DNA from: Sphingomonas metalli
GTDB lineage: Bacteria > Pseudomonadota > Alphaproteobacteria > Sphingomonadales > Sphingomonadaceae
DNA: 64,000 nucleotides
Reading direction: 5' to 3'
NCBI RefSeq assembly: GCF_014641735.1
Contig: NZ_BMIH01000004.1
Location: 248,001 to 312,000, forward strand
The position numbers and the translations under genes are program-made. The notes under the pieces were generated by a model. That model saw only the letters and a list, made by a program, of their open reading frames with translations. It was not told the origin of the DNA and did not search any database. The first letter of the stretch is position 1; every line of letters starts with the position of its first letter. This document shows positions 1-64,000 of this stretch, one piece after another.

Positions 1-1
1 G

Positions 2-46
2 CTGCGGGCGATGGAGGCGGCCGAGGCGGTGGCGCGGGCGGGATAG
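2..46 (+). CDS. C-terminal tail of a gene entering from the left (partial, uncertain)
   Basis: The first 45 bases read as an open frame that ends in TAG at 44-46 and encodes an Ala/Glu-rich tail (LRAMEAAEAVARAG). A family E palindromic repeat begins just downstream, which is where such repeats usually sit relative to stop codons in this window. The fragment is too short to identify and could be chance coding in GC-rich DNA. Confidence 0.3.
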   Translation: MRAMEAAEAVARAG

Positions 47-59
47 GACAGCGTCGGGC

Positions 60-140
60 GCATCCCCGCGAAGGCTGGAATCTCCCGGTCAAAGCGCGCG
101 CCAAGAGCTGCGAGACGCACCAGCCTGCGCCGGGGCGACG
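60..140. repeat. Intergenic palindromic repeat, family E
   Basis: The element is bipartite. Its left arm resembles CATCCCCGCGAAGGCTGG and its right arm ends GCCTGCGCCGGGGCGACG, with about 40 bases between them. Similar elements occur near 4196, 6292, 31965, 38356, 51146 and in degenerate form elsewhere. It fills the gap between the partial gene on the left and the 3' end of the minus-strand gene at 166-699. Confidence 0.6.
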
Positions 141-165
141 ATTTTGGCGAGTGGTGGCTGCGCTT

Positions 166-699
166 CTACGGGGCCGGGCGCTTGTAATAGTGGAAGAGGA
201 ACCAGTGGGCGGCGGGTTGCCAGCCGCCCTGTCGGGCTTCCTCGGGGTCGATCGCGCCGACCGTGCGGCGATGCTCCCACGCCCGGCTGGTCTGGCGGAA
301 GAGGAGTCGGGTGGCATCGGCGTCGATCAGCTCGCGGCCGGCGGCGCCCTCTTCGGCCATCAACTCTTCCTCGCTGGCCGCGCCGGTGCCGGGCGTGACG
401 ACGATCGTGCCGAACGGGGCGGGCTCGCGCTTGCCGGCGCCGAACCGCTGCTGCGCGGCCTGCTTGCTCATCCCGAGCAGCGCGCCGATCTCCGACCAAC
501 TCAGGCCGGCGCGGCGCCCGGCCTCGACGCAGCGGGCGAGCGTGGCGCGCGACTCGTCGGCGGCGACCCTTGCCGCCTCGATCAGCGGCCGATATTGCCG
601 CTGCTGCGCGCCGGTGAAGCGGCCGAGCGCCTCCTCGATGAAGGCGAGGGGAAGGTCGGCGGCACGCTCGCGCAGGGCGGCTTCCAGATGCGGCGGCAT
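166..699 (-). CDS. Hypothetical protein with a helix-turn-helix-like segment
   Basis: The 177-residue protein starts at ATG 697-699. The N-terminal half is helical and charged. Around residues 65-85 the segment WSEIGALLGMSKQAAQQRF has the spacing of a helix-turn-helix (a helix, a Gly-Met turn, then a Ser-Lys-Gln-Ala recognition helix), as in sigma-region-4-like or small XRE-like domains. The C-terminal half (from about residue 95) is not recognised and ends in aromatic and basic residues. It lies downstream of nhaA on the same strand, 71 bases away, and the gap contains two TTGA-N3-TCAA palindromes that could be its own operator. I do not recognise the family; a DNA-binding role is inference from the motif. 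Confidence 0.6.
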   Translation of the reverse strand: MPPHLEAALRERAADLPLAFIEEALGRFTGAQQRQYRPLIEAARVAADESRATLARCVEAGRRAGLSWSEIGALLGMSKQAAQQRFGAGKREPAPFGTIVVTPGTGAASEEELMAEEGAAGRELIDADATRLLFRQTSRAWEHRRTVGAIDPEEARQGGWQPAAHWFLFHYYKRPAP

Positions 700-744
700 G
701 GGCGCGGCCCTCGGTCAGGAAAGGTTGATCGCCTCGACGGGCAT

Positions 745-774
745 GTTGATAGTCAACGCCGCGTTGACGGTCAA
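745..774. promoter_or_regulatory. Two adjacent TTGA-N3-TCAA palindromes upstream of the HTH gene
   Basis: GTTGATAGTCAA (745-756) and GTTGACGGTCAA (763-774) are near-identical 12-mers, each an inverted repeat around 3 bases, with starts 18 bp apart. They lie 46-75 bases upstream of the minus-strand gene starting at 699 and overlap the nhaA stop codon. The position suits a dimeric regulator site. Binding is inferred only. Confidence 0.35.
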
Positions 775-1949
775 TCGCGGCGTGGGGCGCTGCGCAGCAC
801 CGCATAGCCGGCCAGCGCCGACAGGATCGAGCCGGCCAGCACCCCCAGCTTGACCTGATCGGCCAGGGCGGGGTCGCCGGGAAAGGCGAGCTGGCCGATG
901 AACAGGCTCATGGTGAAGCCGATGCCGGCGAGGAGGGCGATGCCGTGGAGCTCGCGCCAGCCGGTGCCGCCCGGCCGCCGCGCCAGGCCGGTGCGCTCGG
1001 CGAGCCAGACGGCGCCGAGGATGCCAGCCTGCTTGCCGAGGAACAGGCCGAGCGCGATGCCGAGGACGAGCGGCCGGCCGAGCGTGTCCGGGCCGATCCC
1101 GGCCAGCGGGACGCCGGCATTGGCGAAGGCGAAGAGCGGGACGATCAGCCAGGCCACCCACGGGGCCAAGGCGTGTTCGAGGCGGTGGAGCGGCGAGCGC
1201 GCTTCTTCGGCGGCCATCGGCACGGTCATCGCGGCGAGCACCCCGGCGACGGTGGCATGGACCCCCGACAGGAGCATCAGCTCCCACAGGATGGCGAAGC
1301 CGGCCAGATAGGGGAGGAGGGCGCGCACCCCGAACCGGTTCATCGCGGCCATCCCCGCCAGCGAGCCTGCGGCGGCGGCGAGCGCGGCGAGGTTAAGCCC
1401 CTGACTGTAGACGAGCGCGATGATCGCGACCGCGCCCATATCGTCGACGATCGCGATCGCGGTGAGGAAGATCTTGAGCGCGGGCGGCACGCGCGGGCCG
1501 AGCAGCGCCATCACGCCCACCGCGAAGGCGATGTCGGTCGCGGCGGGAATGGCCCAGCCGCGGACCAGCGCCGGATCGCGCCCCGCCACCAGCAGGAAGA
1601 CGAGGGCGGGCGCGGCCATGCCGGCGGCGGCGGCGAGGAAGGGCAGGGTGCGCCGGGCCGGCGACGCGAGCGCGCCCTCGACCAGCTCGCGCTTGATCTC
1701 CAGCCCGACGAGCAGGAAGAAGACGGCCATCAGCGCGTCGTTGACCCACAGATGCACGGTCATCGGCCCGATCGGGCCGCTCAGCACCGGGCCGGTGCGC
1801 CAATGGAGCAGCGCCTCATAGGCGTCGCGCGTGGCCGGCAGGTTCGCCGCCAGCATCGCCAGCGCCGCCGCGCCGATCAGCACGAACCCGCCCGCCGCCT
1901 CGCTCGCCAGGAAGTGGCGGAGCGCGGACGGCAGGCGGGGGCGGGTCAT
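771..1949 (-). CDS. nhaA: Na+/H+ antiporter NhaA
   Basis: This inner-membrane antiporter expels Na+ (or Li+) in exchange for protons and serves pH and salt homeostasis. The 392-residue length matches the family, and about a dozen hydrophobic segments are visible. Family signatures include GLEIKREL near residue 83, the discontinuous-helix motif [16 protein letters not shown], the paired aspartates of [11 protein letters not shown] that form the ion-binding site, and [11 protein letters not shown] near the C terminus. The start at ATG 1947-1949 overlaps the stop of lysK by four bases (ATGA), so the two are probably translationally coupled in one minus-strand operon, with nhaA second. Identification is firm; pairing with a tRNA synthetase appears to be a matter of operon layout, not shared function. 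Confidence 0.95.
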
Positions 1950-3547
1950 GCCGCGGGCGCTCCGACGCGGGTGAGCGCCTCGGCGATCAGCGCGCGGCTG
2001 TTGGCGATGCCGTAGAGCTTGATGAAGCTGCCCATGCGTGGTCCCTGCGCCGAGCCGAGCAGCGTTTCGTAGAGCGCCTTGAACCAGTCGCGCAGCTCGG
2101 CGAAGCCGGCCGTCTTGCCGATCTCGTAGACGATGTTCTGGATATCCTCCGCGCTCGCATCGGCCGGCAGCGCGGCAAGCGCGGCGTCGAGACGCCGGAG
2201 GGCGTCGATTTCCACGCCTTCGGGGGCACGGCGATGAAGCGTCGGCGCCACGAAATCCCGGGCATAGGCGAGGGCATGGCCGATCAGCCGGTCGAGCGCG
2301 GGATAGCGGGCCGGATCGGCATCGGGGACATAGTTGGAGAGATAGCCCCAGACCTGGTCCTTGCTCGCCTCTCCCATCACGCCGACGAGATTGAGGAGCA
2401 GGCCGAAGGTCACCGGCAGCGACTCGTCGGGCACCTTTCCGTCATGGATGTGGTGGACGGGATTGCCGAGCTTCTGCTTCAGATCCTGCCCGGCATAATT
2501 GCCGCGGAACTGCCAATATTCGTCCACCGCGCGGGGGATGACGCCCATATGGAGCTGCTTGGCCTTTTTCGGCTCGCGATAGGCGAAGAAGGCGAGGCTC
2601 TCCTCGGGGCCATAGGTGAGCCACTGTTCGATCGACAGGCCGTTGCCCTTCGACTTGGAGATCTTCTGGCCGTGCTCGTCGAGGAACATCTCGTAATTGA
2701 AGCCCTCGGGCGGGCGGGCGCCGAGGACGCGGGCGATCTTGCCCGACTGGACGACCGAGTCGATCAGGTCCTTGCCCGCCATCTCGTAGTCGACGACGAG
2801 CGCGACCCAGCGCATCGCCCAGTCGACCTTCCATTGCAGCTTGGACCGGCCGCCGAGCGCGGACTGCTCGACCCGCTCGCCGGTCTCGTCGGTGAAGGCG
2901 ATGGTGCCGGCCTGCGCATCGATCACCTCGACCGGCACCTGCAATACGACGCCGCTGGTCGGCGAGATCGGCAGAACGGAGGAGTAGGTGGCGGCACGCT
3001 CGGCCCGGAGGGTCGGCAGCATCACCGCCTGGATCGCGTCGAAATGCTGAAGGACGAGGCGCAGCGCGTCGTCGAACCGGCCCGACGTGTAATAGTCGGT
3101 CGACGAGGCGAACTCATAGTCGAAGCCATACTGGTCGAGGAAGCTGCGCAGGCGGGCATTGTTATGCGCGGCGAAGCTGTCGTGCGTGCCGAAGGGATCG
3201 GGGATCTGCGTCAGCGGCTTGCCGAGATGTTCGCGCAGCATGTCGCCGTTCGGGACGTTGTCGGGCACCTTGCGCAGCCCGTCCATGTCGTCGCTGAAGG
3301 CGATCAGCCGGGTCGGCTGGTCGGACAGGGCGTGGAAGGCGTTGCGGACCATGGTGGTGCGCAGCACCTCGTTGAAGGTGCCGATATGCGGCAGGCCCGA
3401 GGGGCCGTAGCCGGTCTCGAACAGGATCGGCGCGCCGCCAGGCTTGCCGTCCGGATAGCGCGCGAGCAGCTTGCGCGCCTCCTCATAGGGCCAGGCCTTG
3501 GAGTCGAGCGCGGCGGCGCGCAGGTCGGAAGCAGCGGGGTCGGTCAT
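1946..3547 (-). CDS. lysK: Lysine--tRNA ligase, class I
   Basis: This enzyme charges tRNA-Lys with lysine. It is the class I (archaeal-type) LysRS that many alphaproteobacteria use in place of the class II enzyme. The HIGH-type motif is [13 protein letters not shown] near residue 40, and the KMSKS-type motif is KISKSKGNG in the centre. The open frame extends upstream to 3643, but the start MTDPAASDL (ATG 3545-3547) is preferred because it gives 533 residues, near the usual length, and the longer extension is low-complexity basic sequence. It is first gene of the minus-strand pair lysK-nhaA and is divergent from the Uma2 gene at 3603. Confidence 0.95.
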
Positions 3548-3602
3548 GGTGGGACGCATCTGGCGCTTTGGGCGATGAAGCGCAAATGCTATGGTCGGCG
3601 CC

Positions 3603-4175
3603 ATGGAAGAGCTGGTCTCCTTCGCAGAACCGCGGCCGGTCAAGCTGACGGTGGACGACTTCGCGGTGCTCCACCGGGCGGGGGCGCTGGATCATGTTCG
3701 TCGGGCCGAATTGATCGAGGGGGTAATCACCGAAATGAGTCCCCTGCGGAGCCGCCACGCGGTCCTCACCTCACGCCTGATGGTGCGGGGAACGGCGGCG
3801 CTGGAGGCGATCGGGTCGCCGCTGATGATGGTGACGACCCCGACCATCACCCTGCCGCCGCACAATGCGCCCGAACCCGACCTCGTCATCGCCCGCATCG
3901 CCGAGGACGATTTCTACATCGACGGCAAGGATGTGGCGCTGGTGATCGAGGTGTCCTTCGCGACGCTGCGGTTCGACCTGACGACCAAGCGCGACCTCTA
4001 TGCGCAGGGCGGCATCCCGGAGCTGTGGGTGGTCGATGGCGAGGCGGGGCGGGTGCATCAATTCTGGCGGCCGATCGATGGCGCCTATCGCGAGATGCGG
4101 GAATTTTCGCTGCAAGACGAGTTGCGTAGCGCAACTCTGCCGAACCTGGCGATCGACGGGGCGGGGATCGGCTGA
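3603..4175 (+). CDS. Uma2 family protein (putative PD-(D/E)XK endonuclease)
   Basis: The 190-residue protein belongs to the Uma2/DUF820 family, whose restriction-endonuclease-like fold is known but whose cellular role is mostly unknown. Visible core residues are the acidic PEPDLVI strand, the VALVIEVSF strand that carries the ExV-type catalytic Glu, and the following Lys/Arg-rich helix ([18 protein letters not shown]), all in the usual order. ATG at 3603 follows the in-frame ATGGTCGGC at 3591 and is chosen because MEELVSFAE resembles the usual N-terminus; the upstream codon is possible. It is a single gene, divergent from lysK, followed by palindromic repeats. Biological function not assignable. 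Confidence 0.8.
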
Positions 4176-4195
4176 GGCCGGGGACAAAAAATCGC

Positions 4196-4279
4196 CGTCA
4201 TCCCGGCGGAGGCCGGGATCTCCCGGTGAGAGCACGCGGCAGGAGGCGATCGAGGCCCCAGCCTTCGCTGGGGCGACGG
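4196..4279. repeat. Intergenic palindromic repeat, family E
   Basis: Left arm CGTCATCCCGGCGGAGGCCG and right arm CCAGCCTTCGCTGGGGCGAC flank a variable centre containing GCAGGAGGC. It directly follows the stop of the Uma2 gene. It is the clearest family E copy in the window. Confidence 0.7.
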
Positions 4280-4326
4280 ATCGGGTAATTTCCAGAACAC
4301 GATGACTTCAGGCCGACCCACCACCA

Positions 4327-4396
4327 GCCCTTCGCCCTGAGCGTAGTCGAAGGGCCTGAGGGTCACCTGTGCTTCGACTTCGCTCAGCACGAACGG
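4327..4396. repeat. Intergenic palindromic repeat, family G
   Basis: An internal hairpin, CCCTTCGCCCTGAGCG...CGAAGGG, is followed by TGCTTCGACTTCGCTCAGCA and CGAACGGA. Related arms (CTTCGACAAGCTCAGTGCGA) occur at 9884-10020 and a half copy at about 21124-21150. It lies between convergent genes. Confidence 0.55.
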
Positions 4397-4418
4397 AGCG
4401 ACATGAGGTCATCCGCCC

Positions 4419-6179
4419 CTATCGCGACCGACCCGCCTTCTTCAGCAGCGCGACCGCCTCGGGTTGCTCCGGGGTGACGAAGGGTCCCCGCGCGACCGGC
4501 AGCAGGGTGACGCGAGCCTCGTCCGGCAGGTCGTGGCGGACATATTCGCGGCCGAGCTTGAGCCGGCCCGCCGGCGCGGCCGGGGCCGAGAGGACGACCT
4601 TGGCGAGCCCGTCGACCGCGCGGTCCGGAACCGCGCCGGCGGCGACGGCATGGTCGTAATAGGCGATCAGCGGCAGGATGCCCTCCGGGTCGAGGCGATT
4701 GGCCTGAACGATGACGCGCTTCGCCTCGGTCAGCCGGGCCGGCCGCTCGGCCGCGGGCGCCTCCAGCGCGAGGCGGGTCATCGCCGTGCCCTTCCAGACC
4801 AGCGCGCTCGTGTCGGTGGGCGTTCGCGCGAGCACGCGGTCCGCGGCGGCGAGGCAGGGCGCGGGATGGTCCGCGCGGCATTCGGCTTCGGCGAAGAGCA
4901 GCTGGTTCTCGACCTGGTCGGGGAAGCGTACCGCATTGTCGCGCAGCCGGTCGAGCCACGCGGCGCGGCGGGCGAGCGCCGCGTCGCGCGCCGCCCCCGG
5001 CGCGTCGGGCACCGCGATCCGCGCGCCGAGTTCGAGCCGGCCGCGGATCAGCCCGGCCTCGGCGCGGGTCAGGCGGCGGATGGTCGGCGCAGGCGAGCGT
5101 TCGGGAGGAAAGGTCATCCGCTCGCCCTCCACCTTGCGGCCGCGATAGGTGAGAAGGGCGCGTTGCAGCGCGGCCGTGTCGCCCAGCGCGCGGGCGGCAT
5201 CCTGCGGGTCGGCGCCCTTGGCCATCGCGTCGAGATAGGCGAGCAGCCGCGGCTTCCAGACGTCGGAAAAGTAGAGGAAGTGGACGAGCCGCCAGGCGTG
5301 GAAGGGCGTCCAGGCGCGCCCCCGGCCCGAGAGGTAGCGGCCGTCGAGCACCTGGGCGACGGGAAAATCGCCGTAGCGATCGAGGACCTTGCCGAAACCG
5401 GTGGGGATGTGGCCGTATTCGACCCGGTCGTCGCCCGCGACCATCGTCGCGAAGATCTCTCCGAAGCCTTGCAGGAACCAGCGCGGATAGGCGGCCGGGT
5501 AATAGGTCATCATATAGTTCTGCGCGAAGGCGGCGTAGAGGCGCGACTGGGCCGATTGGCAGACGGCGATCTCGTTGACGGAGAATTGCGAGAGATACTC
5601 GGCCGGGTCGGCCGGCGATTCGGGATTGGTCGCGCGCACCACCGGGAAATTGTCCCAGAGCGGACTGTCGTCGCCGCAATTGCGGCTGGTCGGCCGGCCG
5701 GTCGAGGGCTGCAGGACGAGGTTCACGCCCTCGCGGGTGGCGGCGATCACCGAACCTTCCTCGCGCGGGTCGTAATAGATCGTCTTCGAGAAGGCCTTGG
5801 GAAAGGGACCGTACTGCCAGCGCAGGTCGGTGAGGCGCAGCTGCTCGAACGCGGCGGCGTCGCCGATCATCGTCACCGCGACCTTGATCGTCGGGTCGGG
5901 CGCATCGACCCGGCCGAACAGCGTCGACAGGAGGAAGTGGAGGGTCTCGAGGCTGTGCGCGGTCTGGCTCAGCACCGCCTCGTCGGTCTGGCTGAAGACG
6001 ACGACGTGCGGGGTCTCCGCCATGCGCCAGTCGCTCATCGGCACGTCGGGCCCGCGGCCGCGCGAGCGGGTGCCGATGACCTCGATCGTCTGGTCGCCGT
6101 TCTTCACCGGCGCGGTGAGCTGGGCCTGCGCCGGGGTGCCAAGTGCGATGCCCGCGACGATCAGCCAGCCGTGCCGCAT
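4419..6179 (-). CDS. Secreted protein of unknown function, degenerate peptidase-MA-like
   Basis: The frame is open from 6290, but the start at ATG 6177-6179 gives a typical signal peptide (MRHGWLIVAGIALGTPAQAQ) and a 586-residue exported protein. Its first half contains PRWFLQGFGEIFATMV (roughly residue 230), the pattern that follows the HExxH zinc helix in MA-clan gluzincins (usually P.W..EG.A.Y). No HExxH is visible: the preceding helix reads AQNYMMTYYPAAYPR. The C-terminal third is Ala-rich and helical, resembling tetratricopeptide-like repeats. It stands alone on the minus strand and ends near repeat elements. Export is well supported; an inactive peptidase-like fold is inference. Confidence 0.7.
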   Translation of the reverse strand: MRHGWLIVAGIALGTPAQAQLTAPVKNGDQTIEVIGTRSRGRGPDVPMSDWRMAETPHVVVFSQTDEAVLSQTAHSLETLHFLLSTLFGRVDAPDPTIKVAVTMIGDAAAFEQLRLTDLRWQYGPFPKAFSKTIYYDPREEGSVIAATREGVNLVLQPSTGRPTSRNCGDDSPLWDNFPVVRATNPESPADPAEYLSQFSVNEIAVCQSAQSRLYAAFAQNYMMTYYPAAYPRWFLQGFGEIFATMVAGDDRVEYGHIPTGFGKVLDRYGDFPVAQVLDGRYLSGRGRAWTPFHAWRLVHFLYFSDVWKPRLLAYLDAMAKGADPQDAARALGDTAALQRALLTYRGRKVEGERMTFPPERSPAPTIRRLTRAEAGLIRGRLELGARIAVPDAPGAARDAALARRAAWLDRLRDNAVRFPDQVENQLLFAEAECRADHPAPCLAAADRVLARTPTDTSALVWKGTAMTRLALEAPAAERPARLTEAKRVIVQANRLDPEGILPLIAYYDHAVAAGAVPDRAVDGLAKVVLSAPAAPAGRLKLGREYVRHDLPDEARVTLLPVARGPFVTPEQPEAVALLKKAGRSR

Positions 6180-6291
6180 GACATGCCCCCTCCCCGATTG
6201 CCCTTTGTGAGCATCAAGCGCCGGGGGCGGCGCGAGATCAAGCGGATTTGCAGATGGCCGCGGCTGTGAGTCCGCTCCCATGACCCCCAAG

Positions 6292-6373
6292 CGTCGCCCC
6301 AGCGCAGGCTGTGGCCTTGTGCGGCTCTTGCCCCGCGCTGGTCGCGGGAGATCCCAGCCTTCGCTGGGATGAC
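6292..6373. repeat. Intergenic palindromic repeat, family E (reverse orientation)
   Basis: It begins CGTCGCCCCAGCGCAGGCTG, has GGCTCTTGCC in the centre and ends CCAGCCTTCGCTGGGATGAC. Relative to the copy at 4196 the order of arms is inverted. It sits between the divergent genes at 6179 and 6433, so any promoters there must flank it. Confidence 0.65.
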
Positions 6374-6432
6374 GTATCGTAGAAGTAGATCACAACCCGC
6401 CACAGCCGGCATCCGATTTTTGCCGCGCCGGC

Positions 6433-9213
6433 ATGGCGTTCCTGCCCCGTTCCGCCCTAGATAGGGGGGTGATCGCCTATCCCGCCCTCCACGCCAGCCA
6501 TGGCGGCATCTGGATTGCCACGATGGAGGGCGGGACGCGGCCGGTGGGGCGGGGGGAGGCGATCCGGATTGCGGCGGAGACGCCGGTGATCCTGCTTAAT
6601 GCGCCGCTGGTCGGGCAAAGGCTGGGTTATGCCGAGCTGTCGGGGCTCGACCTGCTGGAGCTGTTCGCCTTTCTCCACCCCGCCCGGTTCGCGGTGCCGA
6701 CGCCGGCGGGGATGGCGCGCGCGGTCGACCTGTCGCCGCCGACCCGCGACGAGGATGTCGCGGCGTTCCTGCTGGAGGCGGCGGCGGCGCTGCTCGCGGT
6801 GCCCGACGGCGACTGGCGCGAGCGGGAAGGGGCCTGGGCCTCGGCGCAGGCGCTGGGGCGGCTGCGCTGGCCCTGGGCGCCGGTGATCGGCCCGCGCATC
6901 CCGCGCCCGCGCAGCGACGAGCGCTGGCTCTTCTCCAAGCTGCCCGAATGGGAGGAGGCCGCGCCGCGCCCCGCCCCGCGCACGGTCGAGATCGCGCCGG
7001 GAGAGGCGGAGGCGCGGCTGGCGCGGCTGACCGGCGGCGGCGCGGAGGAGCGGCCCGGGCAGCGCGCCTATGCGGTGGCCGCGAGCGCCGCCTTCGCCCC
7101 GCGCGCGCTGCGCGACGCGCCCAACATGGTGCTGGCCGAGGCGGGGACGGGGATCGGCAAGACTCTGGGCTATCTCGCGCCGGCCGTGCTGTGGGCCGAG
7201 CGGGCGGGCGGGGCGGTGTGGATCTCCACCTATACCAAGGCGCTGCAACGCCAGCTCGCCGCCGAAACGCAGCGAATGTTCCCCGATCCCGCCGTGCGAC
7301 AGGAGCGGGTGGTGACGCGCAAGGGGCGCGAGAATTACCTGTGCCTGCTCAACCTCGAAGACGCGTTGCAGGGCGGTTTCGCCGGGCGCGCGGCGGTGCT
7401 GGCGCAGCTGGTGGCGCGCTGGGCGGCCTTCACCCAGGATGGCGACATGGTCGGCGGCGACCTGCCGGGCTGGCTGACCACCCTGTTCCGCCGCAATGGC
7501 CCGGCGGCGCTGACCGACCGGCGCGGCGAGTGCGTCTATGCCGGCTGCCCGCACTATCGCACATGCTTCATCGAGCGGGCGGCGCGGGCCTCGGCGCAGG
7601 CGGACATCGTCATCGCCAACCATGCGCTGGTGATGGTCAACGCCGCGCGCGGGCGGGAGACGCAGACCCGGCCGACCCGCTATGTGTTCGACGAGGGGCA
7701 TCACCTGTTCGACGCCGCCGACGCGATGTTCGGCGTGGCGTTGACCGGGGCGGAGACGATCGAGCTCAGGCGCTGGGTGCTGGGGCCGGAGGCGGGCGGG
7801 CGCGGGCGGCGGCGGGGGCTGGCGGCGCGCCTGTCCGACGTCGCCAGCTATGACGAGGGCGGCGCGCGCGCGATCGGCGATGCGGTGCAGGCGGCGCAGG
7901 CGCTCGCCTCCGACGGCTGGCTGGGGCGGCTGGCGGAGGGTGCGCCGTTCGGCCCGGTCGAGACGCTGCTCGCCGCCGTGCGGGGCCTGACCTATGCGCG
8001 GGCCGAGCAGCCGGGCGATGCCGGCTATGGCCTCGAGACCGAGCTGGCCGAGCCGACGCCGGAGCTGATCGAGGCGGCGGCGCCCGCGGCGCACGCGCTC
8101 GACGCGCTGCTCCGCCCGCTCGCGGCGCTGGGGCGGCGGCTGGAGGCGGTGCTGGCCGAGGCACCCGACTGGCTCGACGCGCCGGCGCGGGCGCGGGTGG
8201 AGGGGGCGATCGCCTCGCTCGCCTGGCGCGCGGAGACGGTGGGGGCGTGGCTGGCGCTGCTGGCGCGCGTCGGCGGCCCGGCCGATCCCGAGACGGTCGA
8301 CTGGCTGGCGGTCGACCGGGTCGAGGGGCGCGAATATGATGTCGGGCTGCACCGCCGCTGGCTCGACCCGACCCGGCCCTTCGCCGAGGTGGTGCTGAAG
8401 CCGGCGCACGGCGCGCTCGTGACGTCGGCGACGCTGACCAATGGCGGCCACGGCGAAACCGAGGGCTGGGATATCGCCGAGGCGCGCACGGGGGCGGTGC
8501 ATCTCGCCCGCGCGCCGATGCATTTCGCCGCCGCCAGCCCCTTCGACTATCCGAACCGGGCCGAGGTGCTGGTCGTCACCGACGTGCCGCGCGGCGACAT
8601 GGGCGCGCTCGCCAATGCCTATGCGCGGCTGATCGTGGCAGCGGGCGGGGGCACGCTGGGGCTGTTCACCGCGATCCGGCGGCTGCGCGCGGTGCACGGC
8701 CGGATCGCCGACCGGCTGGCGCGCGAGGGGCTGCCGCTCCACGCCCAGCATGTCGACCCGATCGATACGGGCACGCTGGTCGACATCTTCCGCGACGATC
8801 CGGTCGCCAGCCTGCTCGGCACCGATGCGCTGCGCGACGGGGTGGACGTGCCGGGCGAATCGCTGCGGCTGGTGGTGATGGAGGGGGTGCCCTGGCCCAA
8901 GCCGACCGTGCTCCACGCCGCGCGCAAGCTGGCGGCGGGGGGTGCGGGCTATGACGACCGGATCGTGCGCGCGCGGCTGGCGCAGGCGTTCGGGCGGCTG
9001 ATCCGGCGGGCGGACGATCGCGGCGCGTTCGTGATGCTGTCGGCGGCGATGCCGTCGCGCCTGCTCACCGCTTTTCCGGCCGGTGTGCCGATCGCGCGGG
9101 TGACGCTGGACGAGGCGGTGGCGCGGGTCGCGGGGCGGCTTTCCCTGGCGTCCGCGATCGGGCATGAGGGCGCGGCCCGCTTGATCCCGATCAGTCCCGA
9201 CGGAGAGCCATGA
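6433..9213 (+). CDS. ATP-dependent DNA helicase, DinG/XPD-like superfamily 2
   Basis: The 926-residue protein is a superfamily 2 helicase of the DinG/Rad3 group, expected to unwind DNA 5'-3' in repair or replication-fork processing. Walker A is AEAGTGIGKTLGYL near residue 235 and the DEAH-type Walker B is FDEGHH near residue 420. Four cysteines placed as in the iron-sulfur domain are seen: one in GRENYLCLLN (about residue 303) and three in GECVYAGCPHYRTC. The motif VIANHALVMVN follows as in DinG. The C-terminal helicase domain ends with an arginine-rich DALRDGVDVPG and RLIRRADD motif. GTG at 6469 (VIAYPALHASHGG) is an alternative start. sixA follows with a four-base overlap. Confidence 0.88.
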   Translation: MAFLPRSALDRGVIAYPALHASHGGIWIATMEGGTRPVGRGEAIRIAAETPVILLNAPLVGQRLGYAELSGLDLLELFAFLHPARFAVPTPAGMARAVDLSPPTRDEDVAAFLLEAAAALLAVPDGDWREREGAWASAQALGRLRWPWAPVIGPRIPRPRSDERWLFSKLPEWEEAAPRPAPRTVEIAPGEAEARLARLTGGGAEERPGQRAYAVAASAAFAPRALRDAPNMVLAEAGTGIGKTLGYLAPAVLWAERAGGAVWISTYTKALQRQLAAETQRMFPDPAVRQERVVTRKGRENYLCLLNLEDALQGGFAGRAAVLAQLVARWAAFTQDGDMVGGDLPGWLTTLFRRNGPAALTDRRGECVYAGCPHYRTCFIERAARASAQADIVIANHALVMVNAARGRETQTRPTRYVFDEGHHLFDAADAMFGVALTGAETIELRRWVLGPEAGGRGRRRGLAARLSDVASYDEGGARAIGDAVQAAQALASDGWLGRLAEGAPFGPVETLLAAVRGLTYARAEQPGDAGYGLETELAEPTPELIEAAAPAAHALDALLRPLAALGRRLEAVLAEAPDWLDAPARARVEGAIASLAWRAETVGAWLALLARVGGPADPETVDWLAVDRVEGREYDVGLHRRWLDPTRPFAEVVLKPAHGALVTSATLTNGGHGETEGWDIAEARTGAVHLARAPMHFAAASPFDYPNRAEVLVVTDVPRGDMGALANAYARLIVAAGGGTLGLFTAIRRLRAVHGRIADRLAREGLPLHAQHVDPIDTGTLVDIFRDDPVASLLGTDALRDGVDVPGESLRLVVMEGVPWPKPTVLHAARKLAAGGAGYDDRIVRARLAQAFGRLIRRADDRGAFVMLSAAMPSRLLTAFPAGVPIARVTLDEAVARVAGRLSLASAIGHEGAARLIPISPDGEP

Positions 9214-9758
9214 AGACGCTGACGCTGCTGCGCCACGCCAAGTCCGGCTGGGACGACGGGGTGGCGCGCGACTTCGACCGGCCGCTCAACCCGAAGGGTC
9301 GGCGCGCCGCGCTGACCATGGGCCGCCACCTGCGCGACGGCGGCTTCGCCTTCGATCATGTCGTCGCCTCGCCCGCGGTGCGGGTGGCCGAGACGCTGGG
9401 CGCGGTGGAGGACGGCTATGGCCGGTCGCTGGGCGCGGTGTGGGAGCGGGCCATCTATCTGGCCAGCGCGGCGACGCTGCTCGATCTGGTGCGCGAACTG
9501 CCGGCCGATGCGCAGCGGGTGCTGCTGGTCGGGCACAATCCCGGGCTGGAGGAGCTGGTGCTGATGCTCGTCGCCGACGGCGCGGCGGGCGACAGCGGCG
9601 CGCTGCGCGATGTGGTGGAGGCGAAGTATCCGACCGGCGCGCTGGCGGAGCTGACGCTGCCGGATGGATGGAGCGCGGCGACGGCGGGCGCGGCGACGCT
9701 GACCCGGTTCGTGCGGCCGCGGGATCTGGATCCGTCGCTGGGGCCGGGGGCGGAATAG
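9210..9758 (+). CDS. sixA: SixA-type histidine phosphatase
   Basis: The 182-residue protein is a short histidine phosphatase of the SixA branch, which in E. coli dephosphorylates phosphohistidine (NPr/ArcB). The catalytic RHAKS motif is at residues 8-12, the conserved Arg lies in SPAVRVAETL, and the second catalytic His in LLVGHNPGLEELV. The ATG overlaps the helicase stop (ATGA, 9210-9213), so it is probably translated with it. The actual substrate here is not known; a functional tie to the helicase is not implied by the family. Confidence 0.85.
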   Translation: MKTLTLLRHAKSGWDDGVARDFDRPLNPKGRRAALTMGRHLRDGGFAFDHVVASPAVRVAETLGAVEDGYGRSLGAVWERAIYLASAATLLDLVRELPADAQRVLLVGHNPGLEELVLMLVADGAAGDSGALRDVVEAKYPTGALAELTLPDGWSAATAGAATLTRFVRPRDLDPSLGPGAE

Positions 9759-9771
9759 GGGGCGAGCAAGT

Positions 9772-9870
9772 CCCTCCCCTTCAGGGGAGGGGTTGGGGTG
9801 GGGCGTCTCCCCGAATGTACCGCCTGTGGAAGCGCCCCACCCCCGGCCCCTCCCCTGAAGGGGAGGGGGG
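9772..9870. repeat. Intergenic palindromic repeat, family B
   Basis: Two arms, each itself a hairpin (CCCTCCCCTTCAGGGGAGGG), are arranged as an inverted pair around a 30-base centre, with GGGGTGGGGCG on the left matched by CGCCCCACCCC on the right. A second copy is at 32234-32340. It follows sixA and could fold into a large stem-loop in RNA. Confidence 0.7.
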
Positions 9871-9883
9871 ATTGTTCTATCTT

Positions 9884-10020
9884 CCGTTCGTGCTGAGCTT
9901 GTCGAAGCACTGTTCTTCTTCCTCGCCGCTGGCGCTCCTGTCGCGAAGAAGAACGGCACCCTTCGACTGCCTGTAAGGCAGGCGCTCAGGACAGGCTTCG
10001 ACAAGCTCAGTGCGAACGGA
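9884..10020. repeat. Inverted repeat, family G
   Basis: CCGTTCGTGCTGAGCTTGTC at 9884 is the inverse of GACAAGCTCAGTGCGAACGG ending at 10020. The centre contains CTGCCTGTAAGGCAGG, a small hairpin. Together with the adjacent family B copy it fills the 385-base gap before cysQ; no gene is seen in the gap. Confidence 0.6.
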
Positions 10021-10143
10021 TGTGGGAAGTACGCTTGCCCCACCGTTGGTTTTTCTTGGCACCGGCCAATCATCTCCTCCGCGCGCGGGCGGCGTGGCGT
10101 TCCTATATGCTGGCCCGAATCATTCGATGGGCAAGGGCAGACG

Positions 10144-10983
10144 ATGGCCGAGGCCGCGGGCTTCGACATAGAGGTGATGATCGGACCGGTGCTCGATGCC
10201 GGGGCGCGGACGCTCGCCTATCGCGACGCGGGGGTCGCCACCGAGATCAAGGCCGACGAGTCGCCCGTCACCGCCGCCGACCGCGCGGCGGAGGCGATCC
10301 TGCTCGCGGCGCTGGCGCGGCTGGCGCCGGGCATCCCGGTGGTGGCGGAGGAAGAGGCGTCGGCAGGGCGGGTGCCCGAGGTCGATGCGCGCTTCTTCCT
10401 GGTCGATCCGCTCGACGGCACCCGCGAATATGTGCGCGGCGGCGACGACTTCACCGTCAACGTCGCGCTGGTCGAGCGCGGGGCGCCGATCGCGGGGATC
10501 GTCTATGCCCCGGCCCGCGGGCGGCTGTGGTGCGGCGACGTGGCGCGGGGCGTCGCGTGGCGGGCCCACCTGCACGACGGCGTGCTGGGCGAGCGCGTGG
10601 CGCTGAAGGTGCGCAGCTGCCGCGGCGTGCCGGTGGCGGTCGCCTCCAAGTCGCACTGCACCCCCGCGACCGAGGCGTGGCTGAAGGCGAGCGGCTGCGC
10701 GGAGCGGGTGTCGGTCGGCTCCAGCCTTAAATTCGCGCTGATCGCGGGCGGCGAGGCCGACGTCTATCCGCGCCCCGGCCCGACGATGGAATGGGATACC
10801 GCGGCGGGCGACGCGGTGCTGCGCGCGGCGGGCGGACATACATTGTGCCTCGACGGGCATCCGCTGACCTATGCCAAGCCGCGCTTCTTCAATCCCGGCT
10901 TCGTCGCCAGCGGCGGGCATCCGTCGCTGCCGCTCCGCCCCTTCCTGACCGCCGATACGCGCCCTACCGACGAGAGCGAATGA
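10144..10983 (+). CDS. cysQ: 3'(2'),5'-bisphosphate nucleotidase CysQ
   Basis: This enzyme hydrolyses adenosine 3',5'-bisphosphate (PAP), the by-product of PAPS use, and so protects the sulfate assimilation pathway. The inositol monophosphatase-type fold is shown by [11 protein letters not shown], the acidic VAEEE, the signature [19 protein letters not shown] and the C-terminal [20 protein letters not shown], which supply the metal-binding carboxylates. The 279-residue length is usual. It is first gene of cysQ-cysD-cysNC; its stop overlaps the cysD start (ATGA at 10980-10983). Context and motifs agree, so confidence is high. Confidence 0.93.
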
Positions 10984-11882
10984 CCGACCTGACCCATCTC
11001 GAGCGGCTCGAGGCCGAGTCGATCCATATCCTGCGCGAGGTCGTCGCCGAGGCCGAGAAGCCGGTGATGCTCTATTCGGTGGGCAAGGATTCGGCGGTGA
11101 TGCTGCATCTGGCGCGCAAGGCCTTCTACCCCGCGCCGCCGCCCTTTCCGCTGCTCCATGTCGACACGACGTGGAAGTTCCGGGCGATGTACGCGCTTCG
11201 CGACCGCATGGCGTCAGAGAGCGGCATGGAGCTGATCGTCCACCGCAATCCCGATGCGGAGGCGCGCGGGATCAACCCGTTCGACCATGGCGCGCTCCAC
11301 ACCGATCTGTGGAAGACCGAGGGACTGAAGCAGGCGCTGGACCTTCACGGCTTCGACGTCGCCTTCGGCGGCGCGCGGCGCGACGAGGAGAAGAGCCGGG
11401 CGAAGGAGCGCGTCTTCTCCTTCCGCTCGGCGAGCCATCGCTGGGACCCGAAGAACCAGCGGCCGGAGCTGTGGCACCTCTACAATGCGATGAAGGCCAA
11501 GGGGGAGAGCATCCGCGTCTTCCCGATCAGCAACTGGACCGAGCTCGACATCTGGCAGTATATCCAGCTGGAGGCGATCCCGATCGTGCCGCTCTATTTC
11601 GCCGCGCCGCGCCCGACGGTGGAGCGCGACGGCATGCTGCTGATGGTCGATGACGACCGGTTCCGGCTTGAACCCGGCGAGGTGCCGGTGGAGCGCTCGA
11701 TCCGCTTCCGCACGCTCGGCTGCTATCCGCTGACCGGCGCGGTCGAGAGCGAGGCGGCGGACCTCAACGCGGTGATCCGCGAGATGCTGCTGACCACCAC
11801 CTCCGAACGCCAGGGCCGCGCGATCGACAAGGACGCCGGCGGCGCGGGGATGGAGAAGAAGAAGCAGGAGGGGTATTTCTGA
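10980..11882 (+). CDS. cysD: Sulfate adenylyltransferase subunit 2 (CysD)
   Basis: CysD is the ATP-pyrophosphatase subunit that, with the GTPase CysN, makes adenosine 5'-phosphosulfate from ATP and sulfate. The PP-loop appears as [21 protein letters not shown] near residues 28-48, followed by the family features [27 protein letters not shown] and [15 protein letters not shown]. Translation from ATG 10980 gives 300 residues, the normal size; the longer upstream frame is a shadow of cysQ. It is coupled to cysQ by a four-base overlap and separated from cysNC by a palindromic repeat of about 140 bases. Confidence 0.95.
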
Positions 11883-11900
11883 TGAGCGGGCAATTGCGAT

Positions 11901-12035
11901 CCTCCCCGCTCCGCGGGGAGGGGGACCATGCGCAGCATGGTGGAGGGGCTTCTCCCCAGGCGTTGCGCTGCGTGGCCGTCCCCCTCCACCACGCCGCTGC
12001 GCGGCGCGGTCCCCCTCCCCGCGAGCGGGGAGGAG
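11901..12035. repeat. Palindromic repeat, family A, between cysD and cysNC
   Basis: CCTCCCCGCTCCGCGGGGAG at the left is matched by TCCCCGCGAGCGGGGAGGAG at the right, with a second nested inverted pair (GGACCATG...TGGTGGAGGGG and CCCCTCCACCA...GGTCCCC). A shorter relative lies at 56109-56166. The right edge, GGGGAGGAG, provides the Shine-Dalgarno sequence for the GTG start of cysNC. It interrupts what would otherwise be a tightly packed operon. Confidence 0.75.
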
Positions 12036-12039
12036 CTGA

Positions 12040-13938
12040 GTGGTGAGCTACACCCCCGACGCCCTCATCGCCGAGGATATCGCGACCTATCTCGAGCGGC
12101 ACCGGCGCAAGACGCTGCTGCGCTTCATCACCTGCGGGTCGGTGGATGACGGCAAGTCGACGCTGATCGGGCGGCTGCTCTACGATTCGAAGATGATCTT
12201 CGAGGATCAGCTGAGCCAGCTGGAGAGCGATTCGAAGCGGGTCGGCACGCAAGGGGGCGAGATCGACTTCGCGCTGCTGGTCGACGGCCTCGCCGCCGAG
12301 CGCGAGCAGGGGATCACGATCGACGTCGCCTATCGCTTCTTCGCGACCGAGACGCGCAAGTTCATCGTCGCCGATACGCCGGGGCACGAGCAGTACACGC
12401 GCAACATGGTGACCGGCGCCTCGACCGCCGACCTCGCCGTGATCCTGATCGATGCGCGCAAGGGCGTGCTGACCCAGACCCGGCGGCACTCCTACCTCGC
12501 GCAGCTGGTCGGCATCCGTCACATCGTGCTGGCGGTGAACAAAATGGATCTGGTCGGTTACGACCAGGCCACGTTCGACGCGATCGTCGCCGATTATCGC
12601 GCCTTCGCCGCCTCGATCGGGATCGAGGCCTTCACCGCCATTCCGATCTCCGGCTTCAAGGGCGACAATGTCGCAAGCCGCTCGGCGGCGATGGACTGGT
12701 ATGACGGGCCGACGCTGATCGACCATCTGGAGACGGTGGACGTCGACCAGGCGGCGGCGCAGGCGCGGCCGTTCGGGATGCCGGTGCAATGGGTCAACCG
12801 CCCCGATCTCGACTTTCGCGGCTTCGCCGGCACGATCGCGAGCGGGCGGGTGGCGCCGGGCGACGCGGTGCGCATCCTCCCCTCCGGCCGGACCTCGACG
12901 ATCGCGCGGATCGTGACGCTGGGCGGCGACCTCGATCAGGCGGTGGCAGGCCAGTCGGTGACGCTGACGCTGGCCGACGAGGTGGATTGCAGCCGCGGCG
13001 ACGTGATCGCGGCCGCGGGCGATCCGCCGCCGGTCGCCGACCAGTTCGAGGCGACGATCGTCTGGATGGCGGACGAGCCGATGCTGCCCGGCCGCGCATA
13101 CTGGCTGAAGCTGGCGACGCAGACCGTCTCGGCGACGGTGCAAGCGCCCAAATATGTCGTCAACGTCAACACGATGGAGCATCTTGCCGCCAAGACGCTC
13201 GACCTCAACGCGATCGGCGTGGCGACGCTGGCGACCGATCGCCCGCTGGTCCACCGGCCCTATGTCGAGGATCGCGAGCTGGGCGGCTTCATCCTGATCG
13301 ACAAGCTGACCAATGCGACCGTGGCGGCGGGGATGCTGCATTTCGCGTTGCGCCGAGCGCAGAACGTCCATTGGCAGCCGGTCGACATCACCCGCGCGCA
13401 TCACGCCGCGCTCAAGAACCAGCGGCCGGCGGTGCTGTGGCTGACCGGCCTGTCGGGGGCGGGCAAGTCGACCATCGCCAACCTCGTCGAGAAGAAGCTG
13501 GCGCGGATGAACCGGCACACCTTCCTGCTTGACGGCGACAATGTCCGCCATGGGCTGAACCGCGACCTGGGCTTCACCGATGCCGACCGGATCGAGAATA
13601 TCCGCCGGGTGGGCGAGGTGGCGAAGCTGATGACCGATGCGGGGCTGATCGTGATCACCGCCTTCATCTCGCCGTTCCGGGCGGAGCGCGAGATGGTGCG
13701 CGCGATGATGGCGCCGGGCGAGTTCGTGGAGATCCATATCGACACCCCGCTCGCCGAGGCGGAAGCGCGGGACGTGAAGGGGCTCTACGCCAAGGCGCGG
13801 TCGGGGCAGCTGAAGAACTTCACCGGGATCGACAGCCCGTACGAGCCGCCGCAAGATCCCGAGATCCGCATCGACACGACCGCGATGAGCGCGGACGCGG
13901 CGGCCGAGGCGATCGTGCGGCATCTGATCGGGGAGTGA
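12040..13938 (+). CDS. cysNC: Bifunctional sulfate adenylyltransferase subunit 1 / adenylylsulfate kinase (CysNC)
   Basis: The fused protein of 632 residues combines the GTPase subunit of ATP sulfurylase (CysN) with APS kinase (CysC), converting sulfate to PAPS together with CysD. GTPase motifs are [19 protein letters not shown] (G1), DTPGHEQY (G3) and NKMDL (G4) in the first 180 residues, followed by beta-barrel domains. The kinase domain begins near residue 460 with [18 protein letters not shown] and contains [15 protein letters not shown] and the ISPFRAERE segment. The start is GTG at 12040 or 12043, behind GGGGAGGAG; no ATG is available in frame. Fusion of CysN and CysC is common in alphaproteobacteria. 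Confidence 0.95.
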
Positions 13939-14075
13939 CGGGGCGGGGCTGCTTGTCCGGTCTCCTGTCTCCGCCGCAAGCGTCACCCCGGCGAAGGCCG
14001 GGGTCCCTGCGGTCTGCCTGAAGCGGGGATCGCTCCAGCCGCCGCTCGTTGCGGGCCGGCCGCGGTAGAGGGGCG

Positions 14076-14310
14076 CGCGCGAAGGCGCGAAGGCGCGAAG
14101 CTGTGCCGGCTGTTGTCGCCGCGTTTTCGCCCGAGGCGAGGCGCGTCCCTCGGCGGCGGCTCTACACCGGCAGCGATGGATTCGTTCGCGCGGAGGCGCG
14201 GAGGCGCGGAGGTGTTCCGTCTGGCGCTACCCGGTCATGGCAGAAGGAGGCGCGGGAGGGGCGTACTTGAGCCGACCATCTTCGCGCCTTCGCGCCTTCG
14301 CGCCTTCGCG
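14076..14310. repeat. GCGCGAAGG / CGCGCCTTC short tandem repeats in inverted orientation
   Basis: Three near-perfect copies of a 9-base unit GCGCGAAGG lie at 14076-14100, three of the variant GCGCGGAGG at 14188-14213, and about four copies of the complement CGCGCCTTC at 14281-14310. The outer arrays could pair to form a stem of about 28 bp across 180 bases. No reading frame here resembles a protein. It is part of a 595-base gap between cysNC and the sugar transporter gene. Confidence 0.6.
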
Positions 14311-14367
14311 TCAGCCCTCAAGGCTGCCGCGGAAAATCGGCAGGTGTAGCGCCACTCTACCCACAAA

Positions 14368-14463
14368 CGTCATCCCCGCGAAGGCGGGGACCCATAACCT
14401 CTGACGTCCCGGCTCTCTCGCGGCGTCAGCGTGTCTGGATCCGCGCCTTCGCGGGGATGACGG
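14368..14463. repeat. Intergenic repeat, family D
   Basis: A 96-base element starts CGTCATCCCCGCGAAGGCGG, has CATAACCTCTGACGT and GCGTGTCTGGATCC inside, and ends CTTCGCGGGGATGACGG. Near-identical copies occur at 21180-21275 and 32063-32161. It lies 3' of the sugar transporter gene. Confidence 0.7.
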
Positions 14464-14533
14464 CTGGTGTGAAGGAGGCGGTGTCCGACCACCGCCGGTC
14501 GCCGTCCCGCCTGTCGGCAGGACGGCGCCACGG

Positions 14534-15859
14534 TCATTCCGCCGGCTGGGTCGCCGCGGGTTCGGGGAGGGCGTTGGTCGTCTTGGCCCCCCAGAGTGCG
14601 TAGAACAGGATGTAGAGCTCGCACGCCGCGGTCAGCAGGAACGAGGTCTGCAGGCCATAGGTGTCGGCGATCTTGCCCTGCACCACCACCAGCGCGCCGC
14701 CGGCGATCGCCATGATCAGCAGGCCCGAGCCTTCCTCGGTCAGCGGCCCGAGCCCCTTGATGCCGAGGGTGAAGATCGTCGGGAACATGATCGAGTGGAA
14801 CAGGCCGACCAGGATCAGCGACCACATCGCCGCCGGGCCGGTGGCGAAGACGGTGACGATCATGACGATGAAGGCGCCGATCGAGAAGGCGGCGAGCACC
14901 GTCTCGGCGGGGATCTTCTGCATGATCGCGGAGCCGGCGAAGCGGCCGACCATCATCCCGCCCCACAGCAGCGTCAGATACTTGCCTGCCTGCTCGTGCG
15001 TCAGATTGGCGATGTCGGGCTGGCTGACGAAGTTCACGAACAGGTTGGCGACGCCGATCTCCGCGATCAGGTAGATGAAGATCGCCGGGATGCCGAAGAC
15101 GAGGTTGCGGTGCTTCCACAGGCTGTGGTTCTTGCGGTCCGCCTTGGCGGCGCGGCTGGTCGCCTGGCCCATGGCGGGCAGCGGGAAGCGGGCGATGACG
15201 ATCGCCAGCACCACCAGCACCACCGCGACGAGGACATAGGGCAGCACCACCGATTGCGCGTCGGCGAGTCGCTCCGCCGGGGTCAGCACCACGCCCGCCT
15301 CCGCCGTGCCGCCCTTGGAGCGGCCGAGGATCAGATAGGCGCCGAACAGCGGTGCGAGCATCGTGCCCGCCGAGTTCATCGCCTGGACGAGGTTGAGCCG
15401 CGACGAGGCCGTCTCCGGCGGGCCGACCACGGCGACATAGGGGTTGGCGGCGACCTGGAGCAGGGTGATGCCGCTGGCGATGACGAACAGCATGACCAGC
15501 GTCACGCCATAGGAGGGCAGGCTGGCCGCCAGCGTCATGCCGAGCGCGCCGAGCGCCATGATGACGAGGCCGATGACCAGCGACTTCTGGTAGCCGACCC
15601 GCTCGATCAGCTTGGCCGAGGGGATCGAGGCGAAGAAATAGGCGATGAACCACACGCTCTCGATCAGCGTCGTCTGCGTGTAGTTGAGGTCGAACACGCT
15701 GCGCAGGTGCGGCAGCAGCGTGTTGTTGATGACCGTGATGAAACCCCACATGAAAAACAGGCTGGCAAGCAGCGTTAGCGCCTTGGTATAGGACGCGCCG
15801 CTGCCCGTGCCGCTGGCCGGCGCGGTGCCGGTGTCGAAGGAACCGATCGGTCCTGGCAT
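14534..15859 (-). CDS. Sugar MFS transporter, FucP/GluP family (glucose/galactose-type)
   Basis: The 441-residue inner-membrane protein has twelve hydrophobic segments and typical FucP-family sequences: FFMWGFITVINNTLLPHLRS in the first helix, SLVIGLVIMALGALGM, and the conserved LLQVAANPYVAVVGPPETAS and NLVQAMNSAGTMLAPLFGAY. Members are proton-coupled importers of fucose, glucose or galactose. It is divergent from the aldose 1-epimerase gene with a TTGTCTGACTA site between them, and is the likely uptake step for the sugar catabolic genes that follow. Substrate is inferred from context; galactose and arabinose are the best candidates. Confidence 0.88.
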   Translation of the reverse strand: MPGPIGSFDTGTAPASGTGSGASYTKALTLLASLFFMWGFITVINNTLLPHLRSVFDLNYTQTTLIESVWFIAYFFASIPSAKLIERVGYQKSLVIGLVIMALGALGMTLAASLPSYGVTLVMLFVIASGITLLQVAANPYVAVVGPPETASSRLNLVQAMNSAGTMLAPLFGAYLILGRSKGGTAEAGVVLTPAERLADAQSVVLPYVLVAVVLVVLAIVIARFPLPAMGQATSRAAKADRKNHSLWKHRNLVFGIPAIFIYLIAEIGVANLFVNFVSQPDIANLTHEQAGKYLTLLWGGMMVGRFAGSAIMQKIPAETVLAAFSIGAFIVMIVTVFATGPAAMWSLILVGLFHSIMFPTIFTLGIKGLGPLTEEGSGLLIMAIAGGALVVVQGKIADTYGLQTSFLLTAACELYILFYALWGAKTTNALPEPAATQPAE

Positions 15860-15912
15860 TACCCTCTCCCCATTGGACGCATTGGGTGCGACATCGCTTG
15901 CGTCCCCATGAT

Positions 15913-15923
15913 TTGTCTGACTA
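15913..15923. promoter_or_regulatory. Putative GntR-family operator between the sugar transporter and epimerase genes
   Basis: TTGTCTGACTA matches the perfect palindrome TTGTCGGACAA found at 21071-21081 at all but one arm position (plus the free centre). It lies 54 bases upstream of the transporter start and 70 bases upstream of the epimerase start, so one site could control both divergent promoters. The GntR/FadR regulator at 21285-22031 is the obvious candidate; not demonstrated. Confidence 0.45.
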
Positions 15924-15992
15924 TATAGCCCGAACGATGGGCGTCAATGCTCCCAAAGGGGTGCACGCACGCCGGGAGAGGAAGGCATTCGA

Positions 15993-17132
15993 ATGCGGAA
16001 AGGTTTTCTGGGGTTCACGGGCGTGGCGTTTGCTCTGCTGGCGATCGATCCCGCCTTCGCGGCGACCGCCAAGCGCGAGGCGGCGGGCACGCTGCCCGAT
16101 GGCAGCGCGGTCGAGGTGGTGACGCTGACCGGCGCGAACGGCGTGTCGGCGAAGATCCTGACCTATGGCGCGACGCTCCAGACGCTGTCGGCGCCCGATC
16201 GCAGCGGCCAGTTCGCCGATATCTGCCTCGGCCATGACGACGCGGTCAGCTACGTCACCAAGCCGAACTTCTGGGGCCAGACGGTGGGCCGCTACGCCAA
16301 TCGCATTGCCGGCGGCAGGTTCGCGATCGACGGCAAGAGCTACCAGCTGCCGCTCAACGACAAGACCAACTCGCTGCATGGCGGCGCCAAGGGCTTCGAC
16401 AAGGCGATCTGGAAGATCACCTCGGTCAAGCAGGGCGCGCAGGCGAGCGTCGCGATGACGCTGACCAGCCCGGCGGGCGACCAGGGCTATCCGGGCAAGC
16501 TCGACGTCACCGTCACCTATGCGCTCGACGACAAGGGCGCGCTGACGATCGACATGGACGCGAAGACCGATGCGTCGACGATCGTCAACCTGACCAACCA
16601 TGCGCTGTTCAACCTGGCGGGCGAAGGCTCGGCGGGCGGCATCTACGACCAGGTGCTGACCATCCCGGCGGCGCGCTACACCCCGGTCGACGCCGCGCTG
16701 ATCCCGACCGGCGAGCTGAAGCAGGTGGCGGGCACGGTGTTCGACTTCACCCGCGGACGCACGATCGGCGAGAGCGTGCGCGACGGGCGCGATCCGCAGA
16801 TCGTGATCGGGCGCGGCTACGACCATAATTTCGTGCTCGACAAGGGCCGCACCGGCGAGCCGCAGCTGGCGGCGCGGGTCGAGGATCCCGCCTCGGGCCG
16901 CGTGCTCGAGGTGCTGTCGACCGAGCCGGGCGTGCAATTCTATTCGGGCAACTTCCTCGACGGCACGATCGCGGGCAAGCAGGGCCATGTCTATCGCATG
17001 GGCGACGGCTTCGCGCTGGAGCCGCAGGTGTTCCCGAACACGCCCAACACCCCCGCCTTCGGCTCCGCCCGGGTCGATCCGGGCAAGCCCTATCACCACC
17101 GCATGATCTACCGCGTCTCCGTGGCGCGCTGA
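15993..17132 (+). CDS. galM: Aldose 1-epimerase, exported (GalM)
   Basis: It interconverts the alpha and beta anomers of aldoses such as galactose. The N-terminal 23 residues form a signal peptide (MRKGFLGFTGVAFALLAIDPAFA), so the enzyme should act in the periplasm, unlike the cytoplasmic E. coli GalM. Family features are FWGQTVGRYANRIAGGRF, SLHGGAKGFDK (substrate-binding His), the NLTNHALFNLAGEGS segment with the catalytic His, and VQFYSGNFLDG near the C terminus. The sugar-acid dehydratase gene starts 15 bases after its stop, so the two form an operon. Periplasmic mutarotation before uptake fits the divergent sugar importer. Confidence 0.9.
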   Translation: MRKGFLGFTGVAFALLAIDPAFAATAKREAAGTLPDGSAVEVVTLTGANGVSAKILTYGATLQTLSAPDRSGQFADICLGHDDAVSYVTKPNFWGQTVGRYANRIAGGRFAIDGKSYQLPLNDKTNSLHGGAKGFDKAIWKITSVKQGAQASVAMTLTSPAGDQGYPGKLDVTVTYALDDKGALTIDMDAKTDASTIVNLTNHALFNLAGEGSAGGIYDQVLTIPAARYTPVDAALIPTGELKQVAGTVFDFTRGRTIGESVRDGRDPQIVIGRGYDHNFVLDKGRTGEPQLAARVEDPASGRVLEVLSTEPGVQFYSGNFLDGTIAGKQGHVYRMGDGFALEPQVFPNTPNTPAFGSARVDPGKPYHHRMIYRVSVAR

Positions 17133-17147
17133 CCGGAGCCTTTCTCG

Positions 17148-18947
17148 ATGACGACCGACCCCGCCCAGGGCAAGCTGCGCAGCCGCGCCTGGTTCGACAA
17201 TCCCGACAATATCGACATGACCGCGCTCTATCTGGAGCGCTATCTGAACTTCGGTCTGTCGCTGGACGAACTGCGCTCGGGCAAGCCGATCATCGGCATC
17301 GCGCAGACCGGCAGCGACCTGTCGCCCTGCAACCGCCACCATCTGGTGCTGGCGGAGCGGCTGCGCGAGGGCATCCGCGAGGCGGGCGGGATCGCGATCG
17401 AATTCCCGGTCCACCCGATCCAGGAGACGGGCAAGCGGCCGACCGCGGGGCTGGACCGCAACCTCGCCTATCTGGGGCTGGTCGAATCGCTCTACGGCTA
17501 TCCGATCGACGGCGTGGTGCTGACGATCGGCTGCGACAAGACGACGCCCGCCTGCCTGATGGCGGCGGCGACGGTGAACATCCCGGCGATCGCGCTGTCG
17601 GTCGGGCCGATGCTCAACGGCTGGCACAAGGGCGAGCGCACCGGATCGGGCACGATCGTGTGGAAGGCGCGCCAGATGCTGGCGGCGGGCGAGATCGACG
17701 ATGCGGAGTTCATCCGCCTGGTCGCCTCCTCGGCGCCGTCGACCGGCTATTGCAACACGATGGGCACGGCGACGACGATGAACTCGCTGGCCGAGGCGCT
17801 GGGCATGTCGCTGCCCGGCTCGGCGGCGATCCCGGCGCCCTATCGCGACCGGCAGGAAGTCGCCTATCTCACCGGCAAGCGCATCGTCGAGATGGTGGCG
17901 GAGGACCTCAAGCCCTCCGACATCCTGACCCGCGAGGCGTTCCACAACGCGATCAAGGTCAATTCGGCGATCGGCGGCTCGACCAACGCGCCGATCCACC
18001 TCGCCGCGATCGCGCGGCATATCGGCGTCGAGCTGCCGGTCGAGGATTGGGAGACGGAGGGGCACAAGATCCCGCTGCTCGTCAATCTCCAGCCCGCGGG
18101 CGAGTATCTGGGCGAGGATTACTACCGCGCCGGCGGCGTGCCCGCGGTGGTCGCGCAGCTGATCGGCCAGGGGCTGATCCATGAGGACGCGATCACCGTC
18201 AACGGCCGCACCATGGGCGACAATTGCCGCGATGCGACGATCGAGGACGAGAAGGTCATCCGCCCCTTCGACCAGCCGCTCAAGGAAGAGGCGGGCTTCA
18301 TCGTCCTCAAGGGCAATCTGTTCGACGCCGCGGTGATGAAGACCAGCGTGATCTCCGAGGAGTTCCGCGAGCGCTACCTGTCCAACCCCGACGACCTGAA
18401 TGCGTTCGAGGGACCCGCGGTCGTGTTCGACGGGCCGGAGGACTATCACCACCGGATCGACGATCCGGCGACCGGCATCACGCCCGCGACGCTGCTGTTC
18501 ATGCGCGGCGCCGGCCCGATCGGCTATCCCGGCGCGGCCGAGGTCGTGAACATGCGCCCGCCCGCCTATCTGATCACCGAGGGCGTCCACTCGCTGCCGT
18601 GCATCGGCGACGGCCGCCAGTCGGGCACCAGCGGCAGCCCCTCGATCCTCAACGCCAGCCCCGAAGCGGCGGCGATGGGCGGGCTGGCGCTGCTGCAAAC
18701 CGGCGACCGGGTGCGGATCGACCTCAATACGGGATCGGCGAACGTGCTGATCTCCGACGCGGAGCTCGCCGAGCGCCGCCGCAAGCTGGAGGCCGAAGGC
18801 GGCTATCGCTACCCCGCCTCGCAGACGCCGTGGCAGGAGATCCAGCGCGCGGTGGTCGGCCAGATGGCGACCGGCGCGATCCTGGAGGGCGCGGAGAAGT
18901 ATCAGCGTATCGCCCAGACGCAGGGGTTGCCGCGGGATAACCACTGA
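17148..18947 (+). CDS. IlvD/Edd family sugar-acid dehydratase (galactonate/arabinonate type)
   Basis: The 599-residue protein belongs to the IlvD/Edd dehydratases, which carry an iron-sulfur cluster and remove water from sugar acids or dihydroxy acids. Cluster-ligand motifs are visible: [22 protein letters not shown] and [15 protein letters not shown]. The [20 protein letters not shown] segment near the C terminus and the [19 protein letters not shown]-like start resemble pentonate/hexonate dehydratases (L-arabinonate, D-xylonate, D-galactonate) more than IlvD proper. It is cotranscribed with galM and followed by a terminator. With the adjacent DgoA and DgoK it would supply 2-keto-3-deoxygalactonate; the true substrate is uncertain. 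Confidence 0.88.
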
Positions 18948-18973
18948 CGGGTGGTTCCGGGTTTGAGGGAAGA

Positions 18974-19005
18974 GGGGCTGCCGGAGACGGCGGCCCCTTT
19001 CTTTT
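18974..19005 (+). terminator. Rho-independent terminator after the dehydratase gene
   Basis: GGGGCTGCCG and CGGCGGCCCC form a 10-bp stem (one T-G wobble) around a GAGA loop, followed by TTTCTTTT. It begins 27 bases after the dehydratase stop and should end the galM-dehydratase transcript. Confidence 0.8.
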
Positions 19006-19142
19006 GGGGTGGCGTACGTGGATGGGCAGCGAGGTGCTGACCTGCGTTCGTCGCCCGAGCGCAGGCTGGAGCCATTTGCGGCTCTTGCCTCGCCCGATAA
19101 CGGGTAGATCCCAGTCTTCGCGGGACCTTTGCAAAAGCTTCT

Positions 19143-19239
19143 GGTCCACCCCGGCGAAGGCCGGGGTCCAGTTGGGGGACGGCGGTAAGCTATTGCAAAG
19201 CTTCACCCAGCTGGACCCCGGCCTGCGCCGGGGTGGACG
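19143..19239. repeat. Intergenic palindromic repeat, family F
   Basis: GGTCCACCCCGGCGAAGGCC on the left mirrors GGCCTGCGCCGGGGTGGAC on the right, with GTTGGGGGA...CAGCTGG inside. A second copy is at 43109-43203 and a half copy near 13981-14010. It seems to interrupt a family E element whose left part lies at about 19049-19125 and right part near 19273-19292. Confidence 0.6.
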
Positions 19240-19366
19240 AGAAGGTTGATGGCTCGGGCTTTCGCGGAGGTTCCGCCTTCGCTGGGAGGACGGTTCAGTC
19301 AGGATGGACCACGGTCCAAGACCGGCCTTGAACGTGGCTGGCGACGCCTGCCTAATGCAGCCGTCC

Positions 19367-19401
19367 AAACAAAAAGGGCGGCCCCGCAGGACCGCCCCCT
19401 T
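19367..19401 (-). terminator. Rho-independent terminator of the aldehyde dehydrogenase gene
   Basis: On the minus strand GGGCGGTCC and GGGCCGCCC pair (one T-G wobble) around a TGCG loop and are followed by TTTTTG. It begins 23 bases after the stop of the gene at 19424-21004 and is convergent with the terminator of the dehydratase operon. Confidence 0.8.
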
Positions 19402-19423
19402 CGTCATCGTCAGCCCGCGCCGA

Positions 19424-21004
19424 TCAGCGCGTCGAGGCCTCGCGCTTGCCGTCGACCCGGCGGGCGATGCTCCACGGATTGGCGTCGCTGATCGCCTCCG
19501 GCAGCAGCCCTTCCGGAATGTTCTGGAAGCAGACCGGGCGCAGGAAGCGGTAGATCGCGGCGGTGCCGACCGAGGTGGTGCGGCCGTCGCTGGTCGCGGG
19601 GAAGGGGCCGCCATGGACCATGGCGTGGCTGACCTCGACGCCGGTCGGCCAGCCATTGGCGAGGATGCGGCCGACCCGCTCGGCGAGGATCGGGAGCAGG
19701 CCGCGCACCGCGTCCGCATCGGCATCGTCGATCTGGATCGTGGCGGTCAGCTGGCCCTCGAGGCTGGCGATGACGGTGCCGATCTCGGCGAGATCGCGGC
19801 AGCGGATCACGATCGAGGAGGAGCCGAACACCTCATGGCCCAGCGCCCGGTCGGCGAGGAAGGCGGAGGCGTCGGTGACGAACAGCGCGCCGACCGCCTG
19901 GTTGACGCCCTCACCCACCTGGCCGCGCGCGACCTGGGTGACGGCATTGTGGCCGGCGAGCGCGTCCACGCCCTTCTCGAAGCTGGCATGGATGCCGGGG
20001 CTCAGCATCGTCGCGGGCTGCGATTCGGACAGCGCCTTGCCCGCCGCCTCGACGAAGCGGTCGAGTTCGGGCGAGGCGACGCCGAGGACGAGGCCCGGAT
20101 TGGTGCAGAACTGGCCCGCGCCCATGGTCAGCGACTGGACGAAGGCGGGCGCCAGCGCCTCGCCCCGGGCGGCGAGCGCGGCGGGGAAGAGGATGACCGG
20201 GTTGATGCTCGACATCTCGGCATAGACCGGGATCGGCTCCTCGCGGCCCGCAGCGATGCGCATCAGCGCAAGGCCGCCGCCACGCGAGCCGGTGAAGCCC
20301 ACCGCCTTGATCCGCGGATCGGCGACCAGCGCCTCGCCCAGCGCGTTGGTCTCGCCCGGCAGATAGGAGAAGACGCCGGCGGGCAGGCCGGCCGCGGCGA
20401 CCGCATCGCGCACCGCGCGGGCGACGAGCTCGCCGGTGCCGGGATGGGCGGGGTGGCCCTTCACCACCACCGGGCAGCCGGCGGCGAGCGCCGAGGCGGT
20501 GTCGCCGCCCGCGACCGAGAAGGCGAGCGGGAAGTTGGACGCGCCGAACACCGCGACCGGGCCGACCGGCAGGTTCAGGCGGCGCAGGTCGGGGCGCGGC
20601 AGCGGCTGGCGATCGGGCAGCGCGGGGTCGATCGTCGCGTCGAGCCAGTCGCCCTGGCGGACGACCTGCGCGAACAGGCGCAGCTGGCCGACGGTGCGGC
20701 CCCGCTCGCCCTCCAGCCGCGCGCGCGGCAGCCCGGTCTCCTGCATCGCACGGGCGATGAGCGGGTCGCCGATCGCGGCGATCGCGTCGGCGATCCTTTC
20801 GAGAAAGGCGGCGCGCGTCTCGGGGTCGGTCGCGGCATAGGCGGGCGCGGCGGCGGCGGCGAGCGCGCAGGCATCGGCGACATCGGCCGGGCCGGCGGAG
20901 GAGACGTTCGGCTTGAGCGTCTCGCCCGTGGCCGGATCGACCGAGGTGAAGCGGGTCTCCGCCTGGCGCAGCTCCGCACCGATCAGTATCGCGCCGTCGA
21001 TCAT
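19424..21004 (-). CDS. Aldehyde dehydrogenase, 2,5-dioxovalerate (ketoglutarate semialdehyde) type
   Basis: The 526-residue protein is an NAD(P)-dependent aldehyde dehydrogenase close to the alpha-ketoglutaric semialdehyde dehydrogenases of oxidative pentose pathways. Typical features are AVFGASNFPLAFSVAGGDTA, KGHPAHPGTGELVA, the Glu of EMSSINPVILFP and the nucleophilic Cys in MGAGQFCTNPGLVLG. In the Weimberg route for L-arabinose or D-xylose it would make 2-oxoglutarate from 2,5-dioxopentanoate. It has its own promoter region with a perfect TTGTCGGACAA palindrome 67 bases upstream, suggesting shared control with the rest of the cluster. Exact substrate is inferred. Confidence 0.85.
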   Translation of the reverse strand: MIDGAILIGAELRQAETRFTSVDPATGETLKPNVSSAGPADVADACALAAAAAPAYAATDPETRAAFLERIADAIAAIGDPLIARAMQETGLPRARLEGERGRTVGQLRLFAQVVRQGDWLDATIDPALPDRQPLPRPDLRRLNLPVGPVAVFGASNFPLAFSVAGGDTASALAAGCPVVVKGHPAHPGTGELVARAVRDAVAAAGLPAGVFSYLPGETNALGEALVADPRIKAVGFTGSRGGGLALMRIAAGREEPIPVYAEMSSINPVILFPAALAARGEALAPAFVQSLTMGAGQFCTNPGLVLGVASPELDRFVEAAGKALSESQPATMLSPGIHASFEKGVDALAGHNAVTQVARGQVGEGVNQAVGALFVTDASAFLADRALGHEVFGSSSIVIRCRDLAEIGTVIASLEGQLTATIQIDDADADAVRGLLPILAERVGRILANGWPTGVEVSHAMVHGGPFPATSDGRTTSVGTAAIYRFLRPVCFQNIPEGLLPEAISDANPWSIARRVDGKREASTR

Positions 21005-21070
21005 GGGATTCCTCTTTTCCGTGGAGAGCCGGCGGACCGGCGTTCGGCTCGCGAGATAGAGGCTGGGCTA

Positions 21071-21081
21071 TTGTCGGACAA
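21071..21081. promoter_or_regulatory. Perfect GntR-type palindrome upstream of the aldehyde dehydrogenase gene
   Basis: TTGTCGGACAA is a perfect inverted repeat around one base, 67 bases upstream of the aldehyde dehydrogenase start. Near matches occur at 15913 and, more weakly, at 24521. FadR-subfamily GntR proteins commonly bind short palindromes of this form; the regulator gene at 21285-22031 is the candidate. Confidence 0.5.
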
Positions 21082-21179
21082 GGCTGGAGTGGGCGGGAGC
21101 GGGGATTTCGATGCTCCGGCCCCGTGCTTCGCCAAGCTCAGCACGAACGGGATGAGGGGGGCCTGTTCCTTCCCTCGAC

Positions 21180-21275
21180 CGTCATTCCCGCGAAGGCGGG
21201 AATCCAGAACCTCCGACGTCTCGAAGGAGCCGCACCGTCAGCGTGTCTGGATCCCCGCCTGCGCGGGGATGACGG
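21180..21275. repeat. Intergenic repeat, family D
   Basis: Starts CGTCATTCCCGCGAAGGCGG, contains CCGACGTCTCGAAGGAG and GCGTGTCTGGATCC, ends CCTGCGCGGGGATGACGG. It is a close copy of the elements at 14368 and 32063 and lies just past the 3' end of the GntR gene. A family G half copy precedes it at about 21124-21150. Confidence 0.7.
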
Positions 21276-21284
21276 AAGGGGGGC

Positions 21285-22031
21285 TCAGCCCGCACCCTCC
21301 GCCATCTGCGCGACGATGGCGGCGGTGGCGGCTTCGGCTTCGGTGATGAGCGTCACCGTCGCCGCCCGCGCCGCGGCGGGATCCTGCGCGGCGATCGCGT
21401 CGTAGAGCAGGCGATGCTCGGGCATCGGATCGCGTGGGTGGCGGGAATTGCGGTATTTGTAGATCGTCGTCCAGCGCACCGCCGAGCCGATCGTCACCGC
21501 CAGGCTGACCAGCAGCTCGTTCTGCGTCGCGTGCAGGACGAGATGATGGAAGCGCTGGTCCGCCGCCTGCCCCTCGGGCGTCGCCAGGCCGTGCAGCGCC
21601 ATCTGATCGAGCGCCTCGTCCATCGCGGCGAGCTGCGCGGGGGTGCGGGTGACCGCGGCGAGCTCGGCGGCGGCGGGCTCGACGATCAGGCGCAGCTGGA
21701 ACAGGCTGCGGACGAAGTCGGCGGGGGGCTCGCCCTCGAACATCCAGGCGAGGAGATCGGGGTCGAGCAGGTTCCACTCGGCCCGATCGCGCACCCGCGT
21801 GCCCGCGCGCGGCTTGCTTTCGAGCAGGCCCTTGGCACCGAGCATGCGCAGCGCCTCGCGGACGACGCTGCGCGCGATGCCGCGCCGGGCGGCGATCTCG
21901 TGCTCGCCCGGCAGGTTGGAGCCGGGGGGATAGCGGCCGGTGACGATCGCGATCCCCATTTCGCGCGCGACCTGCGCATGGGCGGGGCGGCGCCGCGCCT
22001 CGGTCGGCAGGTCGCGCGCGGGGTCGCTCAT
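21285..22031 (-). CDS. GntR/FadR-family transcriptional regulator (FCD domain)
   Basis: The 248-residue protein has an N-terminal winged helix of the GntR type (GNLPGEHEIAARRGIARSV-like region, residues about 30-70, with VVREALRMLGAKGLLESKP) and a C-terminal helical FCD domain carrying the expected metal-binding positions (Asp/His in DQRFHHLVLHATQNELL and the later PEHRLLYDAI). FCD regulators usually respond to sugar acids or related carboxylates. It is the last gene of the dgoK-dgoA-dehydrogenase-gntR operon and overlaps the dehydrogenase stop by four bases. Its likely targets are the TTGTC-N-GACAA-like sites at 15913, 21071 and 24521; the effector may be a keto-deoxy sugar acid. Confidence 0.88.
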   Translation of the reverse strand: MSDPARDLPTEARRRPAHAQVAREMGIAIVTGRYPPGSNLPGEHEIAARRGIARSVVREALRMLGAKGLLESKPRAGTRVRDRAEWNLLDPDLLAWMFEGEPPADFVRSLFQLRLIVEPAAAELAAVTRTPAQLAAMDEALDQMALHGLATPEGQAADQRFHHLVLHATQNELLVSLAVTIGSAVRWTTIYKYRNSRHPRDPMPEHRLLYDAIAAQDPAAARAATVTLITEAEAATAAIVAQMAEGAG

Positions 22032-22969
22032 TCGACGAACGGTTCGACGAGGTTGCGATGGCCGAGCAGGAAGGCGTCGGCGACATGGCGCAGCGGCGCG
22101 ACGTCGACATCGCTGGTGCCCGCCCGGATCACCGCAGCGAAGCGGGCGTAGAGACCGGGATATTCGCCGTGCAGCCCCTCGGCCGCGGTCGGCACCGAGC
22201 CATCCGGCAGGGTCAGCGTCGCGCCGCCATCGGCGAGGCGCAGCGGGCCGCGGTCGGTCTCGACCACGATGTCCCAATGCTGGGGGCCTTCCTGGCGGAA
22301 GTCGAAATCGGCGGCGATGGCGACGCCGGCCGTGTCGCGGAACTGGAGCCGCGCGGCGATCGGCGCCTGCCGGTTCGACGGCACGTCGAGCGCCGCTTCG
22401 GTCAGGAAGAAGGGGCGCGGCAGGATGCGGGTGACGATCGACAGCGCGTTGATGCCGGGATCGAACACGCCGAAGCCGCCCGCCGCCCAGATCCATTCCT
22501 GCCCCGGATGCCAGACGCGCACGTCCTCGCGCCAGGTCACCGTCGCGGAATCGATCCGGCGGTCGGCGAGCCAGGCCCGGGCGGGCTCGACGCCCTTGGC
22601 GTAGCGCGAGTGCCAGCTGGCGAACAGGCTGGCGCCTGTCGCGCGCGCCGCCTCCTCCAGCGTCACCACCTCGGCCAGCGTCGCGCCGGGCGGCTTTTCG
22701 AGGAAGACGTGCCAGCCCTGGGCCAGCGCCGTCGCGGCGATCGCGCGGCGGACCTGGGGCGGGGTGCAGAGCGCGACCGCGTCGACCGCCAGGCCGCTTT
22801 CGATCAGCGCCTCGATATTGGGGAAGAAGGGCAGGTCGTCGACCGGCCCGCCATGGCGGCTGACCGTGGCGACGAGCTGGAAATCGGGATCGGCGGCGAT
22901 GGCGGGCAGATGCTGGTCGTGCGCGATCTTGCCCATGCCGATCACGGCGAGACGGATCGGCGCGCTCAT
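22028..22969 (-). CDS. Gfo/Idh/MocA-family sugar dehydrogenase (D-galactose 1-dehydrogenase-like)
   Basis: The 313-residue NAD(P)-dependent oxidoreductase shows the Rossmann start IRLAVIGMGKIAHDQHLPAI, the family signature EKPPGATLAEV, and the GGFGVFDPGINALSI segment with the conserved Asp of the active site. This subgroup oxidises D-galactose and often L-arabinose at C1 to the lactone, the first step of the De Ley-Doudoroff and Weimberg-type routes. Both flanking genes overlap it by four bases (dgoA upstream, gntR downstream). Assignment to galactose rests on the neighbours DgoA and DgoK; no lactonase gene is present in the window. Confidence 0.82.
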   Translation of the reverse strand: MSAPIRLAVIGMGKIAHDQHLPAIAADPDFQLVATVSRHGGPVDDLPFFPNIEALIESGLAVDAVALCTPPQVRRAIAATALAQGWHVFLEKPPGATLAEVVTLEEAARATGASLFASWHSRYAKGVEPARAWLADRRIDSATVTWREDVRVWHPGQEWIWAAGGFGVFDPGINALSIVTRILPRPFFLTEAALDVPSNRQAPIAARLQFRDTAGVAIAADFDFRQEGPQHWDIVVETDRGPLRLADGGATLTLPDGSVPTAAEGLHGEYPGLYARFAAVIRAGTSDVDVAPLRHVADAFLLGHRNLVEPFVE

Positions 22970-23598
22970 GCCCGCACCGCCGCGACGAAGGCGGCCGCGT
23001 CGCGCGCGACGTCGGCGGCGGATTTGCCGGGCTTGTAGAGGTTCGAGCCGAGCCCGAAGCCGTCCGCCCCCGCCTGGCGCCAGGTCGCGATCGTGTCGGG
23101 CGCGACGCCGCCGACCGCGAGGACCTTCGTCTCCCTGGGCAGCACGGCGCGCTGCGCCTTGAGCATCGCGGTGGTGGTGCCGTCCGCGGGAAAGAGCTTG
23201 AGCGCGTGGGCGCCGGCGGCGAGCGCGGCAAAGCCCTCGCTGGGCGTGAAATAGCCGGGCATCGCGATCAGCCCCGCGGCGACGGCCGCCGCGATCACGC
23301 GCGTGTCGGTATTGGGGGAGACGACCAGCGTGCCGCCGGCCGCCTGCACCTCGGCGACCTGTTCGGGGCGCAGCACGGTGCCGGCGCCGATCAGCGCGCG
23401 GTCGCCGTGGCGGCGGACCAGCCGGGCGATGCTGTCATAGGGATCGGGCGAGTTGAGCGGCACCTCGATCAGGGTGAAGCCCGCCTCCACCAGCGCATCG
23501 CCGACCGGCTCCGCTTCCGGGGGGGTGAGGCCGCGCAGGATCGCGACCAGGGGACAGGCTTGGAAGGCGGCGGCGAACCGCGCGGCAAGGTCGGTCAA
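22966..23598 (-). CDS. dgoA: 2-dehydro-3-deoxy-6-phosphogalactonate aldolase (DgoA)
   Basis: The enzyme cleaves 2-keto-3-deoxy-6-phosphogalactonate to pyruvate and glyceraldehyde 3-phosphate. The KDPG/KDPGal aldolase fold is shown by PLVAILRGLTPPEAEPVGDA, the catalytic Glu in TLIEVPLNSPDPYDSI, GAGTVLRPEQV, the Schiff-base Lys in HALKLFPAD and GGVAPDTIATWRQAGADGFG. No ATG precedes these; the start is TTG at 23596-23598, which overlaps the dgoK stop as TTGA and is preceded by CAGGAGC. This gives 210 residues, the usual size. The very long open frame extending through dgoK is a shadow. Confidence 0.9.
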   Translation of the reverse strand: MTDLAARFAAAFQACPLVAILRGLTPPEAEPVGDALVEAGFTLIEVPLNSPDPYDSIARLVRRHGDRALIGAGTVLRPEQVAEVQAAGGTLVVSPNTDTRVIAAAVAAGLIAMPGYFTPSEGFAALAAGAHALKLFPADGTTTAMLKAQRAVLPRETKVLAVGGVAPDTIATWRQAGADGFGLGSNLYKPGKSAADVARDAAAFVAAVRA

Positions 23599-24503
23599 GA
23601 ACGAAGCTCCTGAAGCTGATGGATGCCGGCCAGGAAGGCGGCGTGACTGTCGATGCGGCGTGCCGCGCCGCCCAGCGTCTCGATCGCGGCCGTATAGAGC
23701 GCGGCGAGCGTGCCGTCGGCGAGAAGCTGCACCGTCTCGCCCCCCAGCGCCTGCGCGCCGACATCGGCGCCGATCAGCAGGCCGCTGGCATGGGCGGCGG
23801 CGTCCCGGGCTGCGAGGCGGCCGAGCAGGACCGCGGCGCGCACCTCGAACAGGGCGACCGGCAGGTCGGCCGCGCCGGCGCCGCGGCGGACGCCCGCGCG
23901 GAACGCCTCGCCATCGGCCACCGGGCCGTCGAGCATGCCGGCGAGGATGCCGTGATCGCGGACCAGCGCGAACAGCTCGCCGGTCATCGCCGTGGCGAAA
24001 CCGGTGATCCGCCCGCCCTCGGTGCGGACCCATTTGTTGTGCGTGCCGGGCTGGCAGAAGAGCGCATCGGCCGGGGCGAGCCCCGCCGCCACCGCGCCCA
24101 GCACCTGCACCTCCTCGCCGCGCATCACATCGGCGCGGGGGCCGGCGAGAAGGGACAGGCCCGGCACGATCGCGCACCGCTCCTCCGGGATGACGAGCAG
24201 CGCCGCGGCGAGCGACGCCGCGTCGGCGGGGGCGGGGACATAGGGCGCCTCGCGCCAGCCGCGGGTCGAGCCGACCATGCCGGCGGCGATCACCGGCAGG
24301 TCGCCATAGCGGGCGCGGATGGCGGCGAGTTCGGCCGGATAGTCGCCGGCGGCGACGGCGAGGACGCCGCGATCGTCGCGCATCGTGTCGATCGCGCTTC
24401 CGTCCGCCGCGACCAGATAGGCGCGGCGGTTCGTCGTTCCCCAGTCGATGGCGATATAGGCGCCGGCTTCCGCCCCGCGCCCGTCCGTACCCGATACCAA
24501 CAC
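23595..24503 (-). CDS. dgoK: 2-dehydro-3-deoxygalactonokinase (DgoK)
   Basis: DgoK phosphorylates 2-keto-3-deoxygalactonate at C6. The ASKHA-type nucleotide-binding start IAIDWGTTNRRAYLVA is at residues 17-32, followed by the DgoK-typical AAGMVGSTRGWREAPYVPAP, LFCQPGTHNKWV and the GADVGAQAL segment. The start is GTG at 24501-24503, five bases after AAGGAGAG; TTG immediately after is an alternative. It is first gene of the minus-strand operon dgoK-dgoA-dehydrogenase-gntR and has a half-conserved operator just upstream. Function is well supported by sequence and by the aldolase next to it. Confidence 0.9.
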   Translation of the reverse strand: MLVSGTDGRGAEAGAYIAIDWGTTNRRAYLVAADGSAIDTMRDDRGVLAVAAGDYPAELAAIRARYGDLPVIAAGMVGSTRGWREAPYVPAPADAASLAAALLVIPEERCAIVPGLSLLAGPRADVMRGEEVQVLGAVAAGLAPADALFCQPGTHNKWVRTEGGRITGFATAMTGELFALVRDHGILAGMLDGPVADGEAFRAGVRRGAGAADLPVALFEVRAAVLLGRLAARDAAAHASGLLIGADVGAQALGGETVQLLADGTLAALYTAAIETLGGAARRIDSHAAFLAGIHQLQELRS

Positions 24504-24520
24504 CCTCTCCTTTGCCTAAT

Positions 24521-24531
24521 AAGTAGGACAA
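24521..24531. promoter_or_regulatory. Weak GntR-type site upstream of dgoK
   Basis: On the minus strand the sequence TTGTCCTACTT has a perfect left half (TTGTC) but a poor right half against TTGTC-N-GACAA. It lies about 18-28 bases upstream of the dgoK start. A GGCAA box follows nearer to the gene. Included because the other two promoters of the cluster carry better copies. Confidence 0.3.
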
Positions 24532-24625
24532 TTGAAGGCAGTCGGCAAGCGCGCTGTCTGTGCCGGTCCATGGCACGGGGCGAGGGCGGAGGCGAGGGCG
24601 GATCGGTGCCCGCTGTCCCGCCGGG

Positions 24626-25789
24626 TCAGGCCTTGCAGGTCGCGGCGCGGGGTCGGTGCCGGAGCGCCACGATCATCAGCAGCGCGAGCGCCGTCATCGC
24701 CGCTCCGGCGAGCGATACGAGCGGCAGCGCCAGACCGGCGCCGATCACCCCGCCGCCCAGCGCCGCGCCGATGGCGTTGCCGAGGTTGAACGCGCCGATG
24801 TTCATCGCCGAGGCGAGGTTCGGCGCGTCCGACGCCGAATCCATCACGCGCATCTGCAAGGGCGGCACGATCGCGAAGCTGGCCATGCCCCAGATCAGGA
24901 TGGCGGCCGCGGCCGGGGCCGGCCAGGGCATCACCAGCGTGAAGGCGAGGAGCGTGGCGACCAGCACCGACAGCATCGTCCGCAAGGCCCGGTCCACCGA
25001 ACGGTCGGCGAGCCGCCCGCCCAGGGCGTTGCCGATCGTCGCCCCGACGCCGAACAGCATCAGCATCGCGGTGACGTAGCCGGTGGAGCCGTGCGTCACG
25101 TCGCGCAGGATCGGGACGATATAGGTGAAAACGGTGAACACGCCGCCGAAGCCGATGGTGGTCAGCGCGAGCGCCATCAGCACCGGCCCGCGCGCCAGCA
25201 CGCGCAGCTCGGCGCGCAGGTCGCTGCCCGCCGCCGGGGGCAGTGCCGGCAGGGCGAGACGCAGCGACAGCATCGCCACCGCGCCGACGCCGGCGATCCC
25301 GGCAAAGGCGGTGCGCCAGCCGAGCGCCTCGCCGGCCCAGGTCGCCAGCGGCACGCCGCCGATCGTCGCGACGGTGAGGCCGGTGAACATCGCGGCAACT
25401 GCGGCCGCGCGCTTCTCCGGCGGCACGAGGCTGGCGGCCACCACCGATCCGACGCCGAAAAAGGCGCCATGGTTGAACGAGGTGACGACCCGCGCCGCCA
25501 GCAGCATCCAATATCCGTCGGACAAAGCCGCCAGCGCATTGCCGAGGGTGAAGATGCCCATCAGCGCGATCAGCAGCGTCCGCCGGTCGATGCGGCCGGT
25601 GGTCAGCGTCATCAAGGGCGCGCCGATCAGCACGCCCATCGCATAGGCGCTGACCAGCAGCCCCGCCGCCGGGATCGACACGCCGAGGTCGCCGGCGATG
25701 TCGGGCAGCATGCCCATCGGCGCGAACTCGGTCACGCCGATGCCGAATGCGCCGATCGCCAGCGCCAGAAGGGGTGGATGGACGCGCAT
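24626..25789 (-). CDS. MFS transporter, AraJ/YdhP-like drug:H+ antiporter-1 family
   Basis: The 387-residue membrane protein has twelve hydrophobic segments and the DHA1-type start LALAIGAFGIGVTEFAPMGM, the loop GAPLMTLTTGRIDRRTLL (motif A) and SFNHGAFFGVGSVVAA, features of the AraJ/YdhP/PbuE group of efflux proteins. The start at ATG 25787-25789 gives the usual N terminus; the longer open frame upstream is the antisense of the LysR gene. It is divergent from the LysR gene with 97 bases between starts, the classic arrangement for a LysR-controlled exporter. The substrate cannot be told from sequence. Confidence 0.87.
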   Translation of the reverse strand: MRVHPPLLALAIGAFGIGVTEFAPMGMLPDIAGDLGVSIPAAGLLVSAYAMGVLIGAPLMTLTTGRIDRRTLLIALMGIFTLGNALAALSDGYWMLLAARVVTSFNHGAFFGVGSVVAASLVPPEKRAAAVAAMFTGLTVATIGGVPLATWAGEALGWRTAFAGIAGVGAVAMLSLRLALPALPPAAGSDLRAELRVLARGPVLMALALTTIGFGGVFTVFTYIVPILRDVTHGSTGYVTAMLMLFGVGATIGNALGGRLADRSVDRALRTMLSVLVATLLAFTLVMPWPAPAAAAILIWGMASFAIVPPLQMRVMDSASDAPNLASAMNIGAFNLGNAIGAALGGGVIGAGLALPLVSLAGAAMTALALLMIVALRHRPRAATCKA

Positions 25790-25886
25790 ACGGCCGCCTT
25801 TCGTTGTTGCGCCGCGTGAGATGATGGCTTGCGCCGCCGCCGTGTAGCCGCAGAATGGGACCAGCAGCTTTGCTCGGAGATCACAG

Positions 25887-26803
25887 ATGAACGATGCCGG
25901 GCGCTCCGGAGAGATGGCGGTCTTCGCCGCGGTGGCCGACCATGGCAGCCTGTCCGCCGCCGCCCGCGCACTCGGGCTGACGCCGTCGGCGGTCAGCCGG
26001 ATCGTCGTCCGGATCGAGGCGCGGCTCGGCGTGCGGCTGCTGCTCCGCACGACGCGGGCGCTCGCGCTGACCGCGGAGGGGCAGGCCTATCTGCGCGCCG
26101 CCCGCCGCATCCTGGCCGACATGGCCGAGGTGGAGGATGCCATCGCCGATCAGGCGAGTCCCCGGGGGCGGCTGCGCATCACCGCCGCGCTGGCGCATGG
26201 CCGGATCGCCATCGTGCCGCTGCTCGGCGATTTCACCGCCCGCTATCCGGGCATCGTCGTCGACCTGAACCTGTCGGACCGGAGCGTCGACGTGCTCGGC
26301 GGCCAGGCGGATGTCGCCATCCGCTTCGGGCAGCTCGCCGACAGTCCGCTCACCGCGCGCAAGCTGGGCGAGACCGGGCGGGTAGTCGTCGCCGCGCCCG
26401 CCTATCTCGCCCGGAAGGGGACGCCGCACGTGCCGGACGACCTGCTGGGCCATAACTGCCTGAGCTTCAACTTCCGCCGCGCCGAGCCCGGCTGGCCGTT
26501 CCGCGAAGACGGGCGGGACCGCGCGCTCGCGGTGACGGGATCGATCGAGGCGAACAACGGCGAGTCGCTGGCGCAGCTCGCCCGCGCGGGCGTCGGCATC
26601 GCGCGGGTCGAGCGGTTCGCCGTAGAGGACGATCTCGCCAGCGGCGCGCTGGTGCCGCTGCTGGAGGCGTTCAACCCGCAGGATCACGAGCCGATCCACG
26701 CGCTGTTCGTCGGCGGCGCGGCGACGCCGGCACGGGTGCGGGTCTTCGTCGATTTCCTGGTCGAGCGCCTGACCGGCCGCGGCGGCGTTCCGTCAGGAGA
26801 AAA

Positions 26804-26825
<22 letters not shown>
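25887..26825 (+). CDS. LysR-family transcriptional regulator
   Basis: The 312-residue protein has an N-terminal LysR helix-turn-helix (ADHGSLSAAARALGLTPSAV, residues about 16-35) and an effector-binding domain of two alpha/beta lobes (RGRLRITAALAHGR onwards, with VAIRFGQLADSPLTARKLG). It resembles the group controlling AraJ/YdhP-like exporters and is divergent from one, so autoregulation and control of that gene are likely. Its last seven codons and stop lie within the 3' half of tRNA-Thr on the other strand (26804-26878), so the last residues, GAAGED, are encoded by antisense tRNA sequence. Confidence 0.88.
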
Positions 26826-26878
<53 letters not shown>

Positions 26879-26959
26879 ACTCGTCCGCGGACGGAAGCGC
26901 GCCTAGAGCGGAGGGCGGGCGGATTGTCAAGCTTCTGTTGCAGGCGCTAGGCTTTGGCC

Positions 26960-27166
26960 ATGGGCAAGGACGACGACAAGGCGGCGCGGCTGGCGGCGGC
27001 GCTCAGGGCCAATCTGCATCGTCGCAAGGCGCAGGCGCGCGATGCGGCCGGAGCGGCGACGCCGACCGGCCCGGACGCCGCCGGGCCTGCGGACGAAGAC
27101 CCGACGAAACCGACGATCAGCGCAACATCGTGTGCTGACACCAGCCCAGCGCCTGCCAGGCGCTGA
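26960..27166 (+). CDS. Small charged protein, unknown function
   Basis: A 68-residue protein starts at ATG 26960 (MGKDDDKAARLAAALRANLH) and has a basic, helical N-terminal half and an Ala/Pro/Thr-rich disordered tail. Short proteins with this type of N terminus are familiar from sphingomonads, but no function is known to me. Its 3' end overlaps in antisense the small membrane protein gene on the other strand (27117-27242), so the two are convergent with a 50-base overlap. Supported by the non-random N-terminal sequence only. Confidence 0.55.
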   Translation: MGKDDDKAARLAAALRANLHRRKAQARDAAGAATPTGPDAAGPADEDPTKPTISATSCADTSPAPARR

Positions 27167-27242
27167 GCGAGGCGAAGGTGAAGCCGCCGATCAGCGTCGC
27201 GGCGGTCAACGCGTAACGGCCGAACATTTTCGCATGAGCCAT
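27117..27242 (-). CDS. Small single-span membrane protein (41 residues)
   Basis: On the minus strand ATG 27240-27242 opens a 41-codon frame ending TGA at 27117-27119. The product begins MAHAKMFGRYALTAATLIGG, has one hydrophobic segment (residues about 10-33) and ends WQALGWCQHTMLR. A second ATG at codon 6 (MFGRYALTA) may be the true start. The frame overlaps the last 37 bases of the aminopeptidase gene in another frame and the small plus-strand gene in antisense. The balanced hydrophobic core suggests a real protein; its role is unknown. Confidence 0.5.
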   Translation of the reverse strand: MAHAKMFGRYALTAATLIGGFTFASLSAWQALGWCQHTMLR

Positions 27243-29011
27243 GCCCGATCATCCTCATCCAGCTCCGGCCCGATGATCTTCGTCACCGCGGCATGGTAGC
27301 CATTGATCCAGGATAGCTCGTCGTCCGTCAATAGGGCCGGATCGATCATTTCGCGCTCGATCGGCGCGAAGGTCAGCGTCTCGAAGCCGAGCATCGCCCG
27401 GTCCGGATCGCCGCCGGGGATCGTGCGCGGCTCGACCAACACGAGATTCTCGATGCGGATGCCGTATTCGCCGGGCTTGTAATAGCCGGGCTCGTTGGAC
27501 AGCATCATGCCCGCCCGCAGCGGCTCGAGCGACTGGCCGCCGGGATAGTTGGGCGCTGCGATCCGCTGCGGCCCCTCGTGCACCGACAGATAGGCGCCGA
27601 CGCCGTGGCCGGTGCCATGGCCGTAATCGAGCCCCGCCTCCCAGAGCGGGCGGCGGGCGAAGCCGTCGATCTGCGCGCCCGGCGTGCCATCGGGGAAGAC
27701 GGCGGTGGCGATGGCGATATGCCCCTTGAGTACGCGGGTGAAGCGGTCGCGCATCTCGGGCGTCGGCGCGCCGATCGGAATCACGCGGGTCACGTCGGTG
27801 GTGCCGTCGGCATATTGGCCGCCCGAATCGATCAGATAGAGGTCGCCCGGCCGGATCGGGGCGTCGGATGCCTCGGTGACGTGATAGTGGGGGCTGGCGC
27901 CATGCGCGCCGGTGGCGGAAATGGTGGCGAAGCTGGTGTCGAGCAGCCGACCGCCCTCCTGCCGGAAGGCGAGGAGGCGCGCCGCGGCGGAGAGTTCGGT
28001 CTCGGTGCCGGCGGGGCAGGTCTCTTCCGCCCAGCGCAGGAAGCGGCACAGCGCCGCGCCGTCGCGGGCGGAGGCGGCGCGGTGGCCGGCGATCTCGACC
28101 GGGTTCTTGATCGCCTTGGCGAGCAGCACCGGATCGCGCGCCGGCAGCAGCTTCGCCCCGCCCGCGACCAGCGCATCGGCGATGGCGGCGACCGAGCCGG
28201 CGGGATCGACCGCCACCCGCTGCCCGGCGAAGTCGCCCAGCGCCGCGGCGAAATCCGCCCGGTCGCGCACGCGGACGGCGTTGCCGAGATGCTGGCGCAC
28301 GGTCGCATCGACCTTGTCGGGCGCGACGAACAGGTCGGTCGCGCCATCGGCATGGACGATGGCGAAGGCGAGCGCGACCGGCGTGTGCGCGACATCGGTG
28401 CCGCGGATGTTGAGCAGCCACGCGATCGAGTCGAGCGCCGAGAGGACCAGCGCGTCGGCGCCCTGCTTGCCCAGCCAGTCGCCGATCGTCGCGCGCTTCT
28501 CGGGCGAGGAGGCGCCGGCGAGCGCATCGGGCTGGACGGTCAGCCGTGCGGGCGAGGGGGCCGGGCGGTCGGCCCAGATCGCGTCGACCGGATTGGCGGC
28601 GACCGGCACCAGCGCCGCCTCGCGCGCCGACAGCGCGGCGCGCACCTCGTCCACCCAGGCCGCGGTATGGAGCCACGGGTCATAGCCGATTCGCGCGCCC
28701 GCAGGGGCATGGTCGCCAAGCCATGCGGCGACAGGTACTTGCGGCACGGGCACATAGTCCCAGTCCTCGCCCGACACCTGCTCGCGCACCTGCAGCGTAT
28801 AGCGCCCGTCGGTGAAGATCGCGGCGCGCTCCGCCAGCACCACCGCGGTGCCGGCCGACCCCTCGAACCCGGTCAGCCAGGCGAGCCGCTGCGCATAGCT
28901 GCCTACATATTCGCTCATATGCTCGTCGGTCAGCGGCACGACGAAGCCGTCCAGCCCATCGGCACGAAGCCGCTCGCGAAGGGCGGCGAGGCGGGCGGTG
29001 TGGACGGACAT
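27206..29011 (-). CDS. Aminopeptidase P family protein (M24B, XPNPEP1-like)
   Basis: This manganese peptidase removes an N-terminal residue that precedes proline. The 601-residue length and three-domain layout (two creatinase-type N-terminal domains, then the M24 catalytic domain) match the long XPNPEP1-like group, not the 440-residue E. coli PepP. Metal ligands are visible as DSGGQYADGTTDVTR (two Asp), GHGTGHGVGAYLSVHEGP (His) and the Glu residues in NEPGYYKPGEYGIRIENLVL. The start at ATG 29009-29011 (MSVHTARLAALRERLRADG) is chosen; the frame is open further upstream but without protein-like sequence. It is a single gene with a small ORF overlapping its 3' end. Confidence 0.92.
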   Translation of the reverse strand: MSVHTARLAALRERLRADGLDGFVVPLTDEHMSEYVGSYAQRLAWLTGFEGSAGTAVVLAERAAIFTDGRYTLQVREQVSGEDWDYVPVPQVPVAAWLGDHAPAGARIGYDPWLHTAAWVDEVRAALSAREAALVPVAANPVDAIWADRPAPSPARLTVQPDALAGASSPEKRATIGDWLGKQGADALVLSALDSIAWLLNIRGTDVAHTPVALAFAIVHADGATDLFVAPDKVDATVRQHLGNAVRVRDRADFAAALGDFAGQRVAVDPAGSVAAIADALVAGGAKLLPARDPVLLAKAIKNPVEIAGHRAASARDGAALCRFLRWAEETCPAGTETELSAAARLLAFRQEGGRLLDTSFATISATGAHGASPHYHVTEASDAPIRPGDLYLIDSGGQYADGTTDVTRVIPIGAPTPEMRDRFTRVLKGHIAIATAVFPDGTPGAQIDGFARRPLWEAGLDYGHGTGHGVGAYLSVHEGPQRIAAPNYPGGQSLEPLRAGMMLSNEPGYYKPGEYGIRIENLVLVEPRTIPGGDPDRAMLGFETLTFAPIEREMIDPALLTDDELSWINGYHAAVTKIIGPELDEDDRAWLMRKCSAVTR

Positions 29012-29251
29012 GGGGCAGGCTTTCGGTCGGGGGAGGGCGCGACCTCCTATCGCGGCTTGTGCGTGAGCCAAAGCGCGGCCGCGCCACCTTGGGGAAAATT
29101 CCTGTCGATGGGCTGCGCCGGGTCGAACGGGGATGATCCGACTGATTGTTCTGAGGTTTTGCACTAATTCTTGGCAGGAAACCTGTCGGAGGTGCCTGCT
29201 TCTGCGAAAAGCGGAGGTTGCCGTATTGGCGATCAAGTGCAAAGTCCGCTT

Positions 29252-29695
29252 ATGAGGCTGGCGAAGCGATGCGTCTTACTTGCAGTCGCGATCGGATGCG
29301 GCAGTACAGCGGCATCAGTGGGTGCAAGGACAGCCATTAGGCGCGAGGTGAAAGGCCCACCTTGCGCTTCTGCCCCGTCCACGTGGGCCAGGCACCTTGA
29401 AGAGCTTCAGACGTTCCATCTCATCACTGTCGGTGCCGAAGATCATATCCTCTGGGATGGAAAGCGCGTGTCGTTCGCTACTCTGCGAATCAACCTCGAA
29501 CGTATTCGTCGCGGCAAACTCGCCCATGCTCATCAGGTTGGTGTTCTTCTCGCGCAAGGCGGCACCTGTGAGACCCTGCAAATCGTTCGTGATATGATGG
29601 AGCGATCACTGGATTGCCTTGCAGCGATGTGCCGGGACGGCGATTTGGATTCGCCTCCCCCACGCAATCGCAATCACTCAATTTTCGGAAGGTGA
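29252..29695 (+). CDS. Exported protein with ExbD/TolR-like domain (tentative)
   Basis: The frame is open from 29171, but ATG 29252 gives a signal-peptide-like start (MRLAKRCVLLAVAIGCGSTA) and a 147-residue protein. The segment HLITVGAEDHILWDGKRVSF, then a helix, then VGVLLAQGGTCETLQIVRDM follows the strand-helix-strand pattern of the periplasmic domain of ExbD/TolR proteins. It lacks the usual N-terminal transmembrane anchor with the essential Asp, and no exbB/tolQ gene is nearby. Base composition is clearly lower in GC than the surroundings, which suggests a recent arrival. The fold assignment is by eye only. Confidence 0.45.
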   Translation: MRLAKRCVLLAVAIGCGSTAASVGARTAIRREVKGPPCASAPSTWARHLEELQTFHLITVGAEDHILWDGKRVSFATLRINLERIRRGKLAHAHQVGVLLAQGGTCETLQIVRDMMERSLDCLAAMCRDGDLDSPPPRNRNHSIFGR

Positions 29696-29811
29696 ATTTT
29701 TTTGCGTGCTGTTGCCGACTGGTACGGCTGAAACGTGTACGATCTTTCTGACGGCTACCGAGCTTAGACGGGCCTCCACCCTAAGGAAGCCACCGCAACA
29801 CGGCCACCAGC

Positions 29812-30222
29812 CTACAACCGCCCAACCGTCTCTGGATCATCCTCACCGCCATAAAACCGGTCGAGCACCGCCCGGAACGGCGCGGGGTCGTCCGCGACTG
29901 CGGCGAACAGGGTCATGGAGGAGCGCAGCTTGATCGCGTCGATCGGTCCCATGACGTCTTCGGCGCTGCCGGGCGCGGCGAGGACCGCGCCAGCGGCTGC
30001 GTGCAGCCTTGACGCCAGCAGCGGGTGGGCGAGGTAGGCCCGCGCCTCGTCGGCGGAGGCGAGGGCGTAGTGGCGGGCGGTCTCGCTGCGGCCGAGACCG
30101 GCGATCTGGGGGAAGATCCACCACATCCAGTGGCTGCGCTTGCGGCCCGCGCGCAGCTCGGCGAGCGCGGTGTCGTAGCTCGTCGCCTGCGCGGCGACGA
30201 AGCGGGAGAGGTCATGGGCCAT
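29812..30222 (-). CDS. DUF1810 family protein
   Basis: The 136-residue protein shows the DUF1810 signature throughout: LSRFVAAQATSYDTALAELR, KRSHWMWWIFPQIAGLGRSE and a later IDAIKLRSSMTLFA. The family is widespread and small, and its biochemical role is unsettled. It is a single gene on the minus strand, separated from the downstream lower-GC hypothetical gene by about 115 bases. Length and motif agreement make the family assignment firm. Confidence 0.88.
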   Translation of the reverse strand: MAHDLSRFVAAQATSYDTALAELRAGRKRSHWMWWIFPQIAGLGRSETARHYALASADEARAYLAHPLLASRLHAAAGAVLAAPGSAEDVMGPIDAIKLRSSMTLFAAVADDPAPFRAVLDRFYGGEDDPETVGRL

Positions 30223-30277
30223 GGTTCGGCAACCCCTTGGCCCGATCGGGCGTTCCGATGGGTGAAGGGGTTATGCG

Positions 30278-30820
30278 ATGATCCGGGCGCGGCTGGTGCT
30301 GATGGGCGTGATGATCACCGGAATGGCGGGGCTGGGCGCCTGCCACCGCACGCCCGATCGCGAGGAAGAGGCGCGGGCGGTGGCGGCGAGCGGCTTCGTC
30401 CCGCCCGTCACCCAGGCGCCCGACCCGATGCCGGGGCAGCGCAACGCGACGCCGCTCAGCGCCTATGCCGGCCGCTATCCGCGCGACGCGGTCGACGGCG
30501 TTACCTTCTACGACCGGACCGAGGTGGCCAATGCGCTGATCGATCTGGTGCCCGAGGAGAAGATCCGTCGCGAGATGACCGGGCGCGAGGCGACGCAGGC
30601 GCCGATCTTCGCGCGCGGCGATCGGGTCGCGGCGCATGGCTGCGCGCCGCATGATTGCGACGGCCGTAACTGGACGTTGCTGGTCGCCGTCGACGGCGAT
30701 GCGGAAAAGGCGCGCATGTGCCTGCACGACGCGGCGACGATGCAGGACCGCAGCCGCTGGACGAGCCGACGCGAGACCCGGATGCGGCCGGGCGGCTGCC
30801 CGCAGGGACAGGAGAGCTGA
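30278..30820 (+). CDS. Putative lipoprotein of unknown function
   Basis: The 180-residue product begins with a lipoprotein signal peptide (MIRARLVLMGVMITGMAGLGAC), with the lipobox LGAC at residues 19-22. The mature part contains YPRDAVDGVTFYDRTEVANA, a possible paired Cys in HGCAPHDCDGRNWTLLVAVD and a Cys-containing ARMCLHD, so a disulfide-stabilised periplasmic domain is likely. It is followed after four bases by the YbhB-like gene, suggesting cotranscription. I do not recognise the family, though it loosely resembles inhibitor-of-lysozyme-like folds. Confidence 0.65.
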   Translation: MIRARLVLMGVMITGMAGLGACHRTPDREEEARAVAASGFVPPVTQAPDPMPGQRNATPLSAYAGRYPRDAVDGVTFYDRTEVANALIDLVPEEKIRREMTGREATQAPIFARGDRVAAHGCAPHDCDGRNWTLLVAVDGDAEKARMCLHDAATMQDRSRWTSRRETRMRPGGCPQGQES

Positions 30821-30824
30821 TCGG

Positions 30825-31442
30825 ATGCTGGAGCATGTGCCGCAATGGCTGGGTCATGCGCTGCGCAACCTGCGCGCCGGGGCGGACAAGCTGGCGATCG
30901 TGCAGGCGGAGCTGGGCGCCTTCGCCGCGCTCGAGCTGAGCAGCCCCGCCTTTGCCGATGGCGCGCGGCTGCCGGTGCGCTTCACCGCGGACGGCGAGGG
31001 CGTGTCGCCGCCGCTGCTGTGGCGCGACCCGCCCGCCGGCACGGCGCGGCTGGCGCTGTTGGTCGAGGATGCCGACTCGCCGACGCCGCAGCCGCTGGTG
31101 CACGCAGTGATCTGGGGCATCGATCCCGAACTGCGCGATCTGGCCGAGGGCGCGATCGCGGCGGACGGGGCCGGGCATGAGAGCGGCGATGTCGGCCGCA
31201 ACTCCTATTATCGCGAGGGGTGGCTGCCGCCCGATCCGCCGACCGGCCATGGCGCGCATCGCTATTGCTTCCAGCTCTTTGCGCTCGATGCCGGGGCGGG
31301 CGATCCGGGGCCGGATCCCGGACGCTCGGCGCTGATCGCGGCGATGACGGGGCATGTGCTGGCGGCGGGTCTGCTGACCGGCACCTATTCGCGGGCCGAG
31401 GAAGCCCCGGTGGGGCCCGCCGGGGCGGCGGCGATCGCCTGA
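30825..31442 (+). CDS. YbhB/YbcL family (Raf kinase inhibitor-like) protein
   Basis: The 205-residue protein has the PEBP-like fold: SPAFADGARLPVRFTADGEG, the conserved SPPLLWRDPPAGTARLALLV, the acidic EDADSPTPQPLVHAVIWGI and the ligand-pocket region GRNSYYREGWLPPDPP with GAHRYCFQLFALD. The N-terminal 35 residues are an extra helical segment. Bacterial members bind small anionic ligands but have no settled role. Start is ATG 30825 behind GGAGAG; the longer open frame upstream is a shadow of the lipoprotein gene with which it probably forms an operon. Confidence 0.85.
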   Translation: MLEHVPQWLGHALRNLRAGADKLAIVQAELGAFAALELSSPAFADGARLPVRFTADGEGVSPPLLWRDPPAGTARLALLVEDADSPTPQPLVHAVIWGIDPELRDLAEGAIAADGAGHESGDVGRNSYYREGWLPPDPPTGHGAHRYCFQLFALDAGAGDPGPDPGRSALIAAMTGHVLAAGLLTGTYSRAEEAPVGPAGAAAIA

Positions 31443-31465
31443 CCGCCGGCCGCCCGGTCGGCGGA

Positions 31466-31561
31466 TCAGACCAGCGCGACCTGGGCGATCTGCGCGGTGC
31501 CCGCCAGCATCGCGGCGGTGGAAACGAAGGCCATCAGGCCGAGAAGAATGCTCTGTTTCAT
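31466..31561 (-). CDS. Very small membrane protein (31 residues)
   Basis: ATG 31559-31561 opens a 31-codon frame whose product begins MKQSILLGLMAFVSTAAMLA and consists almost wholly of one hydrophobic helix. An AAAGG-type ribosome-binding site precedes it. It lies 30 bases downstream of another tiny membrane protein gene on the same strand, so the two may form a micro-operon. Function unknown; the start resembles a signal peptide without a mature part. Confidence 0.5.
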   Translation of the reverse strand: MKQSILLGLMAFVSTAAMLAGTAQIAQVALV

Positions 31562-31590
31562 GGGTCCAGCCTTTCGGATGGGCGGGGCGA

Positions 31591-31701
31591 TCAGGCGATC
31601 GGCACGACCGGGGTGGCGGCGCAGACGGCGACGGCGGCGAAGACCAGCGCGGCGACCGAGCTGAAGACGATGCGCTGGGCGATCTCGAAGGTGGTGGTCA
31701 T
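31591..31701 (-). CDS. Small membrane or exported protein (36 residues)
   Basis: ATG 31699-31701, behind CAGGGAGTTT, opens a 36-codon frame beginning MTTTFEIAQRIVFSSVAALV and ending CAATPVVPIA. The pattern of a short polar start, one hydrophobic helix and an Ala/Pro tail is familiar from small proteins in sphingomonads that are predicted to sit in the membrane. It is upstream of the 31-residue gene at 31466-31561. Function unknown. Confidence 0.55.
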   Translation of the reverse strand: MTTTFEIAQRIVFSSVAALVFAAVAVCAATPVVPIA

Positions 31702-31918
31702 GGTGGAAACTCCCTGTTGTGCGTGGCGGGGCGGACCGTCCGTCCCGATGCCAGGTGCTTTGCAGGGGGCGTGCCAAGTCGCGAGAATGGCGGAAATGCG
31801 TGGGTTGGTGCGGAGCTGGCGGCTAGGGTTGGCGTTTTTCACCTAGGTGGTCGGTGGGATGCGCCAGATCGCGGCGCAGGATCCCGTTTGTTGAAGAGGC
31901 GGTGCGGTGTTCTGCCAA

Positions 31919-31934
31919 TGTTCCACGTGGAACA
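31919..31934. promoter_or_regulatory. parS-like centromere site 1
   Basis: TGTTCCACGTGGAACA is a perfect 16-bp palindrome (18 bp with the flanking A and T) of the ParB-binding parS type (general consensus TGTTTCACGTGAAACA, with CC/GG variants known). It lies in a gene-free repeat-rich gap. A second identical core is 277 bp away. parS sites cluster near the chromosome origin in most bacteria. Confidence 0.8.
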
Positions 31935-31964
31935 TCGTTGTGTCTGTCGACCTCACATGCTCGA

Positions 31965-32045
31965 CGTCGCCCCAACGAAGGCCGGGGCCTTTGGCGGTTG
32001 TGGGGGCAGGAGCCTCGGGAGATCCCGGCCTTCGCCGGGATGACG
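31965..32045. repeat. Intergenic palindromic repeat, family E (reverse orientation)
   Basis: It begins CGTCGCCCCAACGAAGGCCG, contains GGGGCAGGAGCC and ends CGGCCTTCGCCGGGATGACG. It lies between parS site 1 and the family D copy at 32063. Confidence 0.65.
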
Positions 32046-32062
32046 ATCGGGGGGGGCTCGCT

Positions 32063-32161
32063 CGTCATCCCCGCAAAGGCGGGAATCGATAATCTCTGAC
32101 GTTTGCGAGCGATGCGGCAGGCTTCCGCGCGTCTGGATCCCCGCCTGCGCGGGGATGACGG
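32063..32161. repeat. Intergenic repeat, family D
   Basis: Starts CGTCATCCCCGCAAAGGCGG, contains AATCTCTGACGTTTGCGAGC and GCGTCTGGATCC, ends CCTGCGCGGGGATGACGG. It lies between the two parS-like sites. Confidence 0.7.
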
Positions 32162-32190
32162 TAAGAGGCGCAGGTGTGGTAGAATGTTCG

Positions 32191-32216
32191 GCGAATGTTC
32201 CACGTGGAACATTCGC
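32191..32216. promoter_or_regulatory. parS-like centromere site 2, in a 26-bp perfect palindrome
   Basis: The core TGTTCCACGTGGAACA at 32196-32211 is identical to site 1, and the symmetry extends outward with GCGAA on the left and TTCGC on the right, making 26 bp of perfect palindrome. A partial direct repeat (GAATGTTCGGCGAATGTTCC) overlaps its left side. No gene overlaps it. Confidence 0.8.
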
Positions 32217-32233
32217 GCTATGGTACGTACCTT

Positions 32234-32340
32234 CCCCCCTCCCCTTCAGGGGAGGGGCCGGGGGTGGGGCGTTTCCGCAAGCGATGGGCTCGATGAGACT
32301 GCTACGCCCCACCCCAACCCCTCCCCTGAAGGGGAGGGGC
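32234..32340. repeat. Intergenic palindromic repeat, family B
   Basis: Inverted pair of CCCTCCCCTTCAGGGGAGGG hairpins with GGGGGTGGGGCG and CGCCCCACCCC inside, the same design as 9772-9870. Together with the parS-like sites and the family E and D copies it fills the 698-base gap 31702-32399; no gene is seen there. Confidence 0.7.
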
Positions 32341-32399
32341 TTTTACAAATCCGGCCTTTGGTGATCGGGTCGTAGCGAAGGCGCATCCTGCGCGCCCGT

Positions 32400-33431
32400 T
32401 CACCCCGCGCAGACGCGGTCGCGGCCCTGGGCCTTGGCGGTGTAGAGGAGGCGGTCGGCGCGATCCATCGCCTCTTCGGCCGACTCGCCTTCCTGGATCG
32501 CGACGATGCCGGCGGAGAAGGTGACGGCGCCGATCGGCGCGTCGGTGTCGCGGTTGCGCAGGCGGCGGGCGCCGACCGAGGCGCGGGCCTCGTCGAGCAT
32601 CGCGGCGGCATCGGCGAGCTTCACGCCGGTGAGCAGCACCGCGAACTCCTCGCCGCCATAGCGGGCGACGACATAGTCGCCGAAGCTTTCCGACAGCGAT
32701 TTGGCGATCATGCCGAGCACGCGATCGCCGACGCCATGGCCATGCTCGTCGTTGATCCGCTTGAACCGGTCGATGTCGCACAGCGCGAGGCAGTGCGGGC
32801 CGTCGCGGCTGCTGCGCGCGTCGAACGCCTCGGTCAGGGCGAGACGGTTGGCGAGCCCGGTCAGCGGGTCGCGCCGGGCCGCGGTGCGGGCCTCGGCCAG
32901 CTTGCTGCGCAGCGCTTCGGTCTCGTCGGTGGCGCGGGCGAGGCGCTGTTCCGAATCATGGACGCGCGCGAGCATCGCGCCGGCGATGCGCGACAGCTCG
33001 CTGACCGCGACCGGGGTCGCGTCGGTGATCGCGGCGGCGCTTTCGGCGAGATCGCGGCCGAAGCCATGGGTCTCGTTGTGCATCTCGCGGACGATGTCGG
33101 CGAAGCCGTCGACCTGCGCCTGGGTCTGGGCGACGAGCTGCTCGGCCTGGCGCTCGAACACCGGATTGGCGTCGACCCGGCGCGGCGGCGGCGCGGTGCC
33201 GATCTCCAGCCCCAGACGCTCCAGATCGTCGCGCCGCAGACGGAAGCCGCCGGTCGTGATCGCCTCCACCTCGCGCGCCAGGGCACTGTCGGGATCGCTC
33301 AGCACGGCATAGGCGAAGGCATAGTTGCCGGGTTCGGGGCTGAGGCCCTGCTCGGCCAGGAAAGCGCCGATTCGGTGGAACAGGCCCTCCGATCCGCTCG
33401 CCTTCCTCGCCACGCCCGCCGCCCCCATCAC
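32400..33431 (-). CDS. GGDEF-domain protein (probable diguanylate cyclase)
   Basis: The 343-residue protein ends in a GGDEF domain that should make cyclic di-GMP. Visible landmarks are RRDPLTGLANRLALTEAFDA, CDIDRFKRINDEHGHGVGD and the active-site loop ARYGGEEFAVLL with GGEEF at residues 259-263. The position of the inhibitory RxxD site just before it is not conserved, so product inhibition may be absent. The N-terminal 160 residues are helical with a coiled-coil stretch and no membrane span, so the enzyme is cytoplasmic. It lies 78 bases downstream of the outer-membrane barrel gene on the same strand; cyclic di-GMP control of the adjacent surface-fibre locus is plausible but not shown. Confidence 0.9.
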   Translation of the reverse strand: MMGAAGVARKASGSEGLFHRIGAFLAEQGLSPEPGNYAFAYAVLSDPDSALAREVEAITTGGFRLRRDDLERLGLEIGTAPPPRRVDANPVFERQAEQLVAQTQAQVDGFADIVREMHNETHGFGRDLAESAAAITDATPVAVSELSRIAGAMLARVHDSEQRLARATDETEALRSKLAEARTAARRDPLTGLANRLALTEAFDARSSRDGPHCLALCDIDRFKRINDEHGHGVGDRVLGMIAKSLSESFGDYVVARYGGEEFAVLLTGVKLADAAAMLDEARASVGARRLRNRDTDAPIGAVTFSAGIVAIQEGESAEEAMDRADRLLYTAKAQGRDRVCAG

Positions 33432-33509
33432 TGCGCTCCGCCCGTTTGGAGCGCCTTCCCTAACGGCAAAAGGGTTAGCAAGCGGTTTTTGTCGGAAGAC
33501 GTACGAAGA

Positions 33510-34835
33510 TCAGCGGGGCAGCAGCAGGATGAGCGGCATGCGCAGCACCGAGCGCACATCGGCGGCATCGTCGGTCGCGCCGACCTCGACCGACCAGTTG
33601 ATGCTCGCCCGGTCGGTCGCGCGATAGGTCACGCCGAACAGCAGCCGGCCGATCTGCAGATCGCGCGAGGTCGATTCGAGGAAGTCCGGGTCGTTGGCGC
33701 CGGGCGAAAGCAGCTGGGTGCGGGTCCGGGTGCCGAACGCCCAGGTCTGCGCATAGCCGAGGTTCATCGAGGTCCGCTCGTTGAGCGAGATGCCGATGCC
33801 CGCGCTGAACGAGATGGCGTCGCCCGGCTTCACATAGGTGATCCGCACCGGGCTGATCACGGTGTTCACGTGGCGGCCGAAATTGCGGGTATAGCCGAGC
33901 GTGCCGAACAGCACGGCGGGGTCGCTGGGCAGGATCGCGGTGACGCTGGGCGAAATGCCCCAGAAGCCCGCGCCGGTGGCCGCCTCGCGCGCCTCGCCCG
34001 CCGCGGTGCGGGCGATGTTGAAGGGGTTGCTGCCGGTCGGGGCGACGACCTGGAGGTTGCCGACCAGATAGGGCAGGCCGCCGCGCCCGGTGAGCAGCTG
34101 GTAGCGCGCCGACATCTCGATATCGCCGACCCCGCGCCCCTCGGCCGAGCTGTCGATCTCGCGCGCGGCGTCGTTGCCGGTGCTGCCCTGGACGGGGACG
34201 AGGACCGAGGTATCCCAGCGCTGGACGAAGGGGACGCGCACGCCGAGCTCCAGCCGGTCGGTCAGGCCATAGCGCGCGGCGAGCGAGGCGGTGATGATGT
34301 CCTGCCGGCTCTCGTTGATGTTGAATTCGCCGACCAGCACCGATTCGACGATCTCGATGCCGCGGAACAGCGCGCGGTTGCGGTCGGCGCGGGCATAGTC
34401 GAGCTGGAACTCGCCGGTCAGCTGCCCCTTGCGGGTGACGACGCTGCCCTCGCTGCCGAGCACCGCGACCTCGGGCGGGCGATCGCTGCCGGCGGGGCGG
34501 GCGCCGACGCTCTCGACCGGCGCGGTCGGCACCGACGCGACCATGGTGGCGGGATCGCCCGGGGTGGCGGCGGCGCTCGCCTGCGCGACCGCGGCGGGGG
34601 GCTGGGTGCCGCCGGAGGGGCGGGCGGGGCCGGCGGCGGGCGGCAGCGCCGCGAACCGCGCCTCAAGCGCGCGCAGCCGCGCCTCCTGCGCCTCGATCTG
34701 GCGGCGCTGCGCCGCGATCTCGGCGCGGGCCTGGTCGAGTTCGGCCTGAAGCGGGGTGCGGGCGGGCTGGGCGTGCGCGGGGGCGGTGAGCACAGCGAGG
34801 GCGACCAGCGTCGCGCCGCTCGTCCGCATCATCAT
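33510..34835 (-). CDS. Outer-membrane beta-barrel protein with N-terminal coiled coil (FapF-like exporter)
   Basis: The 441-residue protein has a signal peptide (MMMRTSGATLVALAVLTAPA...HA), a heptad-like coiled coil at about residues 28-62 (LDQARAEIAAQRRQIEAQEA and on), a Pro/Ala-rich linker, and from about residue 125 alternating strands ending in a hydrophobic LRMPLILLLPR. Segments such as GLTDRLELGVRVPF and GVGDIEMSARYQLL are typical of phenol-degradation-type outer-membrane barrels, the group to which FapF resembles. FapF of Pseudomonas also joins a periplasmic coiled coil to a barrel and exports amyloid subunits. It is the last structural gene after the repeat protein, small subunit, C39 peptidase and unknown secreted protein. 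Barrel and export are well supported; the Fap parallel is inference. Confidence 0.8.
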   Translation of the reverse strand: MMMRTSGATLVALAVLTAPAHAQPARTPLQAELDQARAEIAAQRRQIEAQEARLRALEARFAALPPAAGPARPSGGTQPPAAVAQASAAATPGDPATMVASVPTAPVESVGARPAGSDRPPEVAVLGSEGSVVTRKGQLTGEFQLDYARADRNRALFRGIEIVESVLVGEFNINESRQDIITASLAARYGLTDRLELGVRVPFVQRWDTSVLVPVQGSTGNDAAREIDSSAEGRGVGDIEMSARYQLLTGRGGLPYLVGNLQVVAPTGSNPFNIARTAAGEAREAATGAGFWGISPSVTAILPSDPAVLFGTLGYTRNFGRHVNTVISPVRITYVKPGDAISFSAGIGISLNERTSMNLGYAQTWAFGTRTRTQLLSPGANDPDFLESTSRDLQIGRLLFGVTYRATDRASINWSVEVGATDDAADVRSVLRMPLILLLPR

Positions 34836-34868
34836 GCCTGTCCCCGCATCATGCCCGTCTCTCCCCCG

Positions 34869-35654
34869 TCATCGCACCATGCCGCGTGCGAGGTCCGTGA
34901 CCACCGCATCGACCCGCATCGCTGCCGAACCCATGGCCAGCGCACTGGCATCTTTCAAATCAATTCCGATAGTTGTGACATGGTCGATGACCCGATCATT
35001 GCCCGCGTTGAGCACCGCGCCGCCGACCGACTGGCCGACCAGATGGGCGATGCCGAGCCGGTCGCCCTCCAGCGTCACCTGCGCGCCGCGCGGCAGGTTG
35101 GACAGGGTGACGAGCCCGTCGGGCGTCGCGATCGCGGGGCCGCCGGCGACGACGGCGATCGGGACCACGCCGTCCTGCGCGTTCGCCCCGGCCGGGCGCG
35201 CGTCGCCGATGCCGGTCGCGCCCGCGGCGCGGACGGTGGTGACGGTGGGCATCACGATCTGGGTGCCGGCGCGCCGGTCGAACAGCACCGACACGCCCTG
35301 CGCGAGCGACGGGGCGGCGGCGCTCGCGCCGGTCTCGTGCGGGGCGGCCACGGCGGGCACACCGGCGGCGCGGCCGAACACGGCGAGGTTGCTGCCCTGG
35401 TCGACGGTCAGCACCGTGCGCAGCACCAGCGCGCCGTTGACCATCGTGTCGCTGGTGATCGACAGCGCCAGCGCCCCCCCGCCGGGCAGCAGGAACTTGC
35501 CGGTCATGGTGGCGAGATCGGCATCGGCCACCGGCGGCGCGGGCAGGATCGCGGTGGGGGCGACGGCCGGCGGAGTAACCGGCGCGTCGGCGTCCTGCCC
35601 GGCCGCCGGGCTCGCCCAGACCAGCCATGCGGCGGCGAGAAGGCGGACCAGCAT
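34869..35654 (-). CDS. Secreted protein of unknown function in the Fap-like locus
   Basis: Starting at ATG 35652-35654, the 261-residue product has a signal peptide (MLVRLLAAAWLVWASPAAGQ). Residues 46-53, DLATMTGK, begin a segment (KFLLPGGGALALSITSDTMV then NGALVLRTVL) resembling proteins found beside C39-type peptidases. The rest is Gly/Ala/Val-rich and strand-like, with no cysteines and no membrane span, and repeated short motifs such as VLNAGNDRVIDHVTTIGIDL near the end. It starts two bases after the C39 stop and is followed by the barrel gene. Its position corresponds to fapE in Pseudomonas, but I see no direct sequence proof. Confidence 0.65.
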   Translation of the reverse strand: MLVRLLAAAWLVWASPAAGQDADAPVTPPAVAPTAILPAPPVADADLATMTGKFLLPGGGALALSITSDTMVNGALVLRTVLTVDQGSNLAVFGRAAGVPAVAAPHETGASAAAPSLAQGVSVLFDRRAGTQIVMPTVTTVRAAGATGIGDARPAGANAQDGVVPIAVVAGGPAIATPDGLVTLSNLPRGAQVTLEGDRLGIAHLVGQSVGGAVLNAGNDRVIDHVTTIGIDLKDASALAMGSAAMRVDAVVTDLARGMVR

Positions 35655-35656
35655 CG

Positions 35657-36361
35657 TCAGAAATCCCGGTAGAAGGGGGCGCTGAGGGTCAGCGCCTGTT
35701 GGCTGAGCGGATCGATGAACGGGCTGCCGACCGGTGCGCGGGGCAGCGCCCGCCACTGCGCGTTGAAGCTGCGCGCGCCGAGGTCGGGCCGGGTGTTGAG
35801 GACGAAATAGACCCCGTTCCACATGCCCTGGAAGGTGGCGCGCGGCATCGACTGGAGCCCGAGCGACGGATCGCCGAGCAGCACCCGGTCGCCGACCACG
35901 CCCTTCACCACGACGAAGTGGCGATAGCCCTTGGTGGTGATCAACGCGATGCCGGGGAGGCGGCGCTTGGCGATCGCATCGAGCGACACCTTGTAGCCGT
36001 CCGCGCCCAGCTTCTGGTCGGCGAGGTAGCGCTTCATGTCGAGCAGCGAGAAGCCCACCCGGCGGATCTGGGCACGGTCGCCTTCGCGCCACATGCCGGT
36101 GAAGACCTCGGTCTCCGATCGCGGCAGGCCGTAATGATAGTGGAGCAGCGTCGCCAGCGCGGCCGAGCCGCAGCTGAAATCATATTGCTGGCGCACCACC
36201 GTGTTAAACTTGCGCGCCAGCATCGAGGCGACCGGCACGCTATAGTCGCCCGCGCCCGTCGTGGACGCGGCGAAGCGCGGGTCGCCATGGCCGATCTGCG
36301 CGGCGCAGCCGCCGGTCGCGGCGGCCAGCAGCAGCGGCAGCAGCGTCCGGCCCGGGCTCAT
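35657..36361 (-). CDS. C39-type cysteine peptidase, exported (FapD-like)
   Basis: The 234-residue protein is a stand-alone C39 (bacteriocin-processing-like) peptidase without an ABC transporter. The nucleophile is Cys64 in RQQYDFSCGSAALATLLHYH, the His is His148 in GYRHFVVVKGV and the Asp is Asp164 in LLGDPSLGL, in the order and spacing of the family. A signal peptide with a possible lipobox (ATGGC, Cys19) directs it to the periplasm. Its ATG overlaps the stop of the small secreted protein gene (ATGA, 36358-36361). FapD of the Pseudomonas amyloid system is also a lone C39 peptidase at this operon position. Substrates may be the neighbouring secreted proteins. Confidence 0.85.
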   Translation of the reverse strand: MSPGRTLLPLLLAAATGGCAAQIGHGDPRFAASTTGAGDYSVPVASMLARKFNTVVRQQYDFSCGSAALATLLHYHYGLPRSETEVFTGMWREGDRAQIRRVGFSLLDMKRYLADQKLGADGYKVSLDAIAKRRLPGIALITTKGYRHFVVVKGVVGDRVLLGDPSLGLQSMPRATFQGMWNGVYFVLNTRPDLGARSFNAQWRALPRAPVGSPFIDPLSQQALTLSAPFYRDF

Positions 36362-36705
36362 TGCGGCGGCGCGAGGTTGATGACGACGTTCATCGCCGAG
36401 TTGATCGCGACATTGTTGCCGCTGTTGGCGCTGATCACCGCCAGGCCCGACAGGTTCTGGAACGCCTGTCCGTCGATCGTCACCGTGCCGGTCGTCGAAT
36501 TGCCGGTGACGCTGTTGTTCTGAACGGTGTTGCGCTGGTCGGCCTGGGCGATCTGCGTGCCGTGATCCTCGCGCCCGGCGATCGCGCCGAGATCGGTCTC
36601 GGTCAGCGCCGAGGCCTCGAAGCCGGCGGCGGCGACCTCCTGCCCCGTCGCGGGGCCGGGGAGCCACAGGGCGAGCAGCCCCAGCGGCACGATCCGTCTA
36701 CGCAT
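36358..36705 (-). CDS. Small secreted protein with the amyloid-like C-terminal motif
   Basis: From ATG 36703-36705 a 115-residue product has a signal peptide (cleavage near GPATGQ, residues 17-22), a segment LTETDLGAIAGR (34-45) resembling a C39 leader ending, and an Asn/Thr/Gln-rich remainder. The C-terminal part (82-110) FQNLSGLAVISANSGNNVAI then NSAMNVVINL closely parallels the last 35 residues of the large repeat protein upstream (FQNFAGMQALNVNTG then QNANVSVAV). It could be a minor or nucleating fibre subunit like FapB. It overlaps the C39 gene by four bases and lies downstream of an intercistronic terminator. Confidence 0.7.
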   Translation of the reverse strand: MRRRIVPLGLLALWLPGPATGQEVAAAGFEASALTETDLGAIAGREDHGTQIAQADQRNTVQNNSVTGNSTTGTVTIDGQAFQNLSGLAVISANSGNNVAINSAMNVVINLAPPQ

Positions 36706-36740
36706 GACTTGTCCCCTCATCCTTCGTCTGTCCGTGCGCC

Positions 36741-36780
36741 AAAAAGGGGAGGGCGGATCCTTCCCGTGGGTCCGCCCTCC
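36741..36780 (-). terminator. Intercistronic terminator after the repeat-protein gene
   Basis: On the minus strand GGAGGGCGGA and TCCGCCCTCC form a perfect 10-bp stem, followed by CCTTTTTGG. It starts ten bases after the stop of the gene at 36791-38125 and lies 36 bases before the start of the small secreted protein gene. Partial readthrough would give much more mRNA for the repeat protein than for the downstream peptidase and barrel. Confidence 0.8.
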
Positions 36781-36790
36781 GCCGAGGCTA

Positions 36791-38125
36791 TCAGCGGTTG
36801 ATGTCACCGGCCGTGACAGCGACGCTGACATTCGCGTTCTGCGAGGCGCCCGCGCCGGTATTGACGTTGAGCGCCTGCATGCCCGCGAAATTCTGGAACG
36901 CGGTATCGCCCGTGGTGAGGCTGTTGTTGGTGGTGCTCGATTCGCCAGCGGTGCCGGCGAAGGTCACCTTCACGCCCGAGACATAGTTGGACAGGGTGGA
37001 CGAGGCGACCATCGCGCCGTCGCCGAACGTGCTGGTCGGCGCCAGATTGGCGTCGCCGGCATTGAACGTCTCGTCCGCCGAATAGTTGGCGACCGAGTTG
37101 TTCGTGTTGTCGACCTGGTTGTTGTAGTTCGTCGTGTTCGTGTTGTTCGAACCGTTGGTCGACGAGTCGGCCACGTCGTTCGACGACGAATCGGTGTTGT
37201 AGGTCTGGTTGTTGTTGTTCGTCGTGTTGGTCGAGTTGTTGCTGTTGTCGACCTGGTTGTTGTTGTTGGTCGTCGACGCGCTGTTGTAGCTGTCGCTGGT
37301 GTTGCCGCCATTGTAGCTGCCGTCGGTCGACGCATCCGAATTGTAGCTGTCGCTGGTGTTGCCACCATTGTAGCTGTCGTTGGTCGAGCTGTTCGAGGCG
37401 TCGGTGTTGGTCACGTCGCCACGGGTCGACGAGCTGTCGGTGTTGGTGGTGGTGGTGACGTCGCCGCGCGTCGACGAGCTGTCGGTGTTGGTCGTGTTCA
37501 TCGTGCTGGTGTTGGTCGTCGTGGCGGTGTTGCCGCTATTGTCGGTCGACGCATCGGTGTTGGTCGACGTGTTCGTCGTCGTCGCGGTGTTGCCGCTGTC
37601 GTTCGTCGACGCGTCGGTGTTGGTGGTCGACGCGCTGTTGTAGCTGTCGTTGGTCGAGCTGTTCGACGCGTCGGTGTTGGTCACGTCGCCGCGGGTCGAG
37701 GAGCTGTCGCTGCTCCAGTTGCTGGTGCTGCTGCTGTTGGTCGTGTTGGCGGTATTGCCGCTATTGTCCGTCGAAGTGTTGGTGGTGTTGGCGGTGTTGC
37801 CGCTATTGTCGGTCGACGCATCGGTATTGGTCGACGTGTTCGTCGTGCTGGCGCTGTTGTAGCTGTCGTTGGTCGAGCTGTTCGACGCATCGGTGTTCGC
37901 CACGTCGCCGCGGGTCGACGAGGCGTCGGTGTTGGTCGTCGTGCTCGTGTTGCTGGTCGAGGCGCTGTTCCCCGAATCGCTGACAGTGATGTCCCCGGTG
38001 CTGAGGCTGCTGTCGGCGGCCGCATTGCCGCCGGCGCCCTGCGAGGCGTCCTGCGCGCTGGCGACGCTGGCGGTGGCGGCGAGCAGCGCCGCGACCGAAG
38101 TGCTGATGATCAGGCTGGTCTTCAT
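36791..38125 (-). CDS. Secreted Ser/Thr/Asn/Asp-rich repeat protein, probable fibre (amyloid-like) subunit
   Basis: The start at ATG 38123-38125 gives 444 residues with a clear signal peptide (MKTSLIISTSVAALLAATAS...AQ). Residues about 45-340 are tandem low-complexity repeats of S, T, N and D, built from units such as SSTRGDVTNTDASNSSTNDS and TDNSGNTATTTNTSTNTDAS, with Tyr in DSYNSAST and DSYNGGNT. RGD occurs four times. The last 100 residues are different and end in FQNFAGMQALNVNTGAGASQ then NANVSVAVTAGDINR, a motif shared with the small protein at 36358. No cysteine is present. It is first structural gene of the locus, with its own terminator. Fibre or adhesin function is inference from composition and neighbours. 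Confidence 0.72.
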   Translation of the reverse strand: MKTSLIISTSVAALLAATASVASAQDASQGAGGNAAADSSLSTGDITVSDSGNSASTSNTSTTTNTDASSTRGDVANTDASNSSTNDSYNSASTTNTSTNTDASTDNSGNTANTTNTSTDNSGNTANTTNSSSTSNWSSDSSSTRGDVTNTDASNSSTNDSYNSASTTNTDASTNDSGNTATTTNTSTNTDASTDNSGNTATTTNTSTMNTTNTDSSSTRGDVTTTTNTDSSSTRGDVTNTDASNSSTNDSYNGGNTSDSYNSDASTDGSYNGGNTSDSYNSASTTNNNNQVDNSNNSTNTTNNNNQTYNTDSSSNDVADSSTNGSNNTNTTNYNNQVDNTNNSVANYSADETFNAGDANLAPTSTFGDGAMVASSTLSNYVSGVKVTFAGTAGESSTTNNSLTTGDTAFQNFAGMQALNVNTGAGASQNANVSVAVTAGDINR

Positions 38126-38464
38126 CCCCGTTGTCCTCTCGATCTGAACAAGGAGCGATGCCCCCCTGTTGGGGACACGGCCCGTTCCTGCGGAACACCG
38201 GTTAACTAAGCGTTCATCTTCTCCCTCCGCCCCCTGCATCCGGGCGAAATGAGCGTGCCGGAACGGGTGGAAACAGCCTGCCCATCTGGGGGGAACGGGG
38301 GCGCAACGACCGGTGCAACTACGGGCCTGATCTAGGTTGGGTCTGGCACTATGAACGGCATCCCGGCGACGGCTGGGATCTCGGGCGTGTGTCGGGGCAG
38401 GAGCTGCGGCAGGCCCCGGCCTGCGCCGGGGCGACGGCTATTCCATGGCTGGTGGGGAGGCGCG
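38126..38464. other. Gap upstream of the repeat-protein gene: likely promoter region and a family E repeat
   Basis: This 339-base stretch has no protein-like frame. The part near 38126-38260 contains the ribosome-binding site (GAGAGGACAAC on the minus strand) and AT-richer sequence around TTAACTAAGCG (38200-38212) that may hold the promoter of the fibre locus. A family E repeat occupies 38356-38437, next to the 3' end of the LuxR-type gene. Confidence 0.4.
38356..38437. repeat. Intergenic palindromic repeat, family E
   Basis: CGGCATCCCGGCGACGGCTG at the left, GGGGCAGGAGCTGCGGCAGG in the centre and GGCCTGCGCCGGGGCGACGG at the right. It separates the LuxR-type regulator gene from the repeat-protein gene on the same strand and could act as a transcription boundary. 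Confidence 0.65.
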
Positions 38465-39586
38465 TCAGCCGGCGCGAAACTGGAAGTCTCCGCGCACCGC
38501 GCGCTGGTAGCGGACGAGGAGCTGGATCAGGTCGGCCTGGCGGTGGACGTCGGTCTTGGCGAAGATCTGCTTGAGATAGGCGCGGGCGGTGTCGGGCTTG
38601 ATCCGCATGTCGGCCGCCGCGTCCCCCAGCGTCGCGCCGCCGAGCAGCCGGGCGACGAGCTGCGTCTCGACCGGCGACAGGCCGTGCAGCTGGCAGATCG
38701 CCTCCACCCCGCGCAGGCCGCCCTTTTCCGGGCGCATGACATAGACGATCGCGGTGGCGCGCCCTTCCGCCTCGTCGGGCGTGGCGGGGGCGATCACCAT
38801 GACGAGAGGGCGCCCCTCGCCGCCGCGATCGAGGAACAGCATCATGCAATAGCGCTCGGCCTGGCTGCCGCCCGCGGGCATGGCGAGCACCTGGTCGAGC
38901 GCCGCCTGGAAGCGGATCGCATCCTGGTAGCGGATCGGACGCAGCAGCCCGCGGCGCAGCTCCACGCCGTCGCGATCGGCGAGGATCGCGTCGGCGGCAT
39001 GGTTGCTGACGAGGACGCCGTGATCCTCGCCGACGACGAGGATGCCGCATTCGCTATGGTCGAGCGTGGCGAGCAGCGCGCGGTTGCGCTCGCGCGCGGT
39101 GTCGAGCGCCTGCCACAGCTCCTGCATCGGCCCGGCCATGGCGGCGAGCGCCGGAACGGTGGCGAGCAGGCGCTCCCCCGCGCCGGGGCGGGCGAGGTCG
39201 GCGGCCATGAAAACGAGGAGCAGCCGCCCCCGTCGCGCGCCGGGCTCGACCAGCAATCCGCGATGCTCGGGCGCGCCGGCGGCATGAAGCCAGCCGGCCC
39301 GTGCCGTGGGATCGCGCGCTTCCTCGACCAGTTGGGCCAGCGCATCGTCGCTGCCCGGTGCCAGCGTCGCGAGGCCGCAGGGCTGGGCGGCGGTGTCGTG
39401 CAGTTCGGCGTCGGGCGGCAGCAGCGCGGCGGCGGCGGCGCCCGCGATCCGCGCCAGCCCCTCGGCGAAGCGGTCGAGCGGCTCGGCCCGGCGCAATGCC
39501 CGCAGCGCCGGCGACGGCGGGCGATGCAACAGCCTCTGCGCATCCGGAACGGCATGCGCGACCGGATCGATGTGCAACATCGGCAT
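38465..39586 (-). CDS. LuxR-type (helix-turn-helix) regulator with a PAS-like sensor
   Basis: The 373-residue protein ends in a LuxR-type DNA-binding domain (about residues 305-360): LSPVETQLVARLLGGATLGD, then AAADMRIKPDTARAYLKQIF and AKTDVHRQADLIQLL. A PAS-like segment precedes it (LLATLDHSECGILVVGEDHG then VLVSNHAADAILADRDG), and the first 150 residues are Ala-rich and helical. There is no receiver domain. It lies immediately upstream of, and is read in the same direction as, the fibre-like locus, so it may control it. The start codon ATG 39584-39586 has a weak ribosome-binding site. The signal sensed is unknown. Confidence 0.85.
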   Translation of the reverse strand: MPMLHIDPVAHAVPDAQRLLHRPPSPALRALRRAEPLDRFAEGLARIAGAAAAALLPPDAELHDTAAQPCGLATLAPGSDDALAQLVEEARDPTARAGWLHAAGAPEHRGLLVEPGARRGRLLLVFMAADLARPGAGERLLATVPALAAMAGPMQELWQALDTARERNRALLATLDHSECGILVVGEDHGVLVSNHAADAILADRDGVELRRGLLRPIRYQDAIRFQAALDQVLAMPAGGSQAERYCMMLFLDRGGEGRPLVMVIAPATPDEAEGRATAIVYVMRPEKGGLRGVEAICQLHGLSPVETQLVARLLGGATLGDAAADMRIKPDTARAYLKQIFAKTDVHRQADLIQLLVRYQRAVRGDFQFRAG

Positions 39587-39711
39587 CCTCCCTTCGTCCC
39601 CCGCCCCGTCGTCCGCAGCTAGGAGATGAACGGGTTGTTATCATTAACGCGTGTCAGGCGAATAGCTTAACTGGACTATGCGGCACGTTTTTCCGCACCC
39701 AACTGTGCCAT

Positions 39712-39744
39712 TTTGCGCCAGTTTCGCATCGATTTGCGCCAATT
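39712..39744. promoter_or_regulatory. Direct repeats upstream of the LuxR-type gene
   Basis: TTTGCGCCAGTT (39712-39723) and TTTGCGCCAATT (39733-39744) are 11/12 identical and spaced 21 bp start to start, two turns of the helix. They lie 126-158 bases upstream of the LuxR-type gene in a 249-base gap. A regulator or activator site is a reasonable guess. Confidence 0.35.
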
Positions 39745-39835
39745 CGGTTCGGAAAAGCCGAGCGCGCCGCTAGGATGACGCCATGGCGGGGGCATCCGGC
39801 ATCCGGCATCCTGACCGGCGGGCGCGGCGATGGGC

Positions 39836-40246
39836 TCAGCGTTCCAGCCAGCGCATCGCCTCGTCAAAGGACAGGAAGGCGGCGTGGGTGACGGGGTTGA
39901 GGCCCCGCTTCATCTGGAGAAGCGCGAGGTTGGAGGCGACGAGGATCGCGGCCTTGTCGGGCGGCCGGTACATGTCGCGGATCACGCCATGGACATAGCC
40001 CGCGACATCGGGCGACTGGACGGCGGCGAGACGGATGTCGACCAGGGTGCGGGTGCGTCCCCGCGTCCGCGCCTCGTCGAGGATGCGCTCGAACTCGACC
40101 ATATGCTCCGCGACATAGTCCATCGTCCAGAAGCCGCGCCCGACGACGCGCAGGAAGTTGGTGGCGCGGGTATAGGTGGTGGTGATGTCGTTGCCGGGCG
40201 GCAGGATCACCGTCGTGGGTCGCGGGGAATAGGCCGTCGCGTGCAT
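39836..40246 (-). CDS. SpoIIAA/STAS-like hypothetical protein
   Basis: The 136-residue protein has alternating strands and helices (FWTMDYVAEHMVEFERILDE, RTRTLVDIRLAAVQSPDVAG, KAAILVASNLALLQMKRG, HAAFLSFDEAMRWL), the order of the SpoIIAA-like/STAS-type domains often seen in small proteobacterial proteins. No catalytic residues are obvious. It stands alone on the minus strand with about 120 bases to the next gene. Similar proteins often have the C-terminal FxSxDEAxxWL pattern that is clear here. Role unknown. Confidence 0.7.
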   Translation of the reverse strand: MHATAYSPRPTTVILPPGNDITTTYTRATNFLRVVGRGFWTMDYVAEHMVEFERILDEARTRGRTRTLVDIRLAAVQSPDVAGYVHGVIRDMYRPPDKAAILVASNLALLQMKRGLNPVTHAAFLSFDEAMRWLER

Positions 40247-40367
40247 CGAAACCTCCAGGCGAGACGGGCAGCACTGGCGAAGGCGCGTTAAAGATTGATG
40301 TGGATCAATGGATGCGATCGCCGTTTACCCTGCATCCGCCTGGCTCAGCGCGATCTTTTCTGCCGCG

Positions 40368-41438
40368 TCAATTCTGCCGGAACAGCCGGTCGGGATGGAG
40401 CAGGACGGGCAGGCCGGCCAGTATCGCCCGGGCATAGGGCACCCGGGCGAAGGAGATGTCGAGCGGGCCGAGAGCGAGCGTGGTCGACGCCTCCGGCACC
40501 GGAGCGGCCGGCGCGGCCGGAGCGCTGGCCGGCTCTGTCTGGGTCTGGGTCTGGGTCTGCGCCTCCGGGGCGGCCGGGGCGCGGGCCGGGGCAGGAAGCG
40601 CAGCGGCCTGGCCGAGGATGGCGGCGGTCTCGATCACGTCGAGCGCCTGATGCGCCAACGCATAGCGGCGCGCGGCGGCCATCCAGGCACCGGCCTGCGC
40701 CGCGCCGGGCAGCCGCGCGACCTCCTGCCGGGCCGCCTCGACCTGTCCGTCGTCGAGCAGCCGGCGGGCGCGGGCGAGCCGGTCGACCGGCGCGGTCGAG
40801 GGCGTGCCTTCCTTGCGCAGGACGATCAGGTTGCCGACTTCGCGCCGCAGCTGGGTGAGCCAGTCGGCGCCCGCGCCGGACTGGAGCGTGGGGGCGATCG
40901 CGTCGAGTCCCTGGCGCAGATCCTCGATCGTCACCGGCTGGTGCGCGGCCTGGATCACCACCGCGACCGCGCGCGGCTGCGCGGCGACGAAGCGGGTGCG
41001 CAGCTGCTCCTCGAGATAGCCGAGCCCGGTGCCGCGATCGATCGCCCGGCGGGCGGCGAAGGCGACCATCAGCGCCTCGGCGCGGGCCGCCTGCGTCCCG
41101 GCGGCGGCCGCATCGCTCGCGACCGCGGCGGTGCGCGCCTCCAGCGCCGTCAGCTGCCCGGCGAGCGCCGCCTCGCGCGTGACCAGCGCGGTGGGGTCGA
41201 CCGCCGGCGCCTGGCCGTTGGCGCCGAGCGGCTGGGCGGGGACGAACCCCTCCGCCGCGGCGTCGCCGGTCGCGCCCTTGCGGGCTTCGCTCGTGCTGCC
41301 CAGCCCCAGGTCGAAACCGGCGCGCATCGCATAGCCGACCGCCAGTCCGCCGATCGCGAAGGCGAGGAGCAGCATCAGCAGCATCGCGCCCCAGCGGCGC
41401 TGCGGCTGCGGGCTATGCAAGGGGGGCAGGCTGCTCAT
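40368..41438 (-). CDS. Mitofilin-like / HemX-like membrane protein downstream of hemD
   Basis: The protein has one N-terminal transmembrane helix (WGAMLLMLLLAFAIGGLAVG, near residue 20) followed by a long Ala-rich helical, coiled-coil-like periplasmic part and a Thr/Gln repeat (TQTQTQT). This matches the mitofilin-like (COG4223) proteins encoded after hemD in many alphaproteobacteria. ATG 41436-41438 is preferred as start, giving 356 residues; a TTG at 41472-41474 overlapping the hemD stop (TTGA) would add 12. It is third gene of the minus-strand set hemC-hemD-mitofilin-like. A role in membrane organisation is suggested by the family only. Confidence 0.8.
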   Translation of the reverse strand: MSSLPPLHSPQPQRRWGAMLLMLLLAFAIGGLAVGYAMRAGFDLGLGSTSEARKGATGDAAAEGFVPAQPLGANGQAPAVDPTALVTREAALAGQLTALEARTAAVASDAAAAGTQAARAEALMVAFAARRAIDRGTGLGYLEEQLRTRFVAAQPRAVAVVIQAAHQPVTIEDLRQGLDAIAPTLQSGAGADWLTQLRREVGNLIVLRKEGTPSTAPVDRLARARRLLDDGQVEAARQEVARLPGAAQAGAWMAAARRYALAHQALDVIETAAILGQAAALPAPARAPAAPEAQTQTQTQTEPASAPAAPAAPVPEASTTLALGPLDISFARVPYARAILAGLPVLLHPDRLFRQN

Positions 41439-41470
41439 CGCGGGCGTTATCTGCGCGCGCGCGGTCGCGG

Positions 41471-42121
41471 TCAATCGGCGAGGTGCAGCGCCAGCGCGAC
41501 GAGTGCCGCGTCGTCGAGGTGCGGGCTGGCGGCGACCTGCGCCCAGCCGTCGCCCGCCGCGGCTGCGATGGCCGGGCCGAGCGCGGCGAGGCGGATCGCG
41601 GCGCGGGCGGCGGGGGGCACCAGCACGGCGAGGCGGCGGGCGGCGCGGACGGAATGCAGAAGCGCGACGCTGCCGGCCAGCGACTCCACCGCCTGCGTGC
41701 CCAGCGGCAGCGGATCGGCGGCATAGACGGTGATCGCGGTGACGCCGGGCAGCGCCACCCGCTCGCGCCCGGCGAGGTGGAGCAGCCGCTGCGGCGGGAG
41801 GCCGGCGACGAGCGTCGCGGCGTCGGCCCCGCCGGTCGTCACGACCCTGAAGCCGGCGGCGCGGGCGGCCTCCGCCGTCGCCGCGCCGACGGCATGGACG
41901 GGCAGCGCCGCCAGCCGGGCCAGCGCCGCGCCGCCCAGCCGCATCGCATTGGCGCTGGTGACGAGCAGCGCGTCGAAGGCGGCCGGGTCAGGCGCCTGCC
42001 ATGCGACCGGGACGACCGCGAACAGGGGCAGGCGGATCGCGGTCCCGCCCGCGTCCGCGATCCTCGCGGCGGTGCGCGCATTGCCCGGCTCGGGCCGCAG
42101 CACCGCGAGCGGCCGGGTCAC
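41471..42121 (-). CDS. hemD: Uroporphyrinogen-III synthase (HemD)
   Basis: HemD cyclises hydroxymethylbilane to uroporphyrinogen III. The sequence is poorly conserved in general, but the start PLAVLRPEPGNARTAARIAD, the FDALLVTSANAMRLGG segment, PVHAVGAATAEAARAAGF and LLHLAGRE follow the family pattern in order. Translation begins at GTG 42119-42121, overlapping the hemC stop as GTGA, and gives 216 residues, slightly short but acceptable. The long upstream open frame is antisense and shadow sequence. Position between hemC and a mitofilin-like gene supports the call. Confidence 0.88.
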   Translation of the reverse strand: MTRPLAVLRPEPGNARTAARIADAGGTAIRLPLFAVVPVAWQAPDPAAFDALLVTSANAMRLGGAALARLAALPVHAVGAATAEAARAAGFRVVTTGGADAATLVAGLPPQRLLHLAGRERVALPGVTAITVYAADPLPLGTQAVESLAGSVALLHSVRAARRLAVLVPPAARAAIRLAALGPAIAAAAGDGWAQVAASPHLDDAALVALALHLAD

Positions 42122-43029
42122 GCGCCGAACAGCGACCGGACTGGCTCGGGGGCACGGGCGAGCAGGTCGGCGGCGAGCGCGCTGCCCAGATCCTCGCCCG
42201 CGACGCCCTCGACCAGCCCCTCGACACAGGCGGAGCCGTCCTCGGCAAGAAGCTCGCCGCGCAGCGTCAGCGTCTCGCCCGCCAGGCTGGCGAGCGCGGC
42301 GACGGGCGAGTGGCAGTCGGCCCGGAGCGCGGCGAGCAGGCCGCGCTCGGCCGCGACGCAGCGGTGGGTGGGCGTGTCGTCGATCGCGGCGACCAGCAGG
42401 CCGGTCACGGCGTCGTCGGCGCGCACCTCGATTCCCACCGCGCCCTGCGCCGGCGCGGGGAGCATCGTGTCGGTGGCGAGCGCATGGCCGACCTCGCCGC
42501 GGCCCAGCCGGTCGAGCCCGGCGGCGGCGAGCAGGGTCGCGTCCATCTCGCCCGCGGCGAGCCGGCCGAGCCGCGTCTCGACATTGCCGCGCAGGAGGAC
42601 GATCGAGAGGTCCGGCCGGGCGCGGAGCAGCTGCGCGCGGCGGCGCGGGCTGCTGGTGCCGACCACCGCGTTCGGCCGCAGGTCGGCGAGCGTCTCCGCC
42701 CCGATCAGCCGGTCGCGCACATCGGCGCGGGGCAGCATCGCCGCGATGCGGATCGCGGCGGGGCGGACCGTCTCGACATCCTTCATCGAATGGACCGCGG
42801 CGTCGATCTCGCCCGCCAGCAGCGCACGGTCGAGCTCCTTGGTCCACAGCGCCTTGCCGCCGATCTCGGCCAGCGCGCGGTCCTGCACCCGGTCGCCGGT
42901 GGTGCGGATGACGACCAGCTCCACCTCCCCCTCCGCCCAGCCATGCGCCGCGCACAGCGCCGCGCGGACCATCCCCGCCTGGGTGAGCGCAAGCGGCGAA
43001 CCCCGCGTGCCGAGCCTGATGCGAACCAT
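42118..43029 (-). CDS. hemC: Hydroxymethylbilane synthase (porphobilinogen deaminase, HemC)
   Basis: HemC joins four porphobilinogen units into hydroxymethylbilane, a step of heme synthesis. The start MVRIRLGTRGSPLALTQAG, the IGGKALWTKELDRALLAGEI-like region, DAAVHSMKDVET and GTSSPRRRAQLLRARPDL are diagnostic. The dipyrromethane cofactor Cys is in LRADCHSPVAALA. ATG 43027-43029 gives 303 residues; the frame continues upstream without similarity. It is divergent from tsaD, an arrangement common in alphaproteobacteria, with a family F repeat in the gap. Confidence 0.96.
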   Translation of the reverse strand: MVRIRLGTRGSPLALTQAGMVRAALCAAHGWAEGEVELVVIRTTGDRVQDRALAEIGGKALWTKELDRALLAGEIDAAVHSMKDVETVRPAAIRIAAMLPRADVRDRLIGAETLADLRPNAVVGTSSPRRRAQLLRARPDLSIVLLRGNVETRLGRLAAGEMDATLLAAAGLDRLGRGEVGHALATDTMLPAPAQGAVGIEVRADDAVTGLLVAAIDDTPTHRCVAAERGLLAALRADCHSPVAALASLAGETLTLRGELLAEDGSACVEGLVEGVAGEDLGSALAADLLARAPEPVRSLFGA

Positions 43030-43108
43030 GCGGGGCTCTTGGCATTGCGGGGCGGGAAACCCAAGCCCCGAAGGCCATCTCCCAACTCCCATCTCCCAAC
43101 TCCACTTC

Positions 43109-43203
43109 CGTCACCCCGGCGGAGGCCGGGGTTCAGTTGGGTGGAGGCCAGTGGGACTCACGTGCGCCCCCTAGCTGGACCCCGGCCTGCGCTGGGGTGA
43201 CGG
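43109..43203. repeat. Intergenic palindromic repeat, family F
   Basis: CGTCACCCCGGCGGAGGCCG at the left and GGCCTGCGCTGGGGTGACGG at the right, with CAGTTGGGTGGA and CTAGCTGGACC inside. A second copy is at 19143-19239. It occupies most of the gap between divergent hemC and tsaD, so their promoters must overlap or flank it. Confidence 0.7.
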
Positions 43204-43272
43204 ATGGGGGGCGAAGGCTCCCGACTGCCAAATACCTTGGCGCGGTTTCGTGCAGGCTCTAAGGCCGCGGCC

Positions 43273-44298
43273 ATGCTGATCCTCGGTCTGGAATCCTCGT
43301 GCGACGAGACGGCGGCCGCGCTCGTCACCGGCGACCGGCAGGTGCTGGCGCACCGGCTGGCGGGGCAGGAGGCGGCGCATGCGCCCTATGGCGGTGTCGT
43401 CCCGGAGATCGCGGCACGCGCGCATGTCGAGGCGCTGGCGCCGCTGGTCGAGGCGGCGCTGGCCGATGCGGGGGTGACGCTGGACCAGGTCGACGCGATC
43501 GCCGCGACCGCCGGGCCGGGGCTGATCGGCGGGGTGATGGTCGGCCTCGTCACCGGCAAGGCGCTGGCGCATGCGGCGGGCAAGCCGCTGGTCGCGGTCA
43601 ACCATCTGGAGGGGCATGCGCTCAGCCCGCGCCTGTCCGATCCCGATCTCGGCTTTCCCTATCTGCTGCTGCTGGTGTCGGGCGGCCATTGCCAGCTGCT
43701 GCTGGTCGAGGGGGTGGGCCGCTATCGCCGGCTGGCGACGACGATCGACGATGCGGCGGGCGAGGCGTTCGACAAGACCGCCAAGCTGCTCGGGCTCGGC
43801 TTCCCGGGCGGGCCGGCGGTGGAGCGGGCGGCGGCGAACGGCGATCCGTTCAAGGTGCCGCTGCCGCGGCCGCTGAAGGGTGCGGCCGAGCCGCATTTCT
43901 CCTTTGCGGGCCTCAAGAGCGCGGTAGCGCGGGCGGTGGAGGATTATTCGGCGGAGGACCTGTCCGCCAGCTTCCAGCAGGCGGTGATCGACTGTCTGGT
44001 CGACCGGACGCAGCGGGCGCTGGCGGTGGCGCCGGAGGCGACAACGCTGGTCGTCGCGGGCGGGGTCGCCGCCAACAGCGCGGTGCGCGCGGCACTGCGC
44101 GGCCTCGCCGAGGCGCATGGCCGCCGCTTCGTCGCGCCGCCGCTCTGGCTGTGCACCGACAATGCGGCGATGATCGCCTGGGCGGGGGCGGAGCGGTTCG
44201 CGGCGGGGATCAGCGATCCGCTCGACATTCCCGCCCGCCCGCGCTGGCCGCTCGACCCGGCGGCGGAGGCGGTGCGCGGCGCGGGGGTGAAGGCATGA
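43273..44298 (+). CDS. tsaD: tRNA N6-adenosine threonylcarbamoyltransferase (TsaD)
   Basis: TsaD transfers the threonylcarbamoyl group to A37 of ANN-decoding tRNAs, with TsaB and TsaE as partners. Landmarks are [17 protein letters not shown], the region [19 protein letters not shown], the metal-binding [12 protein letters not shown] and the nucleotide-binding [16 protein letters not shown] 43273 gives 341 residues, standard for the family; the longer frame starting at 43204 lies in repeat sequence. Its stop overlaps the gpsA start (ATGA), beginning the operon tsaD-gpsA-dapB-nth. Confidence 0.96.
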
Positions 44299-45272
44299 CG
44301 ATCGGGGTGATGGGCGCGGGCGCCTGGGGCACGGCGCTGGCGCAGGTGCTGGCCGCGGACGGCACGCCGGTGCGGCTGTGGGCGCGCGACCCGGCGCTGG
44401 TCGCGACCATCGCGGCGGAACGGCGCAACCCCGTCTACCTGCCGACCGCGGCCCTTTCCGAGGCGATCCGGCCGACCGCCGATCTGGACGACCTCGCTGA
44501 AGCGGAGATGGTGCTGGTGGTGACGCCGGCGCAGGCGATGCGCGGCGTCCTGCGCCAATTGCCGCAAGCGGGGATGCCGCTGATCCTCTGTTCCAAGGGG
44601 ATCGAGGCGGGGACGATGAAGCTGCTCCATGCGGTGGCCGCAGAGGAGCATCCCGGCTCGCCGATCGCCGTCCTGTCCGGTCCGACCTTCGCGCATGAGG
44701 TGGCGGCGGGGCTGCCGACCGCGGTGACGCTGGCGGCGGCGGATCGCGACGTGGCGGGGCCGCTCGCACGGCGCATCAAGCGGCCGAGCCTTCGCCCCTA
44801 TGTCTCGACCGATGTGGCCGGCGCGGAGATCGGCGGGGCGGTGAAGAACGTCCTCGCCATCGCCTGTGGCGTGGTGGAGGGCGCGGGCCTGGGGCAGAAT
44901 GCGCGCGCGGCAGTAATCGCGCGCGGTTTCGCCGAGATGACGCGGTTCGGCCTGGCGCGCGGGGCGCGGGCGGAGACGCTGGCGGGGCTGTCGGGGCTTG
45001 GCGACCTGGTGCTGACCTGTTCCTCGACCAGCAGCCGCAATTATTCGCTGGGCGTGGGCCTCGGCCGGGGCGAGCCGGCCACCGCGCTGCTCGCCGACCG
45101 GCGGACGGTGGCGGAGGGCGCGTTCACCGCCCCCGTGCTGCACGACGCGGCGGCGGCGGCGGGGGTCGACATGCCCGTCGCCGAGGCGGTGTGCCGCCTG
45201 CTGGGCGGCGCGAACGTTGGTGCGGTGATCGAGGCGCTGCTGTCGCGGCCCTTGCGCGAGGAGGGGATATGA
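44295..45272 (+). CDS. gpsA: Glycerol-3-phosphate dehydrogenase [NAD(P)+]
   Basis: GpsA reduces dihydroxyacetone phosphate to sn-glycerol 3-phosphate for phospholipid synthesis. The dinucleotide-binding start [40 protein letters not shown], the catalytic Lys in [16 protein letters not shown] and the [20 protein letters not shown] segment are typical. The 325-residue length is usual. Both ends overlap neighbours by four bases (tsaD and dapB), so it is translationally coupled in the operon. The open frame extending back through tsaD is a shadow. Confidence 0.96.
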
Positions 45273-45997
45273 CGGCGATCGGCATCTATGGCAGCGGCGG
45301 CCGGATGGGCCGCGCGATCCAGGCGGCGCTGGAACTGGCCGGCGCCCGCTTCGCCGGCGGCGCGGAGGCGCAGGACGATCCGCTGCCGCTGGCGCGGGCG
45401 GCGGACGTGCTGGTCGACTTCTCCAACGCCGCGGGCCTCGACGCGCATCTTGCCGCGGCGCGTGCGACGGGCACGCCGATCGTGATCGGCACCACCGGGC
45501 TGTCAGTGGCGCAGCATGAGGCGATCGACGCGGCGGCGGGCGAGATCGCGGTGCTCCAGACCGGCAACACCTCGCTGGGCGTCACGCTGCTGGCAACGCT
45601 GGTGCGCGAGGCGGCGGCGCGGCTGGGGCCGGACTGGGACATCGAGATCGTCGAGATGCATCACCGGCACAAGGTCGATGCGCCGTCCGGCACCGCGCTG
45701 CTATTGGGCGAGGCGGCGGCATCGGGGCGCGGCTCCACCCTGTCCGAGCTGCGGGTCGACGAGCGCGTGGGGCTGGTGGGAGCGCGCACCGAGGGCACGA
45801 TCGGGCTGGCGGCGCTGCGCGGCGGATCGGTGGTGGGCGACCACAATGTCATCCTGGCGGGCGAGGGCGAGCGGATCGAGCTCGGCCATTATGCGCAGGA
45901 CCGATCGATCTTCGCGCGCGGCGCGGTGAAGGCGGCGCTATGGCTCGCCGGCCAGCCGGCCGGGCGCTATCGCATGGGCGACGTGCTGGGCCTATAA
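45269..45997 (+). CDS. dapB: 4-hydroxy-tetrahydrodipicolinate reductase
   Basis: DapB reduces dihydrodipicolinate-type substrate to tetrahydrodipicolinate in the lysine and diaminopimelate pathway. The nucleotide-binding GIYGSGGRMGRAIQAALEL begins the 242-residue protein, and the substrate-binding and catalytic motif EMHHRHKVDAPSGTALLLGE is clear, followed by GDHNVILAGEGERIELGH. The ATG overlaps the gpsA stop. nth follows after ten bases, so all four genes probably share one transcript. Confidence 0.96.
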   Translation: MTAIGIYGSGGRMGRAIQAALELAGARFAGGAEAQDDPLPLARAADVLVDFSNAAGLDAHLAAARATGTPIVIGTTGLSVAQHEAIDAAAGEIAVLQTGNTSLGVTLLATLVREAAARLGPDWDIEIVEMHHRHKVDAPSGTALLLGEAAASGRGSTLSELRVDERVGLVGARTEGTIGLAALRGGSVVGDHNVILAGEGERIELGHYAQDRSIFARGAVKAALWLAGQPAGRYRMGDVLGL

Positions 45998-46007
45998 GGC
46001 TGGGGCT

Positions 46008-46655
46008 GTGAAAAAGGCGGACGTCTTCGAATTCTATCGCCGGCTGGCGGAGGCGAACCCGCATCCGGAGACGGAGCTGGAGTATCGCAACCCCTTCACC
46101 CTCGTCGTCGCGGTGGCGCTGTCGGCGCAGGCGACCGACGCCTCGGTCAACAAGGCGACGCGCGCGCTGTTCGCCGAGGTCGATACGCCCGACAAGATGC
46201 TGGCGCTGGGCGAGGAGGGGCTGAAGCATCATATCAAGACGATCGGGCTGTTCAACAGCAAGGCCAAGAACGTGATCGCGCTCAGCCGGATGCTGGTCGA
46301 CGAGCATGGCGGCGCGGTGCCGGCCGATCGGGCGGCGCTGGAGCGGCTGCCGGGGGTCGGGCGCAAGACGGCCAACGTGGTGATGAACGTCGCCTTCGGA
46401 CAAGAGACCTTCGCGGTCGACACGCATATCTTCCGCGTCGGCAACCGCACCGGGCTGGCCAAGGGCAAGACGCCGCTGGCGGTGGAGCTGACGCTGGACA
46501 AGGTCACGCCGGCGCCCTTCCGGCTCCACGCGCATCACTGGCTGATCCTGCACGGCCGCTACGTCTGCAAGGCGCGGCGACCGGAGTGCTGGCGCTGCCC
46601 GGTGGCGGATCTGTGTGCGTATACGCCGAAGACGCCGGGGCCAGCCTCCGCCTAG
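46008..46655 (+). CDS. nth: Endonuclease III
   Basis: This DNA glycosylase and AP lyase removes oxidised pyrimidines. The helix-hairpin-helix LPGVGRKTANVVMNVAFG contains the catalytic Lys, and the Asp lies in FAVDTHIFRVGNRTGL. The iron-sulfur cluster ligands follow the C-x6-C-x2-C-x5-C rule in CKARRPECWRCPVADLC at the C terminus. The start is GTG 46008; no in-frame ATG is nearby. The 215-residue length is usual. It is the last gene of the tsaD-gpsA-dapB-nth group. Confidence 0.95.
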   Translation: MKKADVFEFYRRLAEANPHPETELEYRNPFTLVVAVALSAQATDASVNKATRALFAEVDTPDKMLALGEEGLKHHIKTIGLFNSKAKNVIALSRMLVDEHGGAVPADRAALERLPGVGRKTANVVMNVAFGQETFAVDTHIFRVGNRTGLAKGKTPLAVELTLDKVTPAPFRLHAHHWLILHGRYVCKARRPECWRCPVADLCAYTPKTPGPASA

Positions 46656-46705
46656 CTTGAAGCGGGCGTCATCCCGGCAAAGGCGAGACCTTGCGAAAGT
46701 CACTT

Positions 46706-46801
46706 CGTCATGCCGGACTCGTTCCGGCATCCACAGTTCCGCAAATGCTCAAGCCATTGATCTTGCGGCACGGTGGATCCCGGAACGAGTCCGGGATGAC
46801 G
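46706..46801. repeat. Intergenic palindromic repeat, family C, apparently nested in a family E copy
   Basis: CGTCATGCCGGACTCGTTCC on the left mirrors GGAACGAGTCCGGGATGACG on the right; the middle has CATCCACAGTTCCGC and GGCACGGTGGATCC. Copies with other spacer bases lie at 54033 and 58533. Family E half-arms lie on either side (46668-46690 and 46871-46915), as if this unit had inserted into a family E element. Confidence 0.75.
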
Positions 46802-46933
46802 CGAGAAAGAGGGCGCTGTTGCGACCTTTTTCGAAGGTGCCGCGAGGGCTGGATACTGATGGTTTTGGCGCAAGGCAGGAGCCGGGCAAGGCCCCAGCCT
46901 TCGCTGGGGCGACGGTCTCGGGGCGGGTATTCC

Positions 46934-47548
46934 TTACCCCTTTACCCGCCGCACCGAGACGATCTTGACCGGCGCCTTCAGGATCTGGCCGCGCATCGCG
47001 GCGCCACCGGCGGTGGGCGACACCGGCGCGGCGAGGATCTGGCGGACGATGTCCATCCCCTCGACTACATGGCCGAAGGCGGCATAGCCGGCCTTGTCGC
47101 TCTTCGCGGCCGGATTGGCGTCGAGCGTCGGGACCGAGCCGACCACGATGAAGAAGTCGCCCCGCCCGGTGCCCGGCCCCGCGCTCGCCAGCGAGATCGC
47201 GCCGTCGTCATGGGTCAGGCCGGTCTGGCTGGTCGGCTCGTGCGCGACCGGCGGGAAGATCAGGTCGGTGCGGTTCTTCACCCCGCCCTGCACCAGCCCG
47301 GCGCTCTCCCCCAGCTTCATCGCGCGGTAGAAGCCGGTATTGTCGAAGCGCTTGGCATCGACATAGCGCAGGAAATTGGCGACCGTCTTCGGCGCCTTGT
47401 CGCGGGCGAGGTCGACGGTGATCGGGCCGAGCGCGGTGACGATCGCGACGCGCACCGTGCCGGCGGCGGGCGGGGCGAGCGGCGTCGTCTGTGCGAAGGC
47501 CGGCGCGGCGAACAGCAGCAGCAGCGACAGGAGCGCGGCGCGGATCAT
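46934..47548 (-). CDS. Peptidyl-prolyl cis-trans isomerase, cyclophilin type, exported
   Basis: The 204-residue protein has a signal peptide (MIRAALLSLLLLFAAPAFAQ) and a cyclophilin domain: GPITVDLARDKAPKTVANFL, FDNTGFYRAMK, a shortened GDFFIVVGSVPTLD in place of the usual FFI-type segment, and YAAFGHVVEGMDIVRQI. Periplasmic folding catalysis is expected. Several residues of the classical active site (such as the FxxxxP/W positions) differ, so activity may be low. It overlaps the purK stop by four bases, making it the third gene of purE-purK-ppi. Confidence 0.88.
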   Translation of the reverse strand: MIRAALLSLLLLFAAPAFAQTTPLAPPAAGTVRVAIVTALGPITVDLARDKAPKTVANFLRYVDAKRFDNTGFYRAMKLGESAGLVQGGVKNRTDLIFPPVAHEPTSQTGLTHDDGAISLASAGPGTGRGDFFIVVGSVPTLDANPAAKSDKAGYAAFGHVVEGMDIVRQILAAPVSPTAGGAAMRGQILKAPVKIVSVRRVKG

Positions 47549-48600
47549 CGCGTCACCCGCGTGACATGGCCCATCTTGCGGCCCGGCCGCGGCTCGCCCT
47601 TGCCATAGAGGTGGAGGTGCGCGCCAGGTTCGGAAAGCGGCGCGACCGCATCGTCGTCGCCGATCAGATTGTCCATCGTCACGCGCCGGCCGGTCAGCGT
47701 CGTGGGGCCGAGCGGCAGGCCGCAGATCGCGCGCACATGGTTCTCGAACTGCGAGGTCTCCGCGCCCTCGATCGTCCAGTGGCCGGAATTGTGCACGCGC
47801 GGCGCCATCTCGTTGAACACCGGACCGTCGGCGGTGGCGAAGAACTCGCAGGCGAGGACGCCGACATAGTCGAGCGCGTCGGCGATGCGGCAGGCGAGCG
47901 CCGTCGCCTCCTCCGCCTGCGCCAGCACCGCCGGCGGCGCGGGGACGGTCGAGGTGCGCAGGATCGCGTCGCGATGGACGTTGTGCGGCGGGTCGTAGCG
48001 GACCGACACGCCGTCCTGCCCGCGCGCGATGAGGATCGAGAATTCATGGTCGAAGGTGATGAAGCCTTCGAGCACCGCAGGGCCGCCGATCGCCTCCCAC
48101 ACCGACGCCGCCTCGTCGGGGCCGGCGATCACCGCCTGCCCCTTGCCGTCATAGCCGAAGCGGGTGCTCTTCAGGATCGCGGGGGTGCCGATCCGGGCGA
48201 GCGCGGCGTGCAGGTCGGCCTCGCTGTCGATCGCCGACCAGGGGGCGGGGCGGCCGCCGATCCCGTCGACGAAGCGCTTCTCGGCGATCCGGTCCTGCGC
48301 CACCGCCAGCGCGCGGGGATGCGGGTGGACCGGGACGCGATCGGCGAGCCACTGGACGGGGCCGATATCGATATTCTCGAACTCGTAGGTGACGACGTCG
48401 CAGGAGGCGGCGAAATCGGCCAGCACCACCTTGTTGTGATAGTCGGCGCGGGTGAGGGCGGAGGCGGTCTGCGCCGCGACGCTCTGCCGGTCTGGCGCGA
48501 GGACATGGGTGCGATAGCCGAGCTGCGCCGCCGCCACGCCCAGCATCCGGCCGAGCTGGCCGCCGCCGAGAATGCCGATCGTCGCGCCCGGCTTCAGCAT
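47545..48600 (-). CDS. purK: 5-(carboxyamino)imidazole ribonucleotide synthase (PurK)
   Basis: PurK uses ATP and bicarbonate to carboxylate AIR in purine synthesis. The start TIGILGGGQLGRMLGVAAAQ, TYEFENIDIGPVQWLAD, the ATP-grasp region LKSTRFGYDGKGQAVI and EMAPRVHNSGHWTIEGAETS are diagnostic, and 351 residues is the usual length. The start lies one base after the purE stop, so purE and purK are tightly linked, and the 3' end overlaps the cyclophilin start. Confidence 0.96.
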   Translation of the reverse strand: MLKPGATIGILGGGQLGRMLGVAAAQLGYRTHVLAPDRQSVAAQTASALTRADYHNKVVLADFAASCDVVTYEFENIDIGPVQWLADRVPVHPHPRALAVAQDRIAEKRFVDGIGGRPAPWSAIDSEADLHAALARIGTPAILKSTRFGYDGKGQAVIAGPDEAASVWEAIGGPAVLEGFITFDHEFSILIARGQDGVSVRYDPPHNVHRDAILRTSTVPAPPAVLAQAEEATALACRIADALDYVGVLACEFFATADGPVFNEMAPRVHNSGHWTIEGAETSQFENHVRAICGLPLGPTTLTGRRVTMDNLIGDDDAVAPLSEPGAHLHLYGKGEPRPGRKMGHVTRVTR

Positions 48601-48601
48601 G

Positions 48602-49093
<492 letters not shown>

Positions 49094-49150
49094 CCGCGCC
49101 GGTTAGCGGGCCGATGCCGGCAAGGCAACGCGCGATTGTTGCGCGATCGC

Positions 49151-49837
49151 TTATCGTTCGGACAGATAATAGCGGTCGGTCGGCGTCAGTTGCGCGTCGA
49201 GCTCGTAGACGATGGGCTGGGCGGTCGGGATCTCCAGCCCGGTGATCTCATCGTCCGGGATGTTCGACAGATGCTTGACCAGCGCGCGCAACGAATTGCC
49301 GTGCGCGGAGATCAGCACGCGCTGGCCGTCGCGCAGCGCGGGGGCGATCCGCTCCTCCCAATAGGGCAGGACGCGGGCGATCGTGTCCTTCAGGCTCTCG
49401 GTTGCGGGGACGGGGATGCCGGCGTAGCGGCGGTCGGCCGCCACGTCGAACGCGCTGCCCGCCTCGGCCGGCGGGGGCGGCACGTCGAAGCTGCGCCGCC
49501 AGATCTTCACCTGCTCGTCGCCGTGCTTCGCCGCGGTCTCCGCCTTGTCGAGCCCGGTCAGCCCGCCATAATGGCGCTCGTTGAGCCGCCAGTTCTTCTC
49601 GGTCGGCAGCCACAGCCGGCCCATCGCCTCCAGCGCCAGGTCGAGCGTCTTGATCGCGCGGGTCTGGAGGCTGGTGAAGGTGAGGTCGAAATCGAGACCC
49701 TTCGCCGCCATCAGCTCGCCCGCCGCCTTCGCCTCGGCCGCGCCTTGCTCGGTCACGTCGACGTCCCACCAGCCGGTGAAGCGGTTCTCGAGGTTCCAGG
49801 CCGACTGGCCGTGACGGATGAGGACGAGCTGGGGCAT
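49151..49837 (-). CDS. gpmA: 2,3-bisphosphoglycerate-dependent phosphoglycerate mutase
   Basis: GpmA interconverts 3- and 2-phosphoglycerate in glycolysis. The catalytic [20 protein letters not shown] begins the protein, with [17 protein letters not shown], the second His in [17 protein letters not shown] and [17 protein letters not shown]. The 228-residue length is standard for the cofactor-dependent enzyme. The GNAT gene ends 13 bases upstream on the same strand, so the two may be cotranscribed. Confidence 0.95.
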
Positions 49838-49850
49838 GAGAGTCCTTTGA

Positions 49851-50306
49851 TTACAGCGCGAGCGTCAGGAAGCGGTTGTGCGGGCTGGCGGCATAGTCGG
49901 CGAAGGGGCCGCAGTCCACGAAGCCCGCGCCGCGATAGAGTGCGATGGCGGCGTCGTAGAAGGCGGTGGTGCCGGTTTCGAGATAGAGGCGGCGATAGCC
50001 GCGGCGGCGGGCGGTGGCGACGACATGGTCGAGCAGCGCATGGCCATAGCCGCGCCCGCGCCGGTCGGCGGCGACGCGCATCGACTTCACCTCGCCCTCC
50101 TCCGCCGCGAGCTGCTTAAGCGCGACGAAGCCGGCGAGTCCCGTGCCGTCGGTCAGCGTCCAGAAGGTCACGCCGGGCGCGGACAGGCCGTTCGCATCGA
50201 GCGCGAAGGCGAAGCCGGGGGGCACGTTGCCGTGCTGCTCGGCGACATGCTCCGCCAGCAGGGGCGCGACGTGCGGCGCGCTCGGATCGTCCTGCCTGAT
50301 CTCCAT
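49851..50306 (-). CDS. GNAT family N-acetyltransferase
   Basis: The 151-residue protein has the acetyl-CoA binding motif A region as [20 protein letters not shown] and the following [20 protein letters not shown] then [13 protein letters not shown], typical of GNAT enzymes such as PaiA/YjcF-like acyltransferases. ATG 50304-50306 ([11 protein letters not shown]) is chosen over an upstream ATG whose extension is low-complexity. It precedes gpmA on the minus strand. The acceptor is unknown. Confidence 0.85.
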
Positions 50307-50381
50307 GGCCGTGCCTCGCCCGCTTGCCGGTGACGGCGCCACTCTCTAGCGATCCCGCGGATCACGGCAAGGAACGGGACG

Positions 50382-51104
50382 ATGGCGATCGAGCGGCAGA
50401 CGGTGACCTATGACGGGCCGGGCGGCCCGTTCGCGGGCGTGGCGGCATGGGACGTGGCGGTGGACGGGCGGCGCCCGGGCGTGCTCGTCATCCCCAATAT
50501 CCTCGGCCAGAAGGAGGCGGACAACCACGTCGCCGAGCGGCTGGCGGGGCTGGGCTATGCCGCGCTGGCGTGCGACCTGTTCGGGCAGGGCAAGCGGACC
50601 GAGCGCGGCCGGCCCGACACGTCGCGCTATATGGACGAACTCAACGCCGACCGGGGGCTGCTGCGCGACCGGCTGGCGGCGTCGCTGGCGGCGCTGCGGG
50701 CGCTGCCGGTGGTGGACGGCGAGCGGTGCGCGGCGATCGGCTTCTGCTTCGGCGGCAAGGCGGCGCTGGACATGGCGCGGGCGGGGCTGGCGGTGCGCGG
50801 CGTGGTGTCGCTGCACGGGCTCTACGATGCGCCGCCCTATGACGACATGACGCCGATCGCGACGAAGATCCTCGTCTGCCACGGCTGGGAAGACCGGCTC
50901 GCCCCGCCCGAGGCGGTGGTCCGTCTGGGGCAGGAGCTGACCAAGGCGGGGGCGGACTGGCAGCTGCTGGCGCATGGCCATGCGGGGCACGCCTTCACCG
51001 ACCGCGAACTGCCGAAGACGCCGGAGGGGTTCGGCTATGATCCGAACGCGGACCGGCGGAGCTGGGAGGCGGTGGTGCGGTTTCTGGGGGAGGTGCTGGG
51101 ATAG
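50382..51104 (+). CDS. Dienelactone hydrolase family protein
   Basis: The 240-residue alpha/beta hydrolase has the nucleophilic Cys in AAIGFCFGGKAALDMA, a downstream Asp in LVCHGWEDRLAPPEAV and His in HGHAGHAFTDRELP, the Cys-Asp-His triad of dienelactone hydrolases. The acidic GQKEADNHVAERLAGLGY segment is also characteristic. It is divergent from the GNAT gene with 75 bases between starts and followed by a family E repeat. The physiological substrate cannot be told; many such proteins are general carboxylic ester hydrolases. Confidence 0.88.
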   Translation: MAIERQTVTYDGPGGPFAGVAAWDVAVDGRRPGVLVIPNILGQKEADNHVAERLAGLGYAALACDLFGQGKRTERGRPDTSRYMDELNADRGLLRDRLAASLAALRALPVVDGERCAAIGFCFGGKAALDMARAGLAVRGVVSLHGLYDAPPYDDMTPIATKILVCHGWEDRLAPPEAVVRLGQELTKAGADWQLLAHGHAGHAFTDRELPKTPEGFGYDPNADRRSWEAVVRFLGEVLG

Positions 51105-51145
51105 GGGCGACCCACCTCTCCCCGACACCGCGCTCCTTCCTCTTA

Positions 51146-51227
51146 CGTCATCCCAGCGAAGGCTGGGATCTTTGGCGATCGGCAGCGTTTCATTGGCCAG
51201 AGGCCCCAGCCTGCGCTGGGGCGACGG
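51146..51227. repeat. Intergenic palindromic repeat, family E
   Basis: CGTCATCCCAGCGAAGGCTG at the left and CCCCAGCCTGCGCTGGGGCG at the right around a variable centre. It lies between the convergent hydrolase and carboxypeptidase genes. Confidence 0.7.
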
Positions 51228-51278
51228 TTTCGGGCGGGCCGGGATTGGGGGCGGGCGAAGCGCCGGGGACTCACCCCC

Positions 51279-52391
51279 TCACCACCCGTCGATCATCTCC
51301 GCCAGCGTCTCCAGCATCGCGACCGCCAGCGCTTTCGACCGGACCGGGCTCCAGCCGAATTCGGGATCGGCGTTGGGATCGTGGTCCTTGAACGGCATCT
51401 CCAGCGTCATCGACACCGCGCCGAACCGCTCGGCGAGCTGGTTGGTCGACATGGACAGGTTCGCCTTGCCCGCGGGCGACCGGTCATAGCCGAGGTCGGT
51501 CTGGAACTCCGGCGTATGCGCGGCGAGGCGGCGGCCGTAATCGTAGAATTTGGCGCCGTGGTCCTCGGTCCAGGAGGGAATTCCCTCATAGCCGGCGAGG
51601 AAGTTGGCGGGGATCGCCTCGTCGCCATGGATGTCCATCGCCACGTCGACGCCGGTCGCGTCCATCGCGGACAGGACGCAGAGCACCTCCGGGCTGCGCT
51701 CGGCCGAGGGGGCGTGCCATTCGCGGTTGAGGTTCACGCCCGCCGCATTGGTGCGCAGATGGCCGCGGCGGGTGCCGTCGGGGTTCATGTTCGGGACGAT
51801 GTGGAGCGTCGCCTTGCCCTTGAGCGCGGCGGCGGCGGGGGAGGCGAGCCATTCGAGCGCGCCCTCCATCCACCATTCGGTCATCGATTCGCCGGGATGC
51901 TGGCGGCCGTAGATCCAGACCTGCTTGCCGCCCGTGCCGGTGGTGAAGGCGTCGATCGCCTGCCCGTCGAGGCTGGTGCCCAGCGCGCGATGCCGCATGT
52001 CCGGCACCGCCGCGGTGCGCGCGACCAGATCGGCGTGCTGCTCCATCGTATAGGGCGCGAAATAGGCGAACCAGGCGACCGGGCCGGTCGCGGTCCAGCT
52101 CCATTCGAGCACGCCGTCGGCATAGCCCGTCTCGACCATCCGCCACGCCTGCCGGTCGGTCGACACGCGCGTCTTGTAGCCCGGCCAGCCGAACGGATAG
52201 GCCGAGCGGCCGGCATTGAGGATGCGGCAGGTGATCCGCTGCCCGGCCGCCAGCCCCGCGACCCGGAAATAGAACCATTGGTAGAAGTCGGACTGGTGGT
52301 CGGCGACGATCTCGAGGTCGAGACGGTCGCCCTGGATCGCGACGGGGCGGATATTGCCGCCGTCGAAGGCGGCGTTGATGGTGATGGTCAT
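51279..52391 (-). CDS. M14-type (cytosolic carboxypeptidase-like) zinc peptidase
   Basis: The 370-residue protein has the two-domain layout of cytosolic carboxypeptidases: an N-terminal beta-sandwich (DFYQWFYFRVAGLAAGQRIT) and a zinc carboxypeptidase domain. Zinc ligands are His and Glu in YGRQHPGESMTEWW and a His in VDVAMDIHGDEAIP; the substrate-binding NMNPDGTRRGHLRTNAAGVN and the catalytic Glu in VSMTLEMPFKD are also in place. Eukaryotic relatives trim glutamates from tubulin; the bacterial role is unknown. The start (ATG 52389-52391) overlaps the stop of the upstream lipoprotein gene. No signal peptide is present. Confidence 0.9.
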   Translation of the reverse strand: MTITINAAFDGGNIRPVAIQGDRLDLEIVADHQSDFYQWFYFRVAGLAAGQRITCRILNAGRSAYPFGWPGYKTRVSTDRQAWRMVETGYADGVLEWSWTATGPVAWFAYFAPYTMEQHADLVARTAAVPDMRHRALGTSLDGQAIDAFTTGTGGKQVWIYGRQHPGESMTEWWMEGALEWLASPAAAALKGKATLHIVPNMNPDGTRRGHLRTNAAGVNLNREWHAPSAERSPEVLCVLSAMDATGVDVAMDIHGDEAIPANFLAGYEGIPSWTEDHGAKFYDYGRRLAAHTPEFQTDLGYDRSPAGKANLSMSTNQLAERFGAVSMTLEMPFKDHDPNADPEFGWSPVRSKALAVAMLETLAEMIDGW

Positions 52392-52999
52392 TTCACCTCG
52401 ATAGTGCGGCCCGACTCGCCGGGAAAGCCGGTGAACAGCGCATTGGCGAGGATGTTCGCCTGCGCCGCCGGATCGGCATCGGCGCGGCGCGCGTCGGCGA
52501 TATTGTGCGCGCGGCCCTCCCAGACCGGCGACTGATCGGCGCGGCGCTTGATCGTGACGGCCAGCTCCGATTCGATAAAGGCCGAACGCCCGCCACCGCC
52601 GATCGGGAAGCCGATCCCGCCGCCGAGCCCGAAGCCGCCGCCGCCGCGCCCGCCTGAAAAGCCGCCGCCGCCGATGCCGATCGACACGGGGCTGCGCCGC
52701 GGCGGGCCGACGCGGTTGGCGCGGTTGAAGCTGACGGTGGCGATCAGCTGGGGCTCGGCGCCGGGCGCGGGCAGGGCATAGCCGTTGCGCAGCAGCTGCG
52801 TCTCGACCGCGGCGGCATAGGTCTTGAATTCGATGCTGGGGGTGGTGCCCGCGGGCGCCAGCGGCTCGACCCGGATCGTGCCGCGCTGGAGCGGCTCGCC
52901 CAGATGGTAGCGAATCACCTCGGTCGGCGGCAGCGAACTGGTGGTGGCGCAGGCGCCGAGCGCGAAAAGCGGGATCAGGGCGAGGGTTACGCGAAACAT
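52388..52999 (-). CDS. DUF4136-like lipoprotein
   Basis: From ATG 52997-52999 the 203-residue product begins with a lipoprotein signal (MFRVTLALIPLFALGAC). The mature part contains IEFKTYAAAVETQLLRNGYA, a glycine-rich stretch (GIGGGGFSGGRGGGGFGLGG), and ESELAVTIKRRADQSPVWEG, as in DUF4136 proteins, which are outer-membrane-associated and of unknown role. It is coupled to the carboxypeptidase gene by a four-base overlap. The upstream region holds the divergent rpmJ promoter. Confidence 0.8.
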   Translation of the reverse strand: MFRVTLALIPLFALGACATTSSLPPTEVIRYHLGEPLQRGTIRVEPLAPAGTTPSIEFKTYAAAVETQLLRNGYALPAPGAEPQLIATVSFNRANRVGPPRRSPVSIGIGGGGFSGGRGGGGFGLGGGIGFPIGGGGRSAFIESELAVTIKRRADQSPVWEGRAHNIADARRADADPAAQANILANALFTGFPGESGRTIEVK

Positions 53000-53068
53000 C
53001 AGGCGGCCTTTCCAGCGGAAATGCGGGCGGTGGAGGATCGTTGAACGCGCAGGAAACCCGCGCGTTGC

Positions 53069-53097
53069 TTGACTTCCGCACCCTGTGGCACTAGGCG
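53069..53097 (+). promoter_or_regulatory. Probable promoter of rpmJ
   Basis: TTGACT (53069-53074), a 17-base spacer and TAGGCG (53092-53097) form a plausible -35/-10 pair 42 bases upstream of the rpmJ start. The -35 box is strong; the -10 box is GC-rich, as often in this group. Confidence 0.45.
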
Positions 53098-53138
53098 GCG
53101 GCGCTTTCCAGACATCCAGATACGAAAAGCCCAGAGCC

Positions 53139-53264
53139 ATGAAGATCCGCAATTCGCTGAAGTCGCTCAAGGACCGTCATCGCGACAATCGCGTGATCCG
53201 TCGCCGCGGCCGTACCTATGTGATCAACAAGACCAACCGTCGCTTCAAGGCCCGCCAGGGCTGA
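53139..53264 (+). CDS. rpmJ: 50S ribosomal protein L36 (bL36)
   Basis: The 41-codon frame starting ATG 53139 encodes a very basic protein ([20 protein letters not shown], ending RFKARQG), the short zinc-free type of bL36 in which the usual cysteines are absent. It is a single gene with its own promoter, followed after 32 bases by the HAD-family gene on the same strand. It is too short to be caught by most ORF thresholds but is unmistakable. Confidence 0.95.
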
Positions 53265-53296
53265 GTGATACGGCCGCGCCGCGCCGGTTCCCGACG

Positions 53297-53947
53297 ATGA
53301 CGGACCGGCAGGATGCGGGCGGTGCACCGGTGACGCAGCATCGCCGCACGGCGGTGATCTTCGACATCGGGCGCGTCCTCTACCATTGGGACCCCCGGTT
53401 CCTGTACGAGCGCCTGATCCCCGAGGATCGGGCGCTCGACGCGTTCCTGGCCGAGGTGCTGACGCATGACTGGCATTTCCAGCATGATGCGGGCCGCGAC
53501 TTCGCCGAGACCTCGGCCGAGCTGATCGCGCTCCACCCAGAGCATCGCGAGCTGATCGCCGCCTGGGGTCCGCGCTTCCTCGAAAGCATACCCGGGCCGA
53601 TCGCGGGGATGCCGGAGATCGTCGAGCGGCTGGACGCGGCGGGGGTGCCGCTGTTCGCGATCACCAATTTCAGCCACGAATTCTTCCCGCCGTTCCGCGC
53701 GCGCGAGGCGGCGCTGTTCGACCGGTTCCGCGACATCGTCGTGTCGGGCGACGAGAAGCTGGTGAAGCCCGATGCCGCCATCTACCGGCTGGCGCTGGAT
53801 CGCTTCGGCCTGCGGGCGGAGGAGGCGGTGTTCGTCGACGACAATGCGGCGAACGTCGCCGGCGCGGCGGCGCTCGGGATCGAGGCGATCCTGTTCACCG
53901 ATGCGGACGCGCTGGAGGCGCGGCTCAGGGCGCTGGGGTTGTTGTGA
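53297..53947 (+). CDS. HAD-family hydrolase
   Basis: The 216-residue protein is a HAD phosphatase or dehalogenase-like hydrolase. The four motifs are in place: TAVIFDIGRVLYHWD with the nucleophile Asp (the second acidic position is replaced by Ile-Gly-Arg as in YihX-like members), LFAITNFSHEFF (Thr/Ser motif), Lys in GDEKLVKPDAAIYRLALDR, and VFVDDNAANVAGAAALGIEA (acidic motif). The family includes alpha-D-glucose-1-phosphate phosphatase YihX and sugar or nucleotide phosphatases. It lies 32 bases downstream of rpmJ and may be cotranscribed. Confidence 0.85.
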   Translation: MTDRQDAGGAPVTQHRRTAVIFDIGRVLYHWDPRFLYERLIPEDRALDAFLAEVLTHDWHFQHDAGRDFAETSAELIALHPEHRELIAAWGPRFLESIPGPIAGMPEIVERLDAAGVPLFAITNFSHEFFPPFRAREAALFDRFRDIVVSGDEKLVKPDAAIYRLALDRFGLRAEEAVFVDDNAANVAGAAALGIEAILFTDADALEARLRALGLL

Positions 53948-54032
53948 GACTGGTGCCCTGCCTTCGGCTGGGAATTCTTCACCCACTAACCCCGTCATCC
54001 TTTGCGGAAGGTGCGAACGTGCCATCTTCCCC

Positions 54033-54129
54033 TCGTCATCCCGGACATGTTCCGGGATCCACCGTTCCGCGAAATCAACGGGTTGTGCGTTTGCGGTGCC
54101 GTGGATGCCGGAACACGTCCGGCATGACG
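54033..54129. repeat. Intergenic palindromic repeat, family C
   Basis: CGTCATCCCGGACATGTTCC at the left and GGAACACGTCCGGCATGACG at the right, with GATCCACCGTTCCGCG and TGCCGTGGATGCC inside. A degenerate family E copy follows at 54150-54224. These fill most of the 327-base gap between the HAD gene and tRNA-Phe. Confidence 0.75.
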
Positions 54130-54274
54130 ACGGGCATGCCGCAAAGGTCTCGCGAAAGCCGGGATCTCCCGGTGATCGCGCGCCACAGGAACCGGTCGAG
54201 GCCCCGGCCCGCGCTGGGGCGACGTTCGGGGTTGGGAATCGGGCATAGAGCCCGCGGCATCACATCTGAAAGGA

Positions 54275-54350
54275 TGGTGCCCAGGGGCGGGATCGAACCA
54301 CCGACACTGCGATTTTCAGTCGCATGCTCTACCAACTGAGCTACCTGGGC
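54275..54350 (-). tRNA. tRNA-Phe(GAA)
   Basis: The minus strand reads GCCCAGG / CCTGGGC acceptor, D arm GCTC-AGTTGGTA-GAGC, anticodon loop CTGAAAA (anticodon GAA), T arm with GGTTCGATCC, discriminator A and encoded CCA; 76 nt. All stems pair well. It lies 30 bases downstream of yacG. Confidence 0.97.
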
Positions 54351-54379
54351 ATGTCCGGTCGAAAACCGGAAGCGCGTCC

Positions 54380-54553
54380 CTAGTCGTGGTTTTCGGGCTT
54401 GTCCACCCCTTCTTCCGCAGGGCCGGCGGGAAGGCGATAGCCCTCGTCGAGCCAGTGCAGCAGGTCGCGGTCGCGGTGCCGTGCCGAGCAGAAGGGGCGG
54501 TGTTGCGGGTCGGCGGGCTCGCCGCAGATCGGGCAGGCGGGTTCGGCCATCAT
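54380..54553 (-). CDS. yacG: DNA gyrase inhibitor YacG (zinc-binding)
   Basis: The 57-residue protein (ATG 54551-54553, too short for most ORF cut-offs) has the YacG pattern CPICGEPADPQHRPFCSARH and then RDRDLLHWLDEGYRLP. Three of the four zinc ligands are cysteines; the fourth, normally Cys in FCSxRC, is His here. E. coli YacG binds GyrB and blocks gyrase. The start overlaps the stop of the RNase E/G-like gene, placing it last in maf - RNase - yacG. Gene order is common in sphingomonads. Confidence 0.9.
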   Translation of the reverse strand: MMAEPACPICGEPADPQHRPFCSARHRDRDLLHWLDEGYRLPAGPAEEGVDKPENHD

Positions 54554-55500
54554 GCGCTCTCCATCCGGTGATCGACGCCCGTGCGGCGGGCGAGTTCCGC
54601 CAGCCAGTCGGGCCGCGCCGCCAGCGCGCGGGCGACGGGGGCGGGGACACGGTGGTGGCGGGGACCGCCGGGCGGCTCGCGCTCGATCCGGCGGAGCAGC
54701 GCGCGGGCGGCGGCGGCGCCGGGATCGCCACGCAGCCGCTCGGGCAGCGAGGCGCGCGGGCGCGGGCGGACGATCTGGAGGAAGCCGAAGCCGTTGACCG
54801 CGGTCCGCTCGAAGGGCTGGGGCAGCCCCGCATCGATCGCGGCGGCGACCGCATGACGCGGCGCCTTGGCCTCGATCGTCGGAAAGTCGATGCCGATCGA
54901 TCCGCCGATGCCATGGCGGACGATCGCCGCCGCCACGGCACTCGCGCCGGCCAGCGCGAGCGCCTCGAGCGGCGGCGCGCCGTCGATGTCGAACAGCGTC
55001 ATCGCCGGGGTCGGTGACAGGATCAGCGCGCCGCCGGGAAAAGCGATGTCGCCGGTCATCGCCTCTTCCAGCACCTCCGACCAGCCGGCCTGTTCGAGCC
55101 GGTCGGCCTCATGCGCGCGCAGCGTGCGGACGGGGTGGCCGGTCGCGGCGATGCGCGCGGCGAGGTCGGGGCCGGGGGCGGGCGCGGCGTCGGTGACGAC
55201 GGCGCGGGGCGGCTTGCGGCGACCGGGCTCGGGGATCGCCTCCCGCACGATCTCGACCGTGACGCTCCGCCCCTGGGCCAGGCCGTGGGGGAGCTTGGCG
55301 ACCAGCACCTCCTCGCCGGTCGCCAGCGCGGCGCGGGCGGTGCGGCCGGGCAGGATCTCGACGAGGCGGGCGGCGTGGACCGCGCCGACCAGCGGGCCGG
55401 CGTCATCGGGCTCGATCGCGGCGATCAGGATATGGCCGTCCGCATCGACCAGCGCGGCGCGCGCCTCGCCGATGCCCGCCTCGTACAGCCACTCAGCCAA
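54550..55500 (-). CDS. Short RNase E/G-like protein
   Basis: The 316-residue protein corresponds to part of RNase E/G: RTLRAHEADRLEQAG and ALILSPTPAMTLFDIDGAPP then GIGGSIGIDFPTIEAK, which matches the catalytic GGxIxIDF and MTxIDvN-like signatures in weakened form. It is much shorter than RNase G (about 490 residues) and lacks an evident S1 domain and the CPxCxG zinc-link. The Asp residues of the DNase I-like active site seem present (FDID, GIDF). It overlaps maf by eight bases and yacG by four, so all three are coupled. It may have changed or lost activity. Confidence 0.75.
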   Translation of the reverse strand: MAEWLYEAGIGEARAALVDADGHILIAAIEPDDAGPLVGAVHAARLVEILPGRTARAALATGEEVLVAKLPHGLAQGRSVTVEIVREAIPEPGRRKPPRAVVTDAAPAPGPDLAARIAATGHPVRTLRAHEADRLEQAGWSEVLEEAMTGDIAFPGGALILSPTPAMTLFDIDGAPPLEALALAGASAVAAAIVRHGIGGSIGIDFPTIEAKAPRHAVAAAIDAGLPQPFERTAVNGFGFLQIVRPRPRASLPERLRGDPGAAAARALLRRIEREPPGGPRHHRVPAPVARALAARPDWLAELARRTGVDHRMESA

Positions 55501-56071
55501 GCGGCAGGCCGGCGGCCTTGAGCAGCGCGCGCGCCTCGAACAGGGGCAGGCCGATCACCCCCGAATGGCTGCCCGCCAGATAGCGGACGAACGCCTCGGC
55601 GCGGCCCTGGATCGCATAGCCGCCCGCCTTGCCCAGCCCTTCGCCGCTGGCGACGTAGTCGGCGATCTCCTGCGGGGACAGGGGCTTGAAGGCGACGATC
55701 GTGTCGGCGAGCCTTGTCCTGGCCTTCCCCTCCGGGTCGATCACGCAGATCGCGGACAGCGCGTGGTGCCGCCGGCCCGAGAGCAGGCCGAGCAGCTCGC
55801 GCTGGATCGCCTCGTCGGTCGCGGGGGGCAGGATGCGGCGGCCGAGCGCGATGGTGGTGTCGCCGGCGATGACGATCTCACCCTGCGCGCGCGAGACCGC
55901 CTGCGCCTTCTCCACCGCGAGGCGGAGGGCATAAGCGCGGGGGAGCTCGCGCGGGTGCGGGGTCTCGTCGATCGCCGGGGCCGCGATGCGCGCGGGCTCT
56001 GCCCCGATCCGCGCGAGCAGGTCGCGGCGGCGGGGGGAGGAGGAGGCAAGGACGAGCCGGGGGGCGGTCAT
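55493..56071 (-). CDS. maf: Maf family nucleoside triphosphate pyrophosphatase
   Basis: Maf proteins hydrolyse non-canonical nucleoside triphosphates to monophosphates. The 192-residue protein shows LVLASSSPRRRDLLARIG at the start, the acidic GDTTIALGRRILPPATD-like region, and AGGYAIQGRAEAFVRYLAGS, all conserved Maf segments. The order maf - RNase E/G-like - yacG - tRNA-Phe downstream of infA is typical of sphingomonads. A family A repeat separates it from infA. Confidence 0.93.
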   Translation of the reverse strand: MTAPRLVLASSSPRRRDLLARIGAEPARIAAPAIDETPHPRELPRAYALRLAVEKAQAVSRAQGEIVIAGDTTIALGRRILPPATDEAIQRELLGLLSGRRHHALSAICVIDPEGKARTRLADTIVAFKPLSPQEIADYVASGEGLGKAGGYAIQGRAEAFVRYLAGSHSGVIGLPLFEARALLKAAGLPLG

Positions 56072-56108
56072 GGTGCTGGAGCAGCCATCGGCGTGGGCTT
56101 GTGCGGCG

Positions 56109-56166
56109 CCCCCCCTCCACCACCGATCTGCGATCGGCGGTCCCCCTCCCCTTGCAGGGGAGGATC
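56109..56166. repeat. Palindromic repeat, family A (short copy)
   Basis: CCCCCCTCCACCACCGATCT at the left is followed by GATCGGCGGTCCCCCTCCCC and TTGCAGGGGAGGATC. It shares CCCTCCACCA...GGTCCCCCTCCCC with the longer copy between cysD and cysNC at 11901-12035. Here it lies between infA and maf on the minus strand. Confidence 0.6.
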
Positions 56167-56201
56167 TGGATGGAGGCAGGTCACGCGGATGCCGCCCTGC
56201 C

Positions 56202-56420
56202 TCACTTGAAGCGGTAGGTGATCCGGCCCTTGGTCAGGTCGTAGGGGGTCAGCTCGACCAGCACCTCGTCGCCGACGAGCACGCGGATGCGGTTCTTGCG
56301 CATCTTGCCCGCGGTATGCCCCAGAATCTCGTGATCGTTCTCGAGCTGCACCCGGAACATCGCGTTGGGGAGCAATTCCACCACGCGGCCGCGCATCTCG
56401 AGCAGTTCTTCCTTGGCCAA
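56202..56420 (-). CDS. infA: Translation initiation factor IF-1
   Basis: The 72-residue S1-fold protein ([20 protein letters not shown], then [20 protein letters not shown] and [20 protein letters not shown]) is the canonical IF-1, which binds the ribosomal A site during initiation. It is upstream of maf on the minus strand and divergent from the GlmS-like gene. Start ATG 56418-56420. Confidence 0.97.
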
Positions 56421-56599
56421 ACGGATTCCCTAAGCTTGTCGTGAAGGCGCGTCGCCTTAGCGAAAACCGCGCATAAAATAAAGGTAGGGTTGGCGACACC
56501 CCGCGGCAAGGTGGCGAGGGGCAGGAGCGCCGCCATACTTGCCCCCTTCCGGCGCGCCTGTCATGGCGCACCGATCCACCTTCAGGAGCTTGATCGCCC

Positions 56600-58414
56600 A
56601 TGTGCGGTATCGTCGCCTTCGTCTCCAGCCAGCCGGTGCAGGACCGGACCGTCCATGCGCTCGAGAAGCTGGAATATCGCGGCTATGATTCGTACGGCTT
56701 CGCCTTCGCCACCGGCAAGGGCTTCGCGCTGGTGCGCGGCGTTGGCCCGCTGTCGGAGGATTCGGGCGGGCTGCTGGCGGGCGGGCTGCCGGAAGTGACC
56801 ACCGCGATCGGCCATACGCGCTGGGCGACCCATGGCGGGGTGACGGTGCCGAACGCGCATCCGCACCAGAGCTATGACGGCAAGTTCGCGGTCGTCCACA
56901 ATGGCGTGATCGACAATTTCCTGGAGCTGAAGCGCGACCTGATCGGCGGCGGCGTCACCTTCGCGTCGGAGACGGACACGGAGGTGATCGCGCACCTGCT
57001 GGCGCGCCACTATGCGCAGAATGGCGGCGACCTCGACGCGGCGCTGTTCGCGACGCTCGCCGCGCTGTCGGGCGAGTTCGGGCTGGCGATCACCTGCACC
57101 GAGCGGCCGGGCCTGCTGGTCGCGGCGCGGCGGATGAGCCCGATCGCGGTCGGCATGGCGGACGGGGCCGGCTATATCTGCTCCGATCCGGTCGCGGTCG
57201 CCGGGCAGCAGGGCTGGATCGCCTATCTCGAAGAGGACGAGATCGCGTTCGTCGAAAAGGGCAGCGTGCGCGTCGGCTCCTTCCTCGACGCCGGTTTCCC
57301 GGAGCGCAAGGTCGAGCAGCTGCCGCTGACGACGGTGGCCGAGGCGAGCGAGCTCGGCCGCTTTCCGCATTACATGATCAAGGAGATCACCGAGACGGCG
57401 GAGGCGGTGCGCACCGTCGCCGCGATGCCGACCGCGACCTTCGCCCCCGCCGCGGCGCGGCTGGCGGAGGCGGACGTGGCGTTCTGCGGCGCGGGCAGCT
57501 CGCACTATGTCTGCATGCTCGGACAATATTATTTCCAGCAGGTCGCCGGGCGGCGCACCGTCTGCCACTCGGCCGACGAATTCCAGGCGCTGGCGACGCT
57601 GGGCGGGGACGGCGCGCTGATCGCGGTGTCGCAGTCGGGCGAGACCTATGACACGCTGCGGGTGATGGAGGCGGCGCAGGCGGGCGGCGCGTCGCTGGTC
57701 GCGGTGAACAATGTCGCCGGCTCCACCGCGCAGCGCATGGCCGACTTCCCGATCCTGCAACAGGCGGGGCGCGAGGTGTGCGTGCTGTCGACCAAGTCGG
57801 TGATCAGCCAGACCGCGATCGTCTGGCGGCTGGCGGCCGAGGTCGCGGCTGAGGGCAAGGGCGCGGACGTGGCCGAGCTGACGGCGCTGGCCGGGCAGCT
57901 CGACGTGCTGGTCCAGTCGCTGTCGGGCACGATCAAGGAGGTGGCCGAGCGCTATCGCTGGATCGAGCACTGGTTCTTCCTCGGCCGCGGGCTGCACTGG
58001 CCGGTGGCGGCGGAGTCGGCGCTGAAGTTCAAGGAAGTCTCGTACATCCATGCCGAGGCGATGCCGGCCGGCTTCCTGAAGCACGGCACCATCTCGCTGA
58101 TCGACGAGAAGTTCTTTACCGTCGCCTTCATCCCCAACGCCGCGCACGATCCGGAAGGGTTCGCGCATGTCGTCTCCAGCCTGCACGAGATCCGGGCGCG
58201 CGGGGGCAACATCATCGGCTTCGGCCACGACCTGCCGGAGGTGTTCGCCGACGGCTTCTTCGAGGCCTATGTCGCGCTGCCGAGCGTGTCGAAGTTCATG
58301 GACCCGATGATCCAGCTCGTCGCGGGGGAGCTGTTCGCCTATCACTGCGCGGTGAAGCTCGGCCGCAACATCGACCGGCCGCGCGCGCTGGCCAAGGCGG
58401 TGACGGTGCGCTGA
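56600..58414 (+). CDS. Glutamine--fructose-6-phosphate aminotransferase-like protein (GlmS-type)
   Basis: The 604-residue protein has the N-terminal glutaminase domain (Cys2 as nucleophile in MCGIVAFVSSQPVQ, LEKLEYRGYDSYGFAF, IGHTRWATHGGVTVPNAHPH) and two sugar-isomerase domains (AFCGAGSSHYVCMLGQYYFQ, SQSGETYDTLRVMEAA, ESALKFKEVSYIHAEAMPAG), with the family's C-terminal VTVR in place of VTVE. Substitutions such as YDSYG for YDSAG and AEAMPAGFLKHGTISLID for the usual AESYPAGELKHGPLALI place it among divergent GlmS-like enzymes. Synthesis of glucosamine 6-phosphate is the likely reaction. It is a single gene, divergent from infA. Confidence 0.85.
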   Translation: MCGIVAFVSSQPVQDRTVHALEKLEYRGYDSYGFAFATGKGFALVRGVGPLSEDSGGLLAGGLPEVTTAIGHTRWATHGGVTVPNAHPHQSYDGKFAVVHNGVIDNFLELKRDLIGGGVTFASETDTEVIAHLLARHYAQNGGDLDAALFATLAALSGEFGLAITCTERPGLLVAARRMSPIAVGMADGAGYICSDPVAVAGQQGWIAYLEEDEIAFVEKGSVRVGSFLDAGFPERKVEQLPLTTVAEASELGRFPHYMIKEITETAEAVRTVAAMPTATFAPAAARLAEADVAFCGAGSSHYVCMLGQYYFQQVAGRRTVCHSADEFQALATLGGDGALIAVSQSGETYDTLRVMEAAQAGGASLVAVNNVAGSTAQRMADFPILQQAGREVCVLSTKSVISQTAIVWRLAAEVAAEGKGADVAELTALAGQLDVLVQSLSGTIKEVAERYRWIEHWFFLGRGLHWPVAAESALKFKEVSYIHAEAMPAGFLKHGTISLIDEKFFTVAFIPNAAHDPEGFAHVVSSLHEIRARGGNIIGFGHDLPEVFADGFFEAYVALPSVSKFMDPMIQLVAGELFAYHCAVKLGRNIDRPRALAKAVTVR

Positions 58415-58532
58415 GGGGGCATCGTCGCCCCGGCGTGAGCACGGGGCCTTGAACGGCTCCTGTCTCGCGCCACCGCCGGAAGATCCCGGCCTCCGCGCAG
58501 TCCTTGAAAACGCGGAAACGTTGCCCCTTTTT

Positions 58533-58628
58533 CGTCATCCCGGACTTGTTCCGGGATCCACCGTTCCGCGCGATCAACGGCGTGTGCGTTGGTGGCGCGG
58601 TGGATGCCGGAACAGGTCCGGCATGACG
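58533..58628. repeat. Intergenic palindromic repeat, family C
   Basis: CGTCATCCCGGACTTGTTCC at the left and GGAACAGGTCCGGCATGACG at the right, with GATCCACCGTTCCGCG and GCGGTGGATGCC inside. A degenerate family E element precedes it at about 58423-58500. Both lie in the 279-base gap between the convergent GlmS-like and cyclophilin genes. Confidence 0.75.
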
Positions 58629-58693
58629 GGGTAGCAGCCGGAACGGCTTCGCCCCGGCCCGGAATTTCGGTTCAGCCGGGAAGCGACCAACAG

Positions 58694-59611
58694 CTACCCC
58701 GGCACCCGCCGCACCGGCGGCATCGCGTTGCAGATGTCCGCGCCGCCCGCGGGCACGACGAAGAAGGGCGGCTGGCGGTTCTCGCGCCCGGCGATCCAGG
58801 CGGTGAAGCGAGGATTGTCGGAGCGGCGATACTGGAAGCGCGGGCGACCCGCCTCCGGCAGGTCGCTGGCCAGTCGCGCGGAGGCGATCGGCGCCCGCTC
58901 CCCCTCGCCGACATAGAAGCCGAGATCGCCGGTGCCGCGCGGCAGGCTGGAGAGGCGCTCGATCCCGTCCACCACCCGGCCGACGATCGCGACATTGCGG
59001 TCGAGCGCGCGGGGACCGTGGCCGATCACCGCATAGAGTTCCGCGCCGCTGCCGGTGCTCGGCGCCAGGTCCCGTGCGACGCCGACCATGCCATAGCAGT
59101 GCGGCAGCCACTCGGTCTGGAAATTGCCGGCGAGCGGCCAGCCGTCGCGGCTAAAGCCCGCCCAGTCCGCATAGGGGTCGCGCCGCCCCAGCCGTGCGAC
59201 CGCGCTGGCGCCCGCGCGCTCATATTCGGGCGGCGGATTGGCGACGACGTCGGCGGGCAGCGGCTTCTTCTCGGTCGCATCGCCCCATTGCGCGACATAA
59301 TTGTCCTGCACGCGATAGACGCTCGCCCCCGCATCCCACCAGCGCGCCGCGGCGAGCCGCCGGATGTTCGCGACATGGACCGGCGCATAGGGCGCGGCGA
59401 GCCGGATCGCGACCGTGCCGCCCCTGGCGAGGGTCAGGATCAGCATCTCGTCATCGGGGATCGTCACCCAGTCCTCGGACAGCGGATCGGCGGGCGTGGG
59501 CGCGGCGGGCGGCGCCGCCGCGGGTGCTGGCGCAGCCGCGGCCGGAGGCGGAGTCTGGGACGCGGCCTGGAGCAGCAGCGCGGCGAGGGCGGCGGCGGTC
59601 GGAGTCGGCAT
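58694..59611 (-). CDS. Exported cyclophilin-type peptidyl-prolyl isomerase
   Basis: From ATG 59609-59611 the 305-residue product has a signal-peptide-like start (MPTPTAAALAALLLQAASQT) and a Pro/Ala-rich linker. The cyclophilin core is divergent but recognisable: GGTVAIRLAAPYAPVHVANI, WWDAGASVYRVQDNYVAQWG, FQTEWLPHCYGMVGVARDLA, and ALDRNVAIVGRVVDGIERLS. Periplasmic location is expected. The frame is open further upstream into tRNA-Ser sequence, which is not credible as coding. It is convergent with the GlmS-like gene. Confidence 0.85.
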   Translation of the reverse strand: MPTPTAAALAALLLQAASQTPPPAAAAPAPAAAPPAAPTPADPLSEDWVTIPDDEMLILTLARGGTVAIRLAAPYAPVHVANIRRLAAARWWDAGASVYRVQDNYVAQWGDATEKKPLPADVVANPPPEYERAGASAVARLGRRDPYADWAGFSRDGWPLAGNFQTEWLPHCYGMVGVARDLAPSTGSGAELYAVIGHGPRALDRNVAIVGRVVDGIERLSSLPRGTGDLGFYVGEGERAPIASARLASDLPEAGRPRFQYRRSDNPRFTAWIAGRENRQPPFFVVPAGGADICNAMPPVRRVPG

Positions 59612-59699
59612 GCCCGGCAGCGTGCCGCAGTCCGCCCCAGCGCGCAACGCTTGCGCCGCGCGGCAACCCGGCCTAGGGCGCACCGTTCCAGAGCAAAGC

Positions 59700-59790
59700 G
59701 GAGCGGTGGCCGAGTGGTCGAAGGCGCTCGCCTGGAAAGTGAGTATACGGCAAAACCGTATCGAGGGTTCGAATCCCTCCCGCTCCGCCA
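59700..59790 (+). tRNA. tRNA-Ser(GGA)
   Basis: The 91-nt sequence has acceptor GGAGCGG / CCGCTCC, anticodon loop CTGGAAA (anticodon GGA), a long variable arm typical of serine tRNAs (GTATACGGC AAAA CCGTATC region), T arm with GGTTCGAATCC, discriminator G and encoded CCA. An integrase gene starts 168 bases downstream, making this the probable attachment site of an integrated element. Confidence 0.97.
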
Positions 59791-59957
59791 CTTGATCGTT
59801 CCAGGCTGTCGCACACCTTCTCATTGATCGTCTCAAGTGTCTCAACTTAGGCGAAATTCAGAAGATTGAGTTTCTTGTTGTCGCATCGCAGCGCATCCAA
59901 GCTCACCTGAATTGGGGGCATTGCGTGGGCACCGGACCTCTGCATAGTGGGGGCATC

Positions 59958-61274
59958 ATGCTCACAGATCCCCAGGTCCGGAAGGCGGTAGCCAGAGACC
60001 GCGACTACAAGCTGCCCGATTCCGGCGGGCTGCACCTCTACGTCACCAAGACGGGGCACCGGTCGTGGCGGTTCAAATACCGCTTCGGCGGCAAGGAGCG
60101 CCGCCTCGTCTTCGGGAGCTATCCCGACGTCACGCTCAAGCGCGCGCGCGAGCTGCGCGACGACGCGAAGCGGGCGCTCCGCGACGGGTTGGACCCAGGT
60201 CTTGAGTCGAAGCGGGCCCGCCTCTCGCGGCAGAAGGGACACACCAACACCTTCGAGCAATTCGCGCGCGACTGGCATGCCACGCAGGTGCCCCGCTGGA
60301 AGGATGTGCACGCGGACGACGTGATCACCTCCATGGAGCGCGACCTGTTCAAGGAGATCGGCGGCTATCCTGTCGACCAGATCGACGAGGCCTTGCTGCT
60401 GCACGCGCTGCGCAAGGTCGAGGCCCGCGGCGCGATCGAGACCGCGCATCGCCTGCGCCAGCGGGCGGAGCGGGTGTTCAAGTTTGCGTCGGGGGAAGGC
60501 GTCAAAAACTCGAACCCCGCCGTCAACGTCAAGGAGTCCATGAAGTCTGTCCCGCCGAAGAAGCGGCGTCCAGCGCTCGTCGACGTGAAGCAGATCCGTG
60601 CCCTGATCCGGGCCAGCGACCGCGCCGCCGCCTCGCCCGTGACGCGGTTGTCGTCGCGCTTCCTCGCCCTCACGGCGCAGCGGCCGGGCATGGTCCGGAA
60701 CTCGGTGTGGAACGAGATCACGGGGATCGACTGGTCGGACCCCGGCAAGCCGTCACCCGAGGCGAAGTGGACGATCCCGGCCGACAAGATGAAGCAGGAA
60801 CTCGATTTGCGCGAGGACGAGGCCTTCGAGCACGAGGTGCCGCTCGCCGAAGCGGCCGTCGAGGTCCTGCGCGTCGTCCGCCGGTTCACGGGAGGTCGGG
60901 GATACATCTTCCCCGGTGGAAGGGAATCCTCGGTTCCGCTTTCGGAGAACGCGGTCGGTTACCTCTACAACCGCGAGGGATACAAGGGCCGGCACGTGCC
61001 GCACGGGTGGCGCAGCTCGTTCAGCACCGTGATGAACAGCCGCATGGAGCGGCTCTTCCCGGGCGCCGAGAAGCTGCTGGTCGACAGGCTGGTGATCGAC
61101 CTGATGCTGGCGCACACCCCCGCGGGCATGTCGGCTACCGAGCTGATCTACAACCGAGCCGCGTATCCGGAGCGCCGCCGTGAGCTCGCGGAGGACTGGG
61201 CCTCGCTGATCCTGGAAGGTGCCGACCCGGTGGCGAGCTTGCTGGAGGGACGGCGTCGGCGCGTCGAGCGCTAG
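59958..61274 (+). CDS. P4-type tyrosine recombinase/integrase (tRNA-Ser associated)
   Basis: The 438-residue protein has the N-terminal arm-binding DUF4102-type domain (LPDSGGLHLYVTKTGHRSWR, YRFGGKERRLVFGSYPDVTL, KRARELRDDAKRALRDGLDP), a central SAM-like domain and a C-terminal catalytic domain with Arg in LTAQRPGMVRNSVWNE, the HGWRSSFSTVMN box and a Tyr in the LIYNRAAYPERR segment. Integrases of this class insert elements at the 3' end of tRNA genes. ATG 59958 (MLTDPQVRKAV) is preferred to the upstream ATG. It lies directly downstream of tRNA-Ser(GGA), on the same strand. Confidence 0.92.
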   Translation: MLTDPQVRKAVARDRDYKLPDSGGLHLYVTKTGHRSWRFKYRFGGKERRLVFGSYPDVTLKRARELRDDAKRALRDGLDPGLESKRARLSRQKGHTNTFEQFARDWHATQVPRWKDVHADDVITSMERDLFKEIGGYPVDQIDEALLLHALRKVEARGAIETAHRLRQRAERVFKFASGEGVKNSNPAVNVKESMKSVPPKKRRPALVDVKQIRALIRASDRAAASPVTRLSSRFLALTAQRPGMVRNSVWNEITGIDWSDPGKPSPEAKWTIPADKMKQELDLREDEAFEHEVPLAEAAVEVLRVVRRFTGGRGYIFPGGRESSVPLSENAVGYLYNREGYKGRHVPHGWRSSFSTVMNSRMERLFPGAEKLLVDRLVIDLMLAHTPAGMSATELIYNRAAYPERRRELAEDWASLILEGADPVASLLEGRRRRVER

Positions 61275-61302
61275 ATTCGGCGCGGGGTCTCCGTCACCAC
61301 GC

Positions 61303-61974
61303 TCAGCGAGGGTTCGCGATCCAGTCCGCGACCTCGCTCTCGCGCCAGACCGAGACGTTGCCGTCCATCGGCACCTTGCCGGGAAAGCGGCCGCTCTCGA
61401 TCCGCCGGTAGATGGTCGCCCGGGAAAGGCCGGTCATGGTTTGCAGCTCTGGCATGCGGACATATCGGTCCGACTGCCGCCCGGCCTGTCCGAAACTTCC
61501 CTCCGGCCCTTCCCGCACGGGAGGAGCGGCACCATCGGCTGGCTGATCCGTGGTTGCCTCCGAGCGGATGAGCCGCTCCAGGCCGCTCCTGTCGACGAAG
61601 ATCCAGTGGGTCGGGACTGCGCCTGGCTCGAATGGTCTCGACGGGTCGATGGCGCTCGACGCGAACCGTTGCTCGAAGTCGTCGATCTCCCATGCGGTTG
61701 GTGGCAACGGCGACGGGACGCTACCGCCGAACGCTCGGACATGTGTGGCGACATCCCCGGCCGCGCAGGCTTCGCCCAGCATGCGGGCGGCGCCGAGTAT
61801 CTGCGAGCGCGCGGGCTCGTCCACGAAGATGGTTCCATCCTCGTCGAAGGTCAGGGCGACGCGGTCAAGCGCATGCCCGTGACGCTGCAGGCACATTCGC
61901 GCCAAGGCGCCGATCAGCAGGACGCGTCCGGGCGACGTCGGCATCTCCCGCCGCCAATAGTCTTCCTGCTCCAT
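61303..61974 (-). CDS. AlpA-type regulator / excisionase-like protein with N-terminal extension
   Basis: The C-terminal 55 residues are an AlpA-like winged helix: RYVRMPELQTMTGLSRATIY, RRIESGRFPGKVPMDGNVSV and WRESEVADWI, typical of regulators of integrases in P4-type elements. The N-terminal 165 residues are unusual for AlpA (normally 60-70 residues) and not recognised; they contain VALTFDEDGTIFVDEPARSQ and THWIFVDRSGLERLIRSEA. ATG 61972-61974 follows AAGG at a suitable distance; an ATG five codons upstream is also possible, but a TATAAT box at 61998-62003 would then give a nearly leaderless mRNA. It faces the integrase gene. Confidence 0.75.
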   Translation of the reverse strand: MEQEDYWRREMPTSPGRVLLIGALARMCLQRHGHALDRVALTFDEDGTIFVDEPARSQILGAARMLGEACAAGDVATHVRAFGGSVPSPLPPTAWEIDDFEQRFASSAIDPSRPFEPGAVPTHWIFVDRSGLERLIRSEATTDQPADGAAPPVREGPEGSFGQAGRQSDRYVRMPELQTMTGLSRATIYRRIESGRFPGKVPMDGNVSVWRESEVADWIANPR

Positions 61975-61989
61975 CAGACCTTGGTTCAT

Positions 61990-62464
61990 GCCACTCTATT
62001 ATAGGACGATGTCTAATATTGCGGAAACGGCGATCCTGCGGACATCGCGAGTGAGCGGATCACGGCTGTGTGAGCCTCGGACACCACGCGATCGCAGGCG
62101 AAAATTACGCCCGCACTTAATGATCGGGTCGGTCGGGTGATCCGCTGGAGCCCCCGCCGCCAGCCGGCACCGCCGCGCCTTCGACCCTACTACCCGGCGC
62201 GTCGGAAGCCCCGCCTGCTTCGGTGCCATACCGCCTGCTAGAGGCGGACATCGAACTCATGACGCGAGACGCTCGCTGGCAAGGATTGCCGGCGATCCGG
62301 GTCTATTACCGCCAATATTCGTGAAATATACCCGGCTGAGACGGTCGCCGTCCGTCAGTAGAGGAATCGAGATCGCCCGTGTGGGCGCAATGATATGGTC
62401 CGGTTCATCTCCCGTCCGTAGTCGGTGAAATCCGCGTCCTCGAAGACGATCGCGGGCTCCTGGG
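61990..62464. other. Gap in the integrated element with a promoter but no recognised gene
   Basis: Near its left end, on the minus strand, TTCCGC (62021-62026), a 17-base spacer and TATAAT (61998-62003) look like the promoter of the AlpA-type gene, with the imperfect inverted repeat TAGGAC-GAT-GTCTAA overlapping it. The rest has no convincing reading frame; frames there are broken or compositionally poor. It may hold a decayed gene. Confidence 0.4.
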
Positions 62465-62843
62465 TCAGCGCGCAAGGCGCGCCTCGATCTCGGTCAGCGA
62501 CATCTCGGCCCTGGTCGCGGCCCCGATCTTCCCCAGCGCGTTGCTCCGCGTCTCGACGAGCGCGTTGTGGGCTAGCCCGTGGTTCTCGGGCCGGAGCCGC
62601 TCGACCGTCTGCCTCAAGTGGGCCTTCAGCCGCTCGCTCGTCGATCACGATGAGGTGATCGAGGCCCTGGCCATCGTCGTTTTCGGCGAGAGAGCGGAAG
62701 AGATCGGATAGCGCCTGCAGGCGCAAGTCGATCGTCGCGCGGATCGGGATGCCGCACTGTTCGGCCAGCAGGACCATGACGTCGGCGGCGCTCCAAGCGT
62801 GCACGTTCATGTCGTCGGGCAGTGGCTTGCGGATGTAGCCCAT
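62465..62843 (-). pseudogene. Frameshifted gene of the integrated element
   Basis: Starting at ATG 62841-62843 the frame encodes a plausible N-terminus (MGYIRKPLPDDMNVHAWSAA, then DVMVLLAEQCGIPIRATIDL and LRLQALSDLFRSLAENDDGQ) until about 62640 (LDHLIVIDE). There the protein-like sequence continues in the next frame (ERLKAHLRQTVERLRPENHG, then LAHNALVETRSNALGKIG) and ends TGA at 62465-62467. The original frame past that point becomes Arg/Gly/Asp-rich shadow. One extra base in CGACGAGCGAGCGG would explain it: a decayed gene, a sequencing error, or a +1 shift. The protein family is not recognised. Confidence 0.5.
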
Positions 62844-62906
62844 GTGGCTTCTCCGATTAGGCGCGGGTGGCCGTGGCGCCGGGCCGCGGGGCGGCCCGGC
62901 GCTCGG

Positions 62907-63428
62907 TCAGGCGGCCTTGGCGAGTTGCGGGAGGGCGAAGACGTCACCGCGCGCGAGCTGCTCCTGCTCGAGCTGGAGCAGCCGCCGGTAGGCCCGGACG
63001 ATGCCGGTCCGGCCGGCCTGGAGGCTGCGCGCCGGCGCAGTGGGCAGGTGGTTCAGCCGCAGGTCGGCATCGAACTCGAACGCGCCCATCTTGAAGTTGT
63101 CCGGGACGAGGCGGGTGGTCCGGCCGTTCGGCGTCGACCAGAGCATGCAGTTCTCGATCGTGTAGACCTGGTCGCCGGCCGGGGCGACCAGCCCGATCAG
63201 CGGCACCTGGGGTGCCTCCTCCGTGTGGTGGATCCAGATGACCGGACGTCCGGTCGCGCGAACGCTGCCGGTGAACTGCAAGAGCTGCAGCGCGTGCGGC
63301 TCGTTGCCGCTGAGGATCAGCTCGACCTTCTCGATGAACTCCTGGTGGCGGCCGGGCGCGCCACCGAGGAGGTGGGCGACGGCGCCCATGTAGTTGGCGG
63401 CGAGCTGCTGGTCGCTGGGCTTGGTCAT
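62907..63428 (-). CDS. Hypothetical protein of the integrated element
   Basis: From ATG 63426-63428, behind AGGAAGGA, a 173-residue protein begins MTKPSDQQLAANYMGAVAHL. The middle has strand-like segments (VELILSGNEPHALQLLQFTG, PVIWIHHTEEAPQVPLIGLV, YTIENCMLWSTPNGRTTRLV) and the C-terminal part is helical and charged (TGIVRAYRRLLQLEQEQLAR). It has no signal peptide or membrane span. I do not recognise the family; position suggests an accessory gene of the tRNA-Ser-linked element. The longer open frame upstream to 63797 has no ribosome-binding site and looks non-coding. Confidence 0.6.
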   Translation of the reverse strand: MTKPSDQQLAANYMGAVAHLLGGAPGRHQEFIEKVELILSGNEPHALQLLQFTGSVRATGRPVIWIHHTEEAPQVPLIGLVAPAGDQVYTIENCMLWSTPNGRTTRLVPDNFKMGAFEFDADLRLNHLPTAPARSLQAGRTGIVRAYRRLLQLEQEQLARGDVFALPQLAKAA

Positions 63429-63908
63429 GTCGTGTCCTTCCTGTTCGAGGTTTTTTCCCCACGCTCTGCGGGGCACTTCACTGGTTGGAAAACGGGAAGT
63501 CCCGGGCGGCGCTGACGCGCGCCGTGCCGCCCCGGGCGGCGACCGCCCGAAGTTGGATTCCGTTCTTCTGACCCGAATGGTTGAGGAAAAATCCGCCAAC
63601 GCGCTGGGCGCGCGTTGAGGGATAATTAGCTTTTGAGCCCGTAGGCTCCGCCGGGGCGATGCCCGAGCTGCATACCTTTTCCCCTCTACCACCTGGATCG
63701 ACTGGCAAGTCGCTGTAGGGAGCGGGCCTGCGGACCCGCTGCGGCCCGCAGGCTGCCGTGCCCGTGTCCATCCGGCGCTCCGTGATTTCCAAGACACGCC
63801 ACTGGGCCACGCGCTATCGAAGTGCGCGCGCGTGCCTTGTCGCCCTCCGGCCGGACCACGCTAGGCTATTAGCGCAGAGCTGCTCCACAGCGGGCGCTGC
63901 TCGGAACA
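63429..63908. other. Non-coding stretch in the integrated element
   Basis: About 480 bases without a convincing gene. It holds several GC-rich hairpins (for example around CCCGGGCGGCG...GCCGCCCCGGGC near 63500-63535 and GACCCGCTGCGGCCCGCAGG near 63732-63752) that may belong to a regulatory or untranslated RNA. No tRNA-like or repeat-family structure is visible. Confidence 0.35.
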
Positions 63909-63924
63909 TATGCACATGTGCATA
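63909..63924. promoter_or_regulatory. 16-bp perfect palindrome upstream of a partial gene
   Basis: TATGCACATGTGCATA is a perfect inverted repeat without spacer, 12 bases before the ATG at 63936. Its position and AT-rich flanks (AGTTATT) fit an operator or promoter of the following gene. Confidence 0.4.
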
Positions 63925-63935
63925 GTTATTCGGTC

Positions 63936-64000
63936 ATGCGTAATGACTTCAATCAAGGTCCCCAGCGCGTGGTCGTGCCCGTCGGGCTGGACGGGCTGAT
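63936..64000 (+). CDS. Start of a gene running off the right edge (partial)
   Basis: ATG 63936 opens a frame to the end of the window, encoding MRNDFNQGPQRVVVPVGLDG and continuing. The sequence has no stop codon in 21 codons and follows a 16-bp palindrome and AT-rich sequence. A second ATG in another frame (63943) begins MTSIKVPSAWS and could instead be the true start. Identification is not possible from so few residues. Confidence 0.35.
   Translation, partial: MRNDFNQGPQRVVVPVGLDGL

What the first reader, a model, noticed from the sequence alone, without database searches (positions are those of the whole stretch)
59700..64000. Left end of an element integrated at tRNA-Ser(GGA)
A complete tRNA-Ser is followed by a P4-type integrase, an AlpA-type regulator facing it, and unfamiliar genes with different codon use, GC-rich non-coding stretches and a frameshifted gene. 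The attachment site should be the tRNA 3' end, with its repeat beyond the right edge of the window.
Basis: partly seen in the sequence, partly recalled or inferred. Interest (0 to 1): 0.5.

Follow-up and report, generated by a model that had tools for sequence, protein, structure and literature searches.

The report
Foreign gene island at tRNA-Ser
This is the left end of a large foreign DNA block, carrying several genes of the kind that protect bacteria from viruses, that inserted itself at the end of a serine tRNA gene; that is a well-known way for such blocks to move, though some of the cargo is little studied.

Summary
An intact tRNA-Ser(GGA) (59700-59790) is followed by a P4-type tyrosine integrase and a convergent AlpA-type gene. 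The predicted second copy of the tRNA end exists: 31 exact bases (59764-59794) recur once in the genome, on contig C7 (38026-38056, minus). Of 60 other same-genus genomes one has two exact copies of the 26-base core. Of 79 loci with related integrases, 69 have a tRNA or tmRNA end just upstream. The left flank is kept, the right flank differs in the relatives read, and codon use changes at the tRNA. Foreign DNA runs 54.5 kb past the tRNA to a repeat, probably an insertion sequence, at the contig end. Cargo includes Gabija, a kinase-DUF4011-helicase-nuclease cassette shared with two other genera, and an Hsp70/AAA/helicase cluster; no conjugation genes in 36 of 42 genes scanned. On C7 the repeat adjoins a truncated second integrase, suggesting tandem islands. 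The C4-C7 link is inferred, and the contig-end evidence does not confirm it. Non-coding stretches are not GC-rich; the frameshift is likely but unproved. A new member of a known kind.

The parts
59700..59790 (+). tRNA-Ser(GGA), intact; integration target
   Evidence: ARAGORN
59764..59794 (+). attachment core (attL): last 27 bases of the tRNA plus 4; exact copy at C7:38026-38056 (-)
59958..61274 (+). P4-type tyrosine integrase, 438 aa (an upstream GTG at 59925 is also open)
   Evidence: Pfam; relatives; conserved residues
61303..61989 (-). AlpA-type regulator (probable excisionase/directionality factor) with a long N-terminal part, 228 aa, convergent with the integrase
   Evidence: PF05930 5.5e-14; phrog_2790 excisionase and transcriptional regulator 4.5e-13; homologue over nearly the full length and facing the integrase in L038
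62465..62843 (-). probable frameshifted gene, two reading-frame pieces meeting near 62640
   Evidence: frame translations, frame scores; no homologue found
62907..63428 (-). 173-aa protein without a known domain; matches in 8 of 150 other same-genus genomes at E <= 0.001, three of the 8 weak
63918..64000 (+). start of a called 206-aa gene without a known domain (runs to 64538 in window numbering)

Best explanation
A genomic island, non-conjugative as far as seen and rich in genes of antiviral-defence type, integrated into the 3' end of tRNA-Ser(GGA) by its own P4-type tyrosine integrase. The integrase recombined a copy of the last 27 tRNA bases (plus CTTG) carried on the circular island with the chromosomal tRNA gene, so that the island restored an intact tRNA at its left end and left the displaced 31-base fragment at its right end. 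The convergent AlpA-type protein most likely acts as directionality factor for excision. The right end is most likely the copy on contig C7, so the island comprises the 54.5 kb of C4 beyond the tRNA, an insertion sequence, and about 3.5 kb of C7; it lies in tandem with a second, older island whose integrase has lost its catalytic end. Shown: target, repeat, integrase, AlpA, foreign composition, gene content. Inferred: the order C4 to C7, that the contig-end repeat is an insertion sequence, activity of the integrase, role of AlpA, function of the cargo.
For: tRNA intact. 31-base exact repeat elsewhere in the genome; with up to 3 mismatches the 26-base core has five sites: two exact, three with 2 mismatches; of 60 other same-genus genomes 53 have one exact copy, 6 none, 1 two (diverged copies would be missed). 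69 of 79 loci with a relative of the integrase have a same-strand tRNA or tmRNA ending within 500 bases upstream of the match, 7 of them tRNA-Ser(GGA) (the 79 are the best of 107 confirmed relatives). Catalytic residues present. An AlpA relative lies downstream of the integrase on the other strand in 7 of 13 loci read, directly after it in 4: L032, L037, L038, L039. Codon use and third-position GC change at the tRNA. Left flank kept, right flank different in the relatives read. Cargo: GajA 1.8e-222 and GajB 8.4e-129, adjacent; the E18-E23 stretch is 81% identical in DNA over 11.8 kb in another genus.
Against: C4 and C7 are separate contigs. Five contig ends carry one end of a repeat and five the other; the target duplications at C4 end and C7 end do not match, and C4 end shares CCCGGG with C1 end instead, so the join is not proved and would need a deletion or rearrangement. 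The cut genes at C4 end and C7 end run towards each other and do not complete one another. The core copies are direct repeats in only one of two orientations of C7. The genome of S. corticis (L038), whose integrase at tRNA-Ser(GGA) is 75% identical, has no second exact core. No clean empty site was found. No transfer genes were seen, so how it moves between cells is unknown.
Confidence: 0.85

Rival explanations
1. The C7 copy is not the right end of this island: C7 (same repeat end on both sides) was moved or inverted by recombination or transposition involving the repeat, and the true right end of the tRNA-Ser island is lost or lies elsewhere.
For: C7 carries the same repeat end at both ends; C4 end and C1 end share the flank CCCGGG, as if C7 or C6 lay between them as a composite block; C7 end TATATC, C7 start CCCTCA, C6 start TGAGCG and C1 start TCGCGG have no partner. 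C1 start, another possible neighbour of C7 end, is an SspH-like gene cut by the same repeat.
Against: A 31-base exact tRNA-Ser(GGA) end beside an integrase related to those found at that tRNA in two relatives (L029, L015) is most simply explained by origin at this tRNA.
Confidence: 0.25
2. One large composite island: the 31-base copy on C7 is an internal remnant, and C4 and C7 form a single element bounded by a further, degraded copy.
For: The 28 scored C7 genes have backbone-codon scores of -0.15 to 0.45, all below the backbone mean of 0.57, and C7:1-38025 is 66% GC; its integrase is truncated.
Against: No further copy of the core with up to 3 mismatches except three sites with 2 mismatches that are probably other tRNA-Ser genes (not checked with ARAGORN); the genes of C7 beyond the repeat look metabolic by eye, unlike the C4 cargo.
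Confidence: 0.15
3. An integrative conjugative element or prophage whose transfer genes lie in the unread part.
For: Integrase plus AlpA also occur in such elements (established knowledge); a stretch of unknown length may be missing at the repeat.
Against: No relaxase, type IV secretion, capsid or terminase domain in the 36 of 42 C4 genes scanned with Pfam, nor in the two called C7 genes left of the repeat. PHROGs were run on four window proteins only.
Confidence: 0.1

Closest known systems
tRNA-borne genomic islands as mapped by Islander (PMC4383910: abstract and passages seen)
   Same: Intact tRNA at one end, displaced 3' fragment, tyrosine integrase; tandem arrays with one integrase and one fragment each are described there (its Table 1 lists 125 tandems of two or more)
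   Different: Here the fragment lies on another contig of a draft genome, and the second integrase is truncated
Vibrio pathogenicity island 2 (PMC3014918: passages seen)
   Same: 57 kb island at a tRNA-serine, tyrosine integrase, direct repeats attL and attR, an AlpA-like directionality factor (VefA, 37% identical to AlpA) essential for excision
   Different: The AlpA-like genes lie in the middle and at the far end of VPI-2; the cargo there is sialic acid use, here of defence type
Core defence hotspots of Pseudomonas aeruginosa (PMC10250203: passages seen)
   Same: Defence genes piling up beside a tRNA; a large DUF4011 gene with a radical SAM gene
   Different: There DUF4011 marks the conserved flank; here it is mobile cargo, fused to a kinase domain and next to an AAA gene
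Gabija (GajAB)
   Same: Adjacent GajA and GajB, strong PADLOC matches
   Different: No difference looked for
Hhe / ProA-type DUF4011 helicase-nuclease proteins (NCBIfam, PADLOC PDC-S37)
   Same: DUF4011, two helicase halves and an MTES_1575 nuclease domain
   Different: N-terminal protein kinase domain; scores far below the curated cut-offs for Hhe (346 of 2000) and ProA (504 of 1500)

Membership tests
tRNA-integrated genomic island | intact tRNA at one end | tested here: met
tRNA-integrated genomic island | tyrosine integrase beside the tRNA | tested here: met
tRNA-integrated genomic island | displaced 3' tRNA fragment elsewhere in the genome | tested here: met
   31 exact bases on C7
tRNA-integrated genomic island | fragment in direct orientation on the same replicon, within island range | tested here: inconclusive
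   contig break at a repeat
tRNA-integrated genomic island | empty site in relatives | tested here: inconclusive
   no common right flank found among the relatives read, so no clean empty site
P4-type integrase family | Arm-DNA-bind_3 and Phage_int_M domains, catalytic residues R-K-H-R-H-Y (recalled) | tested here: met
   the catalytic-domain model Phage_integrase did not match at E 0.001; NCBIfam integrase model PRK09692 2.5e-55, below its cut-off
AlpA directionality factor | AlpA DNA-binding domain | tested here: met
AlpA directionality factor | promotes excision | not testable with these tools
   needs an experiment
Integrative conjugative element | relaxase and type IV secretion genes | tested here: not met
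   none in 36 of 42 C4 genes scanned; an unread gap remains
Tandem tRNA island array | each member has its own integrase and tRNA fragment | tested here: inconclusive
   second integrase truncated before its catalytic end, and no third fragment found
Gabija | adjacent gajA and gajB | tested here: met

The most novel reading that the evidence does not exclude
The island carries two little-studied multi-gene defence systems that travel as units. One is a six-gene cassette (E18-E23, C4:325710-337465): a 316-aa protein, a thermonuclease-like protein (named by eye), a 432-aa protein, a 2030-aa protein kinase-DUF4011-helicase-nuclease fusion, an NrdG-like iron-sulphur protein and an AAA protein; the same order is found in two other genera, in one of them with only the first 36 residues of E18. 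The other is a chaperone-based cluster (E32-E38: helicase, 273-aa and 527-aa proteins, a probable membrane protein, an AAA protein with an IetA match, Hsp70, 116-aa protein), of which E34-E38 recur in one other genus. If they defend against phages, a kinase-gated helicase-nuclease or an Hsp70-driven system would be a new variant of antiviral immunity.
Probability: 0.35. Interest if true: 0.6.

Novelty: new member of a known kind. Interest (0 to 1): 0.3.

Why it matters
It marks tRNA-Ser(GGA) as a variable landing site in Sphingomonas with a well-defined attachment core, and points to an island whose least-studied cassettes can be tested directly for phage resistance in laboratory strains.

Tried and rejected
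GC-rich non-coding stretches as a sign of the element: rejected. Finding the chromosomal right flank through relatives: 8 to 60 kb to the right of the tRNA in nine relatives showed few shared genes (two adjacent pairs between relatives, G021 with G033 and G021 with G034, one more single pair, the integrase in G033, and scattered relatives of C7 genes, the best 66-69% identical for F23 in G010 and F10 in G016), and no common order; 20 kb from G029, the best match, gave one stretch of about 730 bases at 67% and two of about 30 bases in the own genome. So no right flank could be named. Joining contigs by target duplications of the repeat: fitted C4 start with C2 end and C3 start with C6 end, not C4 end or C7 end. 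Joining by a gene cut in two: no matching halves seen. Joining through a relative of the cut gene E42: one relative in 395 other genomes of the order (G288), without the C7 genes F27-F29 in the 20 kb read around it. Homologues of the frameshifted gene: none. A shorter right repeat of the second island on C7: no match of 12 bases or more on C7 besides the known copy. Plasmid relatives: none for E04 or E08, only the AlpA domain for E02 (7 records), and 14 records for F29 at 26-38% identity. That E06-E08 resemble the Tn554 trio tnpC, tnpB, tnpA rests on recalled sizes and order and on a weak integrase match of E07 (0.0051, below cut-off); a paper search (listing only) was not followed up and the resemblance is not claimed. 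Paper searches 56, 72 and 74 served for background; of their listings I read passages of PMC8092258 and PMC3014918.
Full report
Where it lies. The window is contig C4:248001-312000 of an unnamed 3.86 Mb draft genome in 21 contigs. The genus is Sphingomonas by inference: the nearest integrase loci include named Sphingomonas, and the same-genus genome G062 has the core at the same contig place as G087, the genome of locus L033, S. yantingensis.

The observation. ARAGORN gives a complete tRNA-Ser(GGA) at 59700-59790. Downstream lie the integrase 59958-61274 (+) and, 28 bases after it on the other strand, the AlpA-type gene 61303-61989 (PHROGs name its family excisionase and transcriptional regulator). 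In an alignment of the integrase with ten relatives and the C7 integrase, R242 is invariant, K279 is replaced in L068 only, and H349, R352, H386 and Y398 are missing in the C7 integrase only; that these form the catalytic set is recalled knowledge. Pfam's catalytic-domain model did not match this integrase. Its relatives among solved structures are separate domains of integrases, two of them called CP4-like and CPS-53. The AlpA protein has a long N-terminal part, shared by homologues in L033 and L038. Codon use and third-position GC change behind the tRNA (51 genes before it, 41 after it); the codon score favours the first group by construction, the GC measure does not. The non-coding stretches are not GC-rich. 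The frameshifted gene is likely, from coding-like frames meeting near 62640, but no homologue was found to prove it.

The attachment site. A 31-base exact copy of 59764-59794, that is the last 27 bases of the tRNA and CTTG, lies at C7:38026-38056 on the minus strand. With up to 3 mismatches the 26-base core has five sites in the genome: these two, and three with 2 mismatches. Among 60 other genomes of the genus the exact core occurs once in 53, not at all in 6 and twice in one, G067. A second exact copy is therefore rare; diverged copies in relatives would have been missed. The integrase family is a tRNA user: of 79 loci found with it in named records (the best of 107 confirmed relatives), 69 have a same-strand tRNA or tmRNA ending within 500 bases upstream, 7 being tRNA-Ser(GGA) and 5 tRNA-Ser(GCT). 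Ten have none; in three of these (L055, L079, L092) the match begins within 350 bases of the locus start, and L034 has a tRNA-Ser 935 bases upstream.

Relatives. For the 19 best of 36 same-genus relatives the tRNA lies behind the same left-hand gene, 19 of 19. The 0.6-1.5 kb to its right differ from the own genome except for integrases: 3 of the 19 have a relative of the integrase there (L026 42% identical; L029 and L015 match the C7 integrase better). Some relatives resemble each other there (L015 with L029; L013, L020, L023 and L024 in part). Over 8-60 kb to the right in nine relatives few genes are shared and no common order was seen, and 20 kb from G029 gave only three short matches in the own genome. 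The tRNA marks a boundary between conserved and variable DNA. A clean empty site was not found.

Extent and right end. C4 continues 54.5 kb past the tRNA and ends in a repeat. Ten contig ends carry one or other end of it: A at C4 end, C1 end, C1 start, C4 start, C3 start; B at C7 end, C7 start, C6 start, C6 end, C2 end. I read it as an insertion sequence in five copies, because its ends are similar inverted sequences and because six-base duplications pair C4 start with C2 end (TTGAGC) and C3 start with C6 end (AAGCTT); its inside, with any transposase, was not seen. C4 end and C1 end both show CCCGGG; C1 start, C7 end, C6 start and C7 start have no partner. The join of C4 end to C7 end, which would make the two core copies direct repeats, is the simplest reading but not proved. 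Against it, the two genes cut there (E42 and the nSTAND3 gene F29) run towards each other and do not complete one another. On the far side of the C7 core lies a second integrase, F27. It is 70% identical over 315 residues to the one at the tRNA in L029 but ends before the H, R, H and Y positions. So a second, decayed island probably lies in tandem. The 28 scored genes of C7 have codon scores of -0.15 to 0.45, below the backbone mean.

Cargo. Of 42 called genes behind the tRNA on C4, 36 were scanned with Pfam (E03, E12, E19, E31, E35 and E39 were not), and 17 with PADLOC, of which 10 had a match, several only through common ATPase or helicase domains. No conjugation, capsid or terminase domain was seen. 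Clear findings: adjacent GajA and GajB (1.8e-222 and 8.4e-129); a TM0106-type RecB-like nuclease; a 2030-aa protein with kinase, DUF4011, helicase and MTES_1575 nuclease domains (PADLOC PDC-S37 3.6e-146; NCBIfam ProA 504 bits against a cut-off of 1500); beside it an NrdG-like protein (below the NrdG cut-off) and an AAA protein (AAA_2 7.9e-45, PDC-M37B 1.2e-27); a metallophosphoesterase followed by an SMC-like ATPase; a methyltransferase with a weak HNH match; an HNH protein; a weak PLD-like match; and a cluster with Hsp70 (no PADLOC match), an AAA protein (IetA 4.1e-22) and a helicase. E18 to E23 recur in order in G445 (DNA 81% identical over 11.8 kb, but only the first 36 residues of E18) and in G372, both of other genera; of 395 other genomes of the order 3 have a relative of E23 at E <= 1e-80, the third (G464, 39% identical) without the rest of the cassette in the 20 kb read. 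E34 to E38 recur in G254; of 395 other genomes 2 match E34, the second (G305) with only E34 and E37 relatives nearby. A transposase of the IS1595 kind lies near the C4 end.

Mechanism and comparison. Integration into the tRNA 3' end by the island's integrase, with restoration of the tRNA, is the established route for such islands (Islander paper PMC4383910, abstract and passages). In VPI-2 of Vibrio an AlpA-like factor is essential for excision from a tRNA-serine site (PMC3014918, passages). That the AlpA gene here does the same is inference. The cargo recalls the defence hotspots of P. [quoted passage not shown] A paper search for Sphingomonas islands at tRNA-Ser showed no title on this site among the 15 listed of 96 (listing only). 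Searches for DUF4011 with helicase and defence, and for kinase, radical SAM and related words, found one paper each; I read passages of the first and saw only the listing of the second. The library lacks most subscription journals, so this is no proof that the cassette is undescribed.

Verdict. It is a new member of a known kind. Its special points are the probable tandem with a decayed island and cassettes that may be new defence systems.

Noticed in passing
C4:325710-337465 (L005/L006), window numbering 77710-89465: Six-gene cassette with a protein kinase-DUF4011-helicase-nuclease fusion, an NrdG-like and an AAA gene, found in order in two other genera (in one with only the start of E18).
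   Followed up: partly
C4:349693-359733 (L007): Cluster of Hsp70, AAA (IetA match), probable membrane protein, proteins without domains and a helicase; E34-E38 recur in G254.
   Followed up: partly
C7:36809-37882 (L008): Second integrase beside the repeated tRNA end, truncated before its catalytic C-terminal residues.
   Followed up: yes
ends of C1, C2, C3, C4, C6, C7 (L144-L153): Ten contig ends carry one or other end of a repeat, read as five copies of an insertion sequence (ends TGTCAACGGCGG and TGTGTAGGGCGG, 6-base target duplications in two pairs); C4 end and C1 end share CCCGGG.
   Followed up: partly
C1:1-6692 (L226): Three genes ending in an SspH-like protein (PADLOC SspH 2e-193) lie behind a tRNA-Arg and are cut by the same repeat: perhaps a second tRNA-linked defence locus.
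   Followed up: partly
C4:312990-317301 (L005): Three same-strand genes of 149, 666 and 474 aa whose sizes and order recall the Tn554 transposition trio (recalled); only a weak integrase match for one.
   Followed up: partly
L013, L020, L023, L024: In four relatives the DNA right of the tRNA-Ser carries related ORFs of ParB/DNA-methylase appearance (named by eye), so another kind of element may use the same site.
   Followed up: no
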